Position numbers and translations under genes: made by a program
NCBI GenBank assembly: GCA_009691145.1
Contig: SHVG01000003.1
Span: forward strand, 1-54,908
Source of the DNA: Candidatus Planktophila sp.
Lineage (GTDB): Bacteria; Actinomycetota; Actinomycetes; Nanopelagicales; Nanopelagicaceae
Direction: 5' to 3'
DNA: 54,908 nt
Shown: positions 1 to 54,908 of the stretch, in pieces
Layout of the letters: each line of letters begins with the position of its first letter
Position numbering within the stretch: position 1 is the first letter of the stretch
Notes under the pieces: generated by a model
The model's input: only the letters and a program-made list of their open reading frames with translations
What the model was told of the DNA's origin: nothing
The model's database searches: none

Positions 1-16
1 ACGAGTATTGTTGTGA

Positions 17-364
17 TTAGCGCCCGAAATCATCCTCGATACGCTCGATATCATCTTCACCAAAGTAGGTTCCTGTCTGCACTTCAATGAATACAACATC
101 ATCTGCGCCAATGTTTTCAATGCGGTGAAGATCGCCGATAGCGATGTCGACCGTATGGCCAGAACTCTTTGTTGATTGCACACCGTTAAGTGTTACAAGG
201 GCAGTACCGGAAACTATAAACCAATGCTCAGCGCGCTTTTGGTGACGCTGATATGAAAGGCGTTTGCCGGGATGTACCCAGATGCATTTAACTTTGTGAG
301 AATCACTCTCTCGAAGAATTTCATATCGGCCCCATGGCCTTACTGAATCGCTCATGGGATGCAC
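17..364 (-). CDS. Small cupin protein, mannose-6-phosphate isomerase type II C-terminal-like
   Basis: PWGRYEIL...VHPGKRLSYQRHQKRAEHWFIVSGTALVTLNG...IGDLHRIEN matches the cupin domain of type II PMI / mannose-1-P guanylyltransferase. Confidence 0.8.
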   Translation of the reverse strand: MHPMSDSVRPWGRYEILRESDSHKVKCIWVHPGKRLSYQRHQKRAEHWFIVSGTALVTLNGVQSTKSSGHTVDIAIGDLHRIENIGADDVVFIEVQTGTYFGEDDIERIEDDFGR

Positions 365-389
365 CTTTCCATATCGTGGTTTTTAATGA

Positions 390-463
390 TGGAGGTCGGG
401 ACGGGATTTGAACCCGTGTAGAGGGATTTGCAGTCCCTTGCCTCGCCTCTCGGCCACCCGACC
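390..463 (-). tRNA. tRNA-Cys (anticodon GCA), CCA encoded
   Basis: Reverse complement GGTCGGGTGGCCGAGAGGCGAGGCAAGGGACTGCAAATCCCTCTACACGGGTTCAAATCCCGTCCCGACCTCCA; acceptor, anticodon and T arms all pair. Confidence 0.95.
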
Positions 464-493
464 ATGTGCATATCGCACTAGGCGACTTATCAG

Positions 494-566
494 AGCGGAC
501 GACCGGGTTCGAACCGGCGACCTGAACCTTGGCAAGGTTCCGCGCTACCAACTGCGCTACGTCCGC
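494..566 (-). tRNA. tRNA-Gly (anticodon GCC)
   Basis: Reverse complement GCGGACGTAGCGCAGTTGGTAGCGCGGAACCTTGCCAAGGTTCAGGTCGCCGGTTCGAACCCGGTCGTCCGCT folds as a cloverleaf. Confidence 0.95.
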
Positions 567-635
567 GAGGAGGCAAAATCTATCCTAGGAAGGCCATAAG
601 CGCCAAAGTGAGCGGTCAATGGATAGCGTTCCCTT

Positions 636-1625
636 GTGATGTCAGCCGATGCGCTTTTTTGGATGAATGGGCGACTTGCAACAGAGCTCATCGAAATCTC
701 GCATGATCCTGCCGATTTATCCGATGGCAGCTTTTGGGCGGTATCGACAACTTTCGAAGGTGGATTTACCGCCGCCCGTTTTGCAACTGTGATCGATGCA
801 GATTTTCCACACCATGCATGGGAAAAACTCGAAGGCGTGTGGCGATCATCGCGCAGCGAATCGGAGTACATGGATTATGTGAAGTCGATTCAGAGATCGA
901 TTGCAGAGGGCTGGGTCTATCAGGTAAATGCCTGTCGAGAGTTATCAACTCCTATTGCACAGGAAAGAAATCTCCGTGGTTTGTTTTCGCAGATTCTGAT
1001 TAATAATCCAGCGCCGTGGGCGAGTTATCTGGAGTTGCCTGGTATCAATATCGCATCGGCTTCACCTGAGTTATTTTTAAAGCGCACTGGAAATCGAGTT
1101 CGTACCTCGCCAATTAAAGGGACCCAGCTTCCAGGGCAGAGGCATTTTGGGGCTAAAGATGTGGCTGAAAATGTGATGATCGTCGATTTAATGCGCAATG
1201 ACTTTGGCGCAATCTGCACAAACGGCACAGTGAGCGTGCCGAGATTATTAGCATCCGAGCCCCATCCGGGATTAGTGCATTTGGTATCTGATGTTGAGGG
1301 TGAACTCAGAGATGGAATTTCGTGGAGTGAGATTATTTCTTCGCTGCAACCTCCTGGATCAATTAGCGGGGCACCGAAATCCTCGGCGATTTCAGTTATC
1401 ACCTCACATGAATCCACGCGCGGTCCTTACTGCGGTGCACTTGGCTGGGTAGAGGCAGATCAATGCCAGCTATCGGTAGCTATCCGTATCTTCTTTAAAG
1501 ATAGTGCTCTTCGATTTGGAACAGGTGCTGGAATAACATGGGGGAGTGATCCAGAAGGTGAGTGGGAAGAGACCCAGTTGAAGGCGCGACGTTTAATATC
1601 GATCGCTGGAGGCTCACTCTCATGA
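636..1625 (+). CDS. pabB: Aminodeoxychorismate synthase component I / chorismate-binding enzyme
   Basis: PIKGT motif, DLMRNDFG, GSISGAPK; directly followed by an aminotransferase class IV lyase (PabC-like). Confidence 0.85.
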   Translation: MMSADALFWMNGRLATELIEISHDPADLSDGSFWAVSTTFEGGFTAARFATVIDADFPHHAWEKLEGVWRSSRSESEYMDYVKSIQRSIAEGWVYQVNACRELSTPIAQERNLRGLFSQILINNPAPWASYLELPGINIASASPELFLKRTGNRVRTSPIKGTQLPGQRHFGAKDVAENVMIVDLMRNDFGAICTNGTVSVPRLLASEPHPGLVHLVSDVEGELRDGISWSEIISSLQPPGSISGAPKSSAISVITSHESTRGPYCGALGWVEADQCQLSVAIRIFFKDSALRFGTGAGITWGSDPEGEWEETQLKARRLISIAGGSLS

Positions 1626-2380
1626 AGGTCTGCATGAATGCCTCGTTGACCGATATCGGCAATGCAGCGATGACACCAACGGGTTGGCTAGTGGGAGCGG
1701 GAATATTTGAAACGCTGCGCACCGTGAACGGCCTTGCCTATGCCTACGCGCGCCACATCGAGCGTGCAGTTAAGAGCGCAGCGATTGCTAAGGTGGTTTT
1801 GCCGCCTTTAGATGTGGTTGCATCATCGGTAGCAGATTTATTGGCTGCCGAAGCCTTAGCAGATGGGTTGCTGAGAATCTCATTTGATAAGAACGGTCAG
1901 TGGGCCGCTGTCCATCTGCCTTATCAACCCGTAACAACTGCAGCCAAAGTTCGCATCCACCCCGATGCATTGATGTCAAAGGGTGAGAGGATTAAAAGCT
2001 ACCCATATGAGAATCGATTGGCGATCTTGGATGAAGCTAAGTTGCTGGGTTTTGATGAGGCGATCGTATGTAGCACTGAAGGCAATCTCTGCGAAGGCGC
2101 AGTGTCAAATATAGTTTTTCTCATTGACGGCCGTTGGGTAACACCACCAACTAGCGATGGCGTACTGCCAGGGATTATGCGTGGATTAGTAATTGATTAC
2201 TGTGGGGTTAGCGTGCAATCAGTTCGGCTATCGCAGATTGAGGAGATATCGGCTGCGATCTTGCTCAGTAGTCTTCGCATAGCGCAGTCGATTCAATCCA
2301 TTGATGGCCGAGAATTAGAGCTATCACAGGCCTTCAACGATGAAATTCATGCGATGGCCGTGCTCCATTCGGTAGGCTAG
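1622..2380 (+). CDS. pabC: Aminotransferase class IV, probable 4-amino-4-deoxychorismate lyase
   Basis: [52 protein letters not shown] overlap with pabB suggests start at 1622 rather than 1562. Confidence 0.8.
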
Positions 2381-2384
2381 CCAT

Positions 2385-4373
2385 ATGTCCACGATTGATA
2401 TCACCGTAGATGGCCAGGCGCGCTCGGTTGAGGCCGACGCTCGCCCAACCAATCTCTTTGCCGACAATAAAGATATCGTCGTTGCCCGAATTAACGGTGT
2501 TCTTAACGATCTCTGGAGCGAATTAGCTAATGGAGATGTTGTCGAAGGCGTTTTGATCTCCTCCCCCGATGGTCTTGCAGTTCTGCGTCACTCAACTGCT
2601 CACGTCATGGCACAGGCCGTTCAAGAGCTATATGCCAACACACGTCTTGGAATCGGTCCACCGATTAAAGATGGTTTTTATTATGACTTTGATCCAACCG
2701 ATACTTTCAATCCCGATGATCTTGTAAAGATCGAAAGTGCGATGCGCAAAATCATAAAAGAGGGTCAGCGTTTTCGACGACGGGTTATCTCCGAAGCCGA
2801 CGCGCTCAAGGAGCTCGCGCACGAGCCATACAAATGCGAGCTCATTGGCGTTAAGGGCCCGGCCGGCGATGAGGCAAGCGTGGAGGTCGGTGGCACTGAA
2901 CTGACAATGTATGAGAATTTAGGACGCGATGGCAATCCCATATGGAGCGATCTCTGCCGAGGCCCACACCTTCCTTCGACCAAACACATTCCAGCCTTCA
3001 AGTTAATGCGTACCGCTGCTGCATACTGGCGTGGCTCTGAAAAGAATCCGATGTTGCAGCGCATCTATGGCACAGCATGGCCAAGCCAAGATGAACTCAA
3101 TGGATATCTCGAGCTTTTAGCTGAGGCGGAAAAGCGCGATCATAGACGACTGGGTAGCGAGCTCGATCTCTTTTCATTTCCTGAAGAGATTGGCTCTGGC
3201 CTTGCCATGTTTCATCCCAAGGGCGGAATCATTCGCAGAGCGATGGAGGACTACTCGCGAAAACGCCACGAGGATGAAGGTTACGAGTTTGTCTACTCTC
3301 CACATTTAGCTAAGGCTGCATTGTTTGAAACCTCGGGCCACTTGGAGTGGTATGCCGAAAGTATGTATCCGCCAATGATTTTAGATGAAGAGCTACACGC
3401 AGATGGAACCATCAAACGTGCAGGCCAGCAGTACTACATGAAGCCCATGAACTGCCCCTTTCATAATCTTATTTATAGATCGCGGGGTCGTTCATATCGA
3501 GAACTACCTCTGCGTTTATTTGAGTTTGGTACCGTCTATCGCTATGAAAAATCTGGTGTGCTTCACGGAATTACTCGAGCTCGTGGATTCACACAGGACG
3601 ATGCCCATATCTACTGCACCAAAGATCAAATGGTGGACGAGCTTGATTCACTACTGACTTTCGTACTTAACTTATTGCGCGACTATGGCCTCAATGAGTT
3701 TTATCTCGAGCTCTCAACCCGTAGCCAAGAAAAATCAGTAGGTGCGGCTAGTGATTGGGCCCAAGCTACGCAGGCGCTTCGCAAGGCTGCAAATGCCCAA
3801 AACCTCGAGCTCGTACTCGATGAAGGTGGGGCGGCTTTTTACGGACCAAAGATTTCAGTGCAGGTAAAAGATGCAATCGGTCGTACATGGCAGATGTCGA
3901 CGATCCAAGTCGATTTCCAATTACCACAACGCTTCGAACTCGAATATGCCGCCGCTGATGGAACACGCCAGCGCCCAGTAATGATTCACCGCGCACTCTT
4001 TGGCTCGATCGAGCGCTTCTTTGGCATTTTAACTGAACACTATGCCGGAGCATTTCCACCATGGCTTTCACCCGTTCAAGCAATTGGTATTCCAGTTGCC
4101 GATGCCTTTGTAGATTACTTAGCCGGTGTCATGGCTCAGATGCGCACAGCCGGTATCCGTACCGAGCTCGATAGCTCTGATGATCGCATGCAAAAGAAGG
4201 TGCGTAATGCGCAGATGCAAAAGATTCCATTTATGGTAATTGCTGGCGAAGAAGATCAAGCCGCGGGCGCTGTTTCATTCCGCTATCGCAACGGGGAGCA
4301 AAAGAATGGAATCCCAGTTGCCGATGCAATCGCCGAGATTAAGAAAATAGTCGCCGAGCGAACTCAGGTATAG
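2385..4373 (+). CDS. thrS: Threonyl-tRNA synthetase
   Basis: TGS domain, [47 protein letters not shown], class II motifs. Confidence 0.97.
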
Positions 4374-4375
4374 CT

Positions 4376-4897
4376 ATGCGAATTGATGGATTGGGCATGC
4401 CCGATGGGTGGAACCGCTTATGGGCGCCACATCGCCTCGAGTATCTACGTGGTGAAAACCGCCCACTTGAGGGAAATGATATTGAGTGCCCTTTTTGTCG
4501 AATTCCGAGTTTGAGTGATGAAGAGGGTTTAATTGTTCATCGCGGCGCAGATGCATTTGTTGTAATGAATTTGTATCCCTATAACCCAGGCCATTTACTT
4601 ATCTGCACGTATCGCCACATCGCCGATTTAACTGATTTAACTAAGGCCGAGCGAGATGAGCTATCTGCCCTCACTGCGCATGCAATGGCAACGATTCGTA
4701 AGGTTTCATCTCCAGAGGGATTTAATTTGGGAATGAACCAAGGGGCTATCTCTGGGGCCGGTGTGGCCGAACATATTCACCAGCATCTTGTCCCGCGCTG
4801 GCGCGGGGACGCTAACTTTATGCCGATTATTGGACGAACTAAAGTTTTGCCGCAGTTACTGACTCTCACACGAGGTGAGATCGCAGCGGCTTGGTAG
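4376..4897 (+). CDS. HIT family protein (AP4A phosphorylase/hydrolase-like)
   Basis: HIT motif HIHQHLVPRW; CPFC N-terminal motif; conserved position between thrS and pgsA. Confidence 0.9.
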   Translation: MRIDGLGMPDGWNRLWAPHRLEYLRGENRPLEGNDIECPFCRIPSLSDEEGLIVHRGADAFVVMNLYPYNPGHLLICTYRHIADLTDLTKAERDELSALTAHAMATIRKVSSPEGFNLGMNQGAISGAGVAEHIHQHLVPRWRGDANFMPIIGRTKVLPQLLTLTRGEIAAAW

Positions 4898-5482
4898 TTA
4901 ATCTTTTATCTGATTTAAATATCCTTTAACGATATCGACACCGATTCCCTTTTCAATCCACAACGGGATCGCTGGAAACAATAATCCAGCGGCAAATGCA
5001 CCTTCACCCATAGAGGCTGTCAGCTCGAGATATTCGTCACGAAACTCTTGCACCAATGTTTCATGTTCAGGTTCGCATGCACTATCGAGTGCTGGATCTA
5101 TTGTGTAATCGGTAACCCTCATTGTCTCCAATGAAATTAATGCGCATGGCATACCGTCATTATCATGTAGGACTAAGTACGGCGTAGCCATATGATCCAA
5201 GACACGGTTAGCAAGCATTACCGCATCATCGAAATCGGCCTCTTGGTTTTGCAACTGGGTTACGGTAACGATGCGCGGAGTTTGATACTCATCAATAGCC
5301 TGCCATAAATCTATAGTCGCCTGATCGATTCCCATCGCTGGATTAATAACAAAGATCGCACACTCTGTTTGAGGATCTACCGAGTCCAAAACCCGACCAC
5401 CAAATGCGTGCGCAACGGCGTGTGGCTGCGCACTTTCGTGGCCGTAGATAGCGATGGAGTCGGGGGATGCGGTGGAATTCAC
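4898..5482 (-). CDS. EF-G G-domain-like protein lacking canonical GTP-binding motifs
   Basis: Collinear by eye with EF-G: [37 protein letters not shown] vs [59 protein letters not shown] vs [25 protein letters not shown]; GTG start. Confidence 0.55.
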   Translation of the reverse strand: [194 protein letters not shown]

Positions 5483-5506
5483 CTGCTCAGCCTACGATGG
5501 GAGGTG

Positions 5507-6103
5507 ATGATTAGTAGCATTTTCAAACCTGCGGTTACGAGATTCATAACACCCGTAGCCAGGTTTGCACTGCGTATCGGCATTACCCCAAACGGGGTGA
5601 CCTGGGTGGGTGCCATCGGCGTGGTCGCCTCCTCACTCTACTTTTATCCCCGTGGAGATTTCTTTCTAGGTAGCGCTGTAATTTTTCTTTTTGCTCTCAG
5701 TGATTTATTCGATGGCACGATGGCACGGATATCACAGACGGGCGCCAGTCGTTGGGGTGGTTTTCTCGATTCAACGATCGATCGCATTACAGATTCAACG
5801 ATATTAATAGGAGTGGCTATTTATCTTATCGATAGAGATGATCGCTTAAGTGCGGTCGTAATCCTAACTCTTGTGACTGGTTTACTAGTTCCTTATATTC
5901 GCGCAAAGGCTGAGAGCTTCGGAATCGCATGCACTGGGGGAATCGCAGAGCGCACCGAGCGTCTCATGATCTCAATGTCTGCAATAGCACTTGATGGTCT
6001 GGGCGTTCCCTATGTTTTAGCGGCAGGAATGTGGCTTCTAGCGGTTTTAGGTTTGCTCACAGTCATCCAACGGATGATGATCGTTAAGAGAGCCCTTAAG
6101 TAA
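5507..6103 (+). CDS. pgsA: CDP-alcohol phosphatidyltransferase, probable phosphatidylinositol phosphate synthase
   Basis: SDLFDGTMARISQTGASRWGGFLDSTIDR matches the CDP-alcohol phosphotransferase motif; start at ATG 5507 preferred over 5369 (SD gaggtg). Confidence 0.9.
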   Translation: MISSIFKPAVTRFITPVARFALRIGITPNGVTWVGAIGVVASSLYFYPRGDFFLGSAVIFLFALSDLFDGTMARISQTGASRWGGFLDSTIDRITDSTILIGVAIYLIDRDDRLSAVVILTLVTGLLVPYIRAKAESFGIACTGGIAERTERLMISMSAIALDGLGVPYVLAAGMWLLAVLGLLTVIQRMMIVKRALK

Positions 6104-6988
6104 ATGTTTGCAACAATTACAGCATGGGGTTATTTCGCTGCGTGGCGAGTACTGCGGTGGCTGCCTGAGCGATTTGTTTATTCAGCGGCCTACAGACTAT
6201 CTGATCTGCTAACAAAGCGAAATGCTCCAAACATTCAACGTCTGCGATCTAATCTTGCACGTACGCAGCCAGAAATAACTGCTTTAGACCTAGATCTTCT
6301 TGTCTACAAAGGTATGCGCTCTGCAATTCGTTACTGGTGTGACACCTTCAGGTTGCCAGATTGGTCATTGGAAAGAATTCAAAATACTGTCACGGTGACA
6401 AATGAACACCTATTTTTTGCATTAGTGAACTCTGGAAATGGCGGAATTATTACTGTTCCTCACGCGGGTAATTACGATCACGCTGCAGCTTATTTTTGCA
6501 GCAAAGGAGCCAAGATTGTTACAGTGGCAGAGCGCCTGAAGCCCGAAGCTTTGTTTAAAAAGTTTATGGAGTATCGCGCAGCCTTCGGTATGGAGGCGTT
6601 GCCACTTGATGGCCGTGTTATTCCAACGCTGGCACTTCGAATTCGTGCGGGCTGCGTTGTAGCACTCGCCGCCGATAGAGATTTATCTCGCTCAGGTATA
6701 GACGTGAGGTTCTTCGGCGCTCCCGCTCGTATGCCGGCAGGTCCGGCCGTGCTCGCACTCAGGACAGATGCACCTCTCATCTGCGCCATGGTTTCCTACA
6801 CCGATGGTGGGATTCATATCGATTTTGAATCAGTGCCGATGCCATCGCACGGTACTGAGACAGAGAAGATTGCGGCAATAATTCAAAGTAGTGCCGATCT
6901 CTTTGCTAAGGGAATAGCTGCACATCCAGAGGACTGGCACATGATGCAGCGAATCTGGATCGATGGAGATTTCAAGGAGCGCAGCTAA
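6104..6988 (+). CDS. Phosphatidylinositol mannoside acyltransferase (LpxL/HtrB-like, PatA)
   Basis: LpxL-like acyltransferase pattern (TVPHAGNYDHAAAYF; GxDVRFFGAPARMPAGPAVLALR); located between pgsA and pimA. Confidence 0.85.
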   Translation: MFATITAWGYFAAWRVLRWLPERFVYSAAYRLSDLLTKRNAPNIQRLRSNLARTQPEITALDLDLLVYKGMRSAIRYWCDTFRLPDWSLERIQNTVTVTNEHLFFALVNSGNGGIITVPHAGNYDHAAAYFCSKGAKIVTVAERLKPEALFKKFMEYRAAFGMEALPLDGRVIPTLALRIRAGCVVALAADRDLSRSGIDVRFFGAPARMPAGPAVLALRTDAPLICAMVSYTDGGIHIDFESVPMPSHGTETEKIAAIIQSSADLFAKGIAAHPEDWHMMQRIWIDGDFKERS

Positions 6989-8172
6989 TGCTGACTAAGA
7001 AGCTGCGGATTGGAATCGTCTGCCCATATGGGTGGGATACACCGGGTGGAGTTCAAAACCATGTCCGCGATTTAGCAGAGTTTCTGATGAGCGCAGGACA
7101 CGATGTCTCTGTATTGGCACCGGCAATCGATGATGCACATCTACCGGCCTATGTAGTCAATGCTGGTAAACCTATTTCGATTCCTTACAATGGCGCAGTG
7201 GCCCGTATTTTATTTGGTCCCATCGCTTTTGCACGCGTGCGCCAATGGATCGCAGCGGGGGATTTCGATATTTTGCATCTACACGAGCCCGCAATCCCAT
7301 CAATATCACTTCTTGCATGTTGGGCCGCTGAGGGAGCAATGGTTGGTACCTTCCATGCCGCGGCTAAGCATCAAAAAGTAATTTATGCAATCGGTCCAAT
7401 TCTCGAGCCTGCGATTGAAAAACTTTCAGCGCGCATCGCTGTATCTGAGGCGGCGAGGTTAACTCTTACCAACCACTTAGAGACCGATGCAGTTGTTATT
7501 CCTAACGGGATATATGCAAAGCGTTATGCCAATGGCGAGCCTCAAGAAAAATGGTCGGGCAATACGATTGGATTCATTGGACGCTTTGAAGAGCCGCGTA
7601 AAGGTCTGCAGGTTTTACTCGCTGCGCTACCGATAATTGCGCGCTTTGCCCCCGATGTTCGAGTTCTTGTCGCAGGTCCTGGAGATCCCAAAGAGGTAGA
7701 AGAATCAATCGATCCGCAGTTGCGTCACCGCTTTGAGTTTTTAGGTCGCATTAGCGAAAAAGAAAAGGCCGACTTCATGTCATCTGTAACGCTCTATGTC
7801 GCACCTAATACTGGGGGCGAATCCTTTGGGATTATCTTGGCCGAAGCTCTTGCAAGTGGTGCATGTGTAGTAGCAAGTGATATTCCGGCCTTTGATTCAC
7901 TGCTTGGCGGTGGAGAGTTTGGCGCTCTCTTTGAATCGGAGAATCCAAGTGATTTAGCTAAGGTCGTAATCGAACTATTGCGAGATAGCGACAAGCGCGC
8001 CGGGCTATCTGGTAAGGGTAGAGAGCATGCGCAGATCTTTGATTGGGATGTTGTGGCAGAGCAGATCTTTTCAATCTATGAGATGGCACTCGTCGGTGCT
8101 CAAGAGATCACACTCTCTTCAGAGAATCGCCCATGGAACCGCTTGCTATCTAGAGATGGCGATAAGAAATGA
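6988..8172 (+). CDS. pimA: Phosphatidyl-myo-inositol mannosyltransferase (GT4)
   Basis: CPYGWDTPGGVQNHVRDLAEFL, GFIGRFEEPRKGLQVLL, ESFGIILAEALASGACVVASD. Confidence 0.92.
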   Translation: MLTKKLRIGIVCPYGWDTPGGVQNHVRDLAEFLMSAGHDVSVLAPAIDDAHLPAYVVNAGKPISIPYNGAVARILFGPIAFARVRQWIAAGDFDILHLHEPAIPSISLLACWAAEGAMVGTFHAAAKHQKVIYAIGPILEPAIEKLSARIAVSEAARLTLTNHLETDAVVIPNGIYAKRYANGEPQEKWSGNTIGFIGRFEEPRKGLQVLLAALPIIARFAPDVRVLVAGPGDPKEVEESIDPQLRHRFEFLGRISEKEKADFMSSVTLYVAPNTGGESFGIILAEALASGACVVASDIPAFDSLLGGGEFGALFESENPSDLAKVVIELLRDSDKRAGLSGKGREHAQIFDWDVVAEQIFSIYEMALVGAQEITLSSENRPWNRLLSRDGDKK

Positions 8173-8672
8173 AAACGACTCTAGCGGTAGTTCTAGTTCT
8201 CTTGACCGTGCTTTGGTACCTATCGTTTTTAGCTACGCGTCTAGATCGCCTGCATCACCGCGTTGAAACTAGTTGGGCAAATCTAGATGGCTTACTCCAA
8301 AGAAGAGCGGCGATTGCACTTGAAATTGCCCGCAGTCAATCGTGCGATCCAGCATCCTCGCTACTCCTAACATCTGCGGCCTACCAGGCGCGAGAGGCGA
8401 GCGTGCAAGAGCGCTCATCGGCTGAGATGGCCCTTTCCGGTGCCTTAGGTTTATTGATTATCGATGGTCAAATTCATGCTCATGATTCAGAGCAATCACT
8501 TTTCCAAGAGTTAAAGTTATTGAGCGCAAAGATTCGGATCGCAATTGCGATTCATACCGATGCAGTTTCCTCAACGCAGATGGTTCGAAGGAAATCTGCA
8601 ATCCGATTCTTTCGCTTAGCCGGCACCGCTCCACTGCCAGTCACATATGAGTTCGAGTTCGATGCGCTCTAG
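8169..8672 (+). CDS. Conserved actinobacterial membrane protein, LemA-like coiled-coil
   Basis: N-terminal TM helix then TRLDRLHHRVETSWANLDGLLQRRAAIALEIA; follows pimA as in other actinobacteria. Confidence 0.55.
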   Translation: MKTTLAVVLVLLTVLWYLSFLATRLDRLHHRVETSWANLDGLLQRRAAIALEIARSQSCDPASSLLLTSAAYQAREASVQERSSAEMALSGALGLLIIDGQIHAHDSEQSLFQELKLLSAKIRIAIAIHTDAVSSTQMVRRKSAIRFFRLAGTAPLPVTYEFEFDAL

Positions 8673-9678
8673 AAACTTTATTCTTGCCATACTGTCAGTC
8701 TCACTTCTCAGCGGCTGTGCAACGTTGACCCAGACATTCAAATCATTGACTCCGAAAGCTATTGAAAAAAGCGTATTGAGCGGGCGTGAAGGCGGTAATG
8801 GTCCGGTCTTGGTAGTAAAGATTGACGATACAAATGGCGCACATCCGCAGATAGGCCTGGAAGATGCCGATGTTGTCTATATCGAAGAGGTAGAGGGTGG
8901 CCTGACGCGCATCGCCGCAGTTTTTTCCTCCGTGATTCCAATGCGCATTGGCCCAGTGCGAAGCGCGCGAATCTCAGATATTGAAATCATGAGTCAATAC
9001 GGGCGAGTTGCATTTGCATACAGCGGTGCACAAAAGAAACTCTTATCGGTGATCGTTGCCGCTAATCTAGAAAACTTAGGTGCACAGGCACAGTCACCAA
9101 CTATCTATACAACTGACCCTGCGCGAAAACAGCCATATGCAATGGTTCTGCGGGCAGATCTCTTGATGCAAAAGATTATTGATAAGGGTTATGTAATCGA
9201 CTCTGCACGATCAGTTGGCTGGAGCTTTGGTGATGCCAAATCTGAAGGTGTCCCGATTTCACGTGTTGTTCTGCACTGGCCCGCTGCAACCTATAGCGCT
9301 ATCTGGTCAAAGACCGAGAGCCGTTGGCATTTAACGCACAACAACGAACCAGATCTATCTGAGACCGGTAAGAGACTTGGCCCAACTACCTTTGTGATTC
9401 AAATAGTTTCGATTACGCCATCGATATATGAAGATAAGTTCGGGGCAGTCACACCATTTTCAAATACCGTTGGTACGGGCACGGGCTACATCTTGCGTGA
9501 TGGCAAGAGCTATACCGCGACATGGAGCCGTCCATCGGCCGATGTCGGAACAAGTTGGAAGGCCCTAGATGGCAGCGAAATCACCTTTGCCCCTGGGCAA
9601 GTGTGGGTCGCACTCACTGATACCGAACCTGATTTCACGCTGATAACTGCGAGCGCGAAGCCCTCGCCGACAAAGTAG
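8662..9678 (+). CDS. DUF3048 (YerB-like) lipoprotein
   Basis: Lipobox LLSGC; GLEDADVVYIEEVEGGLTRIAAVFSSVIPMRIGPVRSARISDIEI; start near ATG 8662 (track start 8647). Confidence 0.8.
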   Translation: MRSRNFILAILSVSLLSGCATLTQTFKSLTPKAIEKSVLSGREGGNGPVLVVKIDDTNGAHPQIGLEDADVVYIEEVEGGLTRIAAVFSSVIPMRIGPVRSARISDIEIMSQYGRVAFAYSGAQKKLLSVIVAANLENLGAQAQSPTIYTTDPARKQPYAMVLRADLLMQKIIDKGYVIDSARSVGWSFGDAKSEGVPISRVVLHWPAATYSAIWSKTESRWHLTHNNEPDLSETGKRLGPTTFVIQIVSITPSIYEDKFGAVTPFSNTVGTGTGYILRDGKSYTATWSRPSADVGTSWKALDGSEITFAPGQVWVALTDTEPDFTLITASAKPSPTK

Positions 9679-9720
9679 GATATCCCTCTAGCAATCGAAG
9701 AGATACATTGGAGAACGGTA

Positions 9721-10608
9721 ATGGCACAAGAAACAGGTACTGGGCGAGTCAAGCGTGGCATGGCTGAGTTGCTCAAAGGCGGAGTCATCATGGATGTCGT
9801 TAACGCCGAGCAGGCAAAGATCGCCGAAGATGCTGGCGCAGTTGCCGTTATGGCGCTAGAGCGCGTACCTGCAGATATTCGCGCCCAAGGTGGCGTTGCA
9901 CGTATGTCAGATCCCGACATGATTGAAAAGATTAAGGCCGCTGTCTCTATCCCAGTAATGGCTAAGGCCCGCATTGGACACTTTGTTGAGGCACAGGTTT
10001 TGCAATCACTCGGAGTCGACTACATCGATGAGTCTGAAGTTCTAACGCCAGCAGATTACAAAAACCATATCGATAAGTGGAACTTCACCGTTCCATTTGT
10101 ATGTGGTGCAACAAATCTTGGCGAGGCACTGCGACGCATCAACGAGGGCGCTGCAATGATTCGCTCCAAGGGCGAGGCCGGCACTGGCGATGTTTCAAAT
10201 GCTATGCAGCACATGCGCGAAATTAACGATGAGATTCGTCGTCTCTCATCACTTCGTGAAGATGAGTTATACGTCGCAGCAAAAGAGTTACAAGCACCAT
10301 ATGAGTTAGTTAAAGAGGTTGCTGAAAAGGGCAAGCTCCCAGTTGTTCTCTTTACCGCTGGTGGAATCGCAACTCCGGCCGATGCTGCACTAATGATGAG
10401 CATGGGCGCAGATGGGGTATTCATCGGCTCAGGAATCTTTAAATCAAGTAACCCAGCGCAGCGTGCAGCTGCATGTGTGCGTGCAACTACTTTCTGGGAT
10501 GATCCAAAGGTTATCGCCGATGCCTCTCGCGGCTTAGGTGAGGCAATGGTTGGTATCAACGTGGCAGATCTTCCAGTACCACACCGTCTTGCAGAGCGTG
10601 GTTGGTAG
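9721..10608 (+). CDS. pdxS: Pyridoxal 5'-phosphate synthase lyase subunit PdxS
   Basis: [44 protein letters not shown]. Confidence 0.98.
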
Positions 10609-10620
10609 CCAGTAAGCATC

Positions 10621-11217
10621 ATGAAGGTCGGAGTACTTGCACTACAGGGCGATGTTCGCGAGCACATTAGTGCGCTGATCGCTTGCGGTGTTTATCCGAC
10701 AACTGTTCGCCGCCCCGCCGAGCTGGCAGCAGTTGAAGCACTTGTTATTCCAGGTGGTGAATCAACGACTATCGCCCATCTTTCACAAATATTTGATCTA
10801 TTTCAACCAATCCGAGATCGAATCGCGCATGGAATGCCCGTCTATGGCTCGTGCGCTGGAATGATTTTATTGGCCGATCACATTCTCGATGCTAAGGCCG
10901 GTCAAGAAACCTTCGGCGGTCTCGACATCACAGTTCGTCGAAATGCATTTGGACGCCAGGTTGACTCATTCGAATCCGATATCGCCTTTGCCGATGCAAC
11001 ACCTGCGCCGGTGCGCGCAGTATTTATTCGCGCTCCGTGGGTGGAAGAGATTGGCACCGGTATTGAAATCTTGGCAGAAATAGATTCACATCCAGTGGCG
11101 GTGCGTTCGAAGAGTATTTTGGCGACATCATTTCATCCAGAGCTCACAGGCGATCACCGAATCCACCGATACTTTATTGAGGAAGTAGCACGAGGCGCAC
11201 TGCAACATCTACAGTAG
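10621..11217 (+). CDS. pdxT: Pyridoxal 5'-phosphate synthase glutaminase subunit PdxT
   Basis: [40 protein letters not shown]. Confidence 0.97.
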
Positions 11218-11244
11218 TTCGAACTAATACAAAGGGGTTTAACA

Positions 11245-11997
11245 ATGTCTGGCCATTCCAAATGGGCGACAACTAAGCACAAAAAGGCGATTATTGATAG
11301 CCGCCGTGCAAAGGTCTTCGCAAAACAGATTCGTGCAATCGAAGTCGCAGCGCGCAACGGTGGCGCCGATCTTGAGGGCAATCCAACTCTATTTGATGCA
11401 ATCACCAAGGCTAAAAAATCCTCGATGCCGGCCGATAATATCGAGCGTGCAGTTAAACGCGGTGCGGGCCTCGAACTCGGTGCCGCCGATTATCAAACAA
11501 TTATGTATGAGGGTTATGGACCATCCGGTGTTGCCATCATGATCGAATGCCTGACCGATAATAGAAATAGATCCTCCTCCGAAGTTCGCGTTGCAGTAAC
11601 TCGTAACGGCGGAACCATGGCCAATCCTGGCTCGGTTGCATATCTCTTTAACCGTAAAGGCGTTGTCATTGTTAAGAAAAGCGATGGACTCACAGAAGAC
11701 TCGATTCTAGAAGCGGTGCTCGATGCTGGCGCCGAAGCGGTAAATGACTTAGGTGAGGCATTCGAAGTCGTTAGTGAATCAAGTGATTTAGTTCCGGTGA
11801 GAACAGCGCTTCAAGGCGCTGGTATCGATTACGAATCCGCCGATTCATCATTTCTGCCTTCGATGCACATACAACTAGATGCCGATGGGGCCAAGAAGGT
11901 ATTTGAACTCATCGATGCTATTGAAGAGCTCGATGATGTGCAGAACGTCTTTAGTAACTTTGATGTATCGGATGAAGTTATGGCGAGCCTGGATTAA
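11245..11997 (+). CDS. YebC/PmpR family protein
   Basis: [37 protein letters not shown]. Confidence 0.97.
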
Positions 11998-12055
11998 ATT
12001 CTTGGTAAAAACCTTAGGCTAGATGTCTCATTGGGCGGTGGAGTTAGGTGGTGGG

Positions 12056-12592
12056 ATGCGAGTTTTGGGTATTGATCCAGGCCTAACGCGCTGCGGCATC
12101 GGAATCGTTGAGGGCGCCGTAGGAAAACCGCTGTCCATGGTGGGTGTGGGAGTCATTCTTACCCCGAGCGATCTTGCCCTTGAATCTCGCTTACTAGAGT
12201 TAGATAGAGCGATTAATGAATGGGTTTCAATCTGGAGCCCCGATGTTATTGCGGTGGAGCGCGTATTTGCTCAGCACAATGTCGGCACCGTGATGGGTAC
12301 GGGACAAGCTGCAGGCATCGCACTTCTTATCGCCGCGAAATCTGGAATCCCCGTGATGATGCATACACCGAGTGAAGTCAAGGCGGCGGTAACGGGATCA
12401 GGTCGGGCAAACAAGGCCCAAGTTGCACAGATGGTCGCCAAACTGCTTAATCTGAGCGAGATTCCAAAGCCCGTTGATGCAACCGATGCATTGGCACTTG
12501 CCATCTGTCATATCTGGCGAGGCGGGGCAAATACAAAGATCGCTACGGCCGTTGCCGCTGAAAAATCACGTCTACGAAAGCTGCGTGGATAG
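12056..12592 (+). CDS. ruvC: Crossover junction endodeoxyribonuclease RuvC
   Basis: MRVLGIDPGLTRCGIGIVEG, AVERVFAQHNVGTVMGTGQAAG; start ATG 12056. Confidence 0.97.
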   Translation: MRVLGIDPGLTRCGIGIVEGAVGKPLSMVGVGVILTPSDLALESRLLELDRAINEWVSIWSPDVIAVERVFAQHNVGTVMGTGQAAGIALLIAAKSGIPVMMHTPSEVKAAVTGSGRANKAQVAQMVAKLLNLSEIPKPVDATDALALAICHIWRGGANTKIATAVAAEKSRLRKLRG

Positions 12593-13207
12593 ATGATCTC
12601 CACAATAAACGGCTCCGTGCGCTCGATTCATAACGATCGATTAATCGTTGAAGTCGGGGGAGTCGGATTAAGCATCTTGGTCAATGCAGCCACCAGCGCC
12701 GGAGTAACGATGGGCTCACAAGTGCAGTTATTTACAACCCTCGTTGTGCGTGAAGACTCACTGACCTTATTTGGATTTCTCAGTGATGAGGCCCGTTCAT
12801 TATTTGAACTAGTACAGACAGTTTCAGGTATCGGTCCGAAGGTTGCGCTATCAATTCTTGGTGCGCTGACGCCTGAAGATTTGGGTCGAGCGATTGCAAC
12901 GCAAGATGTTGCCTCAATCGAGCGAGTACCAGGAATCGGCCGAAAAGGTGCACAGCGAATGATCCTGGAGCTACAGGGAAAGTTAAGCGTTCTATCGAGC
13001 GGGCCAACCTACGCTGGACATGTTGCACCGTGGCGTGAGAATTTAACTGGGGCACTAGTCTCTCTGGGGTTTTCTCCCAAAGAGTCCGATAGCGCTATCT
13101 CTGCGGTGCTTTCACGCTTATCGGCCAATGGTGAAGATCCATCAAAAGTAGCGTTAAGTGATCTATTGAAAGCCGCCTTAGCAAATGCAAAGAGTTCACG
13201 TGGCTGA
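12593..13207 (+). CDS. ruvA: Holliday junction branch migration protein RuvA
   Basis: [48 protein letters not shown]. Confidence 0.97.
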
Positions 13208-14240
13208 GGATCGCTTAGTGGCTTCAAATATTAAGGGTGAGGAATCAGCGCTGGAGCATGCACTCCGTCCAACAACGTTAAAAGAGTTCATTGGTCAGCA
13301 TCGCGTGCGCGAACAAATCGATGTTTTGCTAACGGCCGCTCGCCATCGCAAGACACCTGCCGACCATATTTTATTATCGGGCCCGCCTGGACTTGGAAAA
13401 ACAACTCTGGCACTTATTTTAGCTAGCGAGATGTCGGCACCGATTCGAATTTCCAGCGGTCCTGCCATTACACATGCCGGAGATCTAGCTGCGATTCTCT
13501 CATCCCTAGTTGAGGGGGAGATTTTATTTCTCGATGAGATACACCGTTTACCAAGGCCGGCTGAAGAGCTTTTATATTTAGCGATGGAGGATTTTCGCGT
13601 CGATGTTGTAGTCGGTAAAGGTCCTGGTGCCACAGCGATTCCGCTACAGCTCCCACATTTCACTCTCGTTTGCGCAACAACGCGCAGCGGTTTATTAACT
13701 AGTCCGTTACGTGATCGCTTTGGTTTCACTGCGCACTTGGATTTCTATAGCGATGAGGAGCTCGCACAGGTTATAACTCGCAGTGCAGCCCTGCTTGAAA
13801 TCAAGATCGCTCCGGATGCAGTTACTGAAATATCTGGCCGCTCTCGTGGTACCCCGCGTATCGCCAATCGATTACTGCGTAGGGTTCGTGACTATGGACA
13901 GGTCAAGGGCAGCGCTCTTATCTCCTTGGTAGATACCCAGGCAGCACTTGAGATCTACGAGATCGATGCGCTGGGTTTAGATCGATTGGATCGCGCTGTT
14001 TTAACGGCGCTCATCGAGCGCTTCAATGGGGGGCCGGTAGGTCTTTCAACGCTAGCGATCGCAGTTGGCGAAGAGAGTGAGACCGTTGAATCAGTTGCCG
14101 AGCCCTTTCTGGTGCGCAATGGATTCATGGCCAGAACTGCGCGTGGACGGGTTGCAACTGCGATGGGTTTTGCCCATATAGGACGAACACCACCTCCTCA
14201 ACTTGCATCTCTTTTCGACACACCCGCAATTGATGCCTAG
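13200..14240 (+). CDS. ruvB: Holliday junction branch migration helicase RuvB
   Basis: [44 protein letters not shown] start at 13200 overlapping ruvA is likely. Confidence 0.97.
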
Positions 14241-14251
14241 ACTCTGCCTCT

Positions 14252-15883
14252 ATGTCTACACCAACTAAAGCTATAAAGACGGCTGGCCGTCCCGCCCGTT
14301 CATTGGCAGTTTTGGCCCTGGTGCTTCTGGCCCTGGTCGCACTTGTCTTTGTTCAAGGAGCAACGGCCGTGCGTCTTGGCCTGGATCTTCGAGGTGGAAC
14401 CTCCGTCACCCTTCAACCGCGTATTGCACCGGGAGAAAGTGGAAAGGTTACAAACGTGGCGATCGACCAAGCGGTCTCAATCATTCGTCAACGCGTTAAC
14501 TCTTTAGGTGTGGCTGAATCCGAGGTTGCAGCCCAAGGTAGTGGCACAAATCGCCAGATCGTTATCTCAGTTCCTGGAGATACTGGACGCAGAGTTGTCG
14601 AGTTAGTTGGTCAAACTGCAGAGCTTCGCTTTCGCCAAGTTCTTGCAAGCTCACCAGGTATCGCAACGGCAGGCTCTACCGCAGCAGTAACGGCAGGCTC
14701 TACCGCAGCAGTAACGGCAGGCTCGAGCGCGGCAGTAACGGCAGGCTCGAGCGCGGCAGCAACGGCAGGCTCTACCGCGGCAGTAGAGACTGGCTCAACG
14801 GCGACTCCGATTAACGGTGTTAGTGCTGCAGTTGATGCAAAGTTCGCCGCCCTTGATTGTACGAAGGTAGCAAATCTTCAAGGTACTGGCGCCGATAGAC
14901 CAACTGAGACGATTGCAGTATGTGATCGCGCGGGAACAACGAAATATATTTTGGCACCGGCTGAAGTATTGGGTCGACAGATTTCAAAGGCATCTGCAGG
15001 AATCGATACACAGGGTGGAAACGCTTGGTATGTAAGTCTGACTTTTAATGGCGAGGGCACAACTGCTTTCGGCGCACTCACCACTCGCGTTACAACTTTG
15101 GTCGAACCGCTCAATCAGGTAGCGATCGTTCTCGATGGATTAGTAGTTTCATCACCACGTATCAACGAGCCGATTCCATCTGGAAATGCGCAGATCACCG
15201 GAAGCTTTACGCAACTTGAAGCCCAGGATTTAGCAAATGTTTTGAAGTACGGTGCATTGCCACTTGCATTTGATCGCGGGGAAGTTCAACAGGTTTCTCC
15301 AACGCTGGGAGCTGATCAATTAAATGCGGGCTTAATCGCTGGCGGACTTGGCTTACTCCTGGTCTTCCTGTACTCACTTCTTTACTACCGCGGACTGGGT
15401 CTTGTCACCGTTGGCTCACTCCTTGTCGCTGGATCATTTGTCGGCGTTTTATTCCTGCTTCTTGGAAAGTGGATTGGATTCACATTGACTTTGGCTGGAA
15501 TTGCCGGTGCCATTGTCGCGATCGGTGTCACGGCCGACTCATTTATCGTTTACTTCGAACGTATACGAGATGAGCTACGAGAGGGCAGATCGCTACGTAC
15601 AGCCGTTGAAACTGGCTGGATACGTGCTCGTCATACAATTCTTGTAGCCGACTTCGTCTCCATTATCGCCGCCGTTCTTCTCTACTTCTTTGCAGTCGGC
15701 GGAGTTCGCGGATTCGCATTTACATTAGGACTAACAACTCTGATCGATTTACTTGTTGTCTTCTTCTTCACAAAACCTCTAGTAACGATCCTTGCTCAAT
15801 TGAATTTCTACTCTTCAGGTCATGCACTCTCTGGCTTTTCAGCTAAGAGCACCGGAACCCTGCCAGTAACAAAGGAGGCATAA
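14252..15883 (+). CDS. secD: Protein translocase subunit SecD
   Basis: LGLDLRGGTSVTL, IRQRVNSLGVAES, VTADSFIVYFERIRDELREG. Confidence 0.96.
   Translation: MSTPTKAIKTAGRPARSLAVLALVLLALVALVFVQGATAVRLGLDLRGGTSVTLQPRIAPGESGKVTNVAIDQAVSIIRQRVNSLGVAESEVAAQGSGTNRQIVISVPGDTGRRVVELVGQTAELRFRQVLASSPGIATAGSTAAVTAGSTAAVTAGSSAAVTAGSSAAATAGSTAAVETGSTATPINGVSAAVDAKFAALDCTKVANLQGTGADRPTETIAVCDRAGTTKYILAPAEVLGRQISKASAGIDTQGGNAWYVSLTFNGEGTTAFGALTTRVTTLVEPLNQVAIVLDGLVVSSPRINEPIPSGNAQITGSFTQLEAQDLANVLKYGALPLAFDRGEVQQVSPTLGADQLNAGLIAGGLGLLLVFLYSLLYYRGLGLVTVGSLLVAGSFVGVLFLLLGKWIGFTLTLAGIAGAIVAIGVTADSFIVYFERIRDELREGRSLRTAVETGWIRARHTILVADFVSIIAAVLLYFFAVGGVRGFAFTLGLTTLIDLLVVFFFTKPLVTILAQLNFYSSGHALSGFSAKSTGTLPVTKEA
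14663..14806 (+). repeat. 24-bp in-frame tandem repeat in secD, five good units and a degenerate sixth
   Basis: Units of (g/c)taacggcaggctctaccgcagca type encoding (V/A)TAGS(T/S)AA, read directly from sequence. Confidence 0.95.
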
Positions 15884-15886
15884 GTA

Positions 15887-16936
15887 ATGTTAAAGCTCTC
15901 AGGTATTGGTGGCCGTCTCTACCGCGGTGAAACATCTATCGATTTCATTGGTAAGCGCCGGCGTTGGTACTCAATCTCAGCTCTCTTCATCTTGCTATCT
16001 ATCGCAGCTCTGTCTTTGCAGGGCCTGCATCTTGGTATCGAGTTCAAGGGCGGCTCATCCTTTACCGTTAACAAGGCAGGTGCATCTATTGCCGATGCTC
16101 GTGCAGCGGTTGCTACAGTAGGTATCCCCGGCGAAATCATTGTGCAAAATATCGGCACGGATAAGGTCCGCGTACAGACAGTGGCCCTTGATGCTGCACA
16201 AAATAACGCTGTGCAAGATGCGCTAGCTACAAAGTTCTCAGTCACCGTTGAATCAATCGATACACAGATCGTTGGGCCTTCGTGGGGTAAGGAGATCACA
16301 CGCAAGGCGCTCTACGGTCTATTTGGATTCCTCATCTGCGTGATGCTCTATCTGGCGATGGCCTTTGAGCCCAAGATGTCGGTCGCTGCAATCGTTGCAG
16401 TTATTCATGACGTCTTTATTACCGTTGGAATTTATGCACTGGTTGGCTTCGATGTCACACCTGCTACCGTCATTGGCTTCTTAACTATTCTGGGTTACTC
16501 CCTCTATGACACCGTTGTTGTCTTCGACAAGATCCGTGAAAACACGCGTACGATTACAGCAAGTTCGAAGAGCACCTATTCGCAGGCAACTAACCTGGCT
16601 GTTAACCAGACATTGGTACGATCATTTAATACCTCGCTTATCGCTCTACTTCCAGTGGGATCGATCTTGTTCGTCGGTGCAGGACTCCTTGGCGCCGGTA
16701 CGTTAAAAGATCTCTCGCTTGCACTCTTTATCGGTTTAGCGGTGGGTACATACTCATCGGTCTTTATCGCACCACCAGTGCTAGCTCAGTTACGTGAGAA
16801 AGAGCCTGCGATGATCGCACTTGCTAAACGCGTCAATGGCCGTGGCGCAACACCAACAACCTTTGCTCCAGTTGTCGTTGCAAGCGGTGAACACCGTGGA
16901 CCACGTAACCAGCCAAAGCGTAAAGGCCGCAAGTAG
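15887..16936 (+). CDS. secF: Protein translocase subunit SecF
   Basis: LGIEFKGGSSFTV; VIGFLTILGYSLYDTVVVFDKIREN. Confidence 0.96.
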   Translation: MLKLSGIGGRLYRGETSIDFIGKRRRWYSISALFILLSIAALSLQGLHLGIEFKGGSSFTVNKAGASIADARAAVATVGIPGEIIVQNIGTDKVRVQTVALDAAQNNAVQDALATKFSVTVESIDTQIVGPSWGKEITRKALYGLFGFLICVMLYLAMAFEPKMSVAAIVAVIHDVFITVGIYALVGFDVTPATVIGFLTILGYSLYDTVVVFDKIRENTRTITASSKSTYSQATNLAVNQTLVRSFNTSLIALLPVGSILFVGAGLLGAGTLKDLSLALFIGLAVGTYSSVFIAPPVLAQLREKEPAMIALAKRVNGRGATPTTFAPVVVASGEHRGPRNQPKRKGRK

Positions 16937-16945
16937 GCAGCTAAC

Positions 16946-19108
16946 GTGGATACTTTGATTGCACCAGTTGTTAGCGCGCTCAAAGAAAACCATGCCACAA
17001 GCAAGGCCGAGGATGTGGAGCGGGCCTTTCTTATCGCCGAAAAAGCCCACGAAGGTCAGCTACGTAAATCGGGGGAGCGTTATATAACGCACCCTGTTGC
17101 AGTTGCGCATATTCTCGCCGAACTTGGATTAAGTACTGAAACAGTTATTGCTGCTCTCTTACACGACACCGTTGAAGATACGCCATACTCACTCAAAGAG
17201 CTACGCCATGATTTTGGCGATGAGGTAGCTAACCTCGTAGATGGCGTTACCAAGTTGGACAAGCTGACCTATGGGCCAATGGCCGAGGCTGAAACGGTTC
17301 GAAAAATGGTTATTGCTATGTCGCGCGATATTCGCGTACTAGTTATCAAACTCGCCGATCGTTTGCATAATGCGCGCACATGGAGATACGTCTCTCAGGA
17401 AAGCGCCGAGCGTAAGGCACGCGAAACATTGGATATTTACGCCCCATTAGCTCACCGTCTCGGAATGAATGCCATGAAGTGGGAGCTCGAGGATCTCTCC
17501 TTTGAAGTTCTTGAACCAAAGAAATTCGAGGAGATTTCCCGACTAGTAGCAGAGCGATCACCATCGCGCGATTTGTTGACGGCGACGGTAATACAAACGG
17601 TGACCGAGGATTTAGCTAAGGACTCAATTCATGCAACGGTAACAGGGCGACAAAAGCATTTTTTCTCCGTCTATCAAAAAATGGTCGTACGCGGGCGCGA
17701 ATTCAATGATATCTACGACCTTGTAGGTATCCGTGTCCTAGTCAATGATGTCCGTGATTGCTATGCAGTTCTGGGTTCGATTCACGCACGATGGAGTCCG
17801 GTTCCTGGGCGATTCAAAGATTACATTGCAATGCCGAAGTTCAATCTCTACCAATCACTTCACACAACAGTCATTGGCCCAACAGGTAAGGCCATTGAGA
17901 TTCAGATCCGCACATTTGATATGCATGCACGGGCCGAGTTCGGTATCGCAGCTCACTGGAAATATAAGCAGGGGGCCGAAACAAATGAGTCATCACCTGA
18001 GATGTTGTGGCTGCGCCAGTTACATGAGTGGCAGAAGGAGACTGAGGATCCATCGGAGTTTCTCGAGGCGCTGCGCTTTGATTTAGGTTCACCTGAAGTC
18101 TTTGTATTTACACCGAAGGGAAGTGTTATAGCACTGCCTGGCGGATCTACCCCAGTCGACTTTGCATTCTCAGTGCACACCGATGTCGGTCTGCGATGTG
18201 CGGGAGCAAAGGTCAATGGACGTTTAGTACCCCTGGAATCACGGTTAAACAATGGTGATGTAGTTGAGATTGTGACAAATAAGGCTGAGCACGCAGGGCC
18301 AAGTAGAGATTGGCTTAACTTCGTTCAGAGCCCGCGTGCGCGCTCAAAGATTAAGGCATGGTTTAGCAAAGAGCGGCGCGAGGAGGCCATTGATGCCGGA
18401 CGTGAATCTATCGCCCGTCAGATGCGCAAAGCAGGATTGCCATTGCAGAAGATATTTGCAGGACAGTCGCTGCTTGAACTAGCACACGATCTGCACTACT
18501 CAGATATTGATGGTTTGTATTCTGCGGTGGGCGATGGCCATGTATCTGCTGCATCGATAATCGATAAGTTAGTTGTAGCTCGCGGGGGAGATGATTCTCA
18601 TCCTGAGCCAACGATGGATGTTCTGCCAACTCGGGCACCGACAACACGCCGTTCAAGTAATGCAGTCGATGTCGAGGGCACAGATGATGTCTTGGTAAAG
18701 CTTGCCCGTTGCTGCACACCGGTTCCGGGTGATGCGATTATGGGTTTTATTACCAAGGGCAGTGGAGTTTCGATTCACAGAAGTGATTGCGTTAACGCTG
18801 TTGATCTTCTGGTAAATCAATCTGATCGAGTTGTCAAAGTGCAGTGGCGGGTAGGTGCCGGCTCTATTTTCCTGGTCAACATTCAAGTCGAGGCTTTAGA
18901 TCGCGCATCGTTGTTGGCCGATGTGACTCGCACATTATCTGATCAGCATGTAAATATCCTCAGCGCATCGGTTAGTACCTCTAAGGATCGCACAGCGTTT
19001 TCACGTTTTACCTTTGAGATGGCAGATGCGACCCATCTAGATGCCGTCCTAGGTGCGGTACGAAATATTGAGGGCGTCTATGACGTCTATCGAACAACTA
19101 ATAATTAA
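16946..19108 (+). CDS. rel: Bifunctional (p)ppGpp synthetase/hydrolase, RelA/SpoT family
   Basis: HD domain (ALLHDTVEDTPYS), RelA_SpoT domain, TGS and C-terminal ACT domains. Confidence 0.95.
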   Translation: MDTLIAPVVSALKENHATSKAEDVERAFLIAEKAHEGQLRKSGERYITHPVAVAHILAELGLSTETVIAALLHDTVEDTPYSLKELRHDFGDEVANLVDGVTKLDKLTYGPMAEAETVRKMVIAMSRDIRVLVIKLADRLHNARTWRYVSQESAERKARETLDIYAPLAHRLGMNAMKWELEDLSFEVLEPKKFEEISRLVAERSPSRDLLTATVIQTVTEDLAKDSIHATVTGRQKHFFSVYQKMVVRGREFNDIYDLVGIRVLVNDVRDCYAVLGSIHARWSPVPGRFKDYIAMPKFNLYQSLHTTVIGPTGKAIEIQIRTFDMHARAEFGIAAHWKYKQGAETNESSPEMLWLRQLHEWQKETEDPSEFLEALRFDLGSPEVFVFTPKGSVIALPGGSTPVDFAFSVHTDVGLRCAGAKVNGRLVPLESRLNNGDVVEIVTNKAEHAGPSRDWLNFVQSPRARSKIKAWFSKERREEAIDAGRESIARQMRKAGLPLQKIFAGQSLLELAHDLHYSDIDGLYSAVGDGHVSAASIIDKLVVARGGDDSHPEPTMDVLPTRAPTTRRSSNAVDVEGTDDVLVKLARCCTPVPGDAIMGFITKGSGVSIHRSDCVNAVDLLVNQSDRVVKVQWRVGAGSIFLVNIQVEALDRASLLADVTRTLSDQHVNILSASVSTSKDRTAFSRFTFEMADATHLDAVLGAVRNIEGVYDVYRTTNN

Positions 19109-19109
19109 A

Positions 19110-20408
19110 TTAGCTGAACTCAGTCAGACTTCTCTCTGCCTCTTCTAGCCATACCTTTCGAGCATCTGCAGACTCACGTGAATCTGCAGCCTTTTTAGTA
19201 TTGCCAGCGGCCTCAGATTTCGCCGCGATCTTTTCATAGTTTTCGATTGAATCGCTGAGCTGCTTAACGACTTCGGCGGCTCGTGCCTTGGCCGCTGTAT
19301 CACTTTTGCGCCAGTGTGTAGCCTCTGCCTCTTTAATAAGTGATTCAACTGCATGCACGCGGGCATCTAGGGATGTTCGCTTATTGCGATGGGTCATTCC
19401 GATCTTGCTCCACGTGTTCATGTGATCGCGCAACGCCTTTTTCGCCTCGCCGAGATTGGTAATAGGCGTAAGGGCCTCGATCAGAATAAGGAGCTCTTCG
19501 CGCTTAATCAGATTAGTAGCCATTGTTACATCGCGCTTCTCCAAGTCAGCGTTCTTAGCGGTAAAGAACTGATCCTGTGCTGCTTTAAAGCGGGCCCACA
19601 TCTTGGCATCGTCACTTGGCTTACCTCGACCAGATGCCTTCCAGGCATCCATCAAAACCTTAAATCGCTTTGCAGTTGGGACCCACTGCGTTGAGCTCGC
19701 TAATGATTCAGCTTCAGTAATGATCACCTTCTTGGCCTCTGATACAACGCTATGAACGGCTTCTAGGGCGGCAAAGTGAGTGCGACGTCGCTTATCAAAC
19801 TTATTACGAGAAGATGAGAAGCGCTTCCAGAGAGCTGCATCGGCCGTCTTATTTAAACGCGGCGCAGATTTCCATTCATCGAGCAGCACCTTTAAGCGAT
19901 CCCCAGTAACTTTCCATGACTCTGATAGCGCCAATGACTCGGCCTCTGCGACAATCTTTTCCTTCTCAATTAAAATCTGCTCAAGGCGCGCCTTCTTGGC
20001 CGCACTCTCGGCCGCTTTCTTAGCCTCATATGCCTCGCGATGACCTTCAATCAATGGTTCGATCTGTTCGACCGATGCCGAGAGGGCATCTAGATCGCCA
20101 ACTGCATTGAGCTCTTTGACTTGATCACGGAGCTTCTTAACTGCCGTGTACGCATCGGATGGAACAAGTGCGCCACTTTTAATGCGCGCAGCTAATAATG
20201 CAACCTCTGCGGCGAGCATCTCAAATTTGCGCACGAAATATGCAAGGGCTTCCTCTGCTGTCTTGCCGGGATATGAACCAACGGGTTTTTCCCCGCTCGA
20301 TATACGAACATAGACGGTGCCATCTTCGGCAACCCGTCCAAATGCTGCAGGATCTCCAATCAGGGCAGTTGCCGCTGATGCTTGGGGTACTGGATCGAAA
20401 TCGGTCAT
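19110..20408 (-). CDS. DUF349 domain-containing protein
   Basis: Repeated W(K)xxGxxx..D..LWxRF..A.D.FF pattern: DEWKSAPRLNKTADAALWKRFSSSRNKF, DAWKASGRGKPSDDAKMWARFKAAQDQFF. Confidence 0.88.
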   Translation of the reverse strand: MTDFDPVPQASAATALIGDPAAFGRVAEDGTVYVRISSGEKPVGSYPGKTAEEALAYFVRKFEMLAAEVALLAARIKSGALVPSDAYTAVKKLRDQVKELNAVGDLDALSASVEQIEPLIEGHREAYEAKKAAESAAKKARLEQILIEKEKIVAEAESLALSESWKVTGDRLKVLLDEWKSAPRLNKTADAALWKRFSSSRNKFDKRRRTHFAALEAVHSVVSEAKKVIITEAESLASSTQWVPTAKRFKVLMDAWKASGRGKPSDDAKMWARFKAAQDQFFTAKNADLEKRDVTMATNLIKREELLILIEALTPITNLGEAKKALRDHMNTWSKIGMTHRNKRTSLDARVHAVESLIKEAEATHWRKSDTAAKARAAEVVKQLSDSIENYEKIAAKSEAAGNTKKAADSRESADARKVWLEEAERSLTEFS

Positions 20409-20577
20409 GCTGGTGATCCTTTCAGCGCGTTGTTCGTTACGAACGTCGCTATGTATGTCATGGGCCGAACAAAGAATCTTTGAACGGACGTGAATTGAGC
20501 GTTTAGGTAGGGTAAAAGGTACCCTGTCCTAGCCTCTTAGCGTCAATCGCTTCTCAGGCTCAGAGGTAAGGGGGGAG

Positions 20578-21243
20578 ATGATGCTCGTTGCCTCATTTGC
20601 CGCCCCTATCTTTGCCACCAATTGTTGGGTTATCGCCAGCGGCCGGGGGGCCGAATGCGTCGTCATCGATCCTGGGATGCCAGATGTATCCCAACAGCTC
20701 TGGCAGATCCTGGATGAGTTCGCCCTAAAGCCGGTAGCTGTCATAGCCACGCATGGGCATATAGACCATACATTTTCAATTACGCCAATCGCCGATGGCT
20801 ATGGCATCCCTGCATATATTCATAACCAGGATCGAGTCGCACTCATACATCCAGAGAGAGTCTTATCTCCAGAATTTGCTGCGACATTGACGGGCATGGA
20901 GTTTGTTGAGCCACGTGATGTAAGAGAATTGCGCAATGGTGAACTCCTTGATCTCGTCGGGCTTAGCTTTAGAGCTATTCACGCCCCCGGTCATACGGCG
21001 GGCTCACTGATGTTTGAGGTATCAGAGGAGATTTTGATTAGTGGCGATGTTCTTTTTGCAGGTTCTATCGGACGCACCGATTCGCCAACGGGCTCAGCCA
21101 AAGATATGGAAGAGACATTGCGCAAAAAAGTTCTTCCCCTAGGCGATCATTTGCGGGTCCTACCCGGACATGGTCCTGAAACCACGATTGCGCATGAGCG
21201 CAAGAACAATCCATATCTAAAATCCATGAAGGCGTGCTACTAA
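20578..21243 (+). CDS. MBL-fold metallohydrolase (glyoxalase II-like)
   Basis: THGHIDHTF (HxHxDH), [27 protein letters not shown]. Confidence 0.92.
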
Positions 21244-22493
21244 TGGCCCGCCAAAAGATTCAAGCACCTAAAGGTGTAAGCGAGTATGTTCCACCGCGCT
21301 CAAAACTATTTGAGTTTGTCCGTGAGTGTCTGATCGCACCGGCTCGCTCGGCGGGCTATCAGTTAATGGAGCTACCAGTCTTTGAAGATACTGAGCTCTT
21401 TACACGTGGTGTTGGTGAGTCAACCGATGTCGTATCTAAAGAGATGTACACCTTCACCGATCGCGGTGATCGATCTATAACACTGCGCCCCGAAGGAACG
21501 GCCGGAGCTATGCGTGCAGTTATTGAACATGGTTTAGATCGAGGACAGTTGCCGGTAAAGATTTGGTACTCAGGTCAGTATTTTCGTGCCGAGCGTCCGC
21601 AGGCCGGTCGATACCGCCAGTTTTATCAGGTCGGTATTGAAGCTATTGGTTTAGATGATCCGGCAATCGATGCCGAAGTAATTGCAATCGCCGACTCAGG
21701 TTTTAAAGCGATTGGATTGAAGAAGTATCGTCTGGAGATTACATCTTTAGGTGATGCCCAGTCACGCGCGGCTCATCGCATCGATTTATCCAAGTTCATC
21801 TCAACTCTTGGTTTAGATGAGGCGACGGCGGCTCGCGCTGCCCTCAATCCACTGCGATTATTTGATGACAAGCGTGAAGAGGTGAGAAAGGCGATGCTGA
21901 AAGCGCCGTTGTTAATCGATTATTTAAGCGATGCATCGCGTGCGCACTTTGAATCCGTTAAGAGTTATTTAGATGCACTCGGAATTTCATATCTAATAAA
22001 TCCCCGAATGGTGCGGGGTCTTGATTATTACACGGGCACAACTTTTGAATTTGTTCACGAACTTCTGGGTGCACAAACTGGTATCGGTGGGGGAGGACGC
22101 TACGACGGTCTGATGCAAGAGCTCGGTGGACAAGAGTTATCTGGAATCGGATTTGGCCTTGGCGTTGATCGTGCCTTGTTGGCGGCAGAGGCTGAGGGCG
22201 TTATCTCACAGGATGGTTTTGTAGCCGATCTTTTTATTATTCCTCTTGGAGATAGTGCGATGGTAAAAACGCTAGAGATTGCAATGCAACTGCGCAGCAC
22301 CGGCAAGGTGGTAGAGATTGCTTTTGGTGATCGCGCGCTCAAGGCTGCGATGAAGGCGGCCGATAAGAGTGGCGCGCGTTACGTTGTAGTCCTGGGCGAT
22401 GAAGAGATCGCCAACAAGAGCGTAGAGCTTAAAAATATGAACTCCGGTGTCTCCACATCGGTTACGATTGACTCCTTAATCAACGCACTGTAG
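21243..22493 (+). CDS. hisS: Histidyl-tRNA synthetase
   Basis: Class II motifs: [49 protein letters not shown]; start inside the 21234 ORF at about 21243. Confidence 0.96.
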
Positions 22494-22513
22494 AAAGCGA
22501 TACCACACTCACT

Positions 22514-24265
22514 ATGTTAAGAAGCCATGATGCAGGCGCGTTACGTAAATCCGATGCCGGCACAATCGTTACTCTCGCGGGTTGGGTTTCACGCCGTCGA
22601 GATCATGGTGGTGTTGCATTTATCGATCTACGCGATGCCTCGGGATCTGTGCAAGTGGTTATCCGTGATGAAAAGATGGCCGGAGCACTGCGCGCGGAGT
22701 GGTGTCTATTAATCACTGGCGAGGTCCTCGCACGTCCAGATGGAAATGCCAATACAAATATTCCTACCGGTGAGATTGAGGTTATGGGCGATACTGTCGT
22801 AGTCCTTAGCGAATCCGCCGCCTTGCCATTCCCAGTTGATAGTGGAAATGATGGAGATATCAGTGAAGAGGTACGTCTTAAGTATCGCTACTTAGATCTA
22901 CGTCGCGAAAAGCCTTCAGCTAATCTGCGTCTGCGTTCAAAGGTGACATCGACAATCCGTCGAGTCATGGAGGATGAAGCATTTCTTGAGATTGAAACCC
23001 CTTACTTAACGCGCTCGACACCTGAGGGCGCACGTGACTTCTTGGTTCCAGTGCGCCTACAGCCGGGTAGTTGGTATGCACTTCCACAATCCCCACAGTT
23101 GTTTAAGCAGTTATTAATGGTTGCTGGTATGGAAAGGTACTACCAGATTGCACGATGTTTTCGTGATGAGGATTTTCGCGCCGATCGTCAGCCCGAGTTC
23201 ACGCAACTAGATATCGAGATGTCCTTTATCGATCAAGAGGATATTTTGGCAGTTGCTGAAAAGATCGTTGCAAAGATTTGGCAAAAGGCCCTTGGCTATG
23301 CGCTTCCACTACCGCTACAACGAATGACATATGCCGATGCAATGTCGCGATATGGAACTGACAAACCAGATCTGCGCTTCGGTAACGAGATATCTGAGCA
23401 GACCTCTTACTTTGCAGCTACATCTTTTAGAGTTTTCCAGGCCCCTTATGTAGGCGCAGTTGTCATGCCTGGCGGAGCTACATCGCCTAGGCGCGAACTC
23501 GATGCCTGGCAGGATTGGGCGAAGGCGCGTGGAGCTAAAGGATTGGCCTACATTCTTGTAAATAAGGATGGAACACTCGCAGGTCCAGTTGGTAAAAATC
23601 TGAGCGAGAGTGAGAGCGCAGGAATCGCCGCGGCCACTGGCGCCAAATCTGGAGATGCAATCTTTTTTGCAGCCGGTGAGCGCACGGCATCACTTAACTT
23701 ATTAGGCGCAGCGCGTCTTGAGATTGGAAAGCGCTGTGGATTAATCGCAGAAGATAAGTGGGAGTTCCTCTGGGTCGTCGATGCACCGATGTTTGAGCCA
23801 ACAGATAATGGCGGTTGGAGTGCAGTACACCATCCATTTACTGGCCCAAAGCCAGAGTTCGCCTCCAGCTTTTCAACCGATCCAGAGCATGCCCTGGCAT
23901 ATGCCTACGACATTGTTTTAAATGGCAGCGAACTCGGTGGTGGTTCAATACGTATTCACGACCAGAAGATGCAGAGGGATGTTTTTCGCGTTATTGGTTT
24001 AAGCGATGAAGAGGCCGCCTCAAAGTTTGGATTTTTATTAGAGGCCTTGAACTATGGCCCACCTCCACACGGTGGAATAGCATTTGGTTTAGATCGCATC
24101 TGCGCACTTCTTACCGGCTCAGATTCGATTCGCGAAGTTATTGCATTTCCCAAGACTGCAAGTGGGGCAGATCCACTCACTGGAGCGCCGACACCGATTA
24201 CAGCGGCGCAACGCAAGGAGAGCGGCATCGATGGCGCTCCTAAGAACGCACCTCAGGTAGGCTAA
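22514..24265 (+). CDS. aspS: Aspartyl-tRNA synthetase (bacterial type)
   Basis: [61 protein letters not shown]. Confidence 0.97.
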
Positions 24266-24269
24266 GAGC

Positions 24270-24629
24270 ATGGGTCCAGGTGGAATCGCAACGATTATCG
24301 CCGCATGCGCGCTTTTTATTATCGCCATCGCCGTTAGTTATGTGGTCATCCGATTCGGTCGCTTCATCGATGAGGCTAAGCTCTCATTGAAATCTCTGAC
24401 CGATGAAACCGCGCCTCTTATTGAAGAGGTGCATACAACCGTTACTTTGGTAAATGGCCCACTCAAATCCATTAATCGCATCACGAAAAACGCCGAAGAT
24501 ATATCGGACAAGGTCACCAATGCAACTAGCACTTTTATTAATAAGAATGGCTCTGCAGTAAAGGTCGCCGGCGCACTTCTATCGGCAGTTTCAATGAGTA
24601 AGTCACGCTCTAAGAAGAAGGCTGAGTGA
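24270..24629 (+). CDS. DUF948 domain-containing membrane protein
   Basis: Single N-terminal TM helix plus coiled-coil; conserved aspS-DUF948-alaS order. Confidence 0.75.
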   Translation: MGPGGIATIIAACALFIIAIAVSYVVIRFGRFIDEAKLSLKSLTDETAPLIEEVHTTVTLVNGPLKSINRITKNAEDISDKVTNATSTFINKNGSAVKVAGALLSAVSMSKSRSKKKAE

Positions 24630-24638
24630 TCTCGGTAC

Positions 24639-27311
24639 GTGGAATCCGCCGAGATCCGTGCGCGCTGGCTGCGCTTCTTTGAAAAAGATAATCGCCAAGG
24701 TTTAACGCACACCGTTGTCCCCTCGGCCTCTTTAATTGCCGATGACCCGAACCTCTTACTTGTTAACGCTGGAATGGTTCCGTTTAAGCCTTATTTTTTA
24801 GGTGAAGTTACACCGCCTTTTAAGCGTGCTACCTCGGTACAAAAATGTGTACGAACTCTCGATATCGATGAGGTGGGTAAGACAACACGACATGCATCGT
24901 TTTTTCAGATGTGTGGAAACTTTTCATTTGGCGATTACTTCAAAGAGGGCGCAATCGCACTTGCATGGGAGCTACTAACACGGCCCATCAAAGATGGCGG
25001 TTATGGTTTCGAGGAAGATCGGTTATGGGTAACTGTTTTTCTCGACGATGACGAGGCGGCCGATATCTGGCACAACAAGATTGGTCTCCCAAAAGATCGA
25101 ATCCAACGTATGGGTATGGGCGATAATTTTTGGTCGATGGGTATACCTGGCCCCTGTGGTCCATGCTCTGAGATTTATTACGATCGCGGCCCTGCCTATG
25201 GCAAGGATGGCGGTCCTATCGCCGATGAAAACCGGTATATGGAGGTCTGGAACTTAGTCTTCATGCAAAATGAGCGCGGAGCGGGCAGCGGTAAAGATGA
25301 TTTCCCAATTTTGGGTGAGCTGCCTGCAAAGAGTATTGATACCGGTCTTGGCCTTGAGCGAATGGCGGCGCTATTACAGGGCGTTGAAAATATTTATGAG
25401 ATCGATACGACGATGCAGATTTTAAATAAAGCCAGCGAGCTCACCGGTGTTGCATATGGTGCATCACAGAAATCAGATATCTCTCTGCGGGTAATTGCCG
25501 ATCATGCACGGACATCGGCCATGCTCATCGCTGATGGCGTAACCCCTGGCAACGAGGGCCGAGGATATGTCTTGCGACGAATGATGCGCCGCACGATTCG
25601 CAATATGCGACTTCTTGGTTCGATGGATCCAATCATCTCTGAGCTCACCGTAGCGGCAATCGCAGCGATGGGGCGGCAGTATCCCGAGCTAGTGAACGAT
25701 AAAAAGAGAGTTCTATCTGTGAGTGTCTCTGAAGAGGAGAGTTTTCTGGCAACTCTTAAGAGTGGAACGACTATCTTCGATGTAGCTAGTGCATCATTAA
25801 AAAAAGGCAAGAGCAGAGTATTGCCGGGTGTAGATGCCTTTAAACTCCACGATACATATGGCTTTCCATTTGATTTGACTCTAGAAATGGCGCGCGAAGA
25901 GGGCCTGGAAGTCGATGAAGAGGGCTTCAGACGTTTAATGAAAGAGCAGAAAGATCGCGCTAAGGCCGATTCGAAGGCGAAGAAGAGTGGCCACAGCGAT
26001 GTCAGTGAGTACCGCGCCATCGCCGATGCCAGTGGTAAGAGCGAGTTTTGTGGTTATACATCGGTAACGAGTGAGTCAACGGTTACTGGAATCTTACTCG
26101 ATGGTGTCTCGTCAAAGAGTGCAACGGCCGGCGATGATGTTGAGATTATTTTAAATAGAACACCTTTCTACGCCGAAGGCGGCGGTCAGTTAGCCGATGG
26201 CGGAACAATAACTTTATCCAACGGCGCCGTTATTGAAATTGATGACGTTCAAACACCAGTACCCGGAGTCTTTGTACACCGTGGTCGCGTATTAAATGGC
26301 GCAGTAGAGATTGGCAATGACGCCCTTGCCGCAATCGATATTGAACGTCGCGATGCAATCTCACGCGCACACACTGCAACGCACATGGTCCATAAGGCCT
26401 TTCGCGAAGTTTTAGGGGAGACAGCAACTCAGGCAGGATCTGAAAACTCTCCAGGCCGCTTTCGTTTTGATTTTCCATCAACGGGTGCGGTTCCAGATAG
26501 CGTCATCAATGATGTTGAATCCCGCGTCAATACCCTGCTTCTGGATAACTTAGAGGTAACTGCCCAGACGATGACGCAGGCACAAGCTAAAGAGATCGGT
26601 GCGATGGCGCTCTTCGGCGAGAAATATGGAGATCAAGTTCGTGTTGTCAGCGTTGGCGATTGGGCTCGCGAATTATGCGGCGGAACACACGTCACACGTT
26701 CAGGCCAGTTAGGTGTCGTTAAACTTTTAAGCGAATCATCTATTGGTGCTGGGGTCAGGCGCGTCGAAGCACTTGTCGGAGTCGATGCCTATAAGTTCTT
26801 AGCTCGCGAACATATTCTTCTTAACTCATTAACATCGATCATTAAGGGCGCACGGGTTGAGGAGTTGCCAGAGCGCATCTCGGATCTATTAACTAAGATT
26901 CGCGATATTGAAAAAGAGCTCGGCCTTGTTCGCTCTGCAGCGGCCTTTGCACAGATTGGTGAGATCGCAAAGACGGCCACGGTTATTAATGGCCTAACAA
27001 CAACGGTCGCCGTTCTCAGTGATGGCATCTCCGGCGAGGATCTGCGAACAATCGCTCTCGAACTACGTGCAAAGGCTACAAACTCCGTTGTTGCACTCAT
27101 CAGCGTTAATGATGGCAAGCCTGTGTTGGTCGTAGTGGCAAGTGATGCCGCACGCGCCCAAGGTGTTAAAGCTGGAGCACTGGTTAAGATCGCTTCATCG
27201 GTTTTGGGCGGCGGCGGCGGCGGTAAAGATGACTTTGCTCAGGGTGGTGGCACCGACATCACTGCAGTCAATGAGGCCTTAGCTGCAATATGTGCAGCGC
27301 TTAAAGGATAA
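24639..27311 (+). CDS. alaS: Alanyl-tRNA synthetase
   Basis: [29 protein letters not shown]; editing [22 protein letters not shown]. Confidence 0.97.
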
Positions 27312-27319
27312 TTGCAGGC

Positions 27320-27745
27320 ATGCAACGAGGCCGCCGTATCGCCTTTGATTACGGTGATGTACGAATCGGTGTAGCTATATGTGATCCCGACGCAATTCTG
27401 GCATCGCCACTGACTACGCTCTCATCGAGTGATAAGAAACTTATCTTGGAGCTCACAGAGATACTGACAGAGTACGAGCCAGTCACAATTTATGTAGGAA
27501 AGCCATCGAATATGGATGGTAGTGCTGGCGCAGCGGCGGAAAAGACGGTTCAATTCTGCGCTCTCCTTGCAACATTAACTACGGCTCCAATCGTGGCTAT
27601 AGATGAGCGGTTATCAACGGTCAGCGCTGCAAGGAGTATGCGGGATTCAGGAGTTAAGGCAAAGGCGGCTAAATCACGTATCGATCAAGCTGCAGCGGTA
27701 GCTATATTGGAGTTTGCTCTAGCGATTGAAAAAAACATTCCATGA
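27320..27745 (+). CDS. ruvX: Holliday junction resolvase-like protein RuvX/YqgF
   Basis: RRIAFDYGDVRIGVAICDPDAILASPL; DERLSTVSA. Confidence 0.92.
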   Translation: MQRGRRIAFDYGDVRIGVAICDPDAILASPLTTLSSSDKKLILELTEILTEYEPVTIYVGKPSNMDGSAGAAAEKTVQFCALLATLTTAPIVAIDERLSTVSAARSMRDSGVKAKAAKSRIDQAAAVAILEFALAIEKNIP

Positions 27746-28758
27746 AGTTGGCAAGGGTGGCAGGTGCACTGGCATTTGTTGTTGCACTGAGTTTTTCCCT
27801 GCATATGGCGCGCAGCAATGTCGCGCCTGCGCCGGATTTTCCTACCCGTGTCATAGCAGCTAATGATCCTGAAGTCATCGTCGATATTGCTAGTGGCACA
27901 TCGGGTTCAGAGGTTGCAGCCCTACTTTTTAAAGAGAAGGTCATCAAATCCTCCTCGGCATACTTTCGCATCGCAGTTGCAGAAAAGAGATCAGCGAAGG
28001 TATCACCAGGTGCTCACCGCTTAACGCTTACCATCTCTGCAGCCCAAGCCCTGGACCAGTTGCTGGATCCGACACGGATCCCGAATCTTATAAAGGTATT
28101 TGAAGGCGCGTGGAAGAGTGAGATTGTTGATTCATTGCGTATCTATGGCTTCACGGAAAAGGAGATAGCCAGCGCATTTAAGGCACTTGTCCTGCCCGCC
28201 GGTTTCGACAGCGCTGAAGGTCTTTTGTTTCCAGCTCAATATAGTTTTGCTAGTGGCACTAACGCTACGCAGATGGTGCAGGCGATGCTCGATCGATTTA
28301 AGAGCGAGAGGATAGGCCGAGAGATTTTAAGTGCAAGCGGAAAATACTCTGCAGTTGAGCTGTTGACTATTGCATCTATCGTTCAGTCAGAGGGTGATAC
28401 TAAGGATTTCGATAAGATCGCTCGCGTAATCTTGAATCGGTTGAAGATATCCATGCCTCTGCAGATGGACTCAACCGTTCATTACATTAAAAAGATACGT
28501 GGGGAGATATTTTTAAGTACCTCATCAACGCTTATTAAATCCCCGTACAACACCTACAAACATTATGGTTTACCTCCAACACCTATCGGAAACCCTGGTG
28601 TTGATGCTATGTCTGCCACCCTAAATCCCGTCCCCGGCGACTGGCTCTACTTCATTACAGTTGCCCCAGGGGATACACGCTTCACGGCATCTAACGATGA
28701 GTTTGTTACCTGGAAGTTTCTCTATGAAAAGAATCGAAAGGCGGGTGCATTCAAATGA
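27742..28758 (+). CDS. mltG: Endolytic transglycosylase MltG (YceG-like)
   Basis: LTIASIVQSEGDTKDFDKIARVILNRLKISMPLQMDSTVHY; SPYNTYKHYGLPPTPIGNPG. Confidence 0.92.
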   Translation: MKLARVAGALAFVVALSFSLHMARSNVAPAPDFPTRVIAANDPEVIVDIASGTSGSEVAALLFKEKVIKSSSAYFRIAVAEKRSAKVSPGAHRLTLTISAAQALDQLLDPTRIPNLIKVFEGAWKSEIVDSLRIYGFTEKEIASAFKALVLPAGFDSAEGLLFPAQYSFASGTNATQMVQAMLDRFKSERIGREILSASGKYSAVELLTIASIVQSEGDTKDFDKIARVILNRLKISMPLQMDSTVHYIKKIRGEIFLSTSSTLIKSPYNTYKHYGLPPTPIGNPGVDAMSATLNPVPGDWLYFITVAPGDTRFTASNDEFVTWKFLYEKNRKAGAFK

Positions 28759-29573
28759 TTAAGGCCGCTGTCTTAGGCTCCCCGATTGCGCACTCGTTGA
28801 GCCCGCTACTTCATACGATCGCCTATGCCGAGCTTGGGATCGAGGGCGATTACACGCGCGTTGAGATTAAGAGTGGCGAACTCGGCGCATTTCTTGCCAG
28901 GTGCGATGACAGCTGGAACGGTTTTTCTCTGACAATGCCGCTTAAAGAAGAGGTACTGGGTTTCACGAAAGAGGTCTCCGATCTCGCAATCCGAATTCGC
29001 AGCGCGAACACTTTGGTTAAACGTCAAGGAGAGTGGAGTGCGATTACAACCGATGTATCAGGTTTTACGCATGCACTTGCAGCACATGGCATAGATGCAT
29101 GTGGTGATGTTCTCATCATTGGTGGTGGTGCAACTGCACGTGCCGCCGCTGCGGCCTGCGATGGAATGGCTACGCGTATAACGGTAATGAATCGATCACT
29201 CTCACGCATTGAGGCGATATCTAACACTATAGAGATTTCAGATCTAGATTTTATAGCCTGGGATGATGCCACTATCTTTGAAAGCGTTGACCTAATCATC
29301 TCAACAACACCAGAGGGAGCCAGTGATGCTTTAACTGCGAGTTTTCCATCTCATCCGACGGCTGTTTTCTTCGACGTTGTCTACAAGCCTTGGCCAACTG
29401 CCGCCTTGGCAACATGGAGCCAGCGCGGTGGGCAGATAATCGATGGCCTGGATTTACTCATCCATCAAGGAATTGATCAGGTTGCACTCTTTTCAGGGGT
29501 GAGATTTGATCGTGCACCTATGGCGGCACTGATGCGCAGACATGCGCTCAAAGCATTGGAATCATCCACATAG
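28755..29573 (+). CDS. aroE: Shikimate dehydrogenase
   Basis: VLGSPIAHSLSPLLHTIAY, FSLTMPLKEEVL, GGGATARAAAAA. Confidence 0.93.
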   Translation: MIKAAVLGSPIAHSLSPLLHTIAYAELGIEGDYTRVEIKSGELGAFLARCDDSWNGFSLTMPLKEEVLGFTKEVSDLAIRIRSANTLVKRQGEWSAITTDVSGFTHALAAHGIDACGDVLIIGGGATARAAAAACDGMATRITVMNRSLSRIEAISNTIEISDLDFIAWDDATIFESVDLIISTTPEGASDALTASFPSHPTAVFFDVVYKPWPTAALATWSQRGGQIIDGLDLLIHQGIDQVALFSGVRFDRAPMAALMRRHALKALESST

Positions 29574-29611
29574 CTCGCAGAGATATCTGCAAATCTGATT
29601 AATCTCATCCC

Positions 29612-30061
29612 ATGTTTGCGCTGGCGCTCTTGGCACTACCAATCACCTTTGCCGACTGGCGGTATCGTCGGATTCCAAATATCTACCTTATCTTTATCAC
29701 CTACTGGGTTGCAGTGGCACGGATAATCTCTGGCATCGCATCCCTGCAAGTACTGGCTTTAGCGATAGTAGTGTCGATACTCGGTGTACTGGTTTTGCGA
29801 ATGGGGATCGGCGATGCAAAGTTATTTATTATCGTGTGCCTGGCGATTAATCTGCCTACTATCGCTTCATTAGTAGCTCTCGCCACCTGCATCTATCTGG
29901 CCGCTATAGCGCAGATTATTCTCACGTGGGGCCTTAAAAGAGTTATTCCCCAGAGTATTCCGCTGGCTTTTGCACTCTTTTTTGGAAGCGCGCTCTATTT
30001 GGCTGCGAGTAGTGCTGCATCTCTGCAACAATATGCAGATGCGTTGGTTAACAGCTGGTGA
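29612..30061 (+). CDS. Prepilin peptidase (A24 family)
   Basis: DWRYRRIPN and MGIGDAKL double-Asp motif; multi-TM; between aroE and aroC. Confidence 0.8.
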
Positions 30062-31220
30062 GTCTCACGGCCAAGCCCTGAGTGCAATCCTCGAGGGTAT
30101 TCCGGCATCGGTTGAAATCACGACGGCAGATATCGATTATCACTTAGCACGCCGGCGCTTAGGCGTAGGTCGCGGTGCACGCCAGAGCTTTGAGGCCGAT
30201 AAGGTCACGATTCTCGGGGGAGTACGTTTAGGTTTAACACAGGGCGGACCGATCGCGATTCAGATCAATAATTCAGAGTGGCCCAAATGGGAAAAGATTA
30301 TGTCGGCCGATCCAGTACCCCTCGATGAGATCGCAAAGTTAGCGCGCAATTCCCCTCTTACTCGGCCGCGTCCGGGTCACGCCGATTTAGTTGGAATGCA
30401 GAAATACGATCTCGATGATGCACGTCCCATCCTGGAGCGTGCAAGTGCCCGCGAAACGGCATCGCGTGTTGCACTCGGCGCCGTAGCCCGAGCATTTCTA
30501 CAACAAAGCGTTGGGATTAGCGTTTTAAGTCATGTCCTATCAATTGGCTCTGTGCGAGTACCTGCAGACACTCCACTGCCTAACTCAACAGATATGCAAC
30601 GCATCGATGAGGATCCAGTTCGTTGCGCCGATGCATCGACGAGTGAGCTAATGATTGCCGAGATAGAGAGTGCGCATTTAGAGGGAGATACTTTAGGCGG
30701 AGTCATCGAAGTACTCGCATTCAATATGCCACCAGGACTTGGCTCACACGTTCATTGGGATCGGCGTTTAGATGCACGTTTAGCTGGCGCGGTTATGGGC
30801 ATCCAGGCGATAAAGGGGGTTGAGATCGGAGATGGTTTTGAAACCGCCAAGCGTCGCGGCACTGTGGCTCACGATGAGATTGAAAAATCTCGCGATGGCA
30901 AGATTCTTCGTCGCACTGATCGTGCAGGTGGTACTGAGGGCGGTATGTCCAATGGCGAGATCCTGCGTGTGCGTGCTGCAATGAAGCCGATATCAACAGT
31001 GCCAAAGGCGCTAGATACAATCGATGTCGCAACTGGCTTACCTGCAAAGGCTATCAACCAGCGCTCAGATGTATGCGCTGTACCGGCCGCTGGAGTTGTT
31101 GCAGAGGCGATGGTCGCACTTGTTCTAGCCGAGGCGGTACTGGAGAAGTTTGGTGGAGATAGCGTCGGTGAGACGCGAAGAAATTTCCAGAGCTACATGA
31201 ACACCTTAAACTTTAAGTAG
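30039..31220 (+). CDS. aroC: Chorismate synthase
   Basis: [23 protein letters not shown]; start at ATG 30039 (or 30033) rather than 29970. Confidence 0.96.
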
Positions 31221-31229
31221 GACTCTCGT

Positions 31230-31745
31230 ATGCCACAGGCAGTAATAATCGGTCCCCCCGGAAGCGGTAAAAGTACGATTGGGAAGGCCTTGGCTAAATC
31301 ACTACATATCGCTTTCTTGGATACAGATAATGTAGTTGAGAAGAACTGCGGAAAAAAGATCTCAGATATTTTTGTGGATGAAGGTGAAGGAGCTTTCCGA
31401 GATTTAGAGTTTGAAGCGCTCACTTCATGTTTGCAAGTTAAGAATGCAGTTCTCGCACTTGGCGGGGGAGCTCCCATTTCAGAGCGCGCTCAGAAATTGC
31501 TTAAGGCCACAGATGCTCCGATTATCTTTCTCGATGTTTCATTGTCGGTGGCCGCTCCGCGAGTGGGTTTTAATCGCGATAGACCATTGCTACTGGGCAA
31601 CCCTCGGGCACAGTGGCAGGCGCTCTACGATCAGCGCCGTCCTATCTACGAAGATTTGGCCACGATGACGATTAAAGTTGATGCAATGAAGTTTCATGAG
31701 ATTGTTGTTGCAATTAGGGAGGGCGCTTTACATGAAAAGCGTTAA
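31230..31745 (+). CDS. aroK: Shikimate kinase
   Basis: IIGPPGSGKSTIGKALAKSL, DTDNVVE, LALGGGAPI. Confidence 0.93.
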   Translation: MPQAVIIGPPGSGKSTIGKALAKSLHIAFLDTDNVVEKNCGKKISDIFVDEGEGAFRDLEFEALTSCLQVKNAVLALGGGAPISERAQKLLKATDAPIIFLDVSLSVAAPRVGFNRDRPLLLGNPRAQWQALYDQRRPIYEDLATMTIKVDAMKFHEIVVAIREGALHEKR

Positions 31746-32787
31746 CGTAAAAGCCGAACGGGCATACGATGTAACCATAGATTGTGATTGGAAATCACAG
31801 TTGATCGCACTAGCTGGCAATCGATCCCGAGTAGGGGTGATTCGTAGCCAAGCCATGTCAGATGCCGTGCACATCGATGCCGATATCGATGGCGAGATTT
31901 TTTACTTCAATCTGCCAGATGGCGAGGCTGCAAAGAGTTTTGCAACGATTACCGCCTTATGGAACTGGTTGGGGGCGGCGGGTTTCACACGCTCGGATTT
32001 GATCGTTGGCATCGGGGGAGGCGCCATCACCGATGTCGCAGGATTTGCAGCGGCTTCGTGGCTACGCGGTATCGATTGGGTAGCAGTGCCCACAAGTGTT
32101 GCAGGCATGGTCGATGCAGCAATTGGTGGTAAGACTGGAATCAATAGCGACTACGGAAAGAACTTAATCGGCGCTTTTCACTCGCCAGTAGCCGTTCTCA
32201 TTGATCTTTCATGGCTCACAACGCTTTCGGATAGAGATTTTGCTGCCGGCATGGCAGAGGTTATTAAATGTGGGTTCATTGCAGATGTTGAGATCATAAA
32301 TGGCATGGCCGGAAAATCACTCGCACAGTTGCGTGCAGATATGACGACAACGATTGCACTGATTGAAGCGGCGGTACGGGTTAAGGCCAGCGTTGTTAGC
32401 CTCGACTTTAAAGAGAGCTTTGCACGCGAGGTTTTAAACTATGGTCACACCCTTGGCCATGCGATAGAGATTGACAGCAAGTACAGCATGCGTCATGGCG
32501 AAGCGATCGCGATTGGATTGGTATTTGCCGCAGAGTTAGCCCAGATAAAGGGCTATCTATCATCAGAGATAGTTCAGATGCACCGTCAGATCCTAGCCTC
32601 ACTTGATCTACCAGTGACATATCCTCGTGCAGCATGGCCGCAGTTACTGCCGTTACTGTCATTAGATAAAAAATCACGGGGTAAATCACTTCGCTTCGTC
32701 GCAATCTCTGCAATCGGCTCAACGCTGCGCATAGAGGATGCAATGGAGAGTGAACTCACGGCCGCCTATGAGAGAATAAGCTCATGA
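31732..32787 (+). CDS. aroB: 3-dehydroquinate synthase
   Basis: DLIVGIGGGAITDVAGFAAASWLRGIDWVAVPTSVAGMVDAAIGGKTGIN; start ATG 31732. Confidence 0.95.
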   Translation: MKSVNVKAERAYDVTIDCDWKSQLIALAGNRSRVGVIRSQAMSDAVHIDADIDGEIFYFNLPDGEAAKSFATITALWNWLGAAGFTRSDLIVGIGGGAITDVAGFAAASWLRGIDWVAVPTSVAGMVDAAIGGKTGINSDYGKNLIGAFHSPVAVLIDLSWLTTLSDRDFAAGMAEVIKCGFIADVEIINGMAGKSLAQLRADMTTTIALIEAAVRVKASVVSLDFKESFAREVLNYGHTLGHAIEIDSKYSMRHGEAIAIGLVFAAELAQIKGYLSSEIVQMHRQILASLDLPVTYPRAAWPQLLPLLSLDKKSRGKSLRFVAISAIGSTLRIEDAMESELTAAYERISS

Positions 32788-33215
32788 AGATCCTGGTAAT
32801 CAATGGCCCTAACTTGGCACGTTTAGATATCCGCGACTCATCTATCTATGGAGATCTCAACTATGGCGAGTTGAAGAGCCTTATTGAAATCTCTGCCAAA
32901 GCCCACGGCTTAGAGGCCGATATCCGACAGAGCGATGATGAGGCCACGATAATCGGCTGGCTACACGAGGCGGCCGATAAGAAACTACCCGTGATTATTA
33001 ATCCAGCGGCCTTCACGCATTACTCCTATGCAATCCGTGATGCAGCTGAACTTCTCACATCACCTCTGATCGAGGTTCATCTATCTAATCCAATGTCACG
33101 CGAAGAGTTTCGTCACACCTCTGTAATCTCTGGAGTTGCCAATGGCACTATCGCCGGTTTTGGTCCAAACTCTTATGTATTGGCGATAATCGCGCTTAAA
33201 AACCTGATTGGCTAG
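32784..33215 (+). CDS. aroQ: Type II 3-dehydroquinate dehydratase
   Basis: ILVINGPNLARL, INPAAFTHYSYAIRDA, IEVHLSNPMSREEFRHTSVIS. Confidence 0.92.
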   Translation: MKILVINGPNLARLDIRDSSIYGDLNYGELKSLIEISAKAHGLEADIRQSDDEATIIGWLHEAADKKLPVIINPAAFTHYSYAIRDAAELLTSPLIEVHLSNPMSREEFRHTSVISGVANGTIAGFGPNSYVLAIIALKNLIG

Positions 33216-33306
33216 GCGAACAAAGCACTAGCGGCGAGCAGGTATCCTTATCCTCTTGCTATCACAACGGGTAGCCGAACTAATTCAAACGAGTGGAGCT
33301 TTTCAC

Positions 33307-33867
33307 GTGGCAACAACAGCAGATATGAAAAATGGAATCACCCTAGATATCGAAGGCCAACTCTGGAACGTAGTTGAGTTCCAACACGTTAAGCCAGGTA
33401 AGGGTCCAGCATTCGTGCGTACAAAGTTGAAGTCGGTTCTGACTGGCAAGGTCATTGATCGTACATTTAACTCTGGTGTCAAAATTGATATTGAGATTCT
33501 AGAAAAGCGAGATATGCAGTTTCTATACAAAGAGGGTAAAGACTTTGTATTTATGGATGCAAAGACCTTTGATCAGATGACTATATCTATGGCAACTGTT
33601 GGCGAGATGGCTAACTACATGCTCGAAAACACAGATGCAGTTGTAGCTGTTCATGATGGTAATCCTCTCTACATCGAACTTGCAGCCGCTGTGCCTTTGA
33701 AGATTACCTATACCGAGCCTGGTATTCAGGGCGATCGCTCATCGGGTGGAACAAAGCCTGCGACCGTTGAAACAGGTATTGAGATTCAAGTGCCACTATT
33801 TATTAAGCAAGATGAGGTCGTCATGGTTGATACTCGCGATGGGTCATACCAAGGCCGCGCTAACTAG
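33307..33867 (+). CDS. efp: Elongation factor P
   Basis: [45 protein letters not shown] start at 33307 gives canonical length. Confidence 0.96.
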
Positions 33868-34289
33868 TGTCTGCCCGCGGTAAGGCCCGAAAGGCGGCTT
33901 TAGATTTACTCTATGAGGCAGATATCCGTGGCACGAACGCGGTAGAGACGTTGAACCTGCGAGATACTGTTGAAGAGGGCCCAGATGCCAGACCTATCCG
34001 CGAGTACACCCGTGAACTTGTTAATGGAGTCGGTGCTAACTATCGAAAAATCGATGAGTTAATAACAACATATGCCCAGGGCTGGGATATGGATCGCTTG
34101 CCTGCAGTCGATAGAAATATTCTGCGTCTTGGTATCTATGAGATCTTATGGTCGCCATCTACTCCAGATGGCGTAGTAATAGATGAGGCGCTCACACTTG
34201 CTAAAGAGCTCTCAACCGATGACTCCGCTGGATTTATTCACGGAGTCTTGGGTCGTATCTCATCGATAAAGGAGAGCCTGGCTCTTTAA
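33867..34289 (+). CDS. nusB: Transcription antitermination factor NusB
   Basis: ARKAALDLLYEADIRG; VDRNILRLGIYEILW; IDEALTLAKELSTDDSAGFIHGVLGRI. Confidence 0.95.
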   Translation: MSARGKARKAALDLLYEADIRGTNAVETLNLRDTVEEGPDARPIREYTRELVNGVGANYRKIDELITTYAQGWDMDRLPAVDRNILRLGIYEILWSPSTPDGVVIDEALTLAKELSTDDSAGFIHGVLGRISSIKESLAL

Positions 34290-34771
34290 CGAATAAGTAG
34301 GATTCGATTTACTTCTAACATCGCTGTAATCTCATCGGAGTTTTTTCCAATCGCCATCGCCAAGGCTGTTAGATCATCGGCACGCATAGAGAGCACTTCA
34401 CCGTTCCAATCATTTCGTCGTGCAACGATGCAAGCGATAAATGTCAAAATTGTGCGAAGCCCCGCGCTGCTGTGCGAGATCTGCTGCCGATCGGCCATCA
34501 TGATTCGGATGCGGCGTAGGTCGATTACCGGTCTTTGAGCCCGCTCCACTGTTGGGGTCGGTGGCTCTAAAAGATAGGAGAGTGGCACACCATAGAAATC
34601 GGCGATAGCCAGCGCCTTCTTTACAGATAGGGCGCGATCGCCTCGCTCGTATGAGCCCAGTACTACGGCGCGGATAGTGCGATGGCTTTGTAGTTCGACA
34701 TCGCTAAGAGATAGTCCTTTGGAGATTCGGATTGCACGTATACGTGCGCAGATTGCATCATGTGTTGTCAT
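34286..34771 (-). CDS. bldD: BldD-family transcriptional regulator (XRE HTH plus c-di-GMP-binding C-terminal domain)
   Basis: HTH IRISKGLSLSDVELQSHRTIRAVVLGSYERGDRALSVKKALAIADFYGVPLSYLL; RND-WNGEVLSM-RADD motif; efp-nusB-bldD-pyrR synteny; start trimmed to ATG 34771. Confidence 0.92.
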   Translation of the reverse strand: MTTHDAICARIRAIRISKGLSLSDVELQSHRTIRAVVLGSYERGDRALSVKKALAIADFYGVPLSYLLEPPTPTVERAQRPVIDLRRIRIMMADRQQISHSSAGLRTILTFIACIVARRNDWNGEVLSMRADDLTALAMAIGKNSDEITAMLEVNRILLIR

Positions 34772-34835
34772 AGGCGCTAGGTTAAATCGCACCACCAACG
34801 CCCGCGCCTGCTTGTCCACAGCCCTGACACTTTCG

Positions 34836-34845
34836 GTGCTATAAT
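34836..34845 (+). promoter_or_regulatory. Putative extended -10 promoter of pyr operon (TGcTATAAT)
   Basis: Perfect TATAAT at 34840-34845 preceded by TGn, about 50 bp before pyrR ATG. Confidence 0.6.
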
Positions 34846-34866
34846 CGCCCACGCATCCTTTAACGA

Positions 34867-34891
34867 CCCATCCTGAGAGATGGGGAAGGAG
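34867..34891 (+). promoter_or_regulatory. Probable PyrR-binding leader hairpin adjoining the pyrR Shine-Dalgarno
   Basis: Stem CCCATC/GATGGG (34867-34872/34879-34884), loop CTGAGA, immediately followed by gaaggag SD. Confidence 0.65.
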
Positions 34892-34897
34892 ATTTAG

Positions 34898-35425
34898 ATG
34901 AGCGTTGCCCTGTCCGCACCCGATATCTCACGTGCGTTGATACGTATTTCTCACGAGATTCTCGAAGCCAATCCCGCTACCCAGCAGATTACCCTGCTCG
35001 GTATTCCAACCCGTGGGGCCCATCTAGCTATGCGAATCGCCGCGAGCATGAGTCAGATCGCAGGGCACGAGATTCCAGTGGGGATGCTCGATATCACCAT
35101 GCATCGCGATGATCTGCGAATGCGGCCGCTACGGCCGATAATGCCGACATCGATTCCGAGCAGCGGAATTGACGGACGCGAAGTAGTTTTAATTGACGAT
35201 GTCTTATTCTCAGGGCGCACGATCCGCGCCGCTCTCGATGCCTTAGGCGAAATTGGTCGCCCCCACACTGTCCAGGTAGCTGCTCTGGTTGATAGAGGCC
35301 ACCGTGAACTTCCGATTAGAGCTGATTTCGTTGGAAAAAATCTGCCTACCTCGATAGCGCAGTCGGTTAAGGTGCAGTTAACTGAGATTGATGGCGTCGA
35401 CGAAGTTCTGATTGAGGAGAACTAA
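34898..35425 (+). CDS. pyrR: PyrR bifunctional regulator / uracil phosphoribosyltransferase
   Basis: [36 protein letters not shown]. Confidence 0.96.
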
Positions 35426-36372
35426 TGCGCCATTTACTCTCGATATCAGATCTCTCAAAGGCGCAGGCGATTTTGATATTAGATACTGCCGTCGAGCTCG
35501 CACGCGTTAGCGATGGCGCAGTTAAGAAGCTACCTACATTACGTGGCCGCACAATTGTTAATCTCTTTGCCGAAGATTCAACGCGAACGCGCATCTCATT
35601 TGAAGCTGCAGCTAAACGCTTATCGGCCGATGTTATTAACTTTTCAGCTAAGGGCTCGAGTGTGAGTAAGGGCGAATCTCTCAAGGACACTGCGCTCACA
35701 TTGCAGGCGATGGGCGCCGATGCCGTTGTTATTCGACATGGTGCATCGGGTGCACCTCAACGTTTAGCCGACTCTGAATGGATGCTCGGTAGTGTTATAA
35801 ATGCAGGCGATGGCACTCATGAACATCCCAGCCAGGCCTTGCTCGATGCATTCACGATTAGAAAACACCTCGGTAAGGGCGCACCGGATTTAGTGGGAGT
35901 TCGGGTAGCAATCGTTGGCGATGTTTTGCACTCACGTGTTGCCAGATCAAATGTTCTACTTCTAACACTCTTAGGTGCCAGCGTCACATTAGTTGCACCA
36001 CCAACGCTTTTGCCCGTTGGTGTTGAAAGCTGGCCAGTAAAGATTTCCTATGATTTAGACTCAGTCATAGGCACGGTCGATGTAGTGATGATGCTACGGG
36101 TACAGCAAGAGCGAATGAGTGATCTCTTCTTTCCTAACGCGAGAGAGTATTCGCGCTACTTTGGACTTAATGCCGACCGTCTTAAATTGATGTCACCTGA
36201 TTCAATCGTGATGCACCCTGGTCCAATGAATCGCGGGTTGGAGATCGCCGCAGAGGTTGCCGATAGCGCACGCTCTGTAATCGTTGAACAAGTTGCCAAC
36301 GGTGTAAGTGTTCGAATGGCTATCTTGTATGTCTTATTAGCAGGTCAACCCTTGGAAGCAGGTAGCAAATAA
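35425..36372 (+). CDS. pyrB: Aspartate carbamoyltransferase catalytic subunit
   Basis: [54 protein letters not shown]. Confidence 0.97.
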
Positions 36373-37682
36373 TGTCGGGGCACCGTTATCTCCTCAAAAA
36401 GGCATCGCTTCCGAATGGTGCAACAAGTGATCTACTCATAGTCGACGGTCTGATTAAGAATTTGGCAGCCAATATCTCCGATGCCGATGCAACGGTAATC
36501 GATGTTAAGGGCTCAGTCCTTCTTCCAGGATTAGTTGATCTCCATACACATCTGCGCCAGCCCGGTCGCGAAGATGCCGAAACAGTTCTCTCTGGTTCTC
36601 GCTCTGGTGCAAAAGGTGGATTCACCGCACTCTCTGCAATGGCAAATACCTCACCTGTTGCCGACAACGCCGGTGTTGTCGAGCAGGTTTATAGATTAGG
36701 TCAAGAGGCTGGTTTGCTCGATGTTTTTCCAATCGGTGCCGTAACCCAGGGTCTACAAGGTCTAGCTCTCTCTGAAATCGGAGCGATGGCAGACTCTATT
36801 GCACGTGTGCGCGTCTTTAGCGATGATGGAAACTGTGTATTTGATCCGCTAGTAATGCGTCGCGCCCTTGAATACATTAAGAAGTTTGATGGTGTGATAG
36901 CACAACATGCTCAAGAGCCTCGTCTGACAGTTGGCTCGCAGATGAATGAGGGCGAAGTATCTGCAATTCTAGGTTTAAAGGGATGGCCGGCTATTGCAGA
37001 GGAAGCGATTATCGCGCGCGATGTTTTGCTTGTAGATCATGTTAAATCTCGTCTGCATATCTGCCACGTAACAACGGCTGGGGGAGTTGAAATTATTCGC
37101 TGGGCTAAGGCCCGTGGAATCAATGTCACAGCCGAAGTCACTCCCCATCATCTTTTATTAACCGATGAGTTAGCACGTTCCTATGATCCAGTATTTAAGG
37201 TAAATCCACCTCTGCGCAGTGAAAAAGATGTTATGGCGCTGCGCGAAGCCTTAGCCGATGGAACTATCGATATCGTTGCAACAGATCACGCCCCACACAC
37301 GATGGAGTCGAAAGAGTGCGAGTGGGGGGAGGCATCATTTGGAATGCTCGGTCTTGAAACCGCCCTATCTATCGTTCAAAAAACAATGATCGATTCAGGG
37401 CTCATGAACTGGGCACAAGTTGCAGATCGCTTCTCTACTGCACCGGCACGTATCGGGGGCTACATCGATCAAGGCAGAAACCTTGAGCTCGGTACACCCG
37501 CCAATGTCATGATTATTAATCCCTCAGCATCGTGGATAGTCGATAAGGATTTAGTGGCATCCAAGAGCCGCAACACCCCCTTTCATGGCTACGAGCTGCC
37601 GGGTGTAGTCACGCATACGTTCTTTAACGGTGTGCCAACGCTTATGAATTCTGCACTTGTAGGAACCGGTGATACACGGTGA
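36372..37682 (+). CDS. pyrC: Dihydroorotase
   Basis: [63 protein letters not shown]. Confidence 0.97.
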
Positions 37683-38794
37683 GTAAAGCCTTCTTTGTTT
37701 TAGATGATGGCCGAATCTTTGAGGGCAAATCTTGGGGAGCTAGTGGTAAAACATTTGGCGAGGCCGTTTTCCAAACAGGTATGACGGGCTATCAAGAGAC
37801 GCTCACAGATCCCTCGTATCACAAGCAGGTGGTCGTAATGACTGCGCCACATATCGGCAACACTGGTGTAAACACCGAGGACAATGAGTCTTCAAAGATC
37901 TGGGTCGCTGGTTTCGTTGTGCGTAACCCATCAACACTTACATCAAGCTGGCGCAGTGAAAAGTCGCTAGAGGCCGAGTTAATCGCCCAGAATATTGTTG
38001 GAATCCAGAGCGTAGATACACGTGCAATTACACGTCACCTTCGCGATCGTGGCTCTATGCGTGTGGGTATTTTCTCATGTCTTGATCTCTCCCGTGAAGA
38101 GATGGTCGTAGAAGTTCGCAAGGTCGAAGCAATGATCGGCGCCTTTTTAGTCGCTGATGTTTCTACACCAAATCCATATGTCGTTGCTGCCAATGGAGAA
38201 AAGCGCTATGTCGTAGCCGCACTCGACTTGGGGATAAAAGCTGCAACACCGAGGGCTCTAGCCGACCGTGGTGTCGAGGTGCATGTTCTGCCATTTAACT
38301 CAACTATCGAAGATATTGCAGCGCTTAATCCCGATGGTGTATTCATATCAAATGGTCCTGGCGATCCAGCAACGATGTTAGAGACGATCGATCTAGTTCG
38401 AGAAGTACTGCTGCGCGAGATCCCTATCTTTGGAATATGTTTTGGACATCAGATATTAGGTCGGGCCTTAGGTTTTGAGACCTACAAACTAACTTTTGGA
38501 CATCGTGGAATCAATCAACCAGTCATCGATAAAAACACTGGCAAAGTAGAGATAACATCACATAATCATGGCTTTGCAATTAAAGCCCCTATTGATGCAG
38601 CCTTTTCAACGATTTATGGCAGCGGTGAAGTCACACATGTATCGCTCAATGATGGCGTGGTTGAGGGCTTGCAACTACTTGATAGACCAGCCTTCTCTGT
38701 TCAGTATCACCCCGAAGCTGCCGCTGGCCCGCACGATGCGGCATACCTCTTTGATCGTTTTGTTGAGTTAATGAGTAAAAAAGTGCGTGCCTAA
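37679..38794 (+). CDS. carA: Carbamoyl-phosphate synthase small subunit
   Basis: [33 protein letters not shown]. Confidence 0.97.
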
Positions 38795-41700
38795 TGCCAT
38801 TGGATCCATCGATAAAATCAGTCCTTGTTATCGGTAGTGGACCCATTGTGATCGGCCAGGCATGCGAATTTGATTACTCGGGTACGCAAGCCTGCAGAGT
38901 TTTGCGCGAAGAGGGAATTCGTGTGGTGCTTGTTAACTCCAACCCTGCAACGATTATGACCGATCCAGAGTTTGCCGATGCAACGTATATCGAGCCGATC
39001 ACATCCGATGCTATTGAAAAGATTATTGCTCATGAAAAACCAGATGCGGTCTTAGCAACTCTGGGTGGGCAGACCGCCCTTAACGCCGCTATTGGATTAT
39101 TTCAAAATGGAATCCTCGCAAAATACGGAGTCCGTTTAATCGGTGCCGATGTCGATGCAATCAACCGTGGTGAAAATCGTGAACTCTTCCGCGAGATCGT
39201 TGGAAAGATCGGTGGCGAATCAGCTAGATCGCTTATCTGTCACACAATGGAAGAGATTGTAGAGGGTGTAAAGAGCCTTGGTTTCCCGGTCGTCATACGG
39301 CCATCTTTTACGATGGGTGGCTTAGGTTCTGGTATCGCCTTTGATCTCGAGCAACTTAATCAGATAGCCGGCGCAGGGCTGCGCCATAGCCCAACATCTG
39401 AAGTCCTCCTTGAAGAGTCAATAATTGGTTGGAAAGAGTACGAACTCGAAGTCATGCGCGATCGCAAGGATAATGTCGTGATCGTCTGCAGTATTGAGAA
39501 TATCGATCCTATGGGCGTACACACTGGTGATTCGATCACAGTTGCCCCGGCTATGACTTTGACCGATGTTGAGTATCAAAAGCTACGTAATTTATCTCTA
39601 GATATTATTCGCGAGGTTGGTGTTGACACAGGAGGTTGCAACATCCAGTTCGCCGTTAACCCTGCCAATGGTCGCATCATCGTCATCGAAATGAATCCAC
39701 GCGTTTCTCGCTCTAGCGCCTTAGCATCAAAGGCGACGGGCTTTCCGATTGCAAAGATCGCGACGAAGTTAGCTATTGGCTATACCCTCGATGAGATTCA
39801 AAACGATATTACTAAAGTCACACCGGCATCCTTTGAGCCAACCTTGGATTATGTAGTTGTTAAGGTGCCGCGATTTGCCTTTGAAAAATTTGCCGATGCT
39901 GACCCACGTCTAACAACAACTATGAAAAGCGTTGGCGAGGCGATGGCTATCGGACGCTCCTTCTCGGAGGCGTTAATGAAGGCGTTGCGCTCACTGGAGC
40001 GCAAAGAAGCGATCTTTACATGGCCGCACTCAAATAGCGATGATAAGCAGGAACTCTTATCGGCGCTGGCCGTGCCAACTGAGTATCGCCTGCAGCAAGT
40101 GCAGCGCGCTATGTGGGCTGGGGCAACTATCGATGAGGTCTTTGCAGCGTGCAAGATAGATCCTTGGTATCTGCGACAGATTCAGTCCATTAACGAGCAG
40201 GCCGCTGTCATCGCACAACCCGGTGATTTAAGTGCCGAGATTTTAAGAGATGCTAAATCTGCAGGTTTTTCCGATGCGCAGATTGGTGTGCTTCGAGGGA
40301 TCTCAGAGGTCGAAGTCCGTCGTATGAGGCATCATTTGAATATCCGCCCGGTGTATAAAACAGTGGATACGTGTGCCGCTGAATTTGAAGCCTTCACTCC
40401 GTATCACTACTCAAGTTATGAGAAGGAGAGTGAGGTACGGGCACGGACAACACCGGCTGTAATTATCTTGGGTAGTGGTCCGAATCGCATCGGTCAAGGA
40501 ATTGAGTTTGATTACTCCTGTGTTCATGCATCCTTTGCACTGCGTGATGCAGGTTATGAGACGATAATGATTAACTGCAACCCTGAAACTGTTTCAACTG
40601 ATTATGACACTAGTAACCGCCTCTATTTCGAACCTCTTACGCTCGAGGATGTCCTGGAGGTTATTCACGCTGAAACCCAGGCGGGACCGCTTCTGGGAGT
40701 CATAACACAGCTTGGCGGTCAGACACCGTTAGGACTTGCAGCGGGATTAAAGGCCAATGGTGTAAATATTTTGGGCACGAGTCCTGAGGCGATTAATCTA
40801 GCTGAAGAGCGTGGTGCCTTCGGTCAAATATTGGCCGATCAAAAACTTAACGCACCAGAGTTCGGAATGGCATCGTCACAGTTAGAGGCCATAACGATCG
40901 CCACACTTATCGGATATCCCGTACTTGTACGACCATCCTTTGTTTTGGGTGGACGTGGCATGGAGATCGTTTACGACGATAGCGCCCTTGCTGGTTTTAT
41001 TACACGAGCCACCGATATAACCCCTGATCATCCGGTTTTAGTCGATCGTTTTCTAGATAGCGCAATCGAAATAGATGTCGATGCGCTCTTCGATGGTACC
41101 GAACTCTTCTTAGGGGGAGTCATGGAGCATATTGAAGAGGCTGGTATTCATAGTGGTGATAGCGCTTGCGTGCTGCCATCTATGACTATTTCTGCTGCGC
41201 AGTTGAAAGAGATTAAATTGGCTACGACAAAAATCGCACAAGCCGTCGGTGTTCTCGGTTTAATTAATATTCAATTCGCTATTGCCGGCGATATTCTCTA
41301 TGTATTAGAGGCTAATCCACGTGCATCACGCACCGTGCCATTTGTCAGCAAGGCAACAGGTGTTGCATTAGCTAAGGCCGCTGCACGCATCTCACTTGGC
41401 ACAACAATCGCAGAGCTGCGTAGCGAGGCAATCTTGCCAGCTACCGGCGATGCTGTTGCAAAGGGCGTCTCGGTTAAAGAGGCTGTACTGCCATGGAACC
41501 GATTCCGTCGCACCGATGGTCGTGGAGTCGATGCGATTCTGGGTCCTGAGATGCGATCAACGGGAGAGGTAATGGGGATTTCCCCTGGCTTTGGAGAGAG
41601 TTATGCAAAGTCACAGATACAGGCCTTTGGCCCACTGCCAAAGAGCGGAACGGTATTCATCTCCCTTGCCGACAAGGACAAGGCATCAGGGATAGAGGCG

Positions 41701-42054
41701 GCGGCGGGGTTGGCTGCCTTAGGTTTTACAATCTTGGCAACCGATGGAACTGCGCGATATTTAGCCCAACATGGAGTAGTTTCCATATCTGTTCGCAAGC
41801 ATTCAGATGGTACGGGCCCGATGGGCGAGCCGACGATAGTAGAGATAATTAACTCGGGGGATATTGATTTAGTGATTAACACACCAGTAGGTAGAGGCAC
41901 TCGAGCCGATGGTTGGTTGATTCGTACCGCGGCGGTGCAACGATCGATTCCAATTATTACTACAACGGCCGGCTTTAGTGCAGCCGTTGAAGGAATTCGC
42001 TTTCTACAGTCAAACGAGCTATCGATAAAATCACTGCAAGAGTGGTTGGCATAG
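38794..42054 (+). CDS. carB: Carbamoyl-phosphate synthase large subunit
   Basis: 1086 aa; [28 protein letters not shown]; duplicated ATP-grasp halves. Confidence 0.98.
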
Positions 42055-42056
42055 TG

Positions 42057-42893
42057 ATGGTGCAGATTAATAAGAATGCGGCTCAGATAAAAGCAACGCT
42101 AGTAAGCAATAAACGCGTTGGCCAGTATTACCAGTTAATAATCAATATCGGAAATATTGCAAACCTTTGCAAGCCAGGTAACTTTGTTGCGATAAGCGTC
42201 GGCGGTGAGGCGTCACCTATGGTTCTAAGACGTGCCTTTGCGATCTCACGTGTATCGGTCAGCACTGCATTTGGTGGAACTATGGAGCTCATCGTTGCAC
42301 CGTACGGTCAGGGCAGTATGTGGTTATGCGCACAGGCCGAGGGCGCGACCTTAGATGTCGTGGTACCGCTAGGTACTGCATTTGGAATTCCGACAGAGCC
42401 CGTACAGGTCTTACTCGTTGGTGGGGGATATGGTTCGGCGCCGTTATTTGGATTAGCAGAGACTCTTAATGCACGTGGCTGCCGTGTCGATATGTTGCTG
42501 GGTGCAAGTACGGCCGGAAAGATTTATGCGCCAATGGAGGGCAAGCGCGCAGTTAATTCACTGCGTATCTATACCGAAGATGGTTCAATGGGCCAGATGG
42601 GTTGGGTGACCGATCCCATTGCATCGCTGATCGCCGATCTAAATATTGCAGTTATTTACTCATGCGGGCCGATGGCGATGCTCTCGGCCATCAATGCGAT
42701 TACATCGGGGAGAGATGTTGTTCACCAGTGCGCTGTCGAAGAGTCAATGGCCTGTGGCATCGGTATCTGCATGACATGCGTGCTTCCCGTGGCCGATGAA
42801 ACTGGCGCGGTATCGATGCTGCGCTCATGTATCGATGGACCTGTGATGGATGGCGCCTTTGTACAGTGGGACAAGGTTGGTCAGGCTTTATGA
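42057..42893 (+). CDS. pyrK: Dihydroorotate dehydrogenase electron transfer subunit
   Basis: FAD/NAD-binding fold; [2Fe-2S] cysteines HQCAVEESMACGIGICMTCVLPV...SCIDGPV. Confidence 0.92.
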   Translation: MVQINKNAAQIKATLVSNKRVGQYYQLIINIGNIANLCKPGNFVAISVGGEASPMVLRRAFAISRVSVSTAFGGTMELIVAPYGQGSMWLCAQAEGATLDVVVPLGTAFGIPTEPVQVLLVGGGYGSAPLFGLAETLNARGCRVDMLLGASTAGKIYAPMEGKRAVNSLRIYTEDGSMGQMGWVTDPIASLIADLNIAVIYSCGPMAMLSAINAITSGRDVVHQCAVEESMACGIGICMTCVLPVADETGAVSMLRSCIDGPVMDGAFVQWDKVGQAL

Positions 42894-43831
42894 CTAGCGT
42901 GGATTTCTCAACGACTATTGGCAACGCTTGGTTTCCAACTCCGATCTTTACGGCAAGTGGATGTGCGAGCTCTGGTCGCGAACTCGCACAGTTTTTCCCG
43001 CTGCATGATGTTGGTGGTGTTGTAACAAAATCAGTAATGAGCAAGGCTCGTGCAGGCCGCCCAACACCGCGCATGGCTGAGACACCCAGCGGAATGCTCA
43101 ACTCAATCGGACTTCAAGGCCCGGGTATCGATGCCTTTATCGCTACAGATATTCCCTATTTAATCAAGCAGAAGGTGCGCATTATCGTCTCAATTGCGGG
43201 GGAGACCGTTGAAGAGTACTCAACACTTGCACGCAAGCTGCGCTCGGTTGCAGGTATCAGCGCGCTCGAAGTAAATATCTCATGTCCAAATGTTGAAAAT
43301 CGTGGACTTGTATTTGCCTGCGATCCCGATGCATCACGACGCGTTATTGATGGTGTGCGCCGAACAATTGGCGGAGAGCTCCCGATTATTGCAAAACTAT
43401 CTCCCGATGTAACAGATCTAGTTTCAATCGCTCGTGGTGTTGTCGATGCCGGCGCCGATGCATTAGCTCTGATAAACACCGTACTTGGAATGGTGATCAA
43501 CCTTGACACGATGCGCCCGCATCTAGGCGGTAAGACTGGTGGCCTATCGGGTCCTGCGATAAAGCCGATAGCTGTACGCGCGGTATATCAGGTCCACGAA
43601 GCCTTGCCCAAGGTGCCGATTCTTGGAATGGGCGGAGTCTCAAATGGTCGCGATGCACTTGAAATGATCGCCGCTGGTGCAAGTGGCGTCTCTATCGGTA
43701 CGGCAAGTTTCGGTAATCCCATGGCCTTGATATCTATTCAAAAAGAGTTGAAAGAGCTTCTCAGCATAAAGGGTTTTGCATCGCTCTCAGATGCGATTGG
43801 CTATGCCCACCGTATTGAGGAGCCACAATAA
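42890..43831 (+). CDS. pyrD: Dihydroorotate dehydrogenase, class 1B
   Basis: NPIFTASGC-like FPTPIFTASGCASSGREL, LEVNISCPNVENRG with active-site Cys, adjacent to pyrK. Confidence 0.95.
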   Translation: MTSVDFSTTIGNAWFPTPIFTASGCASSGRELAQFFPLHDVGGVVTKSVMSKARAGRPTPRMAETPSGMLNSIGLQGPGIDAFIATDIPYLIKQKVRIIVSIAGETVEEYSTLARKLRSVAGISALEVNISCPNVENRGLVFACDPDASRRVIDGVRRTIGGELPIIAKLSPDVTDLVSIARGVVDAGADALALINTVLGMVINLDTMRPHLGGKTGGLSGPAIKPIAVRAVYQVHEALPKVPILGMGGVSNGRDALEMIAAGASGVSIGTASFGNPMALISIQKELKELLSIKGFASLSDAIGYAHRIEEPQ

Positions 43832-43832
43832 G

Positions 43833-44537
43833 ATGAACACGAAGGCGCCTGTTGTTCTAGCTGTAGACACACCTGATTTAGCAACAGCGATTGAATGGGT
43901 GAAGGCAACACAAGGACTGGTCTCTGTTTACAAATTGGGATTGGAGTTTTTTTTAACCTTTGGTCACGATGGTGTACGAGCTATTGCAAACGAGACCGAT
44001 AGCGATATCTTTTTAGATTTAAAGCTCCACGATATTCCACACACTGTCAGTGGTGCGGCCCGTGCAATCTCTGCGCTTCGCCCAAAGTATCTGACCGTGC
44101 ATGCATCTGGTGGTAGCTCGATGGTCGCTGCAGCAGTAGAGGCCGTACCCTCTACATTTGTTACGGGGGTTACGATCTTGACTTCGCTATCTGAATCTGA
44201 TGTAACGGGAATTGGCTTTAAAGATAACGCCCTAGACAGCGCAGTAGGCCTATCCAGAGTTGCAGTTGCGGCAGGGGCGCGTGCAATTGTCTGCTCTCCG
44301 CTTGAAATTCTTGCAATCCGTCAGAGCGTTGGCCCAGAGATCACGATTATCACACCGGGAGTTCGACCGGCAGAGTTTTCATCCAGCGATGATCAGGCAC
44401 GGACTATGACACCACGTGAGGCGATAGATAGAGGCGCAGATCTTGTTGTTATTGGTCGGCCAATTACGTCGGCTTGGAGTGAGGGCGCATCGGCGATGCG
44501 AGAGCGCACGGAGCTAATCTGCGCGCAGATTCTCTAA
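43833..44537 (+). CDS. pyrF: Orotidine 5'-phosphate decarboxylase
   Basis: VLAVDTPDL, DIFLDLKLHDIPHTV, IVCSPLE, ITPGVRP. Confidence 0.95.
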   Translation: MNTKAPVVLAVDTPDLATAIEWVKATQGLVSVYKLGLEFFLTFGHDGVRAIANETDSDIFLDLKLHDIPHTVSGAARAISALRPKYLTVHASGGSSMVAAAVEAVPSTFVTGVTILTSLSESDVTGIGFKDNALDSAVGLSRVAVAAGARAIVCSPLEILAIRQSVGPEITIITPGVRPAEFSSSDDQARTMTPREAIDRGADLVVIGRPITSAWSEGASAMRERTELICAQIL

Positions 44538-44565
44538 TTTCTTGCCATTGCACTAGATTTCCTAC

Positions 44566-45438
44566 ATGGGCGCACCTCCGATACTCACTGTCGAACAACG
44601 CGCCGCTGCGCTATTAAAAGCTAGCCAATCACGTAGGCGGCGCGCCGATATAAAGGCCAAGATTAAAAGCGGTGAGTTCTCTATCGATACAGTGCTAGAG
44701 ATAGCGGCCAATGAAGATGCCGTAGCCAAGATGAGAGTACGCGAACTACTAGAGGCTTTAAGTGGCGTTGGAAAAGTGCGGGCAAGTGCATTGATGCAGC
44801 GGTTAAATATCTCGCCAACGCGTAGAATTGCAGGGCTAGGCCGTCATCAGATTAAAGAGTTGCGAAACGAGTTTATGAAATCATCACATGCAATAAAGCC
44901 GGGCAAACTCCTTGTCCTCTCGGGTCCTGGCGGAGTGGGTAAAAGTACGGTCGCTGCCAGATTACGAGCATCAGGGGATTTCTGGGTTAGTGTTTCAGCG
45001 ACAACACGATCACCGCGCTCTAATGAATATGATGGTGTTGATTATTTTTTCATAAGCGATGAAGAGTTTTCGCGCAGAGTTCGTGGCGATGAGTTTTTAG
45101 AGTGGGCCGAGTTTGCAGGAAGTAGATATGGCACGCCTAGTTCAGCAGTTGAAGAGGCCTTGCTTGCAGGTCGCAACGTACTACTTGAGATTGAGATCGA
45201 TGGTGCTAAGCAGGTAAAGTCACATCTTCCCGCCTCGCTCCTTGTCTTCTTAGAGCCACCAACATGGGAAGAGTTAATAGCCCGCCTTGAGGGTCGCGGC
45301 ACCGATACTCCCGAGCGCCGAGCCGAGAGGTTGCAGTTAGCCCAAGATGAGCTAGCCGCGGCCCCATTCTTTGACCTTGTTATCGTCAATGATCAGGTCG
45401 AGAGGGTTGTAGAACAACTGATAGGATTGACCTCTTGA
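44566..45438 (+). CDS. Fused actinobacterial integration host factor (mIHF) - guanylate kinase
   Basis: Residues 1-103 mIHF-like (TVEQRAAALLKASQSRRRRADIKAKIKSGE...LSGVGKVRASALMQRLNISPTRRIAGLGRHQ); residues ~113-290 Gmk (LLVLSGPGGVGKSTVAARL...VSATTRSPRSNEYDGVDYFF); no in-frame stop between them. Confidence 0.93.
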   Translation: MGAPPILTVEQRAAALLKASQSRRRRADIKAKIKSGEFSIDTVLEIAANEDAVAKMRVRELLEALSGVGKVRASALMQRLNISPTRRIAGLGRHQIKELRNEFMKSSHAIKPGKLLVLSGPGGVGKSTVAARLRASGDFWVSVSATTRSPRSNEYDGVDYFFISDEEFSRRVRGDEFLEWAEFAGSRYGTPSSAVEEALLAGRNVLLEIEIDGAKQVKSHLPASLLVFLEPPTWEELIARLEGRGTDTPERRAERLQLAQDELAAAPFFDLVIVNDQVERVVEQLIGLTS

Positions 45439-45474
45439 CAACACGGTTGCAGCGGATATGAGCGAGGAATAACT

Positions 45475-45723
45475 ATGGATGGCATCACAAATCCACCGAT
45501 TGATGAGCTTTTAGATAAGAGTGGCTCGAAATACAGCCTCGTTCTCTATGCCGCAAAGCGTGCACGTCAGATCAACGCATATTATTCACAGCTCGGAGAA
45601 GGCCTACTCGAATACGTAGGACCTCTCGTTGAGACACATATTCATGAGAAGCCACTATCTATCGCTCTTCGCGAGATTAATGAAGGCTTACTCACCATTG
45701 AAAATCTCGAACCAACGGCTTAA
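45475..45723 (+). CDS. rpoZ: RNA polymerase omega subunit
   Basis: [48 protein letters not shown]. Confidence 0.95.
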
Positions 45724-45740
45724 ATAGCTCTTCTCTAACT

Positions 45741-46925
45741 ATGTCCGCCACCGCTCGTGAGGTTGTTCTCGGAGTTGGGGCGGGAATCGCTGCCTATAAA
45801 TCCTGCGATCTTCTGCGCCGTCTGCAAGATCGTGGATATGCAATAACCGTTGTACCAACCCCCTCATCACTTAACTTCGTTGGGGCTGCAACCTGGCAGG
45901 CGCTCTCCGGCCGCCCCGTAGCTACAGCGGTCTGGGAAAATACGCATGAGGTTTCACATATCTCTATCTCCGAGCGGGCAGATTTCTTTCTTATCGCACC
46001 AGCAACTGCAGATTTAATTGCACGCATCGCTGCAGGACGCGCCGATGATCTACTGACTAACTTAGTACTGGCATCAGATGCGCCGATAATGATTGTCCCT
46101 GCGATGCATCCACAGATGTGGAACGACCCAGCGACCGTTGCCAATGTTGCAACGCTGCGTAGCCGTGGATACACCGTTATGGAGCCCGAGGTCGGGCGAT
46201 TAACCGGCAGTGATACAGGGCAGGGGAGATTTCCAGATACTTCGGCGATCATCGATCGTTTCGATGCAATCACCGGCAACATACGGGACTTAGTAGGCAA
46301 ACGGATTTTAATCTCTGGTGGTGGCACGCGAGAGGCGATCGATCCAGTGCGATTTATCGGTAACCGCTCATCGGGAAAACAGTCAATGGCGATTGCTCGG
46401 GCAGCGGCGCTGCGAGGGGCCGATGTACATCTAGTGGCGGCCAACATCGATACCTCGACTCTTAGCGGTGTCACAGTTAGGCATGTCGAGAGCGCGGCCG
46501 ATATGGGCGCGGGATTAGCAGAAGAGTTTGCATCCTGTGATGTGCTTATAATGTGCGCAGCCGTTGCAGATGTAAAGCCTGTGCACAGTGTTGTAGAGAA
46601 GATTAAGAAATCTCTTTTTACATCGATCGAGTTAGAGGCAAACCCTGATCTTTTAGCCGAGCTTGGGGCGCGCAAGACAGGTCAGGTCATGATCGGCTTT
46701 GCCGCCGAGACAAGCAATCTGGCTGAGTCGGCCCGATCTAAGTTAGTGGCAAAGGGTTTAGATATTATCTATGTAAACGACGTGAGCAATGGCGCTATCT
46801 TCGGAAAAGATACGACATCGGGTATCATTATCACACGCACTGGTGCGGATATAGCGCTCAAGGAAGTCTCCAAAGACGCTCTAGCAAATCTCCTTCTTGA
46901 TCACGCCATCCGGCAGTTAGGTTAA
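45741..46925 (+). CDS. coaBC: Phosphopantothenoylcysteine decarboxylase / phosphopantothenate-cysteine ligase
   Basis: [53 protein letters not shown]. Confidence 0.95.
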
Positions 46926-46929
46926 AAAT

Positions 46930-48120
46930 ATGTCAAAGCGTCTCTTTACCTCAGAGTCTGTAACCGAAGGGCATCCAGACAAGATCGCGGATGCGATCTC
47001 TGATGCAGTCCTTGACTCACTTCTTACACAAGACATCAAAAGTCGAGTAGCCATTGAAACCTTGATTACAACCGGCCAAGTTCACGTAGCTGGAGAAGTA
47101 ACTACCGATGGCTATGCCGACGTCAATACAATCGTTCGCGACACTGTTTTAAATATCGGATATGACTCATCGGAAAAGGGCTTTGATGGAAATAGTTGTG
47201 GCGTATCGATCTCGATTGGACAACAGTCACAAGATATCGCCCAAGGTGTTAATGATGCATACGAACACCGTGTTGCAGCTGGTGCTGATCCTTTAGATTT
47301 ACAGGGTGCAGGTGATCAGGGTTTGATGTTTGGTTATGCATGCGATGACACCAAAGAGCTCATGCCTCTGCCGATCTGGTTAGCACATGCGCTAGCCCAG
47401 CAGCTTTCCAAGGTTCGCAAATCTGGCGTCCTTCCTTACCTTCGCCCCGATGGTAAGACACAAGTAACTATTGAATACGATGGCGATCGCGCAGTCGCAC
47501 TCAACACCGTTGTTATCTCTAGTCAGCATGCCGAAGATGTCGATGTCGCAGCGAAGTTAACCCCAGAGATTATTGAGTACGTTATCGAGCCAATCCTGGC
47601 CACGATTGATCTTTCACGCAAAGATCTAAAGACGCTTATTAATCCAACCGGACGCTTTGTCATCGGTGGGCCAATGGGTGATGCTGGCTTAACTGGTCGC
47701 AAAATTATCGTGGATACATATGGAGGAATGGCCCGTCACGGCGGGGGAGCCTTTAGTGGAAAGGATCCATCAAAGGTAGATAGATCGGCTGCCTATGCGA
47801 TGCGTTGGGTTGCAAAAAATGTTGTTGCCGCCGGTCTTGCTCGCAGATGCGAAGTGCAAGTTGCCTATGCAATCGGTAAGGCACAGCCTGTCGGACTTTT
47901 CGTCGAAACATTCGGGACAGAAAGCGTTCCAGTAGCAAAGATTCAAGATGCAGTTCTTGCCGTCTTTGATTTGCGACCAGCTGCAATCATTAGAGATCTA
48001 GAGCTCCTGCGTCCCATCTATAAACTGACAAGTGCATACGGTCACTTCGGTCGCGAACTTCCAGAGTTTACCTGGGAGCGTACTGATCGCGTAAGCGCAC
48101 TTCAAAGCGCTATTAAGTAG
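46930..48120 (+). CDS. metK: S-adenosylmethionine synthetase
   Basis: [62 protein letters not shown]. Confidence 0.98.
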
Positions 48121-48123
48121 AGC

Positions 48124-50007
48124 GTGGCAACGCCGAGCCGCCTGCGCTTACAATCGCAGATTATTGCTCGTCACAAATCACCTGCCGTCGATAAACCCTA
48201 TGCGCGAGCATGGGTAGATACCGGTGTCTTTCATCTGGATCAAAGCTACGACTACAGTGTTCCAGAGGCGTTCTCAAATTTAGTTGTCGCTGGCGTGCGC
48301 GTACAGGTTCCATTCAATGGTCGCGAGGTAGAAGCTCTTGTACTCGAGCGAATTGACAGCTCTGAGATAACTGGTGCAATTAAATCAATCAGTAAAGTTC
48401 TTTCGCCGCATCCAGTTGCAACCAGAGATTCAATCCAACTAATTGATGCAGTTGCCAAGGGTTGGGCGACAAGCCCCTTTGATATTCTGCGATCAGCGAT
48501 TCCTGGGCGCATCGCAACCGTTGATAAGAAGGTCACTTCTCAGGGCCTTGTTGCTACCAGAGATAGAAAGCCACGAGGCATCTACTCATTTACTGCCTTT
48601 GATCCCTATGTCAATCCTGCAGATGAGGCCATCATCTTGGCCACTCGCGCACTCAAAGAGGGCTCCGTTTTGGTTATCGCACCTGGTGAGCGCGATATAG
48701 ATGCGATCTGCCAGAGCGCTGATGTCAAGAAGTTGAAGTATCTGCGTCTTGATAGTTCCTTACCACGTGCTGAGCGTTACGAAAATTATCTGCGCGCTAT
48801 GAGAGGCGGGAGTCTGTTAATTGTTGGGGCGCGTAGCGCAGTGTTCACACCAATTGCCGATTTATCCACGGTCATTGTTTATAAGGAGTCATCTCATGAG
48901 CATTACGAGATTCGTAGCCCTGGTTGGAACGTGCGAGATGTTGTCAATCTGCGCCGCAACCTTGAGAATCTTGATGTTATCTTCACTGGATATGTCCCAT
49001 CACTCGAACTATCGGCTTTGATTGACACTAAGCGATTAACATATGTCGCACACTCTCATCGCCTGGCCGTGAAGGCTTTTTCATCCGATGATGGTTCACT
49101 ATTGCCTGGTCGAATCTTCACTGATATACGTAGCGCTCTTGCTCAAGGACCAGTTCTTTTTGTGATTGCACGAAAGGGCTATGGCAACGCGATTTTATGT
49201 GCACACTGTAAGAATCTTGCGATCTGTAGCTGTGGGGGACGTTTAGTTGTGGGAGCCAAGAACGCGGCGCCATCCTGCACGGTATGTCAATCTATATTTC
49301 CCGAATGGTCATGCACCTGGTGCCAGCGCAATAAACAGTATGTTGCAGGACGTGGAATCGAGCGAGCGAGCGAAGAGATCTCTAGAGCATTTTCTGGTGT
49401 GCCGATCATTCTCTCGTACGGCGATGTCATCAAATCCCAGATTGAAAGTAGATCGGCAATCGTTATAGCAACGCCAGGAGCGGCACCTAAAGTTGATAGG
49501 GGATATGCCGCAGTCGTGATGCTCGAGGGACTCAAGTTTTTCGCACACCCAGATTTACGGGCCCAGGAGCGTGCACGCGAACTCTTCTTTGAAACTGCAG
49601 CAATGATTACTCCAAAGGGTGCAGTTCTGCTTTGCATTGATGAGGTTCATCCCATTGTTTCATCGATAGGTAGATGGAATCCAGGGGTCATGATTCGCCG
49701 CGAATTGGCAGAGCGGTTAGAGATTCCACTGCCACCATTTGTTTCTAGTTTCGTTATCAGTGGAGCTGCCAAAGAATTCACGTCGATAGCCGCCGGTTTG
49801 CGTAAGGCGATTATCGATGAACGTATACCCTCATCGATAAAGGTCTTTGGTCCAAGTGATATAGGAAAAAGTCAGGCAAAGATCGTGTTGTACTGCCCGC
49901 AGCCCGATGCCAAGAAGTTAACTATATTTCTACATGAGTTGGCCCGCAGGCGCAGTATTGCTAAGAAGGATTATCTGAGAATAAGAATTGATCCATATTC
50001 GCTGTAA
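48124..50007 (+). CDS. priA: PriA-like primosomal protein N' lacking canonical helicase motifs
   Basis: DQSYDYSVPEAFSNLVVAGVRVQVPFNGREVEALVL N-terminal PriA domain; Cys-rich Zn region CAHCKNLAICSC...CTVCQ...CTWCQ; Walker A region not recognisable. Confidence 0.85.
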   Translation: MATPSRLRLQSQIIARHKSPAVDKPYARAWVDTGVFHLDQSYDYSVPEAFSNLVVAGVRVQVPFNGREVEALVLERIDSSEITGAIKSISKVLSPHPVATRDSIQLIDAVAKGWATSPFDILRSAIPGRIATVDKKVTSQGLVATRDRKPRGIYSFTAFDPYVNPADEAIILATRALKEGSVLVIAPGERDIDAICQSADVKKLKYLRLDSSLPRAERYENYLRAMRGGSLLIVGARSAVFTPIADLSTVIVYKESSHEHYEIRSPGWNVRDVVNLRRNLENLDVIFTGYVPSLELSALIDTKRLTYVAHSHRLAVKAFSSDDGSLLPGRIFTDIRSALAQGPVLFVIARKGYGNAILCAHCKNLAICSCGGRLVVGAKNAAPSCTVCQSIFPEWSCTWCQRNKQYVAGRGIERASEEISRAFSGVPIILSYGDVIKSQIESRSAIVIATPGAAPKVDRGYAAVVMLEGLKFFAHPDLRAQERARELFFETAAMITPKGAVLLCIDEVHPIVSSIGRWNPGVMIRRELAERLEIPLPPFVSSFVISGAAKEFTSIAAGLRKAIIDERIPSSIKVFGPSDIGKSQAKIVLYCPQPDAKKLTIFLHELARRRSIAKKDYLRIRIDPYSL

Positions 50008-50027
50008 CACTTTGATAGGATTAGCAA

Positions 50028-50579
50028 ATGAGTTTGCAAGAAATTCGCCACTTCGGGGACCCGGTTCTGATTACACCGGCGGCCCTCGTTGTGGATTTTG
50101 ATAAAGAGATTCGAACCTTGATCGCCGATTTAACCGAGACCATGCTCAACGCCCCTGGTGCCGGATTAGCAGCTCCCCAGATCGGTGTTTCGCTACGGGC
50201 CTTTGTCTGGCATATTGATGATGTATTAGGCCACCTTATTAATCCCACACTTGTCTTAAGTGGGGATATCGAGAGCGATGACGAGGGGTGTTTGTCCTTC
50301 CCAGATCTAACCTATCTAATACCCCGTTCATTTCGGGCAGTAGCGCGTGGCTTCAACATGTTTGGCGAGCCCATCGAAGTTGAGGGATCAGATCTTCTTG
50401 CCCGAGCCCTGCAACACGAAAACGATCACCTGGATGGTATTTTATTTATCGATCGTATGAGTAAGGCCGATCGTAAGATTGCCATGAAAGAGATTCGAGA
50501 ATCTGATTGGTTTAATGAGCCACATGCACCTATCACTATAAAGGTTTCACCACATAGCATCTTCGGACGGAACACCTAG
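50028..50579 (+). CDS. def: Peptide deformylase
   Basis: GAGLAAPQIGVSLRAFV, EGCLSFPDL, QHENDHLDGILFIDRM. Confidence 0.96.
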   Translation: MSLQEIRHFGDPVLITPAALVVDFDKEIRTLIADLTETMLNAPGAGLAAPQIGVSLRAFVWHIDDVLGHLINPTLVLSGDIESDDEGCLSFPDLTYLIPRSFRAVARGFNMFGEPIEVEGSDLLARALQHENDHLDGILFIDRMSKADRKIAMKEIRESDWFNEPHAPITIKVSPHSIFGRNT

Positions 50580-51484
50580 TGCGTATCGGAGTAGCAGCTA
50601 CTCCGAGTGTTGCGCTACCAGTTCTGGATTGGTTGCGCTCGTCCTCGCATGAAGTAGCACTCGTTATCACACAGCCCGATCGACCATCTGGCCGTGGCCG
50701 AGAACTCTCTGCCTCACCCGTTGCCAAGTGGGCGATTGCAAATGCTGTTCAACTTCTACGTCCCGAATCACCCCATGAGCTCGTAGGCTCACTCGAGGAG
50801 CTAGATTGCGTCTTAACAATCGGCTACGGGACCTTGCTACCTGAAGAGATTCTTAAACTTCCCCGACATGGATTTCTTAATCTGCACTTCTCACTTTTGC
50901 CCGCCTATCGAGGCGCGGCGCCTGTGCAGCGAGCGATTGAAAATGGCGAAACCACAACTGGACTCACCGTTTTTGCCCTCGATAAGGGAATGGACACGGG
51001 CCCCATCTATACCAGCGCCGAGATAACAATCGATCCCACGTGGCGAACACAGGAGTTGATGGCCGCACTTGCGCAGATGAGTCCAGCAGTAGTTGATGCT
51101 GCATTGACTGCAATCGCCAGTGGCGTGCAGCCACGAAAACAGATAGGTACCACCTCATCTGCTCCTAAGATTTCAAAGAGGGAGGCAGAGATCGATTGGA
51201 GTCAAAGCGCCCAGGTGATTGTTGGCAAAGTACGGGCTTTTTATCCTGCACCTGGGGCTTGGAGCAGATGGGATGGCTCTGGTTTTAAGGTTACGCGCGC
51301 AGAAGTTTCACAGGGTGATTTGGCGATCGGTGAGATCACGATCGTTGGTGGCGATGTAATCGTCGGTTGCGGATCAAAGAGCGCCCTTTCATTACTATCA
51401 GTTCTACCTGCCGGCAAGACGGAGATGAGTGCGGGCGATTGGGCGCGCGGGGCACGATTATCACCAGGTGCCCACTTTGGTTGA
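50579..51484 (+). CDS. fmt: Methionyl-tRNA formyltransferase
   Basis: VITQPDRPSGRGREL; LNLHFSLLPAYRGAAPVQRAI. Confidence 0.95.
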   Translation: MRIGVAATPSVALPVLDWLRSSSHEVALVITQPDRPSGRGRELSASPVAKWAIANAVQLLRPESPHELVGSLEELDCVLTIGYGTLLPEEILKLPRHGFLNLHFSLLPAYRGAAPVQRAIENGETTTGLTVFALDKGMDTGPIYTSAEITIDPTWRTQELMAALAQMSPAVVDAALTAIASGVQPRKQIGTTSSAPKISKREAEIDWSQSAQVIVGKVRAFYPAPGAWSRWDGSGFKVTRAEVSQGDLAIGEITIVGGDVIVGCGSKSALSLLSVLPAGKTEMSAGDWARGARLSPGAHFG

Positions 51485-52829
51485 GGCGCGCAGAGATAGC
51501 TTTAAATCCCCAAAGCCTGATGCTCCTCGTTTATTGGCCTTTGATCTCATCACCGAGGTCAATCGAGGCGATGGGTATTCAAATCTGCTTCTGCCTCAAG
51601 CCCTTACGTCGAGCAGACTAGAAGAGCGTGATCGCAACTTGGTTACCGAGCTCGTCTATGGCACTTTGCGCATGCAAGGTAAACACGATTGGGTTCTAGC
51701 CCAGATTAGCGATCGAGCGTGGAGCCAAGTCGATCCCGGCATCATCGATATCGCACGCTTGGGTGTTCATCAAATCCACGAGATGCGTATTCCCGATCAC
51801 GCAGCGGTAGCTGCGACGGTTGAAGTCGCACGAAAACGCATGGGGGAGTCCAAGGCGAGCTTCGTCAACGCTCTTCTTCGTAGCGTGACTCGAAAATCGA
51901 TGAATGATTGGTTTGCACCCTTAGCAGATATACAAGATCCAGTAACGAGAATGTCGATTCAATACTCACATCCAGAATGGATTATCTCGGCGTATTACGA
52001 TCTCTTAAAGGATTGGCAACAGGTTGAGGCCGCCCTTGCTATCAATAACATACCTGCCCTTCCGACTCTGGTCTCTTGGCCTGGATATTCGACACAGAGC
52101 GATTTAACAGCGATCGGCGCAGAGGCAACAACGCACTCACAGCTAGGAGCTAGATGGAAGGGAAATCCAGGCTCACTTGATTTGATCAGGCATAGATTAG
52201 CTGGCGTCCAAGATGAAGGCTCACAATTGGTCGCAACTGTTTTTGCATCACTTGCCAGCGGCAGCTCCTGGCTAGATTTATGTGCAGGACCCGGTGGAAA
52301 GGCGGCGCTTCTCTCATCGATCGCCACCCAACGTGGTATCGCATTTACCGCCAATGAGATCTCAACTCCGCGCGCCGAATTAGTAAAGCGCGTTGTGCAT
52401 GGCGCACGTGTATGGACCGGTGATGGGCGATATGTAGCCACACATAATGAGAGCTTTGATGCAATTTTAATTGACGCGCCATGCACCGGTCTAGGAGCGT
52501 TGCGACGACGACCCGAAGTACGTTGGCGACGTTCCTTGACAGATTTACGTGAGCTGACGCAATTACAGCGAGAGCTGGTGCACTCAGCGATCGGCGTACT
52601 CAACGATGGTGGTGTTCTTGGCTATGCAACATGCTCACCGCATTTAGCTGAAACCACCGTGCAGGTTAACGACATTCTTAAGCACTACCCGCAGATGGAG
52701 CTGTTAGATATAGCGCCATACTTACCAGATACATTGACAGATGCCACCAGGGGTGCAGCGATGGCGTTATGGACACATCGCCACGGCACAGATGCCATGT
52801 ACTTGGCCGTTCTAAGAAAAGAAAGTTAG
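51477..52829 (+). CDS. rsmB: 16S rRNA (cytosine-C5) methyltransferase RsmB/NOL1 family
   Basis: NusB-like N-terminus; LDLCAGPGGKAALLSSIA; DAPCTGLGALRRRPEVRWRR; TTG start at 51477 proposed because the track start 51429 lies deep in fmt. Confidence 0.9.
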   Translation: MVEARRDSFKSPKPDAPRLLAFDLITEVNRGDGYSNLLLPQALTSSRLEERDRNLVTELVYGTLRMQGKHDWVLAQISDRAWSQVDPGIIDIARLGVHQIHEMRIPDHAAVAATVEVARKRMGESKASFVNALLRSVTRKSMNDWFAPLADIQDPVTRMSIQYSHPEWIISAYYDLLKDWQQVEAALAINNIPALPTLVSWPGYSTQSDLTAIGAEATTHSQLGARWKGNPGSLDLIRHRLAGVQDEGSQLVATVFASLASGSSWLDLCAGPGGKAALLSSIATQRGIAFTANEISTPRAELVKRVVHGARVWTGDGRYVATHNESFDAILIDAPCTGLGALRRRPEVRWRRSLTDLRELTQLQRELVHSAIGVLNDGGVLGYATCSPHLAETTVQVNDILKHYPQMELLDIAPYLPDTLTDATRGAAMALWTHRHGTDAMYLAVLRKES

Positions 52830-52838
52830 GGTAGGCAC

Positions 52839-53504
52839 ATGGTGCGCGAGATAAGAATTACACCCAGTATTCTAAACGCCGATCTTACTAATGTGGAGTA
52901 TGAGATCGCGAGGATAGCAGCGCAATCTGACCTTATTCATTTAGATGTAATGGACAATATTTTCGTCCCAAATTTCACATTTGATTTTGAACGTGCGAGT
53001 GGGATTATCAAGGCCTGTCCGATCGCAGTCGATGCGCATTTAATGGTAGCCGATGTGGATTTGATCGCTCCCGCCTATGCTGAAGTTGGGTGTAGCAGTG
53101 TGACGATTCATGCCGAGGCATGCAAAGAAATTGCGTCAACACTTCGCGCTATACGCAAAGCCGGTGCACGCGCTGGTCTGGGACTCAAACCAGCAACATC
53201 GATTGAAGAGTATGCAGATTTTATCGATGAAGTAGATATATTTTTAATCATGACCGTAGAACCAGGCTTTGGCGGTCAAACGTTTATGCACGAGATGATG
53301 GGAAAAGTTAAGCGCACACGAGCGATAATTGGAGATCGTCCTATCTGGCTGCAGGTCGATGGGGGAGTCTCATTAGAGACAATCGCCGAGGCCAGTGAGG
53401 CGGGGGCTGATGTCTTTGTCGCAGGTAGCGCTGTATTTAATGCCGAGGATCCTGCGGCAATGGTCGATTCGTTGCGCAATCTAGCCAGCTCTGTGGCACA
53501 ATAA
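52839..53504 (+). CDS. rpe: Ribulose-phosphate 3-epimerase
   Basis: ITPSILNADLTNVEYEIARI; HLDVMDNIFVPNFTF; MTVEPGFGGQTFM. Confidence 0.96.
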   Translation: MVREIRITPSILNADLTNVEYEIARIAAQSDLIHLDVMDNIFVPNFTFDFERASGIIKACPIAVDAHLMVADVDLIAPAYAEVGCSSVTIHAEACKEIASTLRAIRKAGARAGLGLKPATSIEEYADFIDEVDIFLIMTVEPGFGGQTFMHEMMGKVKRTRAIIGDRPIWLQVDGGVSLETIAEASEAGADVFVAGSAVFNAEDPAAMVDSLRNLASSVAQ

Positions 53505-53514
53505 CTTCCAAGTT

Positions 53515-53635
53515 GTTCCGGGGGTCGGTGATAATTCCGAACCGGCGGTAAAGTCCGCGACCCGATCACATCCAGTGATCGGTTGATTTGGTGTAAATCC
53601 AAAACCGACAGTTAAAGTCTGGATAAAGGGACATA
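53515..53635 (+). ncRNA. FMN riboswitch (RFN element)
   Basis: Conserved cores: GGGGTCGGTGATAATTCCGAACCGGCGGTAAAGTCCGCGACCCG, GGTTGATTTGGTGTAAATCCAAAACCGACAGTTAAAGTCTGGAT. Confidence 0.95.
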
Positions 53636-53671
53636 CAACTAGGTGCACCGTGCACTCTGGTTGTGATGTTG

Positions 53672-53698
53672 CTTCCTGGAGCTTTTCATCCTAGGAAG
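53672..53698 (+). promoter_or_regulatory. Shine-Dalgarno-sequestering hairpin, putative riboswitch expression platform
   Basis: CTTCCTGG (53672-53679) pairs with CC-T-AGGAAG (53690-53698), covering the aggaagga SD upstream of GTG 53707. Confidence 0.65.
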
Positions 53699-53706
53699 GA
53701 TCAACT

Positions 53707-54384
53707 GTGAATATCATTACCTGGCTTTTCGAAACGAATATTAACTTTGGCAGTAAATCAATCCCTGTCCGCGAAATTATCGGTGGCACATTAGGCCTAA
53801 CAAGTGCCATCTTAGGTATGCGTAGAAAAGTATCGGCATGGCCGGTCGGAATTCTCGGAGATGCGCTCCTCTTCACCGTATTTCTTGGCGCCGTATTTGC
53901 CTATGCCGATCAACCAGCGGCGAATTTTTATGGGCAAGCTAGCCGCAACTTATTGCTCATTATTGTGAGTATTTATGGATGGATTCGCTGGTCACAGCAT
54001 CGTCGCAATAACGGCAACACACAGCCACCAGTATCACCACGATGGACAACTACACGAGAGAAGTTGATTCTTGTGCCAACGATTATCTTCTTCTTCTTTC
54101 TTTCGATGCAGATCTTTAAGGCCTTGGGTGAGAGCGGAACCTGGCTACTGGTAGATACATGGATCTTCACCGGTACAGCCCTTGCTACCTTTGGTATGAG
54201 TCGTGGCTACGTTGAGTTCTGGCTAGTCTGGGTCGCTGTCGACTTAGTCGGAGTGCCCTTCGCATTTAAGAATGGCTACTATCCAACGGGTACGTTGTAT
54301 GCAATCTACCTCCCATTTGTTCTGTGGGGCTTTGTTTCCTGGCTTCGCATCTCAAAGCTTGAGGCTTTACGAGTGAAGCGATAG
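53707..54384 (+). CDS. PnuC-family transporter, probable riboflavin transporter RibM/PnuX type
   Basis: Multi-TM PnuC-like: WPVGILGDALLFTVFLGAVFADQ..., NFYGQASRNLLLIIVSIYGWIRW; immediately downstream of the FMN riboswitch. Confidence 0.85.
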   Translation: MNIITWLFETNINFGSKSIPVREIIGGTLGLTSAILGMRRKVSAWPVGILGDALLFTVFLGAVFAYADQPAANFYGQASRNLLLIIVSIYGWIRWSQHRRNNGNTQPPVSPRWTTTREKLILVPTIIFFFFLSMQIFKALGESGTWLLVDTWIFTGTALATFGMSRGYVEFWLVWVAVDLVGVPFAFKNGYYPTGTLYAIYLPFVLWGFVSWLRISKLEALRVKR

Positions 54385-54689
54385 TAATCTCACGCAAAGA
54401 TTTTGCGATGCCTGCAGATCTAGAGGTTCTTATTCGCCGCTTAGAAGGTCTCGTAACGGCCCGCAGATATGTTTTGCTTGATTACGATATTGAGAAGGTT
54501 AATGTGGAAGCGGCCTGTGTAATAACACCGGGTTTAGAGTCACCCACAATCTCACCACTACGGAAGTTGGATTGGGTTGCAGTACGGGCAATGGTCCTGC
54601 GCAAGGATGCAAACCGAGTGATGGATGAGCTGTGGTCAGTTGGTGCGCGCGGGATTCTCGTAACCGATATTCACGCCTGTAGATTGTAA
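54363..54689 (+). pseudogene. hisG: HisG (ATP phosphoribosyltransferase) C-terminal domain remnant; ORF with ATG at 54408, homology upstream to about 54372
   Basis: RRLEGLVTARRYVLLDYDIEKVNVEAACVITPGLESPTISPLRKLDWVAVRAMVLRKDANRVMDELWSVGARGILVTDIHACRL matches the long-form actinobacterial HisG C-terminus; no catalytic domains upstream. Confidence 0.8.
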
Positions 54690-54692
54690 GGA

Positions 54693-54887
54693 TTAATCCT
54701 CTTCAATAGCCTCACGTGGAATCCCGAGCAGATATAAAACAGAGTCAAGATATGGTGCGCGGGCTAAAACGCTAAAGAGCGCCTCAGTGATTCCCTCTCT
54801 ATCGACCCCACTGAGCAGGATTAGGCCTGTGAACTGCTCGGTAACGGGTGTGGGTGCCATAAGAAGTGCAAGGTTATCGCGAATCAC
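54693..54887 (-). CDS. Small hypothetical protein with weak ACT-like motif
   Basis: LILLSGVDREGITEALFSVLA; in-frame stop upstream at about 54894; GTG 54887 or ATG 54860 start. Confidence 0.45.
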   Translation of the reverse strand: MIRDNLALLMAPTPVTEQFTGLILLSGVDREGITEALFSVLARAPYLDSVLYLLGIPREAIEED

Positions 54888-54908
54888 GTTGCGTCAATGC
54901 CCATATTC

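Follow-up and report, generated by a model that had tools for sequence, protein, structure and literature searches.

The DNA analysed here (the window, 54,908 nucleotides) is contig C7 of a 'Ca. Planktophila' MAG (G000; 1.08 Mb in 58 contigs, 79% complete), and the end of the window is the end of that contig. Across the genus, and in the nearest relative found (G085, WLHF01000006.1; 82% DNA identity), the locus in question reads rpe, pnuX (where present), hisE, hisG and serB, the last on the minus strand, followed by an ABC ATPase gene and ung. The relatives carry rpe-pnuX-hisE-hisG-serB unbroken, with a hisG of 281 aa, and HisG was full length wherever it was found among the congeners of our first search. 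At the end of the window lie the following features:

53510–53637, plus strand: FMN riboswitch (RFN element) preceding the Pnu-type gene (Rfam RF00050, 92.1 bits against a gathering score of 66.2)
53707–54384, plus strand: Pnu-family transporter gene, probably PnuX (riboflavin) (PF04973, 145.9 bits)
54354–54366, plus strand: deletion junction 1 (alignment to G085 and other relatives)
54363–54689, plus strand: hisG 3' remnant encoding the HisG C-terminal regulatory domain (PF08029; 87% amino acid identity to G085 HisG)
54693–54887, minus strand: serB stub, 64 aa (residues 1–39 and 382–403 of a relative's SerB match here by tblastn)
54755–54762, minus strand: deletion junction 2, within serB, with 1026–1038 bp missing (alignment to relatives)
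54760–54908, no strand assigned: exact 149-bp overlap with the first bases of contig C41 (L054, positions 1–149; contig comparison)

The gene upstream of the remnant had been called pnuC in a first-pass annotation of this DNA. Its Pnu family membership stands, while the name is better replaced: as a Pnu protein under FMN riboswitch control, it is more readily read as a PnuX-type riboflavin transporter. In acI strain A4, an FMN riboswitch and Pnu gene in this arrangement were proposed to mark the riboflavin transporter PnuX, according to a section of the study of four acI genomes (PMC5301498).

The 93-aa ORF reported downstream (54408–54689, plus strand) is indeed in the ORF list, and its frame is open from 54363, translating to GFTSEAIVISRKDFAMPADLE...ILVTDIHACRL and a stop (the start is also given as GFTSEAIVISRKDFAMPADLEVLIRRLEG...DIHACRL and a stop). 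A Pfam search with the remnant returned HisG_C (PF08029; 96.7 bits, E = 8.6e-28, profile positions 1–72 of 73) and no other family, and over 106 aa it is 87% identical to G085 HisG. With a full-length HisG of a relative as query, residues 166–281 aligned at 54348–54686 (76% identity, E = 3.7e-50), and nothing beyond this site was matched in the whole genome at E <= 10; the second complete hisG that the first-pass annotation had suggested looking for is thus not present in the assembly. The remnant had also been described as devoid of the N-terminal catalytic domains, and PF01634 is found nowhere in G000. It therefore resembles full-length actinobacterial HisG (PF01634 plus PF08029) in its C-terminal domain but, with neither catalytic domains nor pathway partners, cannot be an ATP phosphoribosyltransferase.

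Alignment to intact relatives bears out the proposal that a deletion removed the 5' part of hisG, and, as these keep an intact orthologue in this position, allows the junction to be mapped. In the G085 alignment, similarity to pnuX stops near 54353 and similarity to hisG begins near 54366, close to the bracket of 54360–54372 first suggested, and seven of eight further relatives gave a matching span to within a few bases; for the eighth (L072), no position could be assigned to the pnuX side. Missing at the junction are about 846–858 bp of the relatives' sequence, comprising the pnuX tail, about 180 hisG codons and the entire hisE, a loss by the same deletion that had gone unremarked. The in-frame translation upstream of the 54408 ATG is HisG-like, as claimed (LTSEAIVIARKGF in G085 versus FTSEAIVISRKDF), and HisG codons begin at about 54363–54366, inside the final few codons of the Pnu ORF (end at 54384). 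Pnu proteins of relatives terminate in REANSRPVVVAS or KLEANSEPAVVGA; as a result of the deletion, the ORF here closes instead with about five out-of-frame codons contributed by hisG sequence beyond the junction (EA followed by LRVKR and a stop). At the junctions only a few bases are shared and the aligned flanks lack long repeats, and thus we claim no recombination mechanism.

The rest of the histidine pathway is missing as well. In relatives, dnaE is followed by hisD-C-B-H-A-F-I; in G000 the entire operon is gone from this locus on contig C28, where only 118 bp separate dnaE from the MauE region:

Contig C28 of G000 (locus L160), about 27682–27800: in-frame fusion of a hisD 5' scrap and a hisI 3' scrap, where relatives carry hisDCBHAFI

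Beyond dnaE, about 23 hisD codons are followed by the final hisI codons (QSQLPP joined to GQACHTGNATCFHKPVEINAD and a stop) and then by the next genes; in translation, the hisD N-terminal codons VIRTVDLRGRALTKAAYQSQLPP run into the hisI C-terminus ACHTGNATCFHKPVEINAD and a stop. Like the serB stub, this scrap retains the start of its first gene and the stop of its last. The neighbourhood also varies in another respect: in G104, trpE, trpC, trpB and trpA separate hisI from the MauE-like gene (L160 and L074 compared with L075), whereas in G085 and G000 they are absent there and a small membrane-protein ORF alone remains. A survey of the other his genes, also suggested by the first-pass annotation, found no HisD (PF00815), true HisE or HisA/F in G000, although in a 79% complete assembly of 58 contigs such absence is less than absolute. 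Two candidates, a PF01503 match on contig C49 for HisE and a PF00977 match at 10282–10470 of the window for HisA/F, were rejected as weak hits to other genes, with low scores and short matches.

Histidine-gene loss of this kind is apparently rare within the genus. HisD was found in 128 of 135 genomes, including all 44 of good quality (completeness of 90% or more, contamination of 5% or less), and HisG_C in 125, among which G000 alone has a short HisG_C frame in mid-contig. A 79-aa HisG_C frame in G089 was considered as a second short case and set aside, as it is cut by the end of a 3711-bp contig; the HisGs of G106 and G068 (251 and 237 aa) start near their contig starts.

Is the remnant still under selection? 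An estimate of dN/dS on the remnant, another of the checks first proposed, was made with a codon model of 13 taxa, which gave an omega of 0.12 on the window branch against 0.039 in the background (2dlnL 5.4); omega = 1 on that branch was rejected (2dlnL 7.2). With omega so far below 1, the branch has been mostly constrained, which points either to a loss that is young compared with the divergence from G085 or to some lingering constraint; under the model, full release after the deletion would mean that, as a rough figure, about a tenth of the branch has been free. Constraint is relaxed, as expected of a pseudogene relic, with a similar rise in one of the two control genes of the codon models (rpe and pnu): rpe reached 0.127 on the same branch. 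The branch omega is therefore not a clean test, and only a count of changes at invariant sites is specific to hisG. By that count, the remnant carries four changes (Q26E, V28L, Q65R, T81A) at the 53 columns that are invariant in 97 other HisGs. When each of the 97 was left out in turn, none (88 sequences) or one (9) such change appeared, and the same count gave none for the window's pnuX and one for its rpe. The Poisson chance of four changes is about 3e-6 at the average rate, rising to 3e-4 if the rate is tripled, figures that are approximate because the sequences are related.

Immediately beyond the remnant, serB has been gutted, a feature absent from the first-pass annotation. SerB is 401–406 aa in relatives; here its N-terminal ~42 residues are joined in frame to its C-terminal ~22, with ~340 internal codons lost. 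The exact overlap of contigs C7 and C41 starts at 54760, coincident with the serB junction, which suggests a branch in the assembly graph and possibly the coexistence of intact and deleted alleles. In the latter case the population would hold both deleted and intact serB (and possibly hisG), and the contig would have broken where the two allele paths merge. We regard such polymorphism as a possibility to be taken seriously, if a doubtful one: the overlap begins just where the paths of the two alleles would meet, but a relative's SerB as query found no intact serB piece in the bin, and no contig break accompanies the hisG junction. It is in any case compatible with the reading of the hisG remnant as a pseudogene relic.

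The same overlap, with its likeness to an assembly-graph branch, and the occurrence of two ~1-kb deletions in the final ~550 bp of a MAG contig might also point to an artefact, in which the contig end was misjoined over an intact hisE-hisG-serB in a prototrophic organism. This we consider improbable. The missing hisE/hisG DNA is found nowhere else in the genome, and hisDCBHAFI is independently gone from the middle of another contig, where both end genes have left scraps. Beyond the overlap, C41 continues with the ABC ATPase, ung and a permease in conserved gene order, so that no random joining took place here and no distant piece has been brought in. Finally, the relaxed constraint on the hisG remnant is unexpected for an intact gene, and its four invariant-site changes indicate that it has begun drifting, which argues against misassembly of such a gene. 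The remnant is thus probably not a misassembly product.

The first-pass annotation had left the choice between recent loss and a retained regulatory domain. Loss is favoured, as hisE and hisDCBHAFI are gone and invariant HisG sites have been altered; that the 93-aa protein might instead be kept to bind histidine or another ligand in a new role appears very unlikely. Its open frame, complete HisG_C domain, ATG at 54408 and an omega well below 1 along the whole branch would suit such a role, but the HisG catalytic domain, HisE, HisD and HisA/F are all missing, leaving nothing to regulate, and four otherwise invariant sites have changed. Moreover, the ATG, at a position that is mostly Ile in relatives, has no ribosome-binding-like sequence just upstream, and far from being conserved across species, a stand-alone HisG_C ORF is unique to this genome among the 135 of the genus. 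A search of the literature for stand-alone HisG regulatory domains returned nothing on point. The HisZ system likewise has its regulator as a separate protein, but HisZ is HisRS-like rather than a HisG_C fragment, and G000 lacks the short-form HisG (HisGS) with which it works. (The HisZ-HisGS system is described in a section of PMC9734150.) That a free HisG regulatory domain would persist as a functional histidine-binding protein after histidine synthesis has been lost seems, judging by these features, scarcely credible.

We conclude that the 93-aa ORF is very probably a pseudogene relic, and that the histidine pathway was lost by a few medium-sized deletions, two or more in number, in this 'Ca. 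Planktophila' lineage. The remnant itself is a genuine decaying relic rather than a working regulatory domain. As comparison with relatives shows, a ~0.86-kb deletion joined the pnuX tail to hisG at about codon 182, taking hisE with it, while a separate deletion took hisD-C-B-H-A-F-I and left the hisD/hisI scrap; a third took the core of the adjoining serB, and presumably SerB function with it. The order of these events is our inference. On this reading, uptake of external histidine, and perhaps of serine, is predicted for the organism, and the HisG C-terminal domain, which has no catalytic partner and is presumably dispensable, is drifting. The need for serine is less certain than that for histidine, since the SerB query had two weak HAD-like matches elsewhere in the genome.

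Small genomes and pathway loss are shared with other streamlined freshwater acI Actinobacteria ('Ca. Planktophila' and 'Ca. Nanopelagicus'), for which sections of two published studies report many auxotrophies, for vitamins and some amino acids (PMC5574706, PMC7527133). In contrast to G000, the four complete acI genomes of PMC5301498 are predicted to encode synthesis of the full set of 20 amino acids. The excerpts of the acI literature that we consulted contain no description of complete histidine-pathway loss with visible relics. The case is a fresh example of a known process, the commonplace loss of genes from a shrinking genome, in which an amino acid pathway has been caught during its erasure in an abundant freshwater lineage where the histidine pathway is near-universal. 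Fresh relics at hisG, hisD/hisI and serB make it possible to date the losses, to place them in sequence and to test the result in populations, which bears on the way in which streamlined bacteria become dependent on their neighbours.
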